41,879 nucleotides of DNA from Lachnospiraceae bacterium NE2001 (GTDB taxonomy: Bacteria > Bacillota > Clostridia > Lachnospirales > Lachnospiraceae): the NCBI GenBank assembly GCA_900110635.1, contig FOEK01000025.1:1-41879 (forward strand), in the 5' to 3' direction. The notes under the pieces are model-generated. The model was not told the origin of the DNA. It saw only the letters and a list, made by a program, of their open reading frames with translations, and did not search any database. Position numbers and translations under genes: made by a program. Shown here one piece after another: positions 1 to 41,879 of the stretch (position 1 is the first letter of the stretch; each line of letters opens with the position of its first letter).

Positions 1-687
1 CTGCTGCATCTGAGGATCAAATGGCTGCTGAACTACCTGTGGTGTAGGAGGAACAACTCTGTTTCTCATAACGCCAAGCTTATCAACCTTTGCCATGCCC
101 TGTGGCTGCATTGGTTGCATTGCATCGCCCACCTCAAGAAGCATCTCGCTGATCATAACATTTAAATCATTAATTGAGAATCTGTCGGAGTTGATGTTCG
201 TGAGAATCTTAGCAACATAGTTGTCTTTATCTTCTTCACGGAACTTCATGTACGAAACTACCGTTCTAAGAAAATCAGGTATCTCGGAGATTTCCATAAC
301 CTGACCTTTTACAGGAATCATAAAGGAGAAGGTTTTCAGTGACTGTTCTTCAATATAAACATAGTCAAGATCCTTCACAACGTAGCTTACAGGTATGCTG
401 AACTTACCAATATCAAGACTGGTAAGCAGGTTCTTGATGATTGTCAGAACCTCTGCCTTGGAGAGCTGCTTCTTAAGAAATGCCGACAGCTGTACTGAGG
501 ATGGAATATATGCGTAGATAATCCTTCTTGCATCTGCCTCAGAATACTGTGTCATAGCTATACCATCAGGTATGTTAGTCCTGAGTCTTTCAAGCACTGC
601 ATCGTCCAGTTCTTCGCTTGGAAGCATCTCATATCTCATAGCTATGCTTCCACCATTGTTTTCAAAAAATATGCTTTTCTTCTCCAT
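1..687 (-). CDS. DUF6382-like protein, C-terminus outside window
   Basis: Reading from the ATG at 685-687, 229 codons stay open to the window edge, so the C-terminus is missing. A GGGGGT ribosome site precedes the start. Residues about 75-190 align by eye with the N-terminal half of the next gene upstream in the operon (764-2233): both have a KxxVLxxxxN-type helix, an I/A-PxSYxx strand, a Y-I strand and a final L-TxINxDxFxxxxL stretch. That region matches what I know as DUF6382, a domain that sits in front of FHA domains in Clostridia. From about residue 195 the protein becomes Met/Gln/Pro-rich, which suggests a linker to a C-terminal domain, perhaps FHA, beyond the window. Function is unknown; a role in phosphothreonine-dependent assembly or signalling is only inference. 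Confidence 0.75.
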   Translation of the reverse strand, partial: MEKKSIFFENNGGSIAMRYEMLPSEELDDAVLERLRTNIPDGIAMTQYSEADARRIIYAYIPSSVQLSAFLKKQLSKAEVLTIIKNLLTSLDIGKFSIPVSYVVKDLDYVYIEEQSLKTFSFMIPVKGQVMEISEIPDFLRTVVSYMKFREEDKDNYVAKILTNINSDRFSINDLNVMISEMLLEVGDAMQPMQPQGMAKVDKLGVMRNRVVPPTPQVVQQPFDPQMQQ

Positions 688-763
688 TTTGACCCCCAAA
701 ATCTATAATTCCTATAATCAACAAGGAGTCCAGAGCGTTTTCATGCCCTGAACTGCCCAATTA

Positions 764-2233
764 TTAGCCTTTTTTGAATATGAAGTCCTCATCTCCAAGT
801 GTGATGGTACAACCATCTTTAAGAAGAACTTCTTCATCCTGAGGCACCTCTTTTGTATCTACGTAAGTGTGATTTGTAGATTTATTATCCTTTATATAAT
901 AGTTCTCGCCCTTATGAAGGATAATAGCGTGCTGACGGCTTATAGCTCCGTTACCACCTACGTGGAAATCTACGCCTCGGCTAGCCTTACCTATCTTAAA
1001 CACAGGCTTATTGATCATAATGATCTCATCTGTATTTACTCTCTTCAGATAAGGATTGATTACCATAGCACCTTCATTACCAACCATAATATTGTCGATA
1101 ACTTCTTCCTTCTTGTTCTCAACAATACCGCTATCTTTCTTTACATCAGCGATGTCTTCGGTAACCTCTTCCTTCTTGTTCTTCTTCTCTTTCTTGTTCT
1201 TGGACTCCTCAGATATCTTCTTTGCCTCAGCCTCTTCCTCAGCTGCATGCTCTGCCTCTTCAGCTGCTGCTTCAGCGGCCGCTCTCAGCATTGCTGCTCT
1301 GCTGACCTTTACAGGCTCTGTGATAGTGATTCCTGTTCCGTCCTCGTGAATTATCTTGCCAGACTCTTCATCATCATATTCATATAGTGGTTTTCTCTCG
1401 TAATGTGGTTCTGGCGCAGGTTCCGGTTCTGGCTGTGGTTCTGGTTCAGGCGCAGGCTCCGGTTCTGGCTGTGGTTCTGGTTCCTGAACCTCTTCAAGCT
1501 CAATATCCTCCTCGTCATCACCTATCTGAGGAAGATCCTCTGCGGCTGTCTCAAGAAGTTCACTCATTATATCCTTCTTCTCTTCTGCTTCAAGAACTGA
1601 AGGATCCATACTATCTACTACCTCGGAACCATCCTCAGTAGCTATATCCTCTGTGTCTGAGTAGCTGATACCACCGTCCTGCATCAATGCCTCAGTCAGT
1701 CCGATAAGGCCTCTAAGGTTGAATCCATCTCCATTTATATATGTAAGAAGCTGTCCTACATAAGAAAGCTCTTCCTCTACATTGAATCTCATGCCTGCCA
1801 CAAGCTGTCTCGCAAAACATTTAAACTCTGTTGCAACAGATGCATCGCCTTCTACCGGCAGATACAGGAACTTTATCCCAAGTGTATCAGGATTTATATA
1901 CATAAAACCCTTGTTAAGAAGAATATAAGAAAGTGGAATAGCACACTCCTTGATGCTGATCATTCCCAGTGAAATGTTTCTCAGCATCTTCAGAACAGTC
2001 TCTTTGTTCTGAGCCTCTCCAGTAAACTTCTCAAGTGTCATAAGACCTGTGATATCGTATGTGAGGTAGTCGAAATCATCATCCTCCTCATACAGAATCT
2101 CCACAATCTGTGGCATTTCATTTTCTTCGCAATAATCAAGAACATCCTCGTCAAGTTCTGTTCCTTCGCCCATGATATAGGTCAGGTATCTATCTTTCCC
2201 AATGTTCTTAGCAGTAAAGTAAAAACTTCTCAT
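764..2233 (-). CDS. DUF6382-like / FHA domain protein
   Basis: A 489-residue cytosolic-looking protein. Residues about 1-190 resemble the DUF6382 region shared with the next gene. Residues about 195-280 are acidic and end in an EPEPQPEP repeat; about 315-375 is an Ala/Glu/Lys-rich charged, coiled-coil-like linker. Residues 390-489 form a forkhead-associated domain with GKASRG, SRQHA and NKSTNHTYVD, the expected phosphothreonine-binding loops. The start is ATG at 2233 behind AAAGGAGG. The gene follows mltG by 32 bases and is followed by a paralogue of its N-terminal half. FHA domains bind phosphothreonine partners made by Ser/Thr kinases; which kinase or partner acts here cannot be told, since none is in the window. 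Confidence 0.85.
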   Translation of the reverse strand: MRSFYFTAKNIGKDRYLTYIMGEGTELDEDVLDYCEENEMPQIVEILYEEDDDFDYLTYDITGLMTLEKFTGEAQNKETVLKMLRNISLGMISIKECAIPLSYILLNKGFMYINPDTLGIKFLYLPVEGDASVATEFKCFARQLVAGMRFNVEEELSYVGQLLTYINGDGFNLRGLIGLTEALMQDGGISYSDTEDIATEDGSEVVDSMDPSVLEAEEKKDIMSELLETAAEDLPQIGDDEEDIELEEVQEPEPQPEPEPAPEPEPQPEPEPAPEPHYERKPLYEYDDEESGKIIHEDGTGITITEPVKVSRAAMLRAAAEAAAEEAEHAAEEEAEAKKISEESKNKKEKKNKKEEVTEDIADVKKDSGIVENKKEEVIDNIMVGNEGAMVINPYLKRVNTDEIIMINKPVFKIGKASRGVDFHVGGNGAISRQHAIILHKGENYYIKDNKSTNHTYVDTKEVPQDEEVLLKDGCTITLGDEDFIFKKG

Positions 2234-2265
2234 GGTATGTCCATACCTCCTTTAAGTTGCATATT

Positions 2266-3423
2266 CTAGTCGTCTGTTTGATTACTCCATACGTCATCAG
2301 CGGCATTATTGTCCTCGAAGCTCTGGCCCGGCTCAATATCCGGTTTTCCATCTCCGTTAGTATCAGTACCACCGATCATGGCGTTGTAGTGATCATCCAA
2401 CGTCTCCGAAAAGACGTGTTCACCCTTCTCCTCGTCAACGAGATAGAAGTAGTAATAATTCGTATCGTCAGGATAGAGAACCGCTGTGATGCAGGCAAGT
2501 CCCGGATTACAGATAGGTCCTGCAGGAAGTCCCTTATATACATAGGTATTATAAGGAGAATCTGTAGAAAGATCCGCAGATGAAAGTTCGTCTATATCGT
2601 ATCTTCCATCTGTTACTGCATAGAAGACAGATGAGTCAACCTGCAGAAGCATATCAGTATTGATACGGTTATAAAGAACTGACGCAATCTTTGGTCTCTC
2701 TTCAGGAAGCTTCGCCTCACGTTCTACTATTGATGCCATAGTCAGCACCTGGAATGAAGTAAGGCCCTTTTCGGTAGCTTTATCCTTCATCTCGGCTGTG
2801 TAATAAGCTTCGAATGCATTTAACATCATTCTTACCAGATCAACAGCCGTTGTATTCTTTGTTATATCATAGGTAGCAGGGAAGAGATATCCCTCCAGCT
2901 TGTATCTTACATTGCTGCCCGATGGCACATCAGCAAGATAATCGAAGTCTGTCGCAGTTACGGACTTAACCGCATTGACAAAGTCAGTCTTAGAGCAAAT
3001 GCCCTCCTCCTGACACTTAGCTGCTATCATATCAACCGTATAACCCTCGGGGATTACCAGCTGTTTCAGAACCTTAGAGTCCTCATCCTCCTGAGCCATG
3101 ATTTCCATCATCTCCAAGGTATTCATTCCCTTATGGAGTTTGAAGGTTCCACTTCTCAGTTTTCCTCTATATTGTGAGTCCTGAAGACGCTTTACAAACG
3201 CCCTCTCAAATCTTATAAGTCCTTCCTCGTGAAGTATGGCGGCTATATCCTTTACAGATGAATCCTTTGGTATCTCCACCATCACCTCTTCACCGTCATG
3301 ACTCTCCATACTGGTGAGTTCTTCGTTGTATGCGTCTCTATATTCTCCTATGTATTCGTCAACTACGACAAACAGCAGAAATGCGGCCACGAGGCCGATA
3401 AGTATCTTAGTTATTTTTATCAT
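2266..3423 (-). CDS. mltG: Endolytic murein transglycosylase MltG (YceG-like)
   Basis: 385 residues with one N-terminal membrane helix (about 7-21) and a large extracellular part. MltG cleaves nascent peptidoglycan glycan strands at the membrane and so helps set strand length. The family signature ASIVEREA is at about 230-237, with E234 matching the catalytic Glu of E. coli MltG; LQVDSSVFYAV (260-270) and PYNTYVYKGLPAGPICNPG (290-308) are also typical. The C-terminus carries a short acidic tail after about residue 350. The start is ATG at 3423 with GAGGA 13 bases upstream, a weak and rather distant site. It sits in the same direction as, and 78 bases after, the SDR gene, consistent with an envelope operon. 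Confidence 0.95.
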   Translation of the reverse strand: MIKITKILIGLVAAFLLFVVVDEYIGEYRDAYNEELTSMESHDGEEVMVEIPKDSSVKDIAAILHEEGLIRFERAFVKRLQDSQYRGKLRSGTFKLHKGMNTLEMMEIMAQEDEDSKVLKQLVIPEGYTVDMIAAKCQEEGICSKTDFVNAVKSVTATDFDYLADVPSGSNVRYKLEGYLFPATYDITKNTTAVDLVRMMLNAFEAYYTAEMKDKATEKGLTSFQVLTMASIVEREAKLPEERPKIASVLYNRINTDMLLQVDSSVFYAVTDGRYDIDELSSADLSTDSPYNTYVYKGLPAGPICNPGLACITAVLYPDDTNYYYFYLVDEEKGEHVFSETLDDHYNAMIGGTDTNGDGKPDIEPGQSFEDNNAADDVWSNQTDD

Positions 3424-3501
3424 TTTGACGTGTTTTTCCTCTTAGTTACTGTCGCGTGGATATTTTTTCGTAGACTTACCCACTTTTACCCATATAGTCT
3501 A

Positions 3502-4638
3502 TCATTTTTCCGTCAAAATAGCAACTGCTCGTTTTATTCCTTCTGTTATATCAACCTTCGCATTCCAGCCAAGACCTTCCAGCCTGTCAGAGTTCATAAT
3601 CTCTGGTGTCTGCTTAGTATAATCAACGACTGGTTCCGCCCTGTCCTCAGGGTTTGCAAAGCTGAGAGAAAGCTCTTTTTCCGGGAACGCCTCCACCGCT
3701 TTTCTTGCAAAATCACGTATTGTTACATTTCCAAGTTTACTTGAAATGTTATATGGCTGCATCTCTTCTCCCTCGAGAAGAACCCTGAATATAGCACGGG
3801 CCGTGTCAGTCACATAACAGAAAGATCTATATGGAGCCCCAGCACTCTTCAACAATATATTTTCGCCGCGTACTACATTTGCAATAAACTGAGCCCACAC
3901 CCTGTCATCGTCCAGGCTTGCAGCGCCGTAGATATAACTTGGGCGAACAATCTTTATATTCATCCCATACTGCTTTGCATAGCTTGCTGCCAATGTCTCA
4001 GAAGCACGCTTACCCATAGCGTAGCAGTTCTTGTATGAATCGATATCCATATAGCCCTGAGTCTCTTCAAGAAGCTCGTGAGAACCATCAGTAACATTCC
4101 CATAGGTTTTAAGGCTGGACACGATCAGTGTTGTTGTTTTATTCGATAGCTCATCATCCTGCCTCCTGGCAAATTCCAGTGCATTAGTTGTTCCAACCAG
4201 ATTCGCCTTGATGGTACCTACAGGATCATTTTCAAAATGCCAGGCTGACGCCTGACTGGCAGCGTGGATCACATAATCCACCCTTCCTTCTATATTAAAT
4301 GTATCACATACATCCTGTTCAACAAGTATGAAATCCTCTCTTCCAGTCAAAGCACCATACTTAGCCTTCGCCCTCTCCAGACTCCTGACCATACCAACCA
4401 CTCGGATGCTAGAGCCATTCTGGCTGTTCATATCGTTTTCACCATCTGTGTAAGCATTTATATCATTCCACAGCAACATAGCTATCACCAAATGATAGGC
4501 AATAAATCCAGCAGCACCGGTAATAAGCACACACTTTCCAGCCAGCCTGCCCCAGTCAATATCATCCTCGGTTATCTCCAAGATATCTTCGAAGAACCTT
4601 CCCTTTATAACGTTTTCAATTCTATACTCGCTATTCAT
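3502..4638 (-). CDS. Extended SDR NAD-dependent epimerase/dehydratase
   Basis: 378 residues of the extended short-chain dehydrogenase family that acts on nucleotide sugars. The NAD-binding glycine motif GAAGFIA is at 41-47. The catalytic elements are VSSLKTYG and the YxxxK motif in CYAMGKRASE, followed by RPSYIYG, the usual C-terminal side of the active site. About 30 extra residues precede the Rossmann fold. The gene begins 14 bases after a TarI-like cytidylyltransferase, so it probably modifies a nucleotide-activated sugar or alditol for a surface glycopolymer. The exact substrate cannot be read from sequence. ATG at 4638 follows an AGGGG site. Confidence 0.88.
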   Translation of the reverse strand: MNSEYRIENVIKGRFFEDILEITEDDIDWGRLAGKCVLITGAAGFIAYHLVIAMLLWNDINAYTDGENDMNSQNGSSIRVVGMVRSLERAKAKYGALTGREDFILVEQDVCDTFNIEGRVDYVIHAASQASAWHFENDPVGTIKANLVGTTNALEFARRQDDELSNKTTTLIVSSLKTYGNVTDGSHELLEETQGYMDIDSYKNCYAMGKRASETLAASYAKQYGMNIKIVRPSYIYGAASLDDDRVWAQFIANVVRGENILLKSAGAPYRSFCYVTDTARAIFRVLLEGEEMQPYNISSKLGNVTIRDFARKAVEAFPEKELSLSFANPEDRAEPVVDYTKQTPEIMNSDRLEGLGWNAKVDITEGIKRAVAILTEK

Positions 4639-4652
4639 CTTTCATCCCCTGA

Positions 4653-5396
4653 TCAAATATCTGTACGTGTAAACTCCTCCTCAGCAAACTGCTTGAAATG
4701 CTTATAAAAGAAGCTCGCCCTCAGGGCATCCATATCTTCAGGTGTAGTTACCTTGATATTGGTTCTCTCACCCTGGAAAAGCCTAACCTCCTCGCCAAGC
4801 TCGATAAAAAGTTCACTGGATGACACTGAATTCGTGATACCACGTTTCTCGGCCTCGCTATGCGCCCAGAGAATTCTCTCCATAGTATAACCTTGAGGAG
4901 CCTGAGTGATATACATAGAACTTCTCTTATAGCTCTTTCCACAGGTTTCTCCATTTTCACTATACAGTAGGGAATCTATGCTCGGTGTGACCGGCACCGC
5001 CGTTCCAAACTCTCTGGTTATTCTGATGCAGTTGGATATAAGTTTCTCAGACAACATAGGGCGCACACCATCGCAAATGAGAATGATGTCGTCCAGTTTC
5101 GTGGCAACCTTTGCAGTCTCAAGCACACCGTTATGAATGGACTTGTAGCCTGTCTCCCCACCAGGAATAACTGCACGCACCTTCTTTATTTCGTACTTTT
5201 CTATCAAATTATTCAAATAATCAATCCACTCCTCCTTGCAGGCGATAACTATATCATCCACCTCAGAATGTTTTTCAAAATGGTCGATAGTACGCATAAT
5301 TATAGGTTTTCCTGCAACTGTGAGAAACTGTTTTGGAAGATCGTCAGACTTCATTCTACGGCCGACGCCACCCGCAAATAACATAGCTGTTACCAT
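4653..5396 (-). CDS. IspD/TarI-family cytidylyltransferase (TarI-like)
   Basis: 247 residues of the IspD/TarI fold, which transfers CMP from CTP to an alditol phosphate. It has FAGGVGRRM near the N-terminus, LPKQF, CDGVRP where IspD has DAARP, and KVTTPED near the C-terminus. The run after the QAPQ motif (SSSELFIELGEEVRLFQGE) resembles TarI/Bcs1 ribitol-5-phosphate cytidylyltransferases more than IspD. A second, canonical IspD lies at 39046-39726, which makes an isoprenoid role for this copy unlikely. I prefer ATG at 5396, 8 bases after AGGAAAGG, over a GTG at 5405. The product is probably CDP-ribitol or a related CDP-alditol, used with the SDR downstream. Confidence 0.85.
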   Translation of the reverse strand: MVTAMLFAGGVGRRMKSDDLPKQFLTVAGKPIIMRTIDHFEKHSEVDDIVIACKEEWIDYLNNLIEKYEIKKVRAVIPGGETGYKSIHNGVLETAKVATKLDDIILICDGVRPMLSEKLISNCIRITREFGTAVPVTPSIDSLLYSENGETCGKSYKRSSMYITQAPQGYTMERILWAHSEAEKRGITNSVSSSELFIELGEEVRLFQGERTNIKVTTPEDMDALRASFFYKHFKQFAEEEFTRTDI

Positions 5397-5411
5397 ACAT
5401 TTCACCTTTCC

Positions 5412-6632
5412 TTAATCAATTTGGCGGTAATCAGAGAGGAAATCTTTCAGCTGGTAAGCCGCCTCCTCAAGGACACGTTTTTCCGGTAAGTAAACGATAC
5501 GGAAATGATCTGGTTCTTCCCAATGGAAACCTCCGCCGTGGGTGAACAGTATCTTCTTATCGCGAAGAACGTCCAGAGCAAATCTTTCGTCATCGTGAAT
5601 ATTGAACCGCTTGGTGTCAAGCTTAGGGAAGCAGTAGAACGCTGCCTCTGGCTTAACAACAGAAACCCCTGGAATATCATTTAACAGATTTACGATGCAC
5701 TCACGCTGCTCGTACACTCTGCCACCTGGTGCCACAAGTGCCTTCGTCTCATCCAGCATCTTGAGCGCAGGAGCGATCAGCGACTGAGCAGGAACATTGG
5801 AGCAGAGTCTCATGGAAGACAGCAGCTTGATGCCCTCGATATAGCCCTTGGCATTGCTCTTATCGCCTGATATAGACATCCAGCCAACACGGTAGCCAGC
5901 GATAAGATGGGACTTTGAAAGCCCGTTAAATGTTATGCAAAGACAGTCAGGTGCCAGGCTGGCAATAGATGTATGCGTCTTGCCATCCATCACAAGTCTG
6001 TCGTATATCTCATCAGCAAAGATAATAAGGTCGTGCTTCTCTGCCAGACTTACAACCTCCTTCAGAAGGCTTTCAGGGTAGAGAGCACCTGTCGGGTTGT
6101 TAGGATTGATGATAACAATGCCCTTGGTACGTGGTGTAATCTTACGTTCGATATCCTTTATATCTGGATACCAGCCTGCCTGCTCATCGCAAATATAATG
6201 AACAGCGGTTCCTCCTGCCAGCGTAACTGATGCAGTCCACAGTGGATAGTCAGGTGCCGGAACAAGTATCTCATCACCATAGTCCAGGAGTCCCTGCATA
6301 GAAAGAGTGATCAGCTCGCTGACACCATTTCCCGTATATATATCGTCAATTGAAACATTTGGAATATTCTTACTCTTATCATATTCCAGTATAGCATTCC
6401 TGGCCTCAGTAATTCCCTTGGAATCCGAGTATCCTTCTGTGCTGGTCAGATTCTTTGACATAACCTCGATCAGCTCATCTGGAGCCTTGAATCCAAATGG
6501 TGCCGGGTTACCAATGTTGAGCTTCAGAATGGTCTCACCTGCCGCACTCATTCTGTCAGCCTCATCCATAACCGGACCTCTGATGTCATAACACACATTG
6601 TTCAGCTTTACGCTTTTTTCAAACTTTCTCAA
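5412..6632 (-). CDS. alaA: AlaA-type alanine (glutamate-pyruvate) aminotransferase
   Basis: 406 residues, class I/II PLP-dependent aminotransferase. It matches E. coli AlaA along its whole length as I remember it: NNVCYDIRGPV, KLNIGNPAPFGF, VPAPDYPLWTA, INPNNPTGALY, FADEIYD and FNGLSKSHLIAGYRVGWM, with K240 as the PLP lysine. It converts pyruvate and glutamate to alanine and 2-oxoglutarate; alanine also feeds D-Ala and peptidoglycan synthesis, which fits the envelope genes downstream. The start is a TTG at 6630-6632, 8 bases after GAGG; no better ATG exists. It is the first gene after a leader with two hairpins (6664-6828). The cytidylyltransferase starts 15 bases after its stop. Confidence 0.93.
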   Translation of the reverse strand: MRKFEKSVKLNNVCYDIRGPVMDEADRMSAAGETILKLNIGNPAPFGFKAPDELIEVMSKNLTSTEGYSDSKGITEARNAILEYDKSKNIPNVSIDDIYTGNGVSELITLSMQGLLDYGDEILVPAPDYPLWTASVTLAGGTAVHYICDEQAGWYPDIKDIERKITPRTKGIVIINPNNPTGALYPESLLKEVVSLAEKHDLIIFADEIYDRLVMDGKTHTSIASLAPDCLCITFNGLSKSHLIAGYRVGWMSISGDKSNAKGYIEGIKLLSSMRLCSNVPAQSLIAPALKMLDETKALVAPGGRVYEQRECIVNLLNDIPGVSVVKPEAAFYCFPKLDTKRFNIHDDERFALDVLRDKKILFTHGGGFHWEEPDHFRIVYLPEKRVLEEAAYQLKDFLSDYRQID

Positions 6633-6663
6633 GTTATTCGCCTCTTTTCTTTTAGATATACTA

Positions 6664-6761
6664 TTCAGCAGGTGCTCTGCAAGGTTATCATATATATCAG
6701 AGGTTTCTCTTAGTAAGCAGGCTTACACGAGAAATCTCTTATACATATGATACCTGCTGAA
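6664..6761 (-). ncRNA. Long imperfect hairpin in the leader of the alaA operon
   Basis: A 98-base near-palindrome. Outer arms are TTCAGCAGGT and its exact complement (6664-6673 with 6752-6761). The middle arms pair along ATCATATGTAT, then TTTCTC/GAGAAA, and the tip is GTAAGC-AG-GCTTAC (6713-6726). A 13-base bulge (6674-6686) sits in one arm. One arm difference forms a G-U pair in minus-strand RNA but an A-C clash in plus-strand RNA, so it likely works in the alaA transcript. No U-run follows, so it is not a simple terminator. Function unknown: leader regulator, mRNA stabiliser or small RNA. Confidence 0.6.
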
Positions 6762-6782
6762 CAGTTACTCATAAACTTCGAA

Positions 6783-6828
6783 TTAGCATATTCCCGCCGG
6801 AGGGGATGAACCAGCGGAAATATGCTAA
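6783..6828 (-). ncRNA. Leader hairpin upstream of alaA
   Basis: Arms of 18 bases, 6783-6800 and 6811-6828, with a 10-base loop. Both differences between arms are U-G pairs in minus-strand RNA and C-A mismatches on the other strand, which favours a minus-strand RNA. A TATAAT box on the minus strand (6843-6848) would place transcription start near 6836, so the hairpin would sit almost at the 5' end; no good -35 box is seen. It also lies 36 bases after the GH3 stop, but is not followed by a U-run, so termination there would be weak. Confidence 0.55.
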
Positions 6829-6863
6829 CCTCATAGAAATGTATTATAGTTGTTTTAAAATAT

Positions 6864-8201
6864 TTATTTGGATGCTATCTCGAGTTTCACCTCAATGATT
6901 CGTGCAACTGATTCGTTGAGTCTCTCCTCTGAGATTTCCCCAGACTTAGCTGCCGCAAGAACTCCATCGTAAGCTATGTGGAAATCCTCTGGCATCAGTA
7001 TCATATCTGCCCCAGCCTGAATAGCCATAACAGCAGCAACATCAGATGTATACTTGGAAGAGATTGCTCCCATTTCCATAGCGTCCGTAACTACGATCCC
7101 ATCAAAGCCCATATCAGCCCTCAGTAGATCGGAGATCATTTCCTTCGACAGGGACGCTGGGGTGTCGTGCCCTGTGATATTAGGTGCCGATATATGAGAC
7201 ACCATTATAAACTTCGCGCCATCATCAATTGCTTCCTGGAACGGCACAAGTTCATTTTCCTTAAGTTCGGCAATTGTCTTTGTTGTAAAAGCAGCTCCCA
7301 GGTGTGTATCACCTGCTGTTGCTCCGTGTCCAGGGAAATGCTTATAAGTGGCTGTAATACCCTGAGACTTAAGACCTTCTGCAACTGCAATTGACATACG
7401 TGATACAGTCTCAACATCGCTACCAAATGAACGTAATTTTACTATTGAATTATCTGGATTTGTGAGAACGTCGGCAACTGGTGCAAAATCAACGTTGAAG
7501 CCAAGCTCCGAGAGATACTTTCCTATGGTGACACCTGCAGACTTCGCATCATCTACAGTTCCGTTTGCACCTATATCAGCCATATTGCCAACATTTGTCA
7601 CGTCGAATCTGCCACTGCCTGCAACTCGGGATACAGTTCCACCTTCCTCATCAACACAGAGGAGCATAGGAAGTCCAAGCCTCTCCTCGCTATAAGAATT
7701 GGTTTTCGACAGCATATCCTTAACCTGAGCAGCTGACTGGAGATTGTCTCCCATATAAATGATACCACCAACAGGAGTCTCATCAATGGCAGCCTTTGTC
7801 ATATCACCTGCCATAGTAACTCCAGTATTATCAGTAAGTGCATCTGGTGTAATGATGAACAGCTGAGCAACCTTTTCTTCTACAGTCATTCCTGCTACTA
7901 TCTTGTCTACCTCAGATAGTTCCTCATCAACTGCATCTGTATCAGTTGCTTCTTCAGTATCCTGCATATCATCACCATATTCCACATCAGGCTCTGCGGC
8001 GCCCAAATATTCACCGAGCTGCTCCTGTTCAGGAGTCTCAGTAGATACAGTGGCTTCCTCAGTACCAACTCCGGCCGCATCAGCCGAAAGCACTTCGTTC
8101 TTATTTACCTGACTTATGCCCCCTTCACCGAGAACAGCACATAAAAATACCATCACAAAGGCAGTCAGGACGAAGATAAGATTTCTTATTTTTTTATTCA
8201 C
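6864..8201 (-). CDS. Glycoside hydrolase family 3, NagZ-like beta-N-acetylhexosaminidase
   Basis: 445 residues: an N-terminal membrane or signal helix (about 7-25), an acidic low-complexity linker (about 40-100), then a single GH3 catalytic domain. KHFPGHGATAGDTHLG is the NagZ-type loop that supplies the acid/base His-Asp dyad, and VVTDAMEMG holds the nucleophile Asp. NagZ enzymes release GlcNAc from peptidoglycan turnover products; the N-terminal helix puts this one outside the membrane, as in Gram-positive relatives. The start is a GTG at 8199-8201 behind ACGGGGA. Upstream is its own promoter candidate (8250-8277) and a palindrome (8221-8240). It is a single-gene unit or weakly read into the alaA operon. 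Confidence 0.9.
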   Translation of the reverse strand: MNKKIRNLIFVLTAFVMVFLCAVLGEGGISQVNKNEVLSADAAGVGTEEATVSTETPEQEQLGEYLGAAEPDVEYGDDMQDTEEATDTDAVDEELSEVDKIVAGMTVEEKVAQLFIITPDALTDNTGVTMAGDMTKAAIDETPVGGIIYMGDNLQSAAQVKDMLSKTNSYSEERLGLPMLLCVDEEGGTVSRVAGSGRFDVTNVGNMADIGANGTVDDAKSAGVTIGKYLSELGFNVDFAPVADVLTNPDNSIVKLRSFGSDVETVSRMSIAVAEGLKSQGITATYKHFPGHGATAGDTHLGAAFTTKTIAELKENELVPFQEAIDDGAKFIMVSHISAPNITGHDTPASLSKEMISDLLRADMGFDGIVVTDAMEMGAISSKYTSDVAAVMAIQAGADMILMPEDFHIAYDGVLAAAKSGEISEERLNESVARIIEVKLEIASK

Positions 8202-8220
8202 TTAATTTTCCCCGTCTAAG

Positions 8221-8277
8221 AGATTTGCAAACGCAAATCTGGTTTACAGAACATAATCAGGGTTATTTTAACATCAA
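8221..8277 (-). promoter_or_regulatory. Promoter and palindrome upstream of the GH3 gene
   Basis: On the minus strand TTGATG (8272-8277) is separated by 16 bases from TATGTT (8250-8255). Just downstream, AGATTTGC-GTTT-GCAAATCT (8221-8240) is a perfect 8-bp inverted repeat at about +3 to +22. It may be an operator or a 5'-terminal mRNA stem-loop. Its plus-strand form TTTGCAAACGCAAATC partly resembles a catabolite-response (cre) site but misses the 3' end of the consensus. Confidence 0.5.
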
Positions 8278-8284
8278 TAAATAA

Positions 8285-8312
8285 AAAAAGCCACAACATT
8301 TTGTGGCTTTTT
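8285..8312 (-). terminator. Rho-independent terminator after the VWA operon
   Basis: A 12-bp perfect stem (AAAAAGCCACAA and its complement) with a CATT loop on the plus strand, followed on the minus strand by seven Ts. It lies 110 bases after the stop of the last gene of the 8422-13977 operon and just upstream of the GH3 promoter, so it separates the two units. Confidence 0.9.
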
Positions 8313-8421
8313 CTCACTTTTTTCTTGTTATTCTACAATCTTTTTTGAAAAAATCGATTAAAAATCGGATTTTTAGCGTGATTATGTTAACAATTTTGGT
8401 TTACATAGTCTTCCATATTGA

Positions 8422-8982
8422 TCAAATATCTACCTCAAGTATCTCCCGTGCCAATCCCTTATAGATGTCAGTGCCTCCCAGCTTCGGATCATATATCAGA
8501 TGATTTACCGCTGCATCCAGCATTATCTCATCTATATCCCTGTTAATATATCCAAAGAAATAAAGAATAGCAGCACAGAGTTTTACTCTCCTGTCATCAA
8601 TGTTATCCTTGGAATAAACGCCACAGCCCATTACAGCGCCATTACACTTAATGTAGATATAAGTACTATTTCCGGTACTATAGATAAATACATCCGAAGA
8701 GCACTTTACATCACTTAACGAAAATACCTTCAGTCCCTCCATCTCACTTCTGATCCGCATATGACTGATAAGCTCACGCCTCCTGGTCTCAGCGTCCTTT
8801 CTGGGATCATTTCCATCTCTGGCTGAATACCCCTTTGATATCTCCGTATAATTCTTAGTATAATACGTTGTCTGAATAACGTAGGATGCATCCTCTGTTA
8901 ACGACAGCCATTTACACATTTCATCAAAATAATCCTTTGGAATCAGATTGAATCCGTGATTCTTCTCAAATAATAACCTCAT
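8422..8982 (-). CDS. Hypothetical protein, last gene of the VWA operon
   Basis: 186 residues, soluble, with no signal or membrane segment and no family I recognise. It has a charged middle (about 55-80, many Arg/Glu/Asp) and a C-terminal half of predicted mixed strands and helices (YIYIKCNGAVMGCGVY, then LCAAILYFFGY). ATG at 8982 follows AGG 8 bases upstream. It is 52 bases downstream of the VWA membrane protein and upstream of a strong terminator, so it is the end of the operon. It may be a cytosolic partner of the envelope complex, which is inference from position only. Confidence 0.7.
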   Translation of the reverse strand: MRLLFEKNHGFNLIPKDYFDEMCKWLSLTEDASYVIQTTYYTKNYTEISKGYSARDGNDPRKDAETRRRELISHMRIRSEMEGLKVFSLSDVKCSSDVFIYSTGNSTYIYIKCNGAVMGCGVYSKDNIDDRRVKLCAAILYFFGYINRDIDEIMLDAAVNHLIYDPKLGGTDIYKGLAREILEVDI

Positions 8983-9034
8983 ACATCTTACCTGCCTTTC
9001 CTTAATATATAAATCCTTGCTATTACACTGTTAC

Positions 9035-10402
9035 TCATTCATATCTTGATACACTGTATCCCAAGTCCACAGTCACTCCAGCACTCACCTGACCGTCCGC
9101 CTCCACCTCACATCTGCTGTAGAATGGAACCGCCCTTCCAAGCAGCATTCTCGGTTTTTTCCGAGCCTTGCGTTTCTTAATCCTGAACTTTACTCGTTTT
9201 CTTCGCACACCCTTAATCCGATCAAAGAACGGCAGTAAAAAGCATATCAGCATAATCATCAGGCCTATGATACTTGCATTCAGTATTGTTAGAAGAATAA
9301 CCGAGAGCACTACTACAACCGGCGACCATTTTATATGTCTATCAATAAATGGCCTGTATTTCAGCATCACGTCAGCCATCAGGCCGATCAGCGTGCCAAT
9401 TATCGTAAGGAATATGATCCGCATCAGGTGTAGATACAGCTTGTTATCCGCATCATCAATTGTGGGTACCAGCAGACATCTTTTTATATTCTCACCTCCC
9501 ACCAGTGCATAATATGTATATAATATGTAATCTGAATCCGGCACCATCATCAGACGTCCGCCAGTCCCACCAGTCAGTTTTCTAAGTGAAGACTTATCAA
9601 TATCATTTCCAAGAGCTATCGCATCAATCTTTAATCCTTTATCAATGCAGGAATTAACCACCTGACTCTCATCAAATGACTTAGTAGTCTTTCCATCGGT
9701 GAAGAATAATATACTTTTCGCTTTATCATCACCAGAATCATTTAATTCATCCGAGTAAAGACCTATAGCCTCATAAAGCGCAGGCTCCATATAGGTCTTG
9801 CCTCCAGATTTTTTATACAGATTTTGTTCTATCACCCCCTTTTGCTCATCATCCAGATACCTAAGTGGAACTGTGCAATTAATCTCATCCGAAAACCTGA
9901 CCAGGCCAGCCTTGAAGGTTCTGTCATCACCCGATTCACACAGTTTCTCATTTATAGTCTGCAGCGCAGTAAGCCTCAGATAATATGGATCGTTCTTAAG
10001 CATGCTTCCAGAATCATCAATTACGTAAGCCACCTCATAGGATGGCTTTACCACCTCCCTCCTTATTTCCAGTTCATATATATATTCAAGGAGGCCAGCA
10101 ACACCGCTCACGAGTAAACCACCGACAGATGCAATGATGAGCATCCTTCGCCATCTAAGAGGACTTTCTGACGGATATACTCCTCTAGAAAGTATTTCTA
10201 TAGCTCCGATCAGAAATAGATAGACTGAAGTCATCGCAAAGAAAAGAGCCGCCATAAGAAAGTAATTGGGGATATTGCTAAAGTAGTAAGGAAACAGTAA
10301 TCTTCTCCACAACAGATAACCGCCTGCGCTTACCATCAGAGCAGGAATAAGCAGCTCTGCATAGTATCTTATTTTCTTCCGATTCTTCTTTGCATTATTC
10401 AT
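9035..10402 (-). CDS. VWA domain membrane protein
   Basis: 455 residues. Two N-terminal membrane helices (about 16-32 and 46-70) and a third near 88-108 lead to an extracellular von Willebrand A domain. Its metal-ion site is intact: DDSGS (about 129-133), a Thr in GGKTYMEP, and FFTDGKT. Two further membrane helices follow (in the region of about 320-390), then a basic cytosolic segment and a short C-terminal tail. VWA domains of this kind bind partner proteins through Mg2+. I take ATG at 10402, placed behind AAGGAGG, not the GTG at 10426 that lies upstream of that site. The gene starts 20 bases after the lipoprotein gene, whose product has a related fold, so the two probably work together. 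Confidence 0.85.
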   Translation of the reverse strand: MNNAKKNRKKIRYYAELLIPALMVSAGGYLLWRRLLFPYYFSNIPNYFLMAALFFAMTSVYLFLIGAIEILSRGVYPSESPLRWRRMLIIASVGGLLVSGVAGLLEYIYELEIRREVVKPSYEVAYVIDDSGSMLKNDPYYLRLTALQTINEKLCESGDDRTFKAGLVRFSDEINCTVPLRYLDDEQKGVIEQNLYKKSGGKTYMEPALYEAIGLYSDELNDSGDDKAKSILFFTDGKTTKSFDESQVVNSCIDKGLKIDAIALGNDIDKSSLRKLTGGTGGRLMMVPDSDYILYTYYALVGGENIKRCLLVPTIDDADNKLYLHLMRIIFLTIIGTLIGLMADVMLKYRPFIDRHIKWSPVVVVLSVILLTILNASIIGLMIMLICFLLPFFDRIKGVRRKRVKFRIKKRKARKKPRMLLGRAVPFYSRCEVEADGQVSAGVTVDLGYSVSRYE

Positions 10403-10422
10403 TGCCGGCCTCCTTATATATA

Positions 10423-11706
10423 TCACTCCGCGTTGATTGCCTCGTAAAATACATCAGCACACTCATTATCCGAGCTTGTAATGTATGTAACCCTATTCTT
10501 TCGGCCTTCCTCTTCTATGAAGTTACCATTTTCATCAACATCTACCACGCGATATGGATTATGCCTATAACCCAGGCTGTATGTCAGGATATGATCATTT
10601 GATACTCCCATATCTATGAGACGATTCTTCACAGCATCCGCTCGTTCCTGCGACAGCTGCTCTAATTCCTCATCGCTTCCAGCGCTGGCGGTTGCCGAAA
10701 AAACCAGAAGGCTCTTCTCAGTATTCATATTCCACCAATTCACTACAGGGCTGAGGACAGCCCGAACCTCATCATCACCTGCTATAAACTCCGCACTACC
10801 TGCCTTGTAATGAAGGGTATTTTCCGAAAACTCCAGCACAGTATCATCCAGGTTATATGTAGTATCCTGTTGCAGCTCCTCTGAGTTTACAGATACAATG
10901 GAGTTGCTGGTTCCAGTAGTCGGAACCGGAGTCACATAGGGACGTTCAGATTCATCAGTTCCATTAGGTGCATTTGTATGTATGCATATGTCGCCTTCTG
11001 CCGCTCCTGCCGACTGAAACAGCGTTGTATACAAGCTCTTAAGATTCTCAGCCTCCACGCCAGAAAGATTCTCCTGACCTTTGCCTTGACTAATATAACC
11101 AAGTCCATAGATATCTATAACCACACCCGACAGATCAGGAATCTCCTTCTGATCGATAAGTCTAGAAACAATATCCTGAATATTGATGTAGGCTATGCCC
11201 CCAGTCATATCAAGGGGCGAGACTGTAGAGATACAGGAGGCAACTATAATGAGGCGTTTCTCCCCGCCATCAGCAAATGATTTCAGCTGGTTAACAGCCG
11301 TCTTGATTGCCCCCACCATATTTACCTCCGGAGCTTCAGGTGTCACTTTATCCATAGCATTTATTGCTTTTCTCACAGACTTCTTCTGATTCTCTGTACG
11401 CTTGAAACCTGGAACCCAGGCCTCAATCCTCTCGTACGTGACACTATCCATAGTCCCACTGGTTCCATCCAGCGTGACTATATCGATAGTATTTCCCTCT
11501 GCTTCAAAACAATCAGTTACGCTATCCTCCAGAAGGGCTTTGAGATCATAAACTGGTGCATAGAGTGTCTTATCTATGATGTAGACCGCGTGCTTCACCG
11601 ACTCGTCTGTGTCATCTGTCAGCCTGTTTTCTCCACAGCCACTAAGACCTCCCATCAACAGCACAGCAGCAATCATTAATCCGATATATTTCGAGAAATT
11701 CTTCAT
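10423..11706 (-). CDS. Lipoprotein with VWA-like region and OmpA-like C-terminal domain
   Basis: 427 residues. A signal peptide ends in a lipobox LSGC (Cys24), so the protein is anchored outside the membrane. About 40-210 looks like a degenerate VWA fold (AVYIIDKTLY, LIIVASCIS) lacking a full metal site. A linker of Thr/Pro/Ser follows, then about 315-415 an OmpA-like peptidoglycan-binding domain: LVFSATASAGS, LSQERADAVKNRL, and RKNRVTYI. This domain normally grips diaminopimelate in the cell wall, which would link membrane to wall. ATG at 11706 follows AAGGAAGG. It lies 1 base after the upstream membrane-protein stop, so translation is probably coupled. Confidence 0.85.
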   Translation of the reverse strand: MKNFSKYIGLMIAAVLLMGGLSGCGENRLTDDTDESVKHAVYIIDKTLYAPVYDLKALLEDSVTDCFEAEGNTIDIVTLDGTSGTMDSVTYERIEAWVPGFKRTENQKKSVRKAINAMDKVTPEAPEVNMVGAIKTAVNQLKSFADGGEKRLIIVASCISTVSPLDMTGGIAYINIQDIVSRLIDQKEIPDLSGVVIDIYGLGYISQGKGQENLSGVEAENLKSLYTTLFQSAGAAEGDICIHTNAPNGTDESERPYVTPVPTTGTSNSIVSVNSEELQQDTTYNLDDTVLEFSENTLHYKAGSAEFIAGDDEVRAVLSPVVNWWNMNTEKSLLVFSATASAGSDEELEQLSQERADAVKNRLIDMGVSNDHILTYSLGYRHNPYRVVDVDENGNFIEEEGRKNRVTYITSSDNECADVFYEAINAE

Positions 11707-11707
11707 A

Positions 11708-12523
11708 TTAATTCACCTTCCTTTCTCCAAATAGGCTAAGCACCTTTTTATTATCCGTCTTACCAGGACCTGGCAGGGTTATTCCGCCACGTCCCGAGTT
11801 ATGCAGCTCCTTCTTCAGAGTCATTTCAGCTCTGATAATCTTGTCTATGCAGTTATGCTCTCGATATGCATATCTGTCCTCAACTCTGGAGTTCATAGAG
11901 AGTTTCTGTTCCTGAAGTTCTTCGAGTCTTACACTCTTTACATATTCAGCCATAGCAACATAGCGTTTTTTTATGTATTTGATCATCAGGGGTACAAGAA
12001 TAACCTTATTAATGGAAGATAGGAGGAAAGCTCCAATTGATGTTGCCAGAGGAAGCATTGACACCAGATAAGTCAAAGCTCTTGCTGTATCTTCGGGCAT
12101 CTCCTCAGTTTTGGTATATAGTGTCTTCATCCTTAGATAAAAATGGATAATTATGAGCGAGAACATCATAAAGAAGGTAAAAATTATAATTATACGTATT
12201 ATCTTCCGCTTCACAGGACTTATAGACAGCTCATTCTCATCAAGAAAGAAGTATTGTCCAATAGGTCCTGTACTAAGATTCAGGAATAACGTGATTGACG
12301 AACCTATCAGCAGATAAACAAAGAGATTATCGTTTGTAAGATAAAGCCCTGTAAAATAGTTGAATCCATCTGTCAGGAGATATATGATAACCGCCAGATT
12401 ATAAAGGACATCTCCCCATTTGGTTGCACGTCTGACATCTCTCTCATAACGTTCCTTCAGCTCAGTAAAATGAAATCCATCCTTGCTGCGCATCTTTCTC
12501 TTAATCTTTCTTATACTCAACAT
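11708..12523 (-). CDS. Hypothetical multi-pass membrane protein
   Basis: 271 residues, no known family. About four to five membrane helices can be seen: YNLAVIIYLLTDGFNYF, FVYLLIGSSITLFLNL, IIRIIIIFTFFMMFSLIII, YLVSMLPLATSIGAFLLSS and nearby VILVPLMIKYI. Both ends are charged and cytosolic-looking, and the last 90 residues form a soluble tail. I prefer the ATG at 12523, preceded by AAAGGAAGTGAGAGTT, over the upstream start at 12556; with it the gene overlaps its upstream neighbour by 23 bases and is translationally coupled. It may be the membrane platform of the VWA/OmpA/transglutaminase system. Confidence 0.75.
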   Translation of the reverse strand: MLSIRKIKRKMRSKDGFHFTELKERYERDVRRATKWGDVLYNLAVIIYLLTDGFNYFTGLYLTNDNLFVYLLIGSSITLFLNLSTGPIGQYFFLDENELSISPVKRKIIRIIIIFTFFMMFSLIIIHFYLRMKTLYTKTEEMPEDTARALTYLVSMLPLATSIGAFLLSSINKVILVPLMIKYIKKRYVAMAEYVKSVRLEELQEQKLSMNSRVEDRYAYREHNCIDKIIRAEMTLKKELHNSGRGGITLPGPGKTDNKKVLSLFGERKVN

Positions 12524-12929
12524 AACTCTCACTTCCTTTCTTATCCTTTGATCCAAATATTGTTGTTAAAAACTTCGGCTTATCTGAGTCATCTGATTCT
12601 TCTGATTTTTTAGCAGATTCAGATTCTGTCAGATTGCAAATAAATGTATCTATATCCTCCAGTTCCTTCTCCAAACAAGTTATCACTGCCTTTTGTTTGA
12701 CAATTATCATCTTCTCCGCTATGGAACGACGTTCATAGGAGTATTCCTCGCTGGCAAGAAGTCTTGCCAGCTGTGCATCATATAATGCATTTGACACCCC
12801 CGCTCCGCCCTTCTCCATCAGCTTCACAAACCCAGGATCCAGTTCCGGCAGCACCGGTTCTATCTGATCCTCATTTGGCCTGAACTCCGCCTCCTTTGCC
12901 TTAAATCCAATCTTAGTCTTATCTTTCAT
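12501..12929 (-). CDS. Hypothetical acidic coiled-coil protein
   Basis: 142 residues, soluble, no recognised family. A Pro/Glu-rich N-terminus (about 15-35) precedes a helical, probably coiled-coil segment (about 50-100) and a Ser/Asp/Lys-rich C-terminal tail. The start is set at ATG 12929, 8 bases after GAGGAGGG; a longer frame to 13022 would run far into the transglutaminase gene. The gene overlaps the gene upstream by 11 bases and the gene downstream by 23, which points to coupled translation and a fixed ratio of the products. It may be a small adaptor, which is inference from its position. Confidence 0.7.
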   Translation of the reverse strand: MKDKTKIGFKAKEAEFRPNEDQIEPVLPELDPGFVKLMEKGGAGVSNALYDAQLARLLASEEYSYERRSIAEKMIIVKQKAVITCLEKELEDIDTFICNLTESESAKKSEESDDSDKPKFLTTIFGSKDKKGSESYVEYKKD

Positions 12930-13629
12930 ATGCGTATCCCTCCTCGTATCTGTATTTCGTTCCCGTACAAGCCGGGTATATCGTCTGATCCCAGGTTCTC
13001 CCCTGTGACAGAAGATAGTCATCAGTTACATTTAGATATTTATGTCTCTCATAGCCAGAACAAATCTTGTCGTTCCCCGCAACCGTCGGATCATCCCAGG
13101 TAACATCCACGTGATACCACTCACCATCCAGCTTCACCATATTCCAGGCGTGAGCCGAAGTTGCCACACCATCTATCTCTATACTCTCTACGCCGCAGCA
13201 GGTACACATCAGATTAAATGCCTTCGCGTAGCCCTCGCATACGCCTTTATGATTTACCAGCACTCCGTATGCCTCGTGTTCCATCAATATGATCCTCGTT
13301 GCATCTCCATAAATGGTGTTCGCAGTCAGATAATCGTGAATCGCCACTTCCTTCTCATATGGAGTCATATAATCATTGATGTATCCATCTTTGAAGGTCT
13401 CCACAACTTCTGCCATCTCCTTTGCCTCCACCTCTTTGTCTGGTATCCTTTTTCCTTCAAGGATATAAGCACATACGTAATCTTCTGAGGTGACCAGTTT
13501 AAATGAATTCGTTAAATCACCATTTGTTTGGTAAGAATCCGCTATTACTGCAACCAGGAGAATAATCACTACTATCAGTGCAATAAGAATTATTAAATAC
13601 TCTGCTAAATAATCTTCATTCTTCTTCAT
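12919..13629 (-). CDS. Membrane-anchored transglutaminase-like protein
   Basis: 236 residues: one N-terminal membrane helix (about 9-30), then an extracellular transglutaminase-like (papain-fold) domain. The Cys-His-Asp triad is complete: KGVCEGYA (Cys131), SAHAWNMV (His160) and HVDVTWDDP (Asp175). Such domains act as peptidases or amide-forming enzymes on cell-wall or surface proteins. ATG at 13629 follows AAAGGATGTGAGAGTT; an upstream GTG at 13638 is less likely. The 16 bases before this ATG nearly repeat those before the ATG at 12523. Its place beside an OmpA-like wall-binding lipoprotein and a VWA protein suggests that it processes a partner at the cell wall. Confidence 0.85.
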   Translation of the reverse strand: MKKNEDYLAEYLIILIALIVVIILLVAVIADSYQTNGDLTNSFKLVTSEDYVCAYILEGKRIPDKEVEAKEMAEVVETFKDGYINDYMTPYEKEVAIHDYLTANTIYGDATRIILMEHEAYGVLVNHKGVCEGYAKAFNLMCTCCGVESIEIDGVATSAHAWNMVKLDGEWYHVDVTWDDPTVAGNDKICSGYERHKYLNVTDDYLLSQGRTWDQTIYPACTGTKYRYEEGYAYER

Positions 13630-13644
13630 AACTCTCACATCCTT

Positions 13645-13977
13645 TCATCCGACAATGATGCTCAGCACCATCAGGTTAATATCCTGGATATCTATCCTTT
13701 GAGATACATTCATAAAATCGATATCAAATGTATCTTTATAAGATTTATCCAAACGACTTGTTATAAGATATCTCTGGCTCATCATTATCCCATTCCCCTT
13801 GTCATACAGATCACAAAGGACTGTAGTCTTATATGAGAACCTTTTTTCTTCCATTTTGTTAAGATTTATTTTTCCCATAACTTCTATAGAATCCTTCCCT
13901 ATATTCAGAACAACTCTGACGTTTGTCATATCCAGGATGAAGTCATCCAATATGAGTCGTTCAACTCTGATTTTCAT
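13645..13977 (-). CDS. Hypothetical protein, first gene of the VWA operon
   Basis: 110 residues, soluble, not recognised. The sequence alternates short beta-like segments (VRVVLNIGKDSIEVMGKINL, FSYKTTVLCDLY, MMSQRYLITSRL), suggesting a small beta-rich fold. The start is uncertain. A near-perfect ribosome site GGGAGGTGAT ends about 14-17 bases before ATG 13977; the alternative GTG at 13995 lies inside that site and is unlikely. The next gene starts 15 bases after its stop. It faces away from the STAND gene at 14203, so the two are divergent across a 225-base region. Confidence 0.6.
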   Translation of the reverse strand: MKIRVERLILDDFILDMTNVRVVLNIGKDSIEVMGKINLNKMEEKRFSYKTTVLCDLYDKGNGIMMSQRYLITSRLDKSYKDTFDIDFMNVSQRIDIQDINLMVLSIIVG

Positions 13978-14010
13978 CTTCCAAAAAACTATCACCTCCC
14001 TTGTTTGCGG

Positions 14011-14039
14011 TTGTTATCAAAAGGTTTATACGTTATAAT
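14011..14039 (+). promoter_or_regulatory. Promoter of the STAND NTPase gene
   Basis: TTGTTA (14011-14016), 17 bases, then a perfect TATAAT (14034-14039) on the plus strand. Start of transcription would be near 14046, leaving an untranslated leader of about 157 bases that contains the tandem repeats at 14111-14190. Confidence 0.65.
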
Positions 14040-14110
14040 TTTCTTGCAACTAGCTAACTGATTTCTGTTACAAAAATGATAGGAAATTTTCGCAAATAAA
14101 GCTCTCGAAT

Positions 14111-14190
14111 TACTGAAAATCAAGGGAGGGTTTGCTAAAAATTGAGGGGATTTTTCTAAAAAAGTAACCATATTTCTAAAAATGAGAGGT
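14111..14190 (+). repeat. Four imperfect tandem repeats in the STAND gene leader
   Basis: Four copies of a CTRAAAAWTSAGRGG-like unit begin at 14113, 14135, 14156 and 14176, i.e. every 20-22 bases, about two helical turns. The third copy is the most degraded. The last copy supplies the GAGAGG ribosome site of the gene. They may be operators for a regulator that binds one DNA face, or RNA-level sites that control translation. Confidence 0.55.
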
Positions 14191-14202
14191 ATTGTATAAG
14201 AA

Positions 14203-17200
14203 ATGATTAATCACAAGGATTTAAAAAAGAAACTCTTCGGAAAAGATGACCTTGCCAATTGTTTGCTTCCATTCAATAAATCACATCCAAATTTTTATGA
14301 TTTTCCATACAAGGTTGAAATAATTGATTCCTATAAAACCATAAGTCCTTCAAACGATATCTCGGATCAGTACAATAATTGCATAAAAAAAATGCTTTCT
14401 GCTCATTTCCAGAAAACATTTAGATTGCCCGATAAAGAGTATAGTAAGCTCATATCAAGTTCTATGTTTATAGAATGGTTTAATATCACAAAGGCAGAAC
14501 TTAAGACTTATTATGAAAGTGGGGCTGAGTTTTTACCAAATAAATATTATGTTGATATCCTTATCAAACCACTACTAAGAAAGAAATCGCCCCTTGATGA
14601 TAGTGTACTAGAGAACGAATCTGAAATTGATAAAATAGGCGACGTATATGAATATACACCAAGCTCAGCAAATTTTGATGAATATTTATCAACTATAAGC
14701 AGTGAAAAACTATACACCATTTACTTCTATTCTTCTTGTTTATTATACTATTTCAACTATAAAGAATCGTCTAAACAACTGCTTGGGTTATGGAATGAAG
14801 AAATCGCGAGCTATATGAATCCAGATACAGATGATTACCATTTCTTTGATTTATTATCCGAAGTATATGCCCTTGCAAATTATGAAGACCATTCTGAAGA
14901 TGCAGAAGAAAAACAAGCCTTCTATGCTTGTATAATGCTCACCTGGATGATTCTTGCATCATTATATTATTTCAAAAGCAATCGAGATGAGAAGAATAAG
15001 GAATTACTTTGTAATCTTATTCAAAATGAAAGGATGCGTTTAAAACATCACTATGAGAATATTGTTCAAATATCTGAAGAATCTGCCGTAAAAGAAAAAA
15101 TAAACTATCCATTCCTTATTATCGACCAGGACTTTTATAATGATCAAAGACTTGACACTGAGAACCTTGCCTTTTTTAAGCAATCATTTAACACAATAAA
15201 CAGCCAACCCGATATTCTTTTTAGTGTTGTTTGTAATGACGCTTACATTAATGACGAAACTTACAATAGCATAATTAACGACATAAACGACCTGAGCTTC
15301 AAAAACAAAGCTCCTGTTTTTATTATGGGCAATGGTGGTTCAGGAAAATCCACCTTACTATGCGCGTTATCAATCAAGGCAATGCTAGGCGATACATTTC
15401 AAAATGTTTTATATTACAGTCTGTCATCTTCATCAAATGAAAAGTGTGATAAAGATGAATTCATTAGGGAGCTTTCCAACTACTTATCACATTCATCCGG
15501 AATCACTTTATTATGTGTTGACAATCCTTCAAGAAATCCATCACTAATTCAAGCTTTATACGAAAAAAAGGCATCGACAACAAAAAAATCTTCCATTTTT
15601 GCTAATCTTAGAATCGTTTTCTCCGATAGAACAAACAGTATTATTGATTTATTATCTGACATAGAACAGGACTATTCACTTTGGAAGTTTAATGCTGTTC
15701 CTGTTGTAATTAGTAACGATACCGAATCACGCATTCAGAGAATCTCTACAGATCTGTCTCAAATATTCAACAAACCTATTGCTGTTGAAAAATATCGCGA
15801 AGATTTTATTAAGAATGTTTTGGACAATACAATTGCCACACTTGATAATAATTTTGGACTTGATGCAGAATATGTCGACCTTGCAAAAAGCAAACTAAAT
15901 TATATCCAAAGAACAATAACTGATCTTGTACTAGACTTTCAAAGAGAATATAACTATCTCGCTAACTCAAAAATAAAAACAGTCCCTCGTATTCTATGGG
16001 ACTGGGATAACTGGAAAAAAGCTTTTCAGAAAATCACTCCAAATATTAACGCCTCTGGTATAGCTTTATCCGAAGGATTCAAATATGTAGCTGCTCTTAA
16101 GGCAATAAATGTACCTGTCACTCCCGATTTCATCGAGTCTTTTTTTGGTGTTAGTGCACTGGATGCAATAACTTCTATTAATAATACTAACTCCAAATAC
16201 TCTTTTATGAGCACAAATAAAGAAGGACACATAGAATTCCGCCACGACACTATTGCAAAGAATTACTTCGAGATAAACCCTAAACCATCACCCGAAGATT
16301 GCTTATGTATTATGCTTAAGTCAGGGCATCTGGATTCTAAAACAATAGTTAGTATCTCTAGAAACCTTTTTTCATTATCTAATCTTTATACCAAGAAGCA
16401 TTATTTTGAACCTAAAAGCATATTGAGTATTATTTCTATTTTGGAATCCAGTCTTGAAAACACTAACATTTTGAAAGACAACTATACCTTACACAAACTA
16501 GATTTTTTTAAGATTTTTTATAATGCCCCCGAAACTGACAACATTGATTTATTAGATTCTTATTATCAAAAAAAACTGGGAGATTCATTTTATAAACTGA
16601 TACAATCAACCACTTATAGTCAGTCAAGAAAGCTTACTATTTGGACAAGCTATTTCAAATTCAACTCATGGATTAATGTACACATCGCTGAAGGACTTTT
16701 GTCATTTCTTCAAAATGATAATACCTATAAACCAATCAGTTATCGATTAAGCCTGCTCACTAATTCTTATTCAACCTGGATGAAAAAAGAAAACTATCTC
16801 AATATTTGTCATCACGCTATTGAGGTTTATTCCTACATAATTAAAAAGATAGATACAGATGATATCCACAGCCGAATCTATTTGATGAAATTATACACTT
16901 CGCTTGAGGAGTACGATAATGCTCGAAAAATATTTCAAGAGCTTCAAGAAACAAAAAACAAGAAACAAGTCCGCGACTTATCACTCTCTTATATACGTTC
17001 CTACGAAAAGGAAGCAAAAGAAATATACAGAAAGAATTATAAAAATAAAAAGATTTATAAACTTAACAAAACTGCCAAGAAACTCTATTCCGATTTATTA
17101 TCAAGCACTTCTAAAGAAGATGAACATTATAATATTATAATTGCCAATTATGCGCACTTTGAGAAGGAATGTAAGTTCTTTAGCAAAGCACACCGCATTC

Positions 17201-17796
17201 TCTCTCTCGCTAATACTAAAGAAGGAAGCCCAAATCTTTATCGTATTTATGTTGAATACGGTATGCTTTACAATACCTATTCACCTAAAAATATGTATTA
17301 CAATATAAATGAGTCTATAAAATACTTTGAAAAAGCCAAGGAACTAACTGAATCTATTCACAACAGAAAGACTCGTTTATCTGTACTTAAGCCTTTAGCT
17401 ATCTCTTATATCTTAGCAGAGGCTTATGATGAATCCATATCTGTTTGGAAAGATATCTTATCATTTAATAAGAGCGATATAGAAGCTCGGAGTTATAAAT
17501 CCGAAGCAGAACGTCTAAAATATTTAAAGGAAAACGAGCTATTAACCAGCATTGACATCAATCAGAAACGAAGGAATAACACGCCAATTCCAAGCGATGA
17601 GTTTTACACTAAAGTTTCTTCCATAAAAAATTCGATGGATAGTAGGCAGATTAAATACGCCATTACGTTAGAACTCTTCGAATACATTCCAAGTAGTCGT
17701 ATCAACCAAAGCAAATTATATGCCTTAGAATGTATACGCGGTAACAAACCAATCCCGCACTATCATCTAAAACTATTAATAAAATATATCCTATAA
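14203..17796 (+). CDS. STAND-type P-loop NTPase with TPR-like C-terminus (putative defence protein)
   Basis: 1197 residues, on the opposite strand to its neighbours and visibly AT-richer, with Lys/Asn/Ser/Tyr-rich composition: signs of acquisition. Residues 1-340 are an unrecognised helical region with two hydrophobic stretches (about 170-186 and 240-258). Walker A GNGGSGKST is at 376-384, Walker B ITLLCVDN at 434-441 (Asp440), and a sensor-like VFSDR follows. Near 679 is FRHD, the end-of-winged-helix motif seen in NACHT/AP-ATPase relatives. From about 780 to the end the chain is a long run of helical TPR-like repeats (for example SLEEYDNARKIFQEL, NESIKYFEKAKELTES). This layout (effector or adaptor, switch ATPase, sensor repeats) is that of bacterial STAND immunity proteins. 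No known nuclease, TIR or protease motif is seen in the N-terminus. No partner gene accompanies it. Confidence 0.8.
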   Translation: MINHKDLKKKLFGKDDLANCLLPFNKSHPNFYDFPYKVEIIDSYKTISPSNDISDQYNNCIKKMLSAHFQKTFRLPDKEYSKLISSSMFIEWFNITKAELKTYYESGAEFLPNKYYVDILIKPLLRKKSPLDDSVLENESEIDKIGDVYEYTPSSANFDEYLSTISSEKLYTIYFYSSCLLYYFNYKESSKQLLGLWNEEIASYMNPDTDDYHFFDLLSEVYALANYEDHSEDAEEKQAFYACIMLTWMILASLYYFKSNRDEKNKELLCNLIQNERMRLKHHYENIVQISEESAVKEKINYPFLIIDQDFYNDQRLDTENLAFFKQSFNTINSQPDILFSVVCNDAYINDETYNSIINDINDLSFKNKAPVFIMGNGGSGKSTLLCALSIKAMLGDTFQNVLYYSLSSSSNEKCDKDEFIRELSNYLSHSSGITLLCVDNPSRNPSLIQALYEKKASTTKKSSIFANLRIVFSDRTNSIIDLLSDIEQDYSLWKFNAVPVVISNDTESRIQRISTDLSQIFNKPIAVEKYREDFIKNVLDNTIATLDNNFGLDAEYVDLAKSKLNYIQRTITDLVLDFQREYNYLANSKIKTVPRILWDWDNWKKAFQKITPNINASGIALSEGFKYVAALKAINVPVTPDFIESFFGVSALDAITSINNTNSKYSFMSTNKEGHIEFRHDTIAKNYFEINPKPSPEDCLCIMLKSGHLDSKTIVSISRNLFSLSNLYTKKHYFEPKSILSIISILESSLENTNILKDNYTLHKLDFFKIFYNAPETDNIDLLDSYYQKKLGDSFYKLIQSTTYSQSRKLTIWTSYFKFNSWINVHIAEGLLSFLQNDNTYKPISYRLSLLTNSYSTWMKKENYLNICHHAIEVYSYIIKKIDTDDIHSRIYLMKLYTSLEEYDNARKIFQELQETKNKKQVRDLSLSYIRSYEKEAKEIYRKNYKNKKIYKLNKTAKKLYSDLLSSTSKEDEHYNIIIANYAHFEKECKFFSKAHRILSLANTKEGSPNLYRIYVEYGMLYNTYSPKNMYYNINESIKYFEKAKELTESIHNRKTRLSVLKPLAISYILAEAYDESISVWKDILSFNKSDIEARSYKSEAERLKYLKENELLTSIDINQKRRNNTPIPSDEFYTKVSSIKNSMDSRQIKYAITLELFEYIPSSRINQSKLYALECIRGNKPIPHYHLKLLIKYIL

Positions 17797-17804
17797 TGTA
17801 AAAA

Positions 17805-17832
17805 AGCACCCCTTGCATAAGCAAGGAGTGCT
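17805..17832 (-). terminator. Terminator of the HD-GYP gene
   Basis: AGCACTCCTTGC, loop TTAT, then its complement with one G-U pair, and a run of five Ts when read on the minus strand. On the plus strand the pair becomes a C-A mismatch and no U-run follows, so it mainly ends the HD-GYP transcript; it lies between the two convergent genes. Confidence 0.88.
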
Positions 17833-17864
17833 CACAAAACTTATATATTATTCAAGTAGTAATC

Positions 17865-19109
17865 TTAGTCGACATCAACCGAGGATGCGAAGTAACGAGC
17901 GCCCTCGCGGCGAACCTCTGAATCACGGATGCTATAAATGCTGTCATAGTTGTTGATAAGAATCTCAACTATGTATCCTGACATAGCTCCAGAATCAACG
18001 TAATCGGCGAGCGTCTTGATAACCTCTTCCTTCGACATACCAGCACGGTAAGATCTGATTTCGGCAACAGCCGAGAATATATCAGCAATTGCAATGATAC
18101 GCGCGCCCATAGGGATGTCGTCCGCTTTAAGTCTAAATGGATATCCATATCCGTTCAGCTTCTCGTGATGGAGTGAAGCCCAGCGTCCAATCTGCTCAAA
18201 TCCAGTGAGATCCTTAAGGAGCAGATGTGTATAATAAGCATACTCCTTAACGATGTTGAACTCTGCATCTGTCAGCTTGTCATTCTTCTCAAGCACTGCC
18301 TTTGGAACCTTAAGTTTTCCTATGTCGTGGAGATAACCAGCGATCATCATCATCTTACACTCGTCCTCAGACATACCCATTATCTCAGCGAGACGAACCG
18401 CAGTAGCTGCAACGCCCGAGGAGTGCATTGCTGTGTATGAGCTTCTAAAGTCGATGATTCGCGACATAAAACGAGCAAGTCCTATCGCATCATCCAGCGT
18501 AACTGAATTCTCATCAGAAATATAGGTGAGGAAGATTTCAGGCTGATGAAGAACCTCCATCCACACATACTCTTTGTCAGCAAATCTTAGGAACGCTTCT
18601 ACAACTGATGAGCTGACGCCCTCGCCAGCAAGATCCGAGATGGTATCACAGATATCCTCAACCTGGTTGAGGGCAGCATCCTTAGGATCCAGCATAAATG
18701 CAACTCTGTCCGCAACATCTATTATCTCAGCAAAGTCCTTATATTTATCAAAATCAAAGATTGTTTCATCCGTTGGTGTCTCAGGATCAACGATTTTAAA
18801 TATCTCACATACCGGCTTCAATATCTGAACATCGCCAATGATACCAAGGCCTGTAGCAGCAAGATCCTTGAAATAATATCTCTCTTCTCCCGGCTGTTTA
18901 TCCGGCATCATACCTACGCCAACATCATAAAGCAGGCTGGCATAGAGGAGCTCCTTCTTGTCAGACTCGCTGATATTCATCTCACTCGCTATGTTATATG
19001 CAAGATATGCAACTCTCTGATGAAGCTTTTCCGTTTCTGGTCTAAGAAGATTCATAGCATTAGCGTAGCTTGATACTATGTCTCTCATATTTGTAAATTT
19101 CTTTTCCAA
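17865..19109 (-). CDS. HD-GYP domain protein (cyclic-di-GMP phosphodiesterase family)
   Basis: About 414 residues. The N-terminal part (about 20-180) resembles a degenerate HD domain (LLYDVGVG where HD would be expected). The C-terminal part (about 215-400) is a full HD-GYP domain: MHSSG, YLHDIGKLKVP (HD at 261-262), YTHLLL, LHHEKLNGYGYP and IIAIADIFSA supply the metal and substrate residues. These enzymes break down cyclic dinucleotides, typically c-di-GMP. The start is set by the ribosome site: GGGAGG is followed 9 bases later by TTG at 19107-19109, while the ATG at 19130 lies upstream of that site. Single-gene unit ended by the hairpin at 17805-17832. Confidence 0.88.
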   Translation of the reverse strand: MEKKFTNMRDIVSSYANAMNLLRPETEKLHQRVAYLAYNIASEMNISESDKKELLYASLLYDVGVGMMPDKQPGEERYYFKDLAATGLGIIGDVQILKPVCEIFKIVDPETPTDETIFDFDKYKDFAEIIDVADRVAFMLDPKDAALNQVEDICDTISDLAGEGVSSSVVEAFLRFADKEYVWMEVLHQPEIFLTYISDENSVTLDDAIGLARFMSRIIDFRSSYTAMHSSGVAATAVRLAEIMGMSEDECKMMMIAGYLHDIGKLKVPKAVLEKNDKLTDAEFNIVKEYAYYTHLLLKDLTGFEQIGRWASLHHEKLNGYGYPFRLKADDIPMGARIIAIADIFSAVAEIRSYRAGMSKEEVIKTLADYVDSGAMSGYIVEILINNYDSIYSIRDSEVRREGARYFASSVDVD

Positions 19110-19257
19110 TATGCGTAACCTCCCGATCATTTAATATCATAAATTATCTCTAACAAGAAATAATTACTTGTACCCCATACATCACAAGTATAACATTTTT
19201 TTTATGATATTCCTATCATTTTTTGACGAGAACCGTTATCGCCTATTATGTGAAATG

Positions 19258-19488
19258 TCATCTATATTTCTTTATGATATCGTCTATCATTTCATTCTTT
19301 TCTCTAAACTCGGGAGATTCCTTCAGGCGACGCTTCATCTCATTTTTCATTTTTCTGCTATCACAATGTCCAGAGCAGCTGCCATGATCGGGACAGCCAC
19401 CACAAGTTCCGTTTTTATATAGATAAATGGAGGCCGGAATAAACAGCGCCAGCACCACCAGAAACGCAATTATAGTAGCAAGATTCAT
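19258..19488 (-). CDS. FeoB-associated Cys-rich membrane protein
   Basis: 76 residues: a membrane helix (about 4-25), the Cys motif CGGCPDHGSCSGHC (29-42), and a charged cytosolic helix. This matches small FeoB-associated Cys-rich proteins, which usually sit beside the ferrous iron transporter FeoB and may handle Fe2+ or its redox state. No feoA or feoB is in the window, so this is an orphan. ATG at 19488 follows AAAGGAAAA. Its promoter (19537-19565) has a palindrome between the -10 and -35 boxes, facing a divergent DtxR-type regulator gene, so iron-dependent repression is a fair inference. Confidence 0.88.
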   Translation of the reverse strand: MNLATIIAFLVVLALFIPASIYLYKNGTCGGCPDHGSCSGHCDSRKMKNEMKRRLKESPEFREKNEMIDDIIKKYR

Positions 19489-19536
19489 ACTATTTTCCTT
19501 TCGTATAGTTAGTTAGATAATTTTAACTTGTTTTAA

Positions 19537-19565
19537 ATATTACTATTACATAATGTAATTGTCAA
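19537..19565 (-). promoter_or_regulatory. Promoter with palindromic operator for the Cys-rich Feo protein
   Basis: On the minus strand a perfect TTGACA (19560-19565), 17 bases, then TAATAT (19537-19542). The spacer holds the perfect palindrome ATTACAT-A-ATGTAAT (19545-19559). A repressor bound there would block RNA polymerase; the adjacent DtxR-family gene is the natural candidate. Confidence 0.7.
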
Positions 19566-19602
19566 TTGAATCGTTATATATGTCTTACAACTATAAAAGG
19601 TC

Positions 19603-19639
19603 TTGCAGAAGTAGTTAATTTATGCTAACATAGATTAGC
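19603..19639 (+). promoter_or_regulatory. Promoter and inverted repeat upstream of the DtxR-family gene
   Basis: TTGCAG (19603-19608), 17 bases, then TAACAT (19626-19631). The -10 box overlaps the inverted repeat GCTAA-CATAGA-TTAGC (19624-19639), which resembles DtxR/IdeR half-sites (GCTAA/TTAGC) and would allow autoregulation. The boxes are only moderate matches. Confidence 0.45.
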
Positions 19640-19717
19640 GTTTATGGAAAAGACTTAATAAGAGTTAATTTTATTTTACGTTTTATTTTTTATATTTTAA
19701 AAAGGAAGGTTCTAACT

Positions 19718-20095
19718 ATGGAGATACATCAGTCTGCTGAGGATTACCTCGAGGCAATACTTATGATCAAAGAAAAAAAGGGGTACGTTCGTTCTATCGA
19801 CGTTGCTAACCAGCTGGGAGTTTCAAAGCCGAGCGTAAGTTACGCAACCAAGAGACTCAGAGAAAATGGATACATCTCATTTAATGAAGATGGAATGATA
19901 TCTCTCACAGACTCAGGTAAAGAAATTGCCGAGAAGATTTACACCAGACATAAGGTGCTGACCAATCTCTTCAAGTATCTCGGAGTGCCAGATAATATCG
20001 CGGCTGAGGACGCCTGCAAGATTGAGCACGATCTCAGTCCTGAAACCTTTGACGCAGTATGTAAATACATAGAGGACAAAGGGCTTAAGTTCTAA
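19718..20095 (+). CDS. DtxR-family metal-dependent transcription regulator
   Basis: 125 residues: a winged helix-turn-helix (about 5-65, with VRSIDVANQLGVSKPSVSY as the recognition region) and a dimerisation/metal-binding domain; no SH3-like third domain, as in MntR. By alignment from memory the metal ligands are Asp9, Glu12, His78, Cys100, Glu103 and His104. Cys100 sits where DtxR/IdeR have a Cys and B. subtilis MntR has Glu99, while Asp9 is MntR-like, so metal choice is ambiguous; the neighbouring iron gene favours Fe2+. ATG at 19718 follows AAAAAGGAAGG. It is divergent from the Cys-rich Feo protein, and is followed by a strong terminator. Confidence 0.9.
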   Translation: MEIHQSAEDYLEAILMIKEKKGYVRSIDVANQLGVSKPSVSYATKRLRENGYISFNEDGMISLTDSGKEIAEKIYTRHKVLTNLFKYLGVPDNIAAEDACKIEHDLSPETFDAVCKYIEDKGLKF

Positions 20096-20114
20096 ATCAA
20101 TTATTATAAAAGTA

Positions 20115-20148
20115 AAATGTGACAGCTGGAGCATCAGCTGTCACATTT
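20115..20148. terminator. Bidirectional terminator between dtxR-like and virD4-like genes
   Basis: A 14-bp perfect stem (AAATGTGACAGCTG and its complement) with a 6-base loop, flanked by A-rich and T8 tracts. It ends the plus-strand regulator gene 20 bases after its stop and also follows the stop of the convergent minus-strand gene at 20172. Confidence 0.92.
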
Positions 20149-20171
20149 TTTTTAGAAAAAGGAGATATAAA

Positions 20172-21482
20172 CTACTCGACCACCTTACCCATTGCAGAGA
20201 AATCAGGGATATACTTCTCCACCTTCATTCCGCCCTTCGGATTCCCAGCTTCAAAGAGGTAGGCCGCGTCAAATGGCAGATTCAGTATGTTATAGTACGG
20301 CGTGTTCATCTTCTCGCCAATATACCTGGCGGTCTCTATGTCAGAGGCACCAAGGAAAAGCATATGATCGCAGTTACAGATGATCGTAGTCGCCTCAGCC
20401 TCGGAATATATCTCCTTCAGCTGATTGATTCCCTGTAGAATAATGCTGACATATATCTCTCTGGAACGAATGACGGATATTAACTTCGAGAAATAAGGAA
20501 TTACCGTATTAGTCGCAAAATCATCCAGGATGAATCTAACTGGGATAGCAAGACGCTTCTCATCTGTCTTGTCTGCAATCTTAATCAGCTTGTTAAATGC
20601 CTGCGAATAGAAGATATTTACTATCTTATCGAGGGATCTGTCCGTGTCATCTGTATTCAGGAAAACAGCCGTTTTCTCATTTGCCAGCTGTTCAAATGTA
20701 AAGCTGCTCTTTCTGTTAAATACGTGAGCCTTGTCTGAACAATCAAATCCAGAAACCGAAGCTGCCGCGAAGATCATAATGCTGCAGAAGGTTCTATCAG
20801 CAGACCCAACAGACTTGAACATCCTATATCTCGCATATGCAAAGCTCTTCGGGTTCTCCATTCCGTGATGGCTGAAGATACGGTCCATTGTCTTGATATT
20901 GTCCATCTCCAGGAAGAGCTTGAGCAGCGAACCAAAGTTATGCTCGTGCTCTGGAGTAGCTTCCAGGATAAATGCTATAAGTGCTGAAATAAGAATCTGA
21001 GCACTCATCGGCCAGAACTTGTCATTATCAAGACTCCCCGGACACAGCTGCTCTGCCAGGGTTATGATATCCTGCTGACAGTAGCTGTCACTCTCCTCAT
21101 CATATCCAATAAAATCCAGTGGATTATAGGAACAGGACTCAGGCGAGCCAGAAAAATCAAGATTATAAACCTTATAGCCTGCAGCCCTCAGCTTATCGGC
21201 GTGATTTCTATACAGCGCATTCTTTGTGTCACTGATGATCATATTGCTGCACATCTGATCGATCAAAGGCTCAACATAGCCTGTGGATTTTCCACGGCCT
21301 GCAGCTCCTACGATCAGATCATTATTATTAAGTCTGGTCTTATGCGTATCATTTAACACAAAGAAATCCCTTGAAAGCATTCTGTACTCAGGATTCCCCC
21401 AATAATTGGGCTCCTCAACCGTCTTGCATATCTCCTCGATAGACTTCTTCGCAGTTTTAGTCTTTGTTGTTGGTTTCTTCAT
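20172..21482 (-). CDS. Soluble VirD4/TraG-like P-loop ATPase
   Basis: 436 residues. Walker A is GAAGRGKS at 59-66, Walker B is FILDDFATN, and the C-terminal part has the TraG/VirD4 pattern SVIRSREIYVSIILQG, QLKEIYSE, IICNCDHMLFLG and IETARYIGEKM. VirD4 proteins are hexameric ATPases that bring DNA or protein to a type IV secretion channel. This one lacks the N-terminal membrane helices and is shorter than the usual 550-650 residues. No relaxase, VirB4, integrase or other transfer gene is in the window, so it is an orphan. It is the last gene of an operon with a ClpP paralogue and two unknown proteins. ATG at 21482 follows AAAGGAA. Confidence 0.85.
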   Translation of the reverse strand: MKKPTTKTKTAKKSIEEICKTVEEPNYWGNPEYRMLSRDFFVLNDTHKTRLNNNDLIVGAAGRGKSTGYVEPLIDQMCSNMIISDTKNALYRNHADKLRAAGYKVYNLDFSGSPESCSYNPLDFIGYDEESDSYCQQDIITLAEQLCPGSLDNDKFWPMSAQILISALIAFILEATPEHEHNFGSLLKLFLEMDNIKTMDRIFSHHGMENPKSFAYARYRMFKSVGSADRTFCSIMIFAAASVSGFDCSDKAHVFNRKSSFTFEQLANEKTAVFLNTDDTDRSLDKIVNIFYSQAFNKLIKIADKTDEKRLAIPVRFILDDFATNTVIPYFSKLISVIRSREIYVSIILQGINQLKEIYSEAEATTIICNCDHMLFLGASDIETARYIGEKMNTPYYNILNLPFDAAYLFEAGNPKGGMKVEKYIPDFSAMGKVVE

Positions 21483-21507
21483 AATTTTCTATTCCTTTCT
21501 ATGTTGT

Positions 21508-21561
21508 TATGTGCAATGGGGACTGACCCCATTGCACATAGGTCTGTCCCTTTTTGCACAT
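21508..21561 (-). repeat. REP-like inverted repeat between clpP-like and virD4-like genes
   Basis: Arms of 14 bases (TATGTGCAATGGGG, 21508-21521, and its exact complement at 21527-21540) around a 5-base loop, followed by a diverged partial copy (AGGTCTGTCCC then TTTTTGCACAT) up to 21561. The GGGAC/GTCCC core with TGTGCAA arms looks like a dispersed REP-type element rather than a terminator, as no U-run follows. It lies just upstream of the virD4-like ribosome site and may tune its expression. Confidence 0.6.
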
Positions 21562-21564
21562 TTT

Positions 21565-22146
21565 CTATATTGTGGTGAGTATCTCGGTTGCAAGTCCGAA
21601 GTCAATGGCCTCGTCTGCATCGAAATATGTATCGCCCTTGGTCTTAGAATAAACAGTACGAAGGGGCTTTCCCGTTCTCTCTGAAATAATACGGGCCAGG
21701 GTTTCTCTGGTCTTCATAATGGACTCCAGGGTATCCTGCACTGCAAGGGCCTTGGATGGCTGTGAACCCATCACCACTGACGGATCGTGGATCATCAGCC
21801 GAGCATGCCTGGTCATACATCTCTTGTCCCCCGCCAGGAAGAGTATCGAACCCATGGACGCAGCCGTTCCGATGCATACTGTCTTTACTGGCGACTTCGC
21901 CATTCTCATAACATCGTAGAACACAAGTCCAGATGTCACCTCTCCGCCTGGAGATGAAATGTATACGGTTATCTCCTTGCCAGGATCGACACGGTCCAGA
22001 TACATAAATCGCTTGATCATCTCCGGCATAGTCTGGTCATTCACCTCATCGGTCAGGAAAATCTCACGATTATTAAACATATAGTCATCAACACTGAAAT
22101 ACTGGTTGCCCTGGCTTGTTTCCTTGATAATATTTACGTTATTCAT
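21565..22146 (-). CDS. ClpP-family serine protease paralogue
   Basis: 193 residues with the whole ClpP fold. The catalytic triad appears intact: Ser97 in GTAASMGS, His120 in RLMIHDPSV (ClpP usually MIHQP) and Asp172 in KTKGDTYFDADEA. YISSPGGEV (62-70) is the substrate-binding loop. ClpP forms a 14-mer that degrades proteins fed by a Clp ATPase, but no Clp ATPase is next to it. Setting within a VirD4-like operon, away from clpX or tig, suggests a specialised paralogue rather than the housekeeping enzyme; a phage-type maturation protease is another option. ATG at 22146 follows AAAGGAAA. The upstream gap holds a 14-base-period direct repeat (TTGCCAGCTAT at 22199 and 22213). Confidence 0.9.
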   Translation of the reverse strand: MNNVNIIKETSQGNQYFSVDDYMFNNREIFLTDEVNDQTMPEMIKRFMYLDRVDPGKEITVYISSPGGEVTSGLVFYDVMRMAKSPVKTVCIGTAASMGSILFLAGDKRCMTRHARLMIHDPSVVMGSQPSKALAVQDTLESIMKTRETLARIISERTGKPLRTVYSKTKGDTYFDADEAIDFGLATEILTTI

Positions 22147-22226
22147 AACATATTTCCTTTCTGATCTTCGTTTTAATATGTTGTTATCTATATAGTGTTT
22201 GCCAGCTATAACTTGCCAGCTATGTA

Positions 22227-23027
22227 TTAATTGTTATCCGGCTTGTTCCCGCCAGGATTATTGTCGCCATCATCATTTTCATTATTATCGTCATTGTCAC
22301 CATCGGCATTATTCTCTTCGTTGCTGAACTCATTAGGACCGTGATAAACTCCCTCTTCATCGAAGAAACCATCATCTTCAAAATACTCATAGTTTTCATA
22401 ATCCTCATAGTCCTCGGTATCATCACCGTAGTACTCTTCTGCCTCCTCAAGGGTTTTAAAGGCGTGTGGTTCAAATTCCACAAGCTTTCTTGAAAGAAGT
22501 CCGTCAACCTCACTGAATGGAACATATTTACCCGTCACACACATAAAGGGCAGCATAATCGCGAGATATATCATCCTGCCTACGCCAACATTTACGTTAT
22601 CCTTAAAGCAGCCGTAGTTTTCGCCAGCAACGCCTATCAGATCTGTCACCTCAGCAAGAGTCATATGCCAAACATTATCAGTCTGATCAAGACACTGGTA
22701 CACACTGAAGTCCGGATAAGCGTTCCAGTTTCTATCATCTGGGATAGATATCTCATACCCATTCACACAAGGTTCGATATAATAGCTAACCGCATTCTTC
22801 CACCAATCCTCGATAAAATGTCTCTCCTCATTCAGATCAAGATCAATAGTCCCCTCCGGAATATCACATTCCATCATTCTGTATACAGTCGCAAAATTCA
22901 GAGAACCCATACGCTCTATCAAGTAACTGTATTTCTTCTTTAGATCATCAGATTCACCCTTGAACTCCACGAGTAGCTCTTCCAGCGGTCTTCTCTTGTT
23001 CCTTCTCCTGTTATAAAATCGTCTCAT
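22227..23027 (-). CDS. Hypothetical protein with acidic low-complexity tail
   Basis: 266 residues. A very basic N-terminus (RRFYNRRRNKRR) precedes a soluble domain of no family I know (about 15-185), with Trp/Tyr-rich stretches such as FIEDWWKNAVSYYIEP and WNAYPDFSVYQCL. The last 65 residues are almost all Asp, Glu, Asn and Gly, so disordered and strongly acidic. ATG at 23027 follows AAAGGAAA. It is the second gene of the VirD4-like/ClpP operon, and its leader is the 11-bp tandem repeat at 23038-23136. The charged tail could act as a secretion or chaperone-binding segment; that is speculation. Confidence 0.7.
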   Translation of the reverse strand: MRRFYNRRRNKRRPLEELLVEFKGESDDLKKKYSYLIERMGSLNFATVYRMMECDIPEGTIDLDLNEERHFIEDWWKNAVSYYIEPCVNGYEISIPDDRNWNAYPDFSVYQCLDQTDNVWHMTLAEVTDLIGVAGENYGCFKDNVNVGVGRMIYLAIMLPFMCVTGKYVPFSEVDGLLSRKLVEFEPHAFKTLEEAEEYYGDDTEDYEDYENYEYFEDDGFFDEEGVYHGPNEFSNEENNADGDNDDNNENDDGDNNPGGNKPDNN

Positions 23028-23037
23028 AACATTTCCT

Positions 23038-23136
23038 TTCTCTTCTATTTCTCTTCTATTCTTTTTCTATCTCTCTTCTATTTCTCTTCAATCTCTCTTC
23101 TATTTCTCTTCAATCTCTCTTCTATCTCTCTTCTAT
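23038..23136 (-). repeat. 11-bp purine-rich tandem repeat, about nine copies
   Basis: Read on the minus strand, ATWGAAGAGAR repeats about nine times with exact 11-base spacing; one copy (ATAGAAAAAGA) is more diverged. It fills the gap between two genes of the VirD4-like/ClpP operon, is all purine plus T on the mRNA strand, and offers many weak ribosome-site-like GAAGAG motifs ahead of the real AAAGGAAA site. Confidence 0.85.
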
Positions 23137-23150
23137 GATTTTCCGACTCA

Positions 23151-23480
23151 TCAAGAACGTCTAGCAGCCTTCCTGGTTCTCGATACAATGTTTACAAAGA
23201 AATGTGTATATAAATTCACCATATCGATGACATCTCTGTCGTCTCTGCCAGTTTCCTTTTCAAGATTAATAATCTTCTGAGCTATAGGACCCGTCCAACC
23301 GTGTTCCTTAGCATCATCCGTAACAAGCGGTTCAAATGGCATCTCAGCCACCATCTTTAACACCTGCCTACATTCAGAAATACTTCGAATATTCTCAGAG
23401 GATGTGATCACCCTCCAGCTGTCAACCGTTCTTCTGATGTTAGGAGTATTTGTATTCGTATTAGATGTATCTGTCTTCAT
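23151..23480 (-). CDS. Small hypothetical protein, first gene of the VirD4-like/ClpP operon
   Basis: 109 residues, no recognised family. A Thr/Asn-rich N-terminus (about 2-16) looks disordered; the rest is probably helical (SISECRQVLKMVAEM, IAQKIINLEKETG, DVIDMVNLYTHFFVNIV) with an Arg-rich C-terminus. ATG at 23480 follows GGGGTGAT. It precedes the 11-bp repeat and the 266-residue protein. The size and helical, basic character would suit a small DNA- or partner-binding protein, but nothing in the sequence proves it. Confidence 0.65.
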   Translation of the reverse strand: MKTDTSNTNTNTPNIRRTVDSWRVITSSENIRSISECRQVLKMVAEMPFEPLVTDDAKEHGWTGPIAQKIINLEKETGRDDRDVIDMVNLYTHFFVNIVSRTRKAARRS

Positions 23481-23593
23481 ATATCACCCCATCCTTTCTT
23501 GTCTTGACGAGCAAAGCACCGTCTCGCTTCGTTGGTTTTGTTATACCGCATATTTTCAGGTGGTTCTATCAACCGTTAGTTGAAACTTAAAAA

Positions 23594-23635
23594 AGTGACA
23601 GCCGAACCTGTTTTGAACCAGGTTCAACTGTCACT
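23594..23635 (-). terminator. Terminator after the ABC exporter operon
   Basis: A long stem: AGTGACAG, two wobble pairs, GAACCTG and their complements, with an 8-base loop; a run of six Ts follows on the minus strand. The two arm differences are U-G pairs in minus-strand RNA only. It lies 35 bases after the stop of the exporter gene at 23670 and separates it from the next operon. Confidence 0.92.
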
Positions 23636-23669
23636 TTTTGTCATACTCTGTCACATTTTATGTTGTATT

Positions 23670-25622
23670 TTATGCGGTCAGGCCGGTGTAGAGCTGATAG
23701 TACTTGCCCTTCTGTTCCAGAAGCTCATCATGTGTTCCGCTCTCGATGACACGGCCCTGCTCAAGGACCATAATACAGTCGCTATTTTTAACCGTCGAAA
23801 GTCGGTGAGCAATTACGAAGGTGGTACGATTTGCCATCAGCTTATCCATACCCTCCTGTACCTCACGCTCAGTACGTGTATCGATGGAGGAAGTTGCTTC
23901 ATCAAGGATAAGTGCCGGAGGATCTGCAACTGCTGCACGGGCAATCGCAAGAAGCTGGCGCTGTCCCTGACTCAGGTTTCCGCCATCACCTGTCAGCAAT
24001 GTGTTGTAGCCATCAGGCAGCTGTCGGATGAAATGATCCGCATTAGCAAGCTTCGCTGCCGCAATACACTCTTCGTCTGTCGCATCCAGTCGGCCATAGC
24101 GGATATTCTCCATAACTGTTGCTGTAAAAAGGTGAGTATCCTGAAGCACGAGTCCCAAAGACCGTCTCAGATCACCCTTCTTTATCTTATTTACATTTAT
24201 ATTGTCAAAACGTATCTTACCGTCCTGTATATCGTAGAAACGATTGATGAGGTTCGTAATGGTGGTCTTTCCCGCACCAGTGGAGCCGACAAATGCTATC
24301 TTCTGACCTGGCTTTGCATCCAGGGAGACATTGTGAAGTACCATCTTCTCTGGGACATAACCAAAGTCCACATCATCCATAAAAATTGCACCTTCAAGTC
24401 TCTGATAGGTAATAGAGCCATCCGCCTGGTGCTGGTGCTTCCAAGCCCATATACCAGTTCTTTCTGTTGTCTCTGTAAGATTACCATTTGAATCTTCTTT
24501 TGCATTTACAAGAGTTACATAGCCATCATCAGCCTCAGGCTTCTCATCCAGGAGCTTAAATACTCTGTCCGCACCCGCCAGAGCCATAATGATTGAGTTG
24601 AACTGCATTGAAACCTGATTGATAGGCATATTGAAGCTCTTATTAAATGTAAGAAATGATACCAATCCACCAACTGTAAGGGGAGCAATACCATCAAATG
24701 CCGCACCCTTTACACCAAACTGTGTAAGAATCAACAGTGCTCCAACTACGGTACAAAGAACATAGCTGAGATTTCCAATCTGAGCCACAGAAGGCATCAG
24801 GATATTTGCATACTTGTTTGCGTTATAAGCACTATCGAAGAGTTCCTCATTCAGCTTATTAAAGTTGTCAATACTCTCCTTCTCATGACAGAACACCTTA
24901 ACAACCTTCTGGCCAGTTATCATTTCTTCAATATAGCCATTCTCACGTCCCAGATTCTTCTGCTGCTTAACAAAGAACTCGCCACTCTTTTTTGAAAGAC
25001 CCATGGTCACTCTCAGCATAAGGCCAACCATGAGAAATGAAAGAATGGTAAGAGGCACATTTCGAATGATCATACACGCGATAACACCGATAACAGTGCA
25101 GCCGCTCTGAATCAAGGAAGGCAAACTCTGACTCACAACCTGTCGAAGAGTATCTACGTCGTTGGTGTAAACCGACATGATATCACCATGAGTATTGGTA
25201 TCAAAATATCTGATTGGAAGGGACTGCATATGCTCGAACAGGCTGTCACGGATTCGGCGCAAGGTTCCCTGCGATACATTTACCATAATCCTATTGTATG
25301 AATATGTGGAAACTACACCGATTGCGTAAAAGCCTGCGGTCTTTAAGATTGCACCTAGCAGCGGCGCAAAGTCCGCATTTCCCCCAGCTTCCACAGTTTC
25401 GATCATAGGTTTTAGATATTCATCGATCAGAGTCTTCATAAACATAGTTCCCTGCAGATTAGCAAGAACACTGATCAAAATGAGTACGAAAACTATGATC
25501 AGTTGAAGACCATAATAGTTAAATACATATCCCATGAGACGCTTCATTATCTCGCCAGGGTTTTCAACCGTTGGCTTCATGCCTCTTGGGGTTCGTCCTT
25601 TCGGACCTCTTGGAGCTGCCAT
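23670..25622 (-). CDS. ABC exporter, canonical-site subunit of a heterodimer
   Basis: 650 residues: about six membrane helices (residues 30-345), then a nucleotide-binding domain. Walker A GSTGAGKTT, signature LSQGQRQ (Gln in place of the first Gly of LSGGQ) and Walker B ALILDEATSSID with the catalytic Glu. The partner at 25829 has the opposite pattern, as in TM287/288 or BmrCD-type exporters with one active ATP site. Between membrane and ATPase parts is an insert (about 375-405, ending in WAWKHQHQADGS). ATG at 25622 follows AAAGGAG. The substrate (drug, lipid or peptide) cannot be told. It is preceded by an unusual 206-base hairpin-rich gap and followed by a terminator. Confidence 0.92.
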   Translation of the reverse strand: MAAPRGPKGRTPRGMKPTVENPGEIMKRLMGYVFNYYGLQLIIVFVLILISVLANLQGTMFMKTLIDEYLKPMIETVEAGGNADFAPLLGAILKTAGFYAIGVVSTYSYNRIMVNVSQGTLRRIRDSLFEHMQSLPIRYFDTNTHGDIMSVYTNDVDTLRQVVSQSLPSLIQSGCTVIGVIACMIIRNVPLTILSFLMVGLMLRVTMGLSKKSGEFFVKQQKNLGRENGYIEEMITGQKVVKVFCHEKESIDNFNKLNEELFDSAYNANKYANILMPSVAQIGNLSYVLCTVVGALLILTQFGVKGAAFDGIAPLTVGGLVSFLTFNKSFNMPINQVSMQFNSIIMALAGADRVFKLLDEKPEADDGYVTLVNAKEDSNGNLTETTERTGIWAWKHQHQADGSITYQRLEGAIFMDDVDFGYVPEKMVLHNVSLDAKPGQKIAFVGSTGAGKTTITNLINRFYDIQDGKIRFDNINVNKIKKGDLRRSLGLVLQDTHLFTATVMENIRYGRLDATDEECIAAAKLANADHFIRQLPDGYNTLLTGDGGNLSQGQRQLLAIARAAVADPPALILDEATSSIDTRTEREVQEGMDKLMANRTTFVIAHRLSTVKNSDCIMVLEQGRVIESGTHDELLEQKGKYYQLYTGLTA

Positions 25623-25640
25623 ATTTATTCTCCTTTATTA

Positions 25641-25813
25641 TTCACTAGTTGCAGGACCTTCGATGTCACTCGGAACGTCCGCATCTTCGATGCTCTATTG
25701 TCTGCTTCGCAGACACCTTCCTCGTGTCATCCAAGGTCGCCTGTTCCAGGCACCTCAGAGATAATACATCCTCTTACCTCACAAGTGAGGACGAGGCTTT
25801 ATTATCTCTGAGG
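25641..25813 (-). repeat. Hairpin-rich intergenic element between the two ABC genes
   Basis: On the minus strand, from 25813 downwards: an outer stem (CCTCAGAGATAATA with its complement, 25753-25766 and 25800-25813) enclosing nested CCTC/GAGG and CCTCAC/GTGAGG stems, then GCCTG-GAA-CAGGC, GTCTGC-GAA-GCAGAC and GCATC-GAA-GATGC, three small hairpins with the same GAA loop. The pattern is too regular for random spacer and no coding frame is convincing. It may be a mobile palindromic element or a regulatory/processing region that sets the ratio of the two subunits. Confidence 0.6.
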
Positions 25814-25828
25814 TCTGCAACCTCAACA

Positions 25829-27637
25829 CTATTCTTTGTCAAAGTCACCAGAGCCACCCTGCTGTGACTCATATACATCGCGGTATATCTCATTTGTGGC
25901 CATTAACTCTTCGTGGCTACCGAAACCATCAACCCGGCCAGCATCCATAACAATTATCTTGTCAGCATCCATAACACTGGAAATACGCTGAGCAATTATA
26001 AGCTTCGTAGTTTCTGGAATAAACTTCTTAAATGACTCACGGATACGTGCGTCTGTGGCTGTATCCACCGCACTGGTAGAATCATCCAGGATAAGTATCT
26101 TAGGTTTCTTAAGAAGCGCACGTGCTATACATAGACGCTGCTTCTGACCTCCAGATACATTTGATCCGCCCTGCTCTATCTTGGTATCATAACCATCCGG
26201 GAAGCCTTCTATAAAATCATCTGCACAGGCAAGCCTTGCTGCCTCCTGACATTCCTCGTCAGTCGCCTCCTTGTTACCCCAGCGCAGGTTCTCGTAAATG
26301 GTACCGGAGAAGAGGACATTTTTCTGCAGAACCACTGCAACGTTATTACGAAGCACCTCCATATCGTAGTCTCGAACATCCACACCTCCAACTAAGACAG
26401 TTCCATCCGATACGTCATACAGTCGGCTGATCAGGTTGACCAGACTGGTTTTGGAGCTACCCGTTCCACCGATTATACCGATGGTCTGGCCAGAATCTAT
26501 GTGAAGATTTATATCGTCCAGAACCGGTGCCTCAGAGTTTTCATCATATCTAAATGTAACACCCTTAAAATCTATGCTTCCGTCCTTAACCTCAAGCACA
26601 GGATTCTCAGGATTCTTAAGTGTACTCTCCTCATCAAGAACCTCAGCCACACGCTCTGCACTGGCAGCTGACATAGTGATCATAACAATAACCATGGTGA
26701 GCATCATCAGACTCATCAGAATCTGCATACAATAAGCAAGCAGTGTTGAGAGATTACCAGTTGTAAGCGCCCCCTCTGTTCCATAGCCACTTATGATAAG
26801 CTTTGCGCCAACCCAGCTGACCATCAGAATACAGAAGTAAATCGTTGACTGCATAAGTGGCATGGTAAATGCCATAATACATTCTGCCTTCTTGAAAAGC
26901 TGGTAGATCATACCGCTGGCCTTCTTGAAACGCTTTGTCTCATAGTCCTCGCGAACAAAGCCCTTTACAACCCTGATAGCTGTAACATTTTCCTGAACAC
27001 TTTCGTTCATTTCATCATACTTAGGAAAGGCCTGTGAGAAATACTTGGTAACGTGCTTTACCAAGGTTCCGCCTACTACAGAAAGAAAGATAACCGCACC
27101 AAGATAAACCAGCGCAACCTTTGGACTAATGGTAAATGCAGCAACCATTGCAACAATCAGATTGATAGGTGCTCTGGTCATCATTCTGAGCACCATCTGA
27201 TAAGCATTCTGGATATTAGTGACATCCGTGGTAAGTCTCGTAACAAGACTGGCGGATGAGAATCTGTCTATATTTGCAAATGAAAAATCCTGGATGTGCG
27301 CGTACATATCGCGACGAAGATTCTTGGCAAGGCCAGCGGATGCAAGAGCACCGTACTTACCGCCCATAACTCCAGCGAAGAGCGAGCCGATTGCAAGAAG
27401 TATCATAATGCCGCCGTACAGCAGGATGTGCCCCATATCAATGGAGCCCTCGGAAACAGCGGTCTCAACTGCCTCGGCGGCAGCTTCAGCATTTCCATCT
27501 GATAAATCTATGATCTTACCCATAACAATAGGAATAAGAGTCTCGAAGATTACCTCAAGAATCATGAAAAAAGGAGTTAGAAATGATGCAGCCTTAAACT
27601 CCTGAACTTCTTTTAGTATAGTTTTTATCGTTTTCAA
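25829..27637 (-). CDS. ABC exporter, degenerate-site subunit of a heterodimer
   Basis: 602 residues with about six membrane helices (15-315) and a nucleotide-binding domain. Walker A GGTGSSKTS, a normal signature VSGGQKQR, and Walker B ILILDDSTSAVD with Asp instead of the catalytic Glu. Its own ATP site is therefore weak while its signature serves the partner, the standard asymmetric exporter arrangement. The start is a TTG at 27635-27637, 7 bases after AGAGGG; no in-frame ATG is near. It is the first gene of the exporter operon, and its promoter overlaps that of the divergent oxidoreductase gene. Confidence 0.92.
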   Translation of the reverse strand: MKTIKTILKEVQEFKAASFLTPFFMILEVIFETLIPIVMGKIIDLSDGNAEAAAEAVETAVSEGSIDMGHILLYGGIMILLAIGSLFAGVMGGKYGALASAGLAKNLRRDMYAHIQDFSFANIDRFSSASLVTRLTTDVTNIQNAYQMVLRMMTRAPINLIVAMVAAFTISPKVALVYLGAVIFLSVVGGTLVKHVTKYFSQAFPKYDEMNESVQENVTAIRVVKGFVREDYETKRFKKASGMIYQLFKKAECIMAFTMPLMQSTIYFCILMVSWVGAKLIISGYGTEGALTTGNLSTLLAYCMQILMSLMMLTMVIVMITMSAASAERVAEVLDEESTLKNPENPVLEVKDGSIDFKGVTFRYDENSEAPVLDDINLHIDSGQTIGIIGGTGSSKTSLVNLISRLYDVSDGTVLVGGVDVRDYDMEVLRNNVAVVLQKNVLFSGTIYENLRWGNKEATDEECQEAARLACADDFIEGFPDGYDTKIEQGGSNVSGGQKQRLCIARALLKKPKILILDDSTSAVDTATDARIRESFKKFIPETTKLIIAQRISSVMDADKIIVMDAGRVDGFGSHEELMATNEIYRDVYESQQGGSGDFDKE

Positions 27638-27676
27638 TTTTTTTCCCTCTTTATTGTTACTAAGTGAACAGGATAT

Positions 27677-27727
27677 ATTTTAACACGTGTTTGCTTCCTT
27701 TACAATCTAAGGGTTTTATTCTATAAT
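27677..27727. promoter_or_regulatory. Overlapping divergent promoters
   Basis: Plus strand: TTTACA (27699-27704), 17 bases, TATAAT (27722-27727), for the oxidoreductase. Minus strand: TTGTAA (27700-27705), 17 bases, TAAAAT (27677-27682), for the ABC exporter. The two -35 boxes occupy the same bases, so the promoters should compete. The palindrome AACACGTGTT (27682-27691) lies in the exporter promoter spacer and is a candidate operator. Confidence 0.7.
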
Positions 27728-27731
27728 TAAA

Positions 27732-27766
27732 GGGCTTGTGCAAATGAGATAAAAACCTCATAGCCC
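27732..27766 (+). promoter_or_regulatory. 5'-end stem-loop of the oxidoreductase mRNA
   Basis: GGGCT (27732-27736) pairs with AGCCC (27762-27766) and ATGAG (27744-27748) with CTCAT (27757-27761). The predicted transcription start is near 27734, so the stem-loop would cap the message. The AAAGGAG ribosome site lies downstream and stays free. Confidence 0.45.
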
Positions 27767-27794
27767 GGCAACACATTTTAAAGGAGATATAAAA

Positions 27795-28835
27795 ATGATC
27801 GAATATAATATAGGAATTATGGGTGCTGGCTATATTGCTGGTGTCATTGCAAAGGTACTGAAGGATATGAATGGCTTCTGTCCTTACGCTATCGCATCCC
27901 GCGATGAGGAAAAAGCAAAGAAGTTTGCTGAAGAATATGAGATAGAAAAAGCCTATGGTTCATACGAAGCTATGCTGGAGGATCCTGAAGTAGAACTGGT
28001 TTACATCGCTACAGTTAACTCCAACCACGTTGAGCTTGCAAAGAAATGTATCGACGCCGGAAAGCCTGTCTTCGTTGAGAAGCCTATCTCCTACAACGCT
28101 AAGACCGCAGCAGAGCTTTTAAAGTACGCAACAGAGAAGGGGGTCTTCTGTGGCGAGGCTATGTGGCTAAGATACAATCCACTGATGAACCTTGTAGTTG
28201 ATAATCTGAGAAAGAACATCATCGGTGATGTCAGAAGCATCACAGCAAACATCGGCTACAACCTGGGCGGCAGAGAGAGACTGCTTAAGCCAGAGCTTGC
28301 CGGCGGCGCACTCCTGGATATCGGTGTATATCCTATCACTGCAGTATTTATGCTAATGGGAGGAGGCCCTGTAAATGTTGTGGCTGAGCCTATCATTACA
28401 ACAACAGGTGTTGATGCTTACTCTTCTATTTACATGAGATATCCTCAGGGACGTTCCGCATATATCACAGTATCAATGACCACAAGTCTTGACAAGAGAT
28501 GCATAATCTACGGAACCCACGGAAGGATTGAGATTGACAACGTTAATAATCCAACGCTGGTAACCGTATATGGTTCAGATGGCAAGTCAAGAGGTGAAAT
28601 GAAACCGGCAGACGATGCCAAGACTGGATATGAATACGAATTCAAGGCAGCCAGAAAGGCAGCCATTGCTGGAAATCAGGAAACCGAAGAGCTGTCCATC
28701 AAGGATACAATTGAAATCTACAGATTCATCGATGCAATCCGCTACACCTGGAACCTGCCATTCCCGCTTCCAGAAGAGCCAGAAAAGAAACCAATGACAG
28801 TTGAAAACCTAAACCCAAATACAAAGAATGCCTAA
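27795..28835 (+). CDS. Gfo/Idh/MocA-family oxidoreductase
   Basis: 346 residues. The N-terminal Rossmann fold has GIMGAGYIAGVIAKVL, and VFVEKPISYN carries the family EKP motif with the catalytic Lys. The C-terminal part (about 125-330) is the usual beta-sheet substrate and dimer domain with LLDIGVYPI (the conserved DxGxYP-type motif). Members oxidise or reduce sugars, inositols or related compounds with NAD(P). The substrate cannot be assigned. Strong promoter TTTACA-N17-TATAAT, ATG at 27795 behind AAAGGAG. Divergent from the ABC exporter and ended by a terminator shared with aroD. It is one of only three plus-strand genes in the window. Confidence 0.92.
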   Translation: MIEYNIGIMGAGYIAGVIAKVLKDMNGFCPYAIASRDEEKAKKFAEEYEIEKAYGSYEAMLEDPEVELVYIATVNSNHVELAKKCIDAGKPVFVEKPISYNAKTAAELLKYATEKGVFCGEAMWLRYNPLMNLVVDNLRKNIIGDVRSITANIGYNLGGRERLLKPELAGGALLDIGVYPITAVFMLMGGGPVNVVAEPIITTTGVDAYSSIYMRYPQGRSAYITVSMTTSLDKRCIIYGTHGRIEIDNVNNPTLVTVYGSDGKSRGEMKPADDAKTGYEYEFKAARKAAIAGNQETEELSIKDTIEIYRFIDAIRYTWNLPFPLPEEPEKKPMTVENLNPNTKNA

Positions 28836-28836
28836 T

Positions 28837-28873
28837 AAAAAATCACCAAGTGGATTCCACTTGGTGATTTTTT
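28837..28873. terminator. Bidirectional terminator between the oxidoreductase and aroD
   Basis: A perfect stem of up to 18 bp (A6 TCACCAAGTGGA and its complement) around one central base, with T-runs in both directions. It begins directly after the oxidoreductase stop and overlaps the aroD stop codon, so both convergent genes use it. Confidence 0.92.
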
Positions 28874-29681
28874 ATTGCTTAGCCATAATGGCAATAAGAT
28901 CTTTTGCTTCTATCTGACCTGGCGCACTACATGCCCCAGCAATAGTGGCAAATGTAAGCGCTGCGCCCGACTCCTTACCGTGGGTACGGGATGGTATTCC
29001 GTGAGGTCCCATAGCTATCAGTGCCACAGGCTTTGTTCGTTCTATAACCATGCGCTGATTCATTTCAATAATACGTCTGGTATCAAACTGATTCTTTGGC
29101 ATCATTGCCATCTTCAGTATATCTCCACCAAGAATATCCATCTGACGAAGCTTCTCTTCTATCTCAACATCATGAGGCGTATCCTCAAAGTCATGATAGG
29201 AAAGAACCACCTTAACACCGCCTTCATGAAGTCTGGTAGTTGCCCTGGCTATGTTATAATTGCCCACAACTGCCTCAACATCCACCATATCCACCATCCT
29301 GGAAGAAACAACATTCCTCATAATATCTTCCATTCCCATATGGACGCGGTCATTTCTTATCTCGCCCCCCTGCTCCTCACTTCTAAAAGTGAACAGGATC
29401 AAGCGATCCCTAAATGTCTCTCTTAAATGTCTTAGAATATTGAAAACATTTGTTGATTCAGCAATATTTCCATAGTAATCTGCACGCCACTCAATAACAG
29501 CGATCTTAAGATCAGGTCGATCTTCATAAAGAGCATCGAGTCTGTCAATTTCCATTCGGATGACCTTGGACATAGCAAATATCTCCTCGCCTGTGCGTCC
29601 CATAAGAGGAATGCAGATACGTGGAGTTCCGTCACCGAATGTGAAATCTTTAATTGTAAGTGTTTTCGATTCCAGACTCAT
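28872..29681 (-). CDS. aroD: Type I 3-dehydroquinate dehydratase
   Basis: 269 residues. It dehydrates 3-dehydroquinate to 3-dehydroshikimate, the third step of the shikimate pathway. Key motifs of the class I (Schiff base) enzyme are present: VIEWRADYY, VVLSYHDFEDTP with the catalytic His, GDILKMAMMP with the Schiff-base Lys, and SRTHGKESGAALTF near the end. I take ATG at 29681, 6 bases after AAGGGA, rather than an upstream GTG at 29720. No other aro genes are adjacent. It follows an MraY-like gene in the same direction and shares a terminator with the convergent oxidoreductase. Confidence 0.95.
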   Translation of the reverse strand: MSLESKTLTIKDFTFGDGTPRICIPLMGRTGEEIFAMSKVIRMEIDRLDALYEDRPDLKIAVIEWRADYYGNIAESTNVFNILRHLRETFRDRLILFTFRSEEQGGEIRNDRVHMGMEDIMRNVVSSRMVDMVDVEAVVGNYNIARATTRLHEGGVKVVLSYHDFEDTPHDVEIEEKLRQMDILGGDILKMAMMPKNQFDTRRIIEMNQRMVIERTKPVALIAMGPHGIPSRTHGKESGAALTFATIAGACSAPGQIEAKDLIAIMAKQ

Positions 29682-29741
29682 CTTCTTCCCTTTTTTCAAT
29701 TCTAAGATTATAAATGACACCTCATCAGTCAGTATACAACA

Positions 29742-30755
29742 TTATAACCCAAAAAACTTGATTATTAAAGTTGTAATAATAACAAATACAGCTTCAAGCA
29801 CTGCAAAAAGTATTGCAATATTCGGAACCTTCCATCCCATGTTCTTTCTTAGCTGGTCATGGAACGGGAATCTAATGTTCTTGAATAGATTCAGCTTAGA
29901 CTTCGTAACTCTGAGAAGCGCCAGCTTCAGAAGACCAAGACCACCATCGAATATAAAAACAAGAGACATCAGCAGGAAGCTGAAAGGATGCCTGGACATC
30001 ATAGCCAGGATTGCCATCCAGAAGCCTATAGTTCTCGATCCCGCATCACCCATCAGCACCTTGCTTGGGAACCAGTTATATGCAAGATATGCAACCAGAA
30101 CAAATGTAAACACAAGTCCTGCCGCCGAAAAGTAAGTTCTTCTGAATATATAGGCATAGCCTACAAACTCGATAGCTGATACACTGCCGCAGAGGCCATC
30201 CACACCATCAGAACAATTCGTTACATTTATGGATGCCCATATAAGTGCAGTGGCAAGTATTACATAGGCTACAACCGGAATATGATATACATTTCCAAAG
30301 AATACCACATCTGTTGAATTAAAGAGGACAAATGTCACCGCTGCTGTCACAGCCATAACCAGGTCCAGTATACCCTTGATGAGCTCGCCCCATGGAGCCT
30401 TTGCAGCATCATCCAGGTAACCAGTCATCATCATAAGGAAGGAAAGGCATAAGAAAAATGCAAATCCGCCTGACTCTTTATGTCCCTCCATAGTAAAGCT
30501 TACTGGAAATAATAGAAACAGCACCAGAAGCCAGACAAGCACCATTACTATTCCGACGCCAGTAACCTTACCGCTAGAACCTTTATTTACCTCAACTCTG
30601 TTACCATCTTTATCTATAACAAACTTTCCGCCATCCCTTGGCAGGAATCCGAAAGGCTTTGCCAACAGGATAAATGTAAGTATAAAGGCAGCCACTGCTG
30701 CCAGCACTACTATTTTATTCTCACCTAGCTTATCACTAAGTATACTATATAACAT
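29742..30755 (-). CDS. MraY-like phospho-N-acetylmuramoyl-pentapeptide transferase family protein
   Basis: 337 residues, about nine to ten membrane helices. It shows the polyprenyl-phosphate transferase motifs MTGYLDDAAK (DD at 115-116), NVTNCSDGVDGLCG and VLMGDAGSRTIGF. In place of the MraY signature HHHxE it has FPFHDQLRKNMGW, so only one His is kept. MraY makes lipid I from UDP-MurNAc-pentapeptide; this may be the lineage's MraY or a paralogue for another glycopolymer. The long frame starts at 30827 and overlaps the butyrate kinase gene without a ribosome site; I prefer ATG 30755 behind AAAGAG. It is not in a division/wall cluster but downstream of ptb-buk. Confidence 0.85.
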   Translation of the reverse strand: MLYSILSDKLGENKIVVLAAVAAFILTFILLAKPFGFLPRDGGKFVIDKDGNRVEVNKGSSGKVTGVGIVMVLVWLLVLFLLFPVSFTMEGHKESGGFAFFLCLSFLMMMTGYLDDAAKAPWGELIKGILDLVMAVTAAVTFVLFNSTDVVFFGNVYHIPVVAYVILATALIWASINVTNCSDGVDGLCGSVSAIEFVGYAYIFRRTYFSAAGLVFTFVLVAYLAYNWFPSKVLMGDAGSRTIGFWMAILAMMSRHPFSFLLMSLVFIFDGGLGLLKLALLRVTKSKLNLFKNIRFPFHDQLRKNMGWKVPNIAILFAVLEAVFVIITTLIIKFFGL

Positions 30756-30798
30756 AAATAAACTCTTTCTAATTATTTTTGATATTATCGCGAAGGCA

Positions 30799-31860
30799 TT
30801 AATACTCGCGTGCTTCCTCTTCGCCATTCATAACACGAAGTGCACCCTGAGCAAGTGCAAGAAGTTCATCCTCACCAGGATAGATAGTTACAGGAGCGAT
30901 GAATCCAACTCTTTCCTTGATGTCAGCTGTAACCTGCTCGCCATAGGCGATACCACCTGTAAGAATTATCTGATCAACCTTACCCTTAAGTACTGTTGAC
31001 ATAGCGCCGATATCCTTACTTACCTGATAGATAAATGCATCGAAAACAAGCTTCACATCTGGATCTGTAAGGCTTCTCTTGTAAACTTCCTGAGCGTTGT
31101 TTGTACCAACAAGAGCATTGTAGCCACCATTTCCGATAAGCTTCTTCTTGATCTCATCCTTTGTATATTTTCCTGAGAAGCACATCTCAACAAGAGCAGC
31201 AGGTGCAACACCACCAGCTCTCTCAGGAGAAAATGCACCTTCACCTGAAAGCGCGTTGAAGACATCAACGATTCTTCCACCAGTATGAGCACCAACTGAT
31301 ACTCCACCACCCATGTGAACAACGATAAGATTAAGGTCCTCGTAAGCCTTACCAACTTCCTTAGCATATCTCTTAGCTACAGCCTTCTGATTGAGAGCAT
31401 GGAAGATAGAAACTCTAGGAAGCTCTGGAACACCAGAGATTCTCGCTACTGGCTCCAGCTCGTCAACAACAACTGGGTCAACGATGTAAGAAGGAACACC
31501 AACCTGATCAGCAAGAGCCTTTGCAAGGATACCACCAAGATTTGATGCATGCTCACCGCCAACACCAATCTTAAGATCCTCAATAAGCTTATCTGTTACT
31601 GCATATGTTCCACTTGGGATTGGCTTAAGGAGTCCACCACGTCCAACGATAACGTTGAAGCTTGCAAGGTCCTCGCCCTTTTCCTGTAAGAAGTTTAGTA
31701 TCATTTCCTTACGGAAATCAACCTGATCTACTATCTTTTCGAACTGAGCAATCTCCTCAGTTGTATGTCTCAGAGTCTCCTCTGAAATAAGTGTTTCATC
31801 TTCAAAGATTCCAAGCTTAGTTGATGTTGAGCCCGGGTTTATAATTAATGACTTTATCAT
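30799..31860 (-). CDS. buk: Butyrate kinase
   Basis: 353 residues of the acetate/butyrate kinase (ASKHA) family. [13 protein letters not shown] is the N-terminal phosphate motif; [15 protein letters not shown] and ILTGGIAYG are the other nucleotide-binding motifs. The length is that of butyrate kinase, shorter than acetate kinase. It converts butyryl phosphate and ADP to butyrate and ATP, the last step of the kinase route to butyrate. ATG at 31860 follows AGGAGG. It starts 19 bases after ptb, the enzyme before it in the pathway, so the two form a functional pair. Branched-chain acyl substrates are possible too. Confidence 0.95.
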
Positions 31861-31879
31861 AATTCCTCCTATATAAGGC

Positions 31880-32800
31880 TTATTTATTCTTCTTCAGCGA
31901 GTCAGCAACAAGTGCACCAAGAGCAAGAGAATTAACCTTAACCTCAAAGCTGTCAGAACGGGATGTCAGGATAACTGGCGCAGCTGTACCTGTAATAAGA
32001 TTACCATTTTTACCTTTAACAAAATGTACCAGACACTTGTAAAGAATATTACCAGCTTGAATATCCGGGCACAGAAGCACGTCCGCATCACCAACGATCT
32101 TACGCCCTGTTGCGCCCTTATGCTGTGCAGCCTCTGGGCAGGTTGCAAGATCCAACGAAAGAGGTCCATCTACGATACATCCAGTAATCTCGCCTCTCTC
32201 ATTCATCTGGCGAAGCTCATCTGCCTCAACAGTTTCGGGCATCTTAGGGTTAACAACCTCAACTGCAGCAAGTGGAGCCACCTTCGGATTATCAATTCCG
32301 CAGGCATTACAGATTTCAACAGTATTCTTAATGATGTTTGCCTTATCCTCAAGACTTGGATAAGGAACAAATGCCACATCAGTCACGAAAAGAAGATGAT
32401 CAACACCTTCTATCTCATGTACACATACATGGCTAAGAGGTCTACCTGAACGAAGTCCAACCTCCTTATCAAGCACTGAACGAAGGAAATCCTTTGTATC
32501 AATAAGACCCTTCATATACATATCAGCCTTGCCATCGTGAACAAGCTTTACAGCCTCGCGAGCTGCCTCGATCTTATCCTTTACATCTACAACTTCATAA
32601 TCATCAAGGTTCATTCCAATCTCATTAGCGATAGGCTTGATAAGATCAACGTCACCTACAAGGATAGAATCTGCGATTCCTCTCTCCTTTGCTGCCTTTA
32701 CGGCAAGAAGTACTTCATCGTCCTGTGCTACTGCAACAGAAACCTTCTTCTTCTCGACCTGGGAAAGTCGATTCAGAAGATCATCAAAACTTTTACTCAT
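31880..32800 (-). CDS. ptb: Phosphate butyryltransferase
   Basis: 306 residues of the phosphate acyltransferase family. It turns butyryl-CoA and phosphate into butyryl phosphate and CoA. Typical stretches are [53 protein letters not shown] and [16 protein letters not shown]. The size and the following buk gene distinguish it from phosphotransacetylase. I choose ATG 32800, 8 bases after GAGAGG; a longer frame begins with an unsupported TTG at 32824. A hairpin (32823-32859) lies just upstream of the ribosome site. Together with buk it indicates butyrate formation by substrate-level phosphorylation. Confidence 0.95.
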
Positions 32801-32822
32801 ATTTTCTTCCTCTCTTTTTCTC

Positions 32823-32859
32823 AAACTTCATTATTATGAATAAAACAACAATGAAGTTT
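32823..32859 (-). other. Hairpin between the small membrane protein gene and ptb
   Basis: AAACTTCATT (32823-32832) pairs perfectly with AATGAAGTTT (32850-32859) around a 17-base loop. It sits between stop and ribosome site of adjacent genes and has no U-run, so it more likely marks an mRNA processing or stability site that raises ptb-buk message relative to upstream genes. Confidence 0.45.
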
Positions 32860-33119
32860 TATTTATCTTCTTTTTTATCAAGCAGGTCGACAACGAACTG
32901 GGCAACAAATGGGGCAACTGTCAGCAGAACTGCAATAATGGCCAGGCTTTTCTCAGAGTTACCCTTTCTGAGTGCCTTGATATAAGCAGACTTTATGTCC
33001 TTACGTTCTCTTTTCTCAGCCTTCTTTGCCGACTTCTTCTCCTGCTTGCGGAGCTTTTTTATATTTTTCTTTGACAGATTCACTGCCTTTTTTGCTTTTG
33101 TAACACCATTCACTTCCAT
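32859..33119 (-). CDS. Small basic single-pass membrane protein
   Basis: 86 residues. A very basic, helical N-terminal half (about 8-55, Lys/Arg/Glu/Ala-rich, coiled-coil-like) and one membrane helix near the C-terminus (SLAIIAVLLTVAPFVAQFVVDLL), then an acidic/basic tail. ATG at 33119 follows GGGGAA. It lies 17 bases after the uracil/xanthine permease stop and upstream of ptb. No family recognised. By shape it could be a small anchor or regulator of a membrane protein, perhaps the permease; this is only position-based inference. Confidence 0.65.
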   Translation of the reverse strand: MEVNGVTKAKKAVNLSKKNIKKLRKQEKKSAKKAEKRERKDIKSAYIKALRKGNSEKSLAIIAVLLTVAPFVAQFVVDLLDKKEDK

Positions 33120-33136
33120 ATATATTCCCCAATCAA

Positions 33137-34576
33137 TTACTCAGCAGATTTCCTCCAAGGTTTCTTTCTATCTTCCTTCTTCTCTTCATCCGTTTCAGCG
33201 TCACCAAGGAATTTGTAATCCTTGCCAGGTAATATGGCATTCATAATAATACCTACCAGAGAACCAACTGCAAGGCCTGAAAGAGATATGGTCATGCTGC
33301 CAACATATATATTGATGGCACCCTCTGTACTGTACTTGATTCCAATTGAAAGCACAAGGATTAAAGCTGCGATGATTATATTACGAGTCTTGCTGAAGTC
33401 AACCTTATTTTCGATCAGGTTGCGAACACCTACTGCCGAGATCATACCGTAGAGAACCAGCGAGATTCCTCCGATTACGGATGTTGGTATTGCCGAAATA
33501 CAGGCTGCTACCTTTGGCGAAAATGAAAACAGTATCGCAAAACCTGCAGCAAGACGGATAACCTTCGGATCATATACCTTAGACAGGGAAAGCACACCAG
33601 TGTTCTCTCCGTAGGTTGTATTGGCTGGAGCACCAAAAATCGATGCCAGCGTTGTTGCAAGACCGTCTCCAGTAAGGGTTCTATGTAGTCCCGGATCCTC
33701 GATGTAGTTCTTTCCTACTGTCGATGAAATAGCGGATATATCGCCGATATGCTCAACTATCGTTGCGATAGCGATTGGCATAATAGTAAATAATGCAGAT
33801 ATAAGAAGCTTATAATCAGGATTCTTAAATATAGTAAATACGGTATCCTGAAACTCAAAAGGCAGTCCAACCCAGGCAGCATCATGTATAGCCTGAAGCT
33901 TTGTCTTATCAAAAAGCACGAAATTGTCGTTGTTACCACCAACCAGAAGCGCCATGACCGCTGAAATAAAGGTTGAACCCAGCACACCTAAAATTATGGG
34001 GACTATTTTGATCATTCCTTTGCCATACACATTACATATCACAACTATGAGGATAGCAATGATGGCGATAGCCCAGTTTGTCGAGCAATTATCAACAGCT
34101 GATTGTGAAAGGGTAAGACCTATAGCTATGATGATAGGGCCTGTTACGATTGGCGGGAAGAAGCGCATTACCGTCGAGGTACCAAAGCACTTAATAAGCC
34201 CCGCAAGAACAAGATAGAGAAGACCTGCACAGGCCACACCGAAACAGGCATATGGAAGAAGTTCTCTCTCCCCATTTGGAGCAATAACTGCATATCCTGC
34301 GAGAAATGCAAATGATGAACCAAGGAATGCTGGCACCTTTCTCTTAGATATCAGATGAAACAGCAGGGTTCCAATTCCTGCAAAGAAAAGGGTTGCTGAA
34401 ACACTAAGTCCTGTCAGAGCAGGCACAAGCACCGTAGCACCAAACATTGCGAACAAATGCTGTGCTCCAAGCATCAACATCTTTGGTAGTCCAAGCTTGG
34501 TTGCATCATACACCGGATAGCTGATAGCTTCCTTTATCTTGGGTGTCTTTTTCTCTTCTGATCTTTCTTTTCCCAT
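33137..34576 (-). CDS. Uracil/xanthine permease (NCS2 family)
   Basis: 479 residues, 12-14 membrane segments. GAQHLFAMFGATVLVP is the NCS2 first-helix signature, VEHIGDISAIS carries the substrate-binding Glu, and PANTTYGENTGVLSLSKV the QN/ENxG-type motif. These proteins import uracil or xanthine/guanine with protons; UraA-type uracil uptake is the closest match but cannot be fixed without alignment. I choose ATG 34576, just after GGAGGGGGG, instead of the ATG at 34600 that precedes this site. The C-terminal tail is charged (DEEKKEDRKKPWRK). The upstream region shows no purine riboswitch-like sequence. Confidence 0.92.
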   Translation of the reverse strand: MGKERSEEKKTPKIKEAISYPVYDATKLGLPKMLMLGAQHLFAMFGATVLVPALTGLSVSATLFFAGIGTLLFHLISKRKVPAFLGSSFAFLAGYAVIAPNGERELLPYACFGVACAGLLYLVLAGLIKCFGTSTVMRFFPPIVTGPIIIAIGLTLSQSAVDNCSTNWAIAIIAILIVVICNVYGKGMIKIVPIILGVLGSTFISAVMALLVGGNNDNFVLFDKTKLQAIHDAAWVGLPFEFQDTVFTIFKNPDYKLLISALFTIMPIAIATIVEHIGDISAISSTVGKNYIEDPGLHRTLTGDGLATTLASIFGAPANTTYGENTGVLSLSKVYDPKVIRLAAGFAILFSFSPKVAACISAIPTSVIGGISLVLYGMISAVGVRNLIENKVDFSKTRNIIIAALILVLSIGIKYSTEGAINIYVGSMTISLSGLAVGSLVGIIMNAILPGKDYKFLGDAETDEEKKEDRKKPWRKSAE

Positions 34577-34664
34577 AATACTTAAACCCCCCTCCTGCAT
34601 ATCATCTCAACATTACGCCATACCAAGTCTTATTGTAACATCAAACACGGTAAAATGAAAGTTA

Positions 34665-35081
34665 TTATCCCCATATATGAGCAAGGTAGCTTAGCAGAGC
34701 TGCAATACTTACCATTACTAAAAATGGAACTGTACCAATTAGAGTTTCCTTTACCCCCTTACTGTGGACTCTGTCATTTCCAATGAATCTATGAACACCG
34801 TCCTTCTCGATAAGTTCAACCTCTTCGCCTTTCTCATAGCAGCAGAACATAGGGCTCTGCTTAGCGTAAACGGTATTACCATTTTTAGTTTTTATAGTCA
34901 TCTCTATCACTGGCTTATGGGTAAGCTCGTCCTCTTTTTTCTCCAAAGATTTGATCTTACCAGTAACCACATTCCAGCCCTTTATTTTTTTCTTCTTTCT
35001 GTGCGCACTTCCTGCAGTAGCAAAGAACAGTTCCACCAGGAAGACTATCACAAAGATAATCGCTATAATATTCCTCAGCAT
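34665..35081 (-). CDS. DUF3592-like membrane protein
   Basis: 138 residues: an N-terminal membrane helix (about 2-22), a beta-rich middle domain with the pattern GWNVVTGKIKS and MTIKTKNGNTVYA, a charged loop, and a C-terminal membrane helix (about 113-134). This hairpin topology with a small beta domain resembles DUF3592 proteins, whose role is unknown. Start ATG 35081, with AAGGGA about 11 bases upstream. It stands alone between the permease and the pckA terminator. I see a TATAAT box on the minus strand near 35140 but no good -35 box. Confidence 0.7.
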   Translation of the reverse strand: MLRNIIAIIFVIVFLVELFFATAGSAHRKKKKIKGWNVVTGKIKSLEKKEDELTHKPVIEMTIKTKNGNTVYAKQSPMFCCYEKGEEVELIEKDGVHRFIGNDRVHSKGVKETLIGTVPFLVMVSIAALLSYLAHIWG

Positions 35082-35217
35082 TTATATCATTTCCCTTAAA
35101 TATATATTGAGTGATCCCTTTTTTCAAAGCAGGACAATCACCCACATATTATACGGTATAAACCACAAAAAATCTAGGACACTGTTTCCTAATCTTTTCA
35201 AGATAGATTTACAAGAA

Positions 35218-35254
35218 AAAATGACAAGGCTACGAGGTGTAACCTTGTCATTTT
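35218..35254 (-). terminator. Terminator of pckA
   Basis: AAAATGACAAGG and its complement (35218-35229, 35243-35254), extended by a wobble pair and TAC/GTA, with a 5-base loop. The wobble is G-U on the minus strand. Ts follow on the minus strand. It lies 21 bases after the pckA stop. Confidence 0.9.
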
Positions 35255-35274
35255 GAATTCTGATTAAATGTTAT

Positions 35275-36888
35275 TTACAGCTGTGGACCTGCAGCAACAA
35301 GTGCCTTACCAGCTTCATTTGTCTCATACTTCTTGAAGTTCTTTACGAATCTCTCAGCAAGATCCTTAGCCTTTGCATCCCACTCAGCAGCGTCTGCATA
35401 TGTATCGCGAGGATCAAGAATTCCTGTATCTACGCCTGGAAGAGATGTAGGTACTTCAAAATTGAAGTAAGGAATAGTCTTTGTCTCAGCCTTGTTAACG
35501 TCACCGTTAAGGATAGCATCGATGATACCACGTGTATCCTTGATAGAGATACGCTTTCCTGTACCATTCCAACCTGTGTTAACGAGGTAAGCCTTAGCGC
35601 CGCTCTTCTGCATCTTCTTAACAAGCTCCTCACCATACTTTGTAGGATGAAGCTCAAGGAATGCCTGACCGAAGCAAGCTGAGAATGTAGGTGTTGGCTC
35701 TGTGATACCTCTCTCTGTACCAGCAAGCTTAGCTGTGAATCCTGAAAGGAAGTAATACTGTGTCTGCTCTGGTGTAAGTATTGAAACTGGAGGAAGTACT
35801 CCAAATGCATCTGCTGAAAGGAAGATTACGTTCTCAGCATCTGGTCCTGAAGACTTTCCGTTTACGTTCTTAGCGATCTTCTCGATGTGCTCGATAGGAT
35901 ATGATACACGAGTATTCTCTGTAACTGACTTATCATCGAAGTCGATCTTTCCAGCTGCGTCAACTGTTACGTTCTCAAGAAGAGCATCTCTCTTGATAGC
36001 ATTGTAGATATCTGGCTCTGACTCCTTGTCAAGACCGATAACCTTAGCATAGCAACCACCCTCGAAGTTGAATACGCCGTTGTCATCCCAACCGTGCTCA
36101 TCATCTCCGATAAGAAGTCTCTTAGGATCAGTTGAAAGAGTTGTCTTACCTGTTCCTGAAAGACCGAAGAAGATTGCTGTGTTCTTTCCGTCCATATCTG
36201 TGTTAGCTGAGCAGTGCATTGCAGCAATACCCTTAAGTGGAAGATAGTAGTTCATCATTGAGAAGATACCCTTCTTCATCTCTCCACCATACCAAGTATT
36301 GATGATAACCTGCTCACGGCTTGTGATGTTGAAAGCTACAGCTGTCTCTGAGTTAAGACCAAGCTCCTTATAGTTCTCAACCTTAGCCTTAGAAGCGTTG
36401 TATACAACAAAGTCTGGCTCGTATGTTTCAAGCTCCTCAGCTGTTGGCTGGATGAACATATTCTTGATGAAATGTGCCTGCCAAGCAACCTCAACGATGA
36501 AACGAACTGCCATACGAGTATCCTCGTTAGCACCACAGAAAGCATCAACTACGAAAAGCTTCTTGTCTGAAAGTTCCTTCTTAGCAAGGTCCTTAAGAAC
36601 CTCCCATGTTTCCTGTGTCATCTCATGATTATCATTTGGATAATCAGGTGTATTCCACCATACAGTGTCCTTTGAATTCTCATCCATAACGATGTACTTA
36701 TCCTTAGGTGAACGACCTGTATAGATACCTGTCATAACGTTTACAGCGCCAAGCTCTGTCTCAACACCTTTGTCATAGCCCTCAAGTGAAGGATCCATCT
36801 CATACTTGTAAAGGTCCTCAAATGAAGGATTGTGGATAATCTCTGTAGTACCAGTAATTCCGTACTTTGTTAAATCAACATTTGCCAT
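35275..36888 (-). CDS. pckA: Phosphoenolpyruvate carboxykinase (ATP)
   Basis: 537 residues, the usual length. It interconverts oxaloacetate plus ATP and PEP plus CO2 plus [16 protein letters not shown] is the P-loop specific to ATP-type enzymes; [33 protein letters not shown] and [17 protein letters not shown] are other active-site segments. In rumen and gut anaerobes it often runs in the CO2-fixing direction for ATP gain. Perfect AAGGAGG site before ATG 36888. Promoter TTGACT-N17-TATACT (36986-37014), and a GC-rich stem-loop sits at the predicted 5' end of the message; the gene uses a restricted set of codons, so high expression is likely. Confidence 0.97.
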
Positions 36889-36943
36889 CTTATTTTCCTC
36901 CTTGATTTATTTTATCTTTTATAAGATTTTATACATAAGATAA

Positions 36944-36981
36944 GGCGTTGATGTGAGTTAATAGAAACTAACACCAACGCC
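36944..36981 (-). promoter_or_regulatory. 5'-terminal stem-loop of the pckA mRNA
   Basis: GGCGTTG (36944-36950) pairs with CAACGCC (36975-36981); the stem continues through TGT/ACA and AGTT/AACT with two interior differences. The predicted transcription start is near 36980, so the loop begins at about +1. Such 5' stems are known to protect messages such as ompA from decay in E. coli. Confidence 0.6.
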
Positions 36982-36985
36982 CTCT

Positions 36986-37014
36986 AGTATAATTTTTCTT
37001 ATGAAATAAGTCAA
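36986..37014 (-). promoter_or_regulatory. Promoter of pckA
   Basis: TTGACT (37009-37014), 17 bases, TATACT (36986-36991), each one base from the sigma-A consensus. It is the best-matching promoter of the window and lies in the gap after the DUF885 gene, about 100 bases before the pckA start. Confidence 0.85.
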
Positions 37015-37053
37015 GCATCAAATGTAACAAAATAGCCCGATTCTTGTCTTTTT

Positions 37054-39018
37054 TTAGCGGTTTTCGCGTATATATTTGTTCACCTTCTTACGAAGGAACT
37101 GATACTGGCAAGGACCAGTTTCAAGGATCACCTTATGGAACTCCTTCTCATCGAACTTGCTGCCCAGTTCATCCTCGGCATACTTGCGGAGCTCTTCCAT
37201 TTCATAGAAGGACGTAGTATATGATAGGTAAGCACCCGGGTCACCTGTAGATGTTGTCATCAGGTCTTCAGCAACCTCCTCCTCCATGCCCTCCTGCACC
37301 TTGCCTGTGAGGTAATCAACAACGTCATCCTTGTCCCAGCCTTCGTAATTGATGCCTATATCAGCACGTCCCATCATTAGGTAACCAAGATCCATATCAA
37401 TCTGAGCTATCTTACCAATAAAATCATCGTAATCGCTACCTGTATCGATAGTCTCCTCCTTGAGAACATAGTTGCTGGAGTATATTGCCCATCCCTCTAT
37501 ATAACCCAGGTTAAATGCCACGTTTCTCGCAGGGTTCGGATCAGTGTTTCGGAAATACCAGAACTGGAGCATATGTCCAGGAGTTCCCTCGTGGGCAAGC
37601 GTGTTGAATCGGTCATCCTCAAAGTCAGGATTTACAACTATCTGGTTGAAGTTTGGATCATCGAGAGGACACACCTGATAATATGCCACCGTTGTCTCAC
37701 TTATCTTTGCAACACTATCAGACATATATTTGACTGTAAATGGGATCTTCTCCTCAACAGGGAATCTGTCCAGATAATTCTCCTGAAGATCATCTACCAG
37801 ATCATTTATATCCATTTCATCAAACTTGGCAAATACCTCATCATCGTGATCAACATAATAGTTATAGCCTTCTGTATTTGAATAATAAAGGCTTGACAGC
37901 TGAACGAACAGCTCATCCCAGCGGTCATCCATAATCTTTGCTTCTTCCTCAGGTGTTTTGGAAGAACCACAACGTGAAGGGAAGATATAATTTGCATAAT
38001 AATCCTTGCCGCCCTCATAGTAACAGATGCCTTTATCATTTTTACCTGTTCCCTTAAGGTCCTCCAGTGCATCCTTCAGATCCTGATAAGCAGGGATGAT
38101 TATATCTAATACATTTGACTTATTCTTTTCTTTATACTCAGCCTTTTCTTCATCTGTCAGGAAATCCACCGCATCTATCTTCTCATCAAAGGAAAGGATC
38201 AGCACGTGGTCTTCCTTTTCCTTCATAAACTCATCGCACTGCTCGATAACCTCTTCAGCCACGGCGTCGTTCATAAAGTAACCAGCATCAGACTTTTTAT
38301 ACTCATATTCGATAAGAGTTCCAAAGAAATCCCTTACATCGCTTGAAAATGATATATAGTCGTCAACGTCCTTTTTATCATCAAATGTATAATCTACAAA
38401 ATTGCTTGTGAGTCCCTCCTGCTGGCCATACATTGGGGAAAATGGCTCGTAGAACTCCATATGATCATAGATAAGCATTCCCCTCTCGTATTCTTCCTTC
38501 AGAGTTTCAAAGGTAAACATCTCATCCTCGGTCATGGTAACGCCTTCGAACTCCATCAGACGATTATAGAAATCCTCATCATTCTTTTTTGCCTCAGCAA
38601 GCACATCCTCATCCATACTAGGATCACCCAGAGTCGCTATCTCCATCTTTTCCTCAGCCTCTGGGAAGGAATCCCTGTATCTGACAAGGGAGTTATAAGT
38701 GAGAGTATCGCTCGTTATTGTATCTATCATATACTCCTGGAGAAGTGCCTGAAACTCAGCATTCTCAGTTGTTGCATACTCAATCTCCTCCTCATCATCA
38801 AGATCAGACTCAGTCGTTAGCAAAGATTCTTCAGTTGTTTTTTCCTCTTTTTGTTTGTCTTTCTTTTTCTTCTTACTTCCGTTACTAGTGGTTTCCCCAA
38901 GTATTACCTCGTGGTAAAACTCCTCTGGGGAACTGCAGGCTGCCGAAGAAAATAGCATAGCACCTGTCAGCACCGCAGCCAGTAACTTCTTTAGCTTCAG
39001 TTTTGTTTTTCTGCACAT
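37054..39018 (-). CDS. DUF885 family lipoprotein (putative metallopeptidase)
   Basis: 654 residues. A signal peptide with lipobox SAAC (about 25-28) anchors it outside the cell; a Lys/Glu/Ser-rich linker (about 45-85) follows. The rest matches DUF885, a family of predicted zinc peptidases, with the motif AHEGTPGHMLQ (His476, Glu477, His482) and NLGYIEGWAIYS. The C-terminal helices have YLSYTTSFYEMEELR, typical of the family. Substrates are probably peptides outside the membrane; none is proven. ATG at 39018 follows AAGGAAAGG. It is 27 bases downstream of ispD and separated from pckA by that gene's promoter. Confidence 0.88.
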   Translation of the reverse strand: MCRKTKLKLKKLLAAVLTGAMLFSSAACSSPEEFYHEVILGETTSNGSKKKKKDKQKEEKTTEESLLTTESDLDDEEEIEYATTENAEFQALLQEYMIDTITSDTLTYNSLVRYRDSFPEAEEKMEIATLGDPSMDEDVLAEAKKNDEDFYNRLMEFEGVTMTEDEMFTFETLKEEYERGMLIYDHMEFYEPFSPMYGQQEGLTSNFVDYTFDDKKDVDDYISFSSDVRDFFGTLIEYEYKKSDAGYFMNDAVAEEVIEQCDEFMKEKEDHVLILSFDEKIDAVDFLTDEEKAEYKEKNKSNVLDIIIPAYQDLKDALEDLKGTGKNDKGICYYEGGKDYYANYIFPSRCGSSKTPEEEAKIMDDRWDELFVQLSSLYYSNTEGYNYYVDHDDEVFAKFDEMDINDLVDDLQENYLDRFPVEEKIPFTVKYMSDSVAKISETTVAYYQVCPLDDPNFNQIVVNPDFEDDRFNTLAHEGTPGHMLQFWYFRNTDPNPARNVAFNLGYIEGWAIYSSNYVLKEETIDTGSDYDDFIGKIAQIDMDLGYLMMGRADIGINYEGWDKDDVVDYLTGKVQEGMEEEVAEDLMTTSTGDPGAYLSYTTSFYEMEELRKYAEDELGSKFDEKEFHKVILETGPCQYQFLRKKVNKYIRENR

Positions 39019-39045
39019 AACCTTTCCTTTTTTCCTTCCTGGTAA

Positions 39046-39726
39046 TTATGACAGATAGAGTTCTGCGAGCTTTACGTCCTCTGGGGTTGTGACTTTTATA
39101 TTCTCGTAGCTTCCTTCTATCATCTTGGAGTGGATATCCAGGTAACGTTCCACCACCATCGTGTCGTCAGTAATATCACTGTCGCCACTTATCCTTAATC
39201 GTTCATAGGCTTCCTCAAGGGTTGCCCTGTCGAAGGTCTGCGGAGTCTGTATCTGATAGACAGTTCGCCTATCCGGGGTTTCAACACCGAAGCCCTCATC
39301 ATCAATAATCTTGATCGTATCCTTCACCGGCATTGCAACAGTGCAAGCCTTGTAACGTCTTGCAGCTGAAATGCTATCAAGGATCATCCTGTTTGTAACC
39401 AGAGGCCTTGCCGCATCGTGTATCATAATGATCTTGTTGCGACGGTCACAGGCCTTAAGTCCCTTGCTGACAGAATTAAACCTCTCCTTGCCACCTGCAA
39501 CGATACGTCTAACCTTGTGAAAACCATACTTCTCAACAATATCATTTCGAACATAATCTATATCACTGCCTCGCGTTACAAGGACTATCTCGTCCACCAC
39601 GCTGGCATCAAAAACCTTGAGACTGTAATAAAGCAGCGGTTTCCCATTAATCTCCATATACTGTTTTGCTGTATCGGATTTCATCCGACTACCCTTGCCT
39701 GCCGCAAGTACTATTGCACTAACCAT
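39046..39726 (-). CDS. ispD: 2-C-methyl-D-erythritol 4-phosphate cytidylyltransferase
   Basis: 226 residues, the standard size. It makes CDP-methylerythritol in the non-mevalonate isoprenoid route. Motifs are canonical: VLAAGKGSRMKSDTAKQY, IHDAARPLV, VYQIQTPQTF and IKVTTPEDV. I use ATG 39726, which has a perfect GGAGG 5 bases upstream; a longer frame to 39801 would overlap the previous gene by 38 bases. A 25-base palindromic element lies just upstream (39738-39762). A second, TarI-like paralogue is at 4653-5396. Confidence 0.95.
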   Translation of the reverse strand: MVSAIVLAAGKGSRMKSDTAKQYMEINGKPLLYYSLKVFDASVVDEIVLVTRGSDIDYVRNDIVEKYGFHKVRRIVAGGKERFNSVSKGLKACDRRNKIIMIHDAARPLVTNRMILDSISAARRYKACTVAMPVKDTIKIIDDEGFGVETPDRRTVYQIQTPQTFDRATLEEAYERLRISGDSDITDDTMVVERYLDIHSKMIEGSYENIKVTTPEDVKLAELYLS

Positions 39727-39737
39727 ATATCCCTCCA

Positions 39738-39762
39738 AAGACAGAGAACCGTCCCCTGTCTT
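39738..39762 (-). repeat. Short REP-like palindrome before ispD
   Basis: Read on the minus strand AAGACAG and CTGTCTT enclose a GGGGACGGTTCT core; with G-U pairs the whole 25 bases fold into one stem. On the plus strand the wobble pairs become mismatches. It starts directly after the stop of the TPM gene. The GGGAC core recalls the element at 21508-21561. No U-run follows, so it is not a typical terminator. Confidence 0.55.
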
Positions 39763-39763
39763 G

Positions 39764-41875
39764 TTAGAAGTGACGACTTGAGCTGGTGTGACTTCCACCA
39801 ACCGAGCTTGAAGCGTGACTCACGTAGTGTGAGCTTCCAGAACTGCCCGACGAACGTGAACCGCTGTCGCTTGATCTTTGTATCTTTCTCTTAGTTGTAT
39901 GTTCACTTATCAGTGTATCTGCAACCGGTATAACCTTTTGCTGACCTGTAAGGTATTTATCTGCGCCGTATGCGCCACTGATAGTTGCCATCTTCGACTT
40001 AGCAATGCTAAGAGCGATCCCGCCAACTATCCAGCCAGCCACAGCAGCAATTATTATTCTCCAGAACCATCCAGCTGTAGTCTTATTTACTCTGCCAGTC
40101 CTCTCCATATGTTCTACATTTTTCAGGAATATCTCTGCACCCTCGATATAGTAGTCATAGGAAATCTTAGCGTGAGTCTGGTCAACCAGCCTGTTCAGGT
40201 TAACCTTGGTCAGCTTGTCCACGCCCTTTCCATAGGCTGTAACATTTGTACGATTCTCGTTATCCTTTACTATAGTAAGAAGGATTCCGTCATTTTTATC
40301 ACCAAGGCCGTAACCATTATAATTGTAAAATGCATCTGAATAGTCATCATCAGTCATGCCATAGGTACGTCTTGTACTATGAATAACAACATCTATTCCA
40401 TACTTTTCAGATATATCTCTTATCTCATCCGCAAGCTTTGTCTCTTCACCTTCATTGAAGAGATTAGCGTCATCATAAACCCTGGTTATCTCTGAATTCT
40501 GAGTTCTTACAAATGAATCCGTATCTTCAGGAAGCCATTCAGGTGCAAATGGAATACCCTTTGTATACAGATTATTGACACAGTCAATCCACATAAGCAC
40601 GCCATCCGCATACTTTGCATCAGCCATATACTCATAGAGTTCGTCATCCATTTCATTTGCAATCTCTTCAGTATACATATCCTCGCAGACACCAACTGAA
40701 TCAGCAACCCAGCCACGATTGCCTGGATCCATATCTATATAAAGCAGCATTCCGTCGCGGGTTTCGCCGATGCCGTATCCACACATATCATAGAAATCAT
40801 AGCAGAACTTCTCCCAGTCCATGCCATAGGATGAAGTATCCGTATAGATTGCAACATCCTTTCCAGTTTCGGCAGTAACTGTGGCAATCTTCTCAGCTAT
40901 CGCTTCCTCTTCCTCATCACTGAAAAGGTCAGCCATATCCACCACGCGTGGAATATAGCTGTCATTGTAGAACTTAAATGAATCTAATTCCTTTGTATAC
41001 CAGCAAGGCTTATCCTCATCATGGTCTCTGATAGGAAGGCCGAATTCATTTCGCTCTGTAAAATCAAAGCCAGGATCTACAGGGAGCGCTGACTTATCTG
41101 ATCCAAGCGACTTGCTTCCAGTTGAAGCAGAAGCATCTCCAGTTGTGGCAGCACTTTCTTCATCAGAGGTCTCATCATCTGTAGTTTCAGTATCAGCTGC
41201 TTCTGTTGCATCCTCCTGGATTTCTTCCTGAATATCCTCGGAAGAATCATCGGAACCAGCAACCTCGGCAAGAGTCTTAGAACCATCGCCGTAGTTTTCT
41301 TCCATATAGTCGACCGTCACAAGATAAAATGCATACATTACTCCAAAGTAGCTGTGCTTCTCAAAAAAGGTCGGAATATATTCTTCATTTTCATCAACAA
41401 AACTCTGAGGCAGCTTATCCTTTGCAGCCCCCACCAGCACTATAGAACACTCTTTGGTATCCTCGTCATAGCAGCAGACCACTCCATCGTGATTCTCGCC
41501 ATAACCAAAGCCATTATGCTCGTAAAATGCCAGCGTTGAATCTTCAAGACTTCCGTCATAATCCTCGGAATCCGTGATCATCATCACCATATCCAGCTTC
41601 CAGGTCTCAACAAACTCACAGCAGGACTCATCCAGCGAATCGATCTCCGCCTGAGAAAGCTGCTCCTTGCTTGTATAAACACGGTAGATTGTCTCATCCC
41701 ACTCACCTTCAGCATTTACTGGAAATGCTATCATACCCAGAGCGAATGCGAGAACAACTGTGAGCGCTATCACACGATTTAATATAGCCTTATACTTTGT
41801 GCTTAGTATTCTTTTACTACTAAGTATCCTGTTTGTATTATTATTTTTATTCTTGTTTGTATTTATATTGTTCAT
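39764..41875 (-). CDS. Membrane protein with three TPM domains
   Basis: 703 residues. After an Asn-rich, low-complexity start (1-15) comes a signal or membrane helix (about 34-54). Three TPM (YgcG-type) domains follow, each with the GYGxGxxxDG-like signature: about 62-195 (GFGYGENHDG), 308-440 (GYGIGETRDG) and 465-595 (GYGLGDKNDG). An acidic Ser/Thr linker (205-260) separates the first two. A membrane helix (about 603-623) and a Ser/Gly/His-rich tail (667-703) complete it. TPM domains are linked to membrane protein upkeep, for example photosystem repair or acid phosphatase activity; a bacterial role is unclear. ATG 41875 is only 4 bases from the window edge, so an earlier start cannot be excluded. 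Confidence 0.85.
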   Translation of the reverse strand: MNNINTNKNKNNNTNRILSSKRILSTKYKAILNRVIALTVVLAFALGMIAFPVNAEGEWDETIYRVYTSKEQLSQAEIDSLDESCCEFVETWKLDMVMMITDSEDYDGSLEDSTLAFYEHNGFGYGENHDGVVCCYDEDTKECSIVLVGAAKDKLPQSFVDENEEYIPTFFEKHSYFGVMYAFYLVTVDYMEENYGDGSKTLAEVAGSDDSSEDIQEEIQEDATEAADTETTDDETSDEESAATTGDASASTGSKSLGSDKSALPVDPGFDFTERNEFGLPIRDHDEDKPCWYTKELDSFKFYNDSYIPRVVDMADLFSDEEEEAIAEKIATVTAETGKDVAIYTDTSSYGMDWEKFCYDFYDMCGYGIGETRDGMLLYIDMDPGNRGWVADSVGVCEDMYTEEIANEMDDELYEYMADAKYADGVLMWIDCVNNLYTKGIPFAPEWLPEDTDSFVRTQNSEITRVYDDANLFNEGEETKLADEIRDISEKYGIDVVIHSTRRTYGMTDDDYSDAFYNYNGYGLGDKNDGILLTIVKDNENRTNVTAYGKGVDKLTKVNLNRLVDQTHAKISYDYYIEGAEIFLKNVEHMERTGRVNKTTAGWFWRIIIAAVAGWIVGGIALSIAKSKMATISGAYGADKYLTGQQKVIPVADTLISEHTTKRKIQRSSDSGSRSSGSSGSSHYVSHASSSVGGSHTSSSRHF

Positions 41876-41879
41876 TAGA

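Follow-up and report, generated by a model that had tools for sequence, protein, structure and literature searches.

A membrane-free VirD4-type ATPase paired with a ClpP paralogue in gut bacteria points to an undescribed kind of protein-degrading machine

Introduction

To our knowledge, all ATP-dependent compartmental proteases are driven by AAA+ rings. A four-gene operon of Lachnospiraceae bacterium NE2001, in which the gene for a ClpP peptidase is followed by one for an ATPase of the VirD4 coupling-protein kind, raises the question of what such a DNA-transfer motor is doing beside ClpP. We analyzed the window (the whole stretch of 41,879 nucleotides that carries the operon) together with related loci in public genomes, starting from two original ideas, that a VirD4-like hexamer feeds protein to ClpP and that the operon is a remnant of an integrative element.

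Results

The operon comprises four co-directional genes on the minus strand, spanning 23480-20172, and all of the open reading frames (ORFs) are present. ORF, Pfam and hydropathy analyses agreed with the original description of a small protein, a basic/acidic protein, a ClpP with its catalytic triad and a VirD4 without anchor:

23151..23480, minus strand: 109-aa helical protein, first gene (ORF confirmed)
22227..23027, minus strand: 266-aa protein with a basic head and an acidic disordered tail (ORF confirmed)
21565..22146, minus strand: ClpP paralogue, 193 aa, Ser-His-Asp intact (PF00574)
20172..21482, minus strand: soluble VirD4/T4CP-type ATPase, 436 aa (PF02534, NF045973)
20114..20149, minus strand: terminator-like hairpin downstream of the last operon gene (15-pair stem, T-rich tail; consensus scan)
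23591..23638, minus strand: terminator-like hairpin between ABC-transporter genes and the operon (20-pair stem, T-rich tail; consensus scan)

The genes are separated by 123, 80 and 82 bp, and the consensus scan placed a terminator-like hairpin at each end of the operon. The surroundings are a housekeeping region, the remaining scanned ORFs being housekeeping or unknown by Pfam. Among the 30 larger ORFs of the window, Pfam found VirD4 as the sole conjugation gene and no integrase or capsid gene, in line with the original observation that no relaxase, VirB4, integrase or phage gene lies nearby.

The ATPase matches PF02534 with 120 bits and the conjugal family NF045973 (conju_CD1115) with 262.5 bits, above the cut-off of 250, and carries the Walker A motif GAAGRGKS and the Walker B motif FILDDF. 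PF12696 and PF10412 also matched, with no AAA or AAA_2 match in Pfam at E<=0.1. Searching an AlphaFold2 model (pLDDT 89.1) with Foldseek gave Cag-beta (8dol) as the best match (E=1.4e-16), an alignment to TrwBdeltaN70 (1e9r_D) with TM-scores of 0.67/0.70 at 15% identity, and HerA as a weaker structural match. The ATPase thus shares its fold over the ordered chain, its Walker motifs and its NF045973 score with CD1115-family VirD4, TrwB and Cag-beta, but differs from them in lacking an N-terminal membrane segment, in belonging to a separate clade and in adjoining ClpP rather than a relaxase or VirB4. HerA-type defense ATPases have an effector subunit; here the partner is instead a compartmental peptidase, and none of the four operon proteins matched a PADLOC family at E<=1. 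A check for defense islands gave, as raw counts, 132 neighboring proteins across the loci that match 52 PADLOC families; the best 25 of these include a few CRISPR, AriA, AbiD and DRT proteins besides ATPases of a generic kind.

Hydropathy revealed no membrane anchor in the window VirD4, as its Kyte-Doolittle average in 19-residue windows peaks at 1.64, in a segment that starts at residue 156 inside the fold. The coupling protein encoded on another contig of the same genome (C30) reaches 2.61 near its N-terminus, and eight conventional VirD4s reach 1.77-2.61 within their first 75 residues. Among the 83 VirD4s paired with ClpP (see below), 81 have maxima of 0.94-1.64, and the other two (L057 and L058) peak at 2.05 within the fold, at residue 154 or later. 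The Walker A pattern was found in 81/83 and the Walker B pattern in 82/83, and the ClpP-linked VirD4s formed a separate clade in a tree from which 41 of the 83 pairs had been left out. In the three usable locus pairs out of six (two of the others being too close and one saturated), the dN/dS ratio of VirD4 was about 0.12-0.22 and that of ClpP about 0.04-0.09; judged by these ratios, the ATPase is under purifying selection.

A search of genomes with the single VirD4 sequence returned no relatives, and an alignment-based scan found them; Blautia luti, Scatolibacter rhodanostii and Slackia equolifaciens are among the named isolates that carry homologues. Of the 80 VirD4 loci retained from the public genome scan, 74 contained ClpP. 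From 90 loci we obtained 83 ClpP-VirD4 pairs, some of them from loci that are nearly identical and with three contigs entering twice (L074, L076 and L080 repeat L054-L056). In every pair the two genes share a strand, and ClpP comes first in 74 and follows VirD4 in 9, with a gap of about 700-900 bp in four. These counts come from ORF searches and tblastn, since gene calls put some genes on the wrong strand (VirD4 of L054/L055). As a control within a sample of the family, split by frame length before the ClpP search and with hydropathy added later, ClpP lay within about 1.5 kb of 9/9 short VirD4s and 0/28 longer ones; 25 of these 28 carry a strong hydrophobic segment, which is absent from L195, L198 and L199. 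Soluble VirD4s do occur without ClpP, namely L116, L120 and L132 and the three of 494-501 aa in which a hydrophobic segment is absent. The distance matrices of VirD4 and ClpP were correlated (r=0.75 for 67 pairs, against 0.27 for the best of 2000 permutations) after exclusion of 16/83 pairs that were near-identical, of odd length or from L062. The pairing of ClpP and VirD4 is therefore not chance, and an accidental neighborhood, for which 9/9 against 0/28 and 74/80 loci leave practically no room, is refuted for this pair. Many gut bacteria carry this small operon of ClpP and a VirD4-type ATPase, and the pairing is widespread and conserved. It is not described in the literature searched, a search outside which most subscription papers and all preprints fell.

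The window ClpP scores 167.8 bits against PF00574, has the Ser/His/Asp triad and is 76-77% identical to its orthologues in two related loci (L049/L050). Although PHROGs families of phage ClpP-like head-maturation proteases also match it (best phrog_94, 152 bits), cellular ClpP models give it better scores (168 and 167 bits); together with the lack of a capsid gene in the 30 window ORFs and the single locus with the VirD4 on viral contigs, this disfavors a phage origin. As in ClpXP and ClpAP/ClpCP, the ClpP fold and catalytic triad are present and an ATPase gene lies beside the peptidase gene, but the ATPase is of the VirD4 kind instead of a Clp AAA+ protein, no IGF loop was found and the pocket residues of ClpP differ. 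At residues 29, 49, 83, 113 and 115 (B. subtilis numbering with Met1), which we take to be the pocket that receives IGF loops, the window ClpP has E29, M49, M83, C113 and T115, still largely hydrophobic, and ordinary ClpPs have mostly Ile, Leu, varied residues, Phe/Tyr and Leu. An aromatic residue occupies position 113 in 2/83 paired ClpPs versus 9/11 stand-alone ClpPs, and position 83, which varies among ordinary ClpPs too, in 0/83 versus 6/11. A polar or charged residue is found at 49 or 113 in 64/83 paired ClpPs, and the stand-alone proteins have Leu49 in 11/11 and Ile29 in 10/11. By residue comparison, the ClpX-docking pocket is altered in most VirD4-paired ClpPs. We considered the pocket as a marker that would separate ClpPs using ClpX-like proteins from those using VirD4, but it gave no clear division, as loci of both kinds carry altered pockets; the window residues are the same as those of L052, whose operon encodes a ClpX-like protein bearing MGF, a point against feeding of ClpP by VirD4. 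Arg192 of E. coli ClpP, reported to be required for ClpX binding (PMC7112951), is not diagnostic either, because the B. subtilis reference ClpP has Thr there.

The two proteins encoded upstream are more divergent. The 109-aa protein has no NCBIfam or PADLOC match and only weak matches in Pfam (E=0.083) and PHROGs (E=0.0085). The window group of this protein matched the profile of a small-partner family, s1 (hhalign E=6.6e-5, with a probability of only 64%), and the protein alone was not significant against the s1 HMM (E=1.8). It occupies the position of the 106-aa s1 protein of L049 (s1 HMM E=2.3e-4), and on profile and position it probably belongs to this family. The 266-aa protein has a basic head (MRRFYNRRRNKRR) and an acidic tail from about residue 195, no family in Pfam, NCBIfam, PHROGs or PADLOC, and no relative but itself in 99 genomes. 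In L049 and L050 its place is taken by proteins of 316/330 aa, to which it is 24% and 14% identical in a forced alignment, and it could not be assigned to the s2 family, whose profile it did not match (E=0.63). A natural s1-s2 fusion modeled by AlphaFold2 reached a pLDDT of only 66.8, and the PDB offered nothing closer than E=1.7. The motif [IRKTLV][SP]Lxx[RQ][LIVK] occurs near the N-terminus in 27/91 upstream small proteins (ORFs of 80-330 aa near ClpP, some of them not true small partners) versus 17/859 other locus genes; because the motif was picked after viewing the sequences, the P value of this difference cannot be taken at face value. The small partners evolve faster than VirD4 and ClpP.

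Discussion

That VirD4-like proteins are coupled to Clp proteolysis is well supported. Tentatively, and at a little short of an even chance, we read the operon as a dedicated ATP-dependent protease in which a VirD4 ring threads protein into ClpP, with the small proteins as adaptors or regulators. The ATPase, itself soluble, would descend from a type IV coupling-protein ring of the VirD4/TrwB type, having lost the anchor and kept the cytosolic fold. It would capture and thread protein, perhaps DNA-bound protein, and hand it into the chamber of a ClpP with a docking face reshaped to suit VirD4, and the small, fast-evolving proteins encoded first would act as adaptors or regulators. We infer ring formation by VirD4, its contact with ClpP, its action as a motor and the part of the small proteins as adaptors. 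Coupling proteins form hexameric rings and ClpP heptameric ones, a mismatch that counts against this reading. ClpX is reported to have the same mismatch with ClpP (PMC7112951). Against docking of VirD4 on ClpP, no IGF-like loop was found in the window VirD4, and eight [ILVM]GF tripeptides are scattered over 7/83 VirD4s; such a loop in the ATPase had been named as the decisive sign by the original prediction, and xGF tripeptides sit instead in ClpX-like AAA+ partners and fusions.

These partners suggest a different division of labor, which we hold to be rather doubtful, in which the VirD4-like ring selects or pre-unfolds substrates and a ClpX-type AAA+ protein, from the operon, from elsewhere in the genome or the host ClpX, docks on ClpP. 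A ClpX-like AAA+ gene stands beside ClpP and VirD4 in five of the 80 loci, and in four it encodes an xGF tripeptide; at these loci the motor of ClpP may thus be of an ordinary kind. VirD4-ClpX fusions are encoded in G000, G005 and G033; the window's own genome has such a fusion, on contig C46. The AAA+ half retains APSGCGKT, LDEFDK and HIGFG and the VirD4 half is degenerate, with its Walker motifs lost as judged by eye, and thus is not a motor there. G005, a one-contig genome, has a single ClpP at E<=0.001, which its fusion would therefore have to use, and G038 has a related ClpX-like-ClpP module with no VirD4 nearby. However, 75/80 loci do not have all three genes within the stretch examined, and in two drafts with a window-type operon (G048 and G040) neither a fusion (E<=1e-30) nor a dedicated ClpX-like protein (E<=1e-18) was found, although at the latter threshold even ordinary ClpX was not detected in G048. 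The altered pocket of most paired ClpPs, which differs from that of ordinary ClpPs, also argues against host ClpX. The predicted feeding of ClpP by VirD4 in place of a Clp ATPase may hold at loci that showed no dedicated ClpX; joint action alongside a Clp-type ATPase is its rival. It is unlikely that VirD4 and ClpP merely share one pathway without a joint machine, for example with VirD4 handling a DNA or protein client and a ClpP driven by host Clp removing a regulator or small partner. The variable order and spacing of the genes would fit such an arrangement, as would the faster evolution of the small partners, which clients or regulators may show, but the altered pocket, the correlated divergence and the fusions of both ATPase kinds speak against it.

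The idea that the operon is a remnant or cargo of an integrative conjugative element draws on the NF045973 score of the ATPase, on the RepL, DUF3991/Toprim and DnaB-like genes near some loci, which may mean that mobile DNA carries part of the family, and on the pair-bearing genomes, 27/47 of which have a PF03432 relaxase somewhere and 27/47 a VirB4 match. We regard it as very unlikely, since the window is a housekeeping region, the operon and its neighbors diverge alike in four species, the ATPase is under purifying selection, and the best plasmid identity was 32.6% among the best 40 of 708 records. The genome of NE2001 has no PF03432 (MOBP) relaxase at E<=1e-8, and its contig C30 carries a VirB4-like gene below the family cut-off with the anchored VirD4. 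The ATPase co-occurs with ClpP in many genomes, of which 12/47, most of them drafts, have neither MOBP relaxase nor CD1110 VirB4. Neither outcome that the original prediction named as refuting it was therefore seen: the ATPase and this ClpP do co-occur, and close homologues are not confined to complete conjugative elements. On genomic linkage, with these two models, the operon is independent of conjugation genes.

In conclusion, a ClpP paired with a membrane-free DNA-transfer motor points to an undescribed kind of protein-degrading machine. A guess at its biological role is the clearing of proteins that belong to incoming mobile DNA, or else another kind of targeted turnover. It is possible, if somewhat doubtful, that this is a compartmental protease with a non-AAA+ coupling-protein ring, whose exit once faced a secretion channel and now opens into ClpP, perhaps targeting the protein-DNA complexes of invaders. 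As the window VirD4 passes the NF045973 cut-off, annotation pipelines presumably file such proteins under conjugal transfer. The operon offers a compact system for studying how a coupling-protein ATPase acts on protein substrates and, if the reading is true, the VirD4-type ATPase paired with ClpP could be the first such motor outside AAA+, a secretion motor turned inwards whose secretion pump has become a degradation pump.

Results

The operon and its surroundings

The four-gene operon proved real, and the finding is stronger than the original prediction could tell. The window is contig C33, part of a genome of 3.72 Mb with a completeness of 99.97%, and the operon has a terminator-like hairpin at each border.

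23638-23591, minus strand, terminator-like hairpin, one operon border
23480-23151, minus strand, ORF, 109-aa protein
23027-22227, minus strand, ORF, 266-aa protein
22146-21565, minus strand, ORF, ClpP
21482-20172, minus strand, ORF, VirD4-like ATPase
20149-20114, minus strand, terminator-like hairpin, other operon border

The neighbors are ABC transporters, a DtxR-type regulator, an HD-domain protein, YceG, IspD, GH3, PEPCK, an acetate-kinase-family protein, and similar genes. A Pfam search of 30 window ORFs found no mobile-element genes other than VirD4 itself, which agrees with the earlier claim that no relaxase, VirB4, integrase, or phage gene lies near the operon. Between clpP and virD4 (21518-21550) sits a hairpin-like repeat of 33 bases that looks like a dispersed REP-type element, with 62 genome-wide matches at ≤3 mismatches (this copy counted) and 0 for the reversed control. 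About nine copies of the 11-base unit TTTCTCTTCTA separate the first two genes (23037-23136). At 14203-17796, in a region that is otherwise housekeeping, a 1197-aa P-loop protein has weak nSTAND/NACHT similarity and weak PADLOC matches.

The DtxR-type gene adjoins VirD4 in 4/4 species compared (the window, G040, G048, and G059), all of which have GH3; the HD gene is common to the window and G059, and the order of the remaining neighbors varies among species. Identity to the window is 57-61% for VirD4, 76-77% for ClpP, and 57-90% for shared neighbors. Because of these shared neighbors and comparable identities, we read the operon as inherited by vertical descent and not by repeated insertion. 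Of six locus pairs compared for selection, the three that were usable gave dN/dS of ~0.12-0.22 (VirD4), 0.04-0.09 (ClpP), and 0.21-0.49 (small partners).

Linkage of VirD4 and ClpP

Among 99 genomes near that of the window (its own included), adjacent VirD4 and ClpP matches were detected in 12 further genomes of the same genus (G003, G006, G012, G016, G019, G031, G034, G036, G040 [twice], G043, G048, and G059) and likewise in G070, from another family. Scanning a GTDB-based genome collection with 14 pair-type VirD4s yielded 341 relatives; in the best 80 of these 341, ClpP was present at 74 loci and missing at L065 (contig edge), L116, L120, L131, L132, and L133. Since the seeds were taken from ClpP-linked loci (one of them, L048, at a contig edge), a control of 200 genomes of the family was added, of which 26 had VirD4 at E≤1e-90, and the loci were divided by VirD4 frame length. 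ClpP was found within ~1.5 kb on either side in 9/9 short loci (397-460 aa) besides the window's, and in 0/28 longer ones (at least 494 aa), three of which are clipped by contig ends; these 28 comprise 20 of 22 from the 200-genome search, seven from the 99-genome search, and one from the window's own genome. Short-type VirD4 occurs in 9/200 genomes of the family, own included. VirD4 and ClpP distance matrices for 67 pairs had a correlation of 0.75, against a maximum of 0.27 over 2000 permutations.

A segment with a 19-residue Kyte-Doolittle mean of at least 1.73 was present in 25/28 longer VirD4s and absent in three of 494-501 aa. These (L195, L198, and L199) form a second unanchored group with no ClpP nearby, so absence of an anchor alone is no predictor of ClpP. 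At L182 (G240:C1:274274-275509), a short-type VirD4 adjoining ClpP has two in-frame TAA codons and is possibly a decaying copy.

The VirD4-like ATPase

The ATPase appears to be without membrane helices, as predicted, and a hydropathy scan found no membrane anchor in it. Its AF2 model (50-row alignment, pLDDT 89.1) matches Cag-beta and TrwBdeltaN70 in structure comparison, the latter being the soluble portion of a true coupling protein. In a tree of 52 rows, 40 ClpP-linked sequences cluster with support of 96/97, and 41 with 86/64, separate from the eight conventional coupling proteins included. The VirD4 of L062 (G070) forms a long branch among the latter, and its pairing may be a separate event. 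At L104 (7956-10280), a 765-aa VirD4 has a C-terminal extension similar by eye to stand-alone genes that follow VirD4 in L057, L058, and L061, which hints at a further partner family.

Conjugation genes and mobile DNA

PF03432 relaxase was not found in 11/34 pair-bearing genomes at E≤1e-10, nor in 9/13 of those of the window's genus, own genome included, at E≤1e-8; CD1110 VirB4 was not found in 20/47 at E≤1e-25. The own-genome VirB4 match (contig C30) is under the family cut-off and close to an anchored VirD4. The proposed search for pairs occurring without conjugation genes gave 12/47 genomes in which both are missing, mostly drafts, so this is not proof of absence. Distances were taken for loci whose contig could be assigned by length and on which VirD4 was confirmed, a set that excludes L087, L128, and others. 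On these contigs, the closest relaxase or VirB4 was ~46 kb off in L096 and ~96 kb in L117, and none of either was reported for L112, L114, L125, and L135. Matches occurred in 708 plasmid records (identity ≤32.6% among the 40 listed), 35 phage records (≤34% among the 20 listed), and one viral-contig locus. Some loci are close to RepL, DUF3991, or DnaB-like genes, suggesting that the cassette may at times be carried by mobile DNA.

Small partner proteins

One or two proteins of ~90-130 aa are often encoded upstream of ClpP. By hhalign, the two profiles built from them, s1 and s2, are related to each other (95%, E=3.4e-8); they were detected in 59/90 and 37/90 loci, respectively, after three profile rounds, and are joined in one protein at several loci. 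The window's 109-aa protein is probably an s1 member, by weak similarity. Placement of the 266-aa protein in these families was attempted and not obtained; an acidic stretch is also present in the L128 partners.

ClpP active site and docking face

Of the 83 ClpPs of pairs, 82 retain the catalytic Ser (the other has a gap there), all retain the His, and 81 retain the Asp. The IGF pocket of ordinary ClpP is lined by Leu48, Tyr62, Phe82, Phe/Tyr112, and others, each of which is one higher in the numbering used here. PMC7112951 describes the IGF loop as fitting into hydrophobic ClpP clefts. Pocket positions are altered in most pair ClpPs: 113 is aromatic in 2/83 and 83 in 0/83, 49 or 113 is polar or charged in 64/83, and 63 retains Tyr or Phe in 76. 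Among stand-alone ClpPs, two from the window's genome and nine from other families, Leu49 is present in 11/11, Ile29 in 10/11, Phe/Tyr113 in 9/11, and an aromatic 83 in 6/11. The window ClpP (Glu29, Met49, Met83, Cys113, and Thr115) is altered yet largely hydrophobic. The best-scoring ClpP of the genome (L004, C38:82002-82541) aligns Asn at the catalytic Asp place (Ser-His-Asn); in the same alignment, the window ClpP and a third, on C40, have Asp.

ClpX-like partners and fusions

A ClpX-like AAA+ protein lies alongside ClpP and VirD4 at L068-L071 and L128 among the 80 loci scanned (L068-L070 and L051-L053 are the same contigs), and with VirD4, ClpP missing, at L131 and L133. By eye, an xGF tripeptide falls roughly where the loop would be in G034 and G012 (IGF), G006 (MGF), and L128 (VGF); none was found in the L071 protein. 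The window's genome also encodes a fusion:

C46:41869-44481 (L063 14870-17485), VirD4-ClpX fusion, 871 aa, PF02534 + AAA_2

Its N-terminal half is VirD4-like (PF02534, 60 bits), and its C-terminal half is AAA_2 (36 bits) with KHIGFG. The same fusion is present in G005 and G033, and in all three the VirD4 half has lost Walker A and B, by eye. Genes for DNA polymerase III delta and a MutS-like protein are close to the C46 gene. VirD4-like domains are thus tied to Clp proteolysis in three ways: by pairing with ClpP, by sharing operons with ClpX-like genes, and by fusion. At L148 (G038:C33), a ClpX-like, c13, and ClpP module without VirD4, next to a relative of a ~1165-aa unknown protein, is a sister arrangement.

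Discussion

The most probable arrangement is a single ATP-dependent protease made up of the VirD4-like ring and ClpP, for which the small proteins would act as adaptors and which a ClpX-like ring would join in some lineages. Nearly as likely, VirD4 would be a ring that chooses clients and sits above a ClpX-type unfoldase; the fusions, in which the VirD4 half is degenerate, favor this, and the lack of a ClpX-like gene in 73/80 loci counts against it. The original prediction of a VirD4-like ATPase driving ClpP may hold as far as a Clp-like protease with a foreign ATPase is concerned, any direct docking of VirD4 on ClpP being hypothetical.

No description of the VirD4-ClpP pairing was found in the open-access literature searched. 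The window VirD4 scores above the NCBI conju_CD1115 cut-off, so it would probably be annotated as a conjugal transfer protein. Judged by the PF03432 relaxase and CD1110 VirB4 searches and by the 30 window ORFs scanned, the operon does not appear to be a conjugation system.
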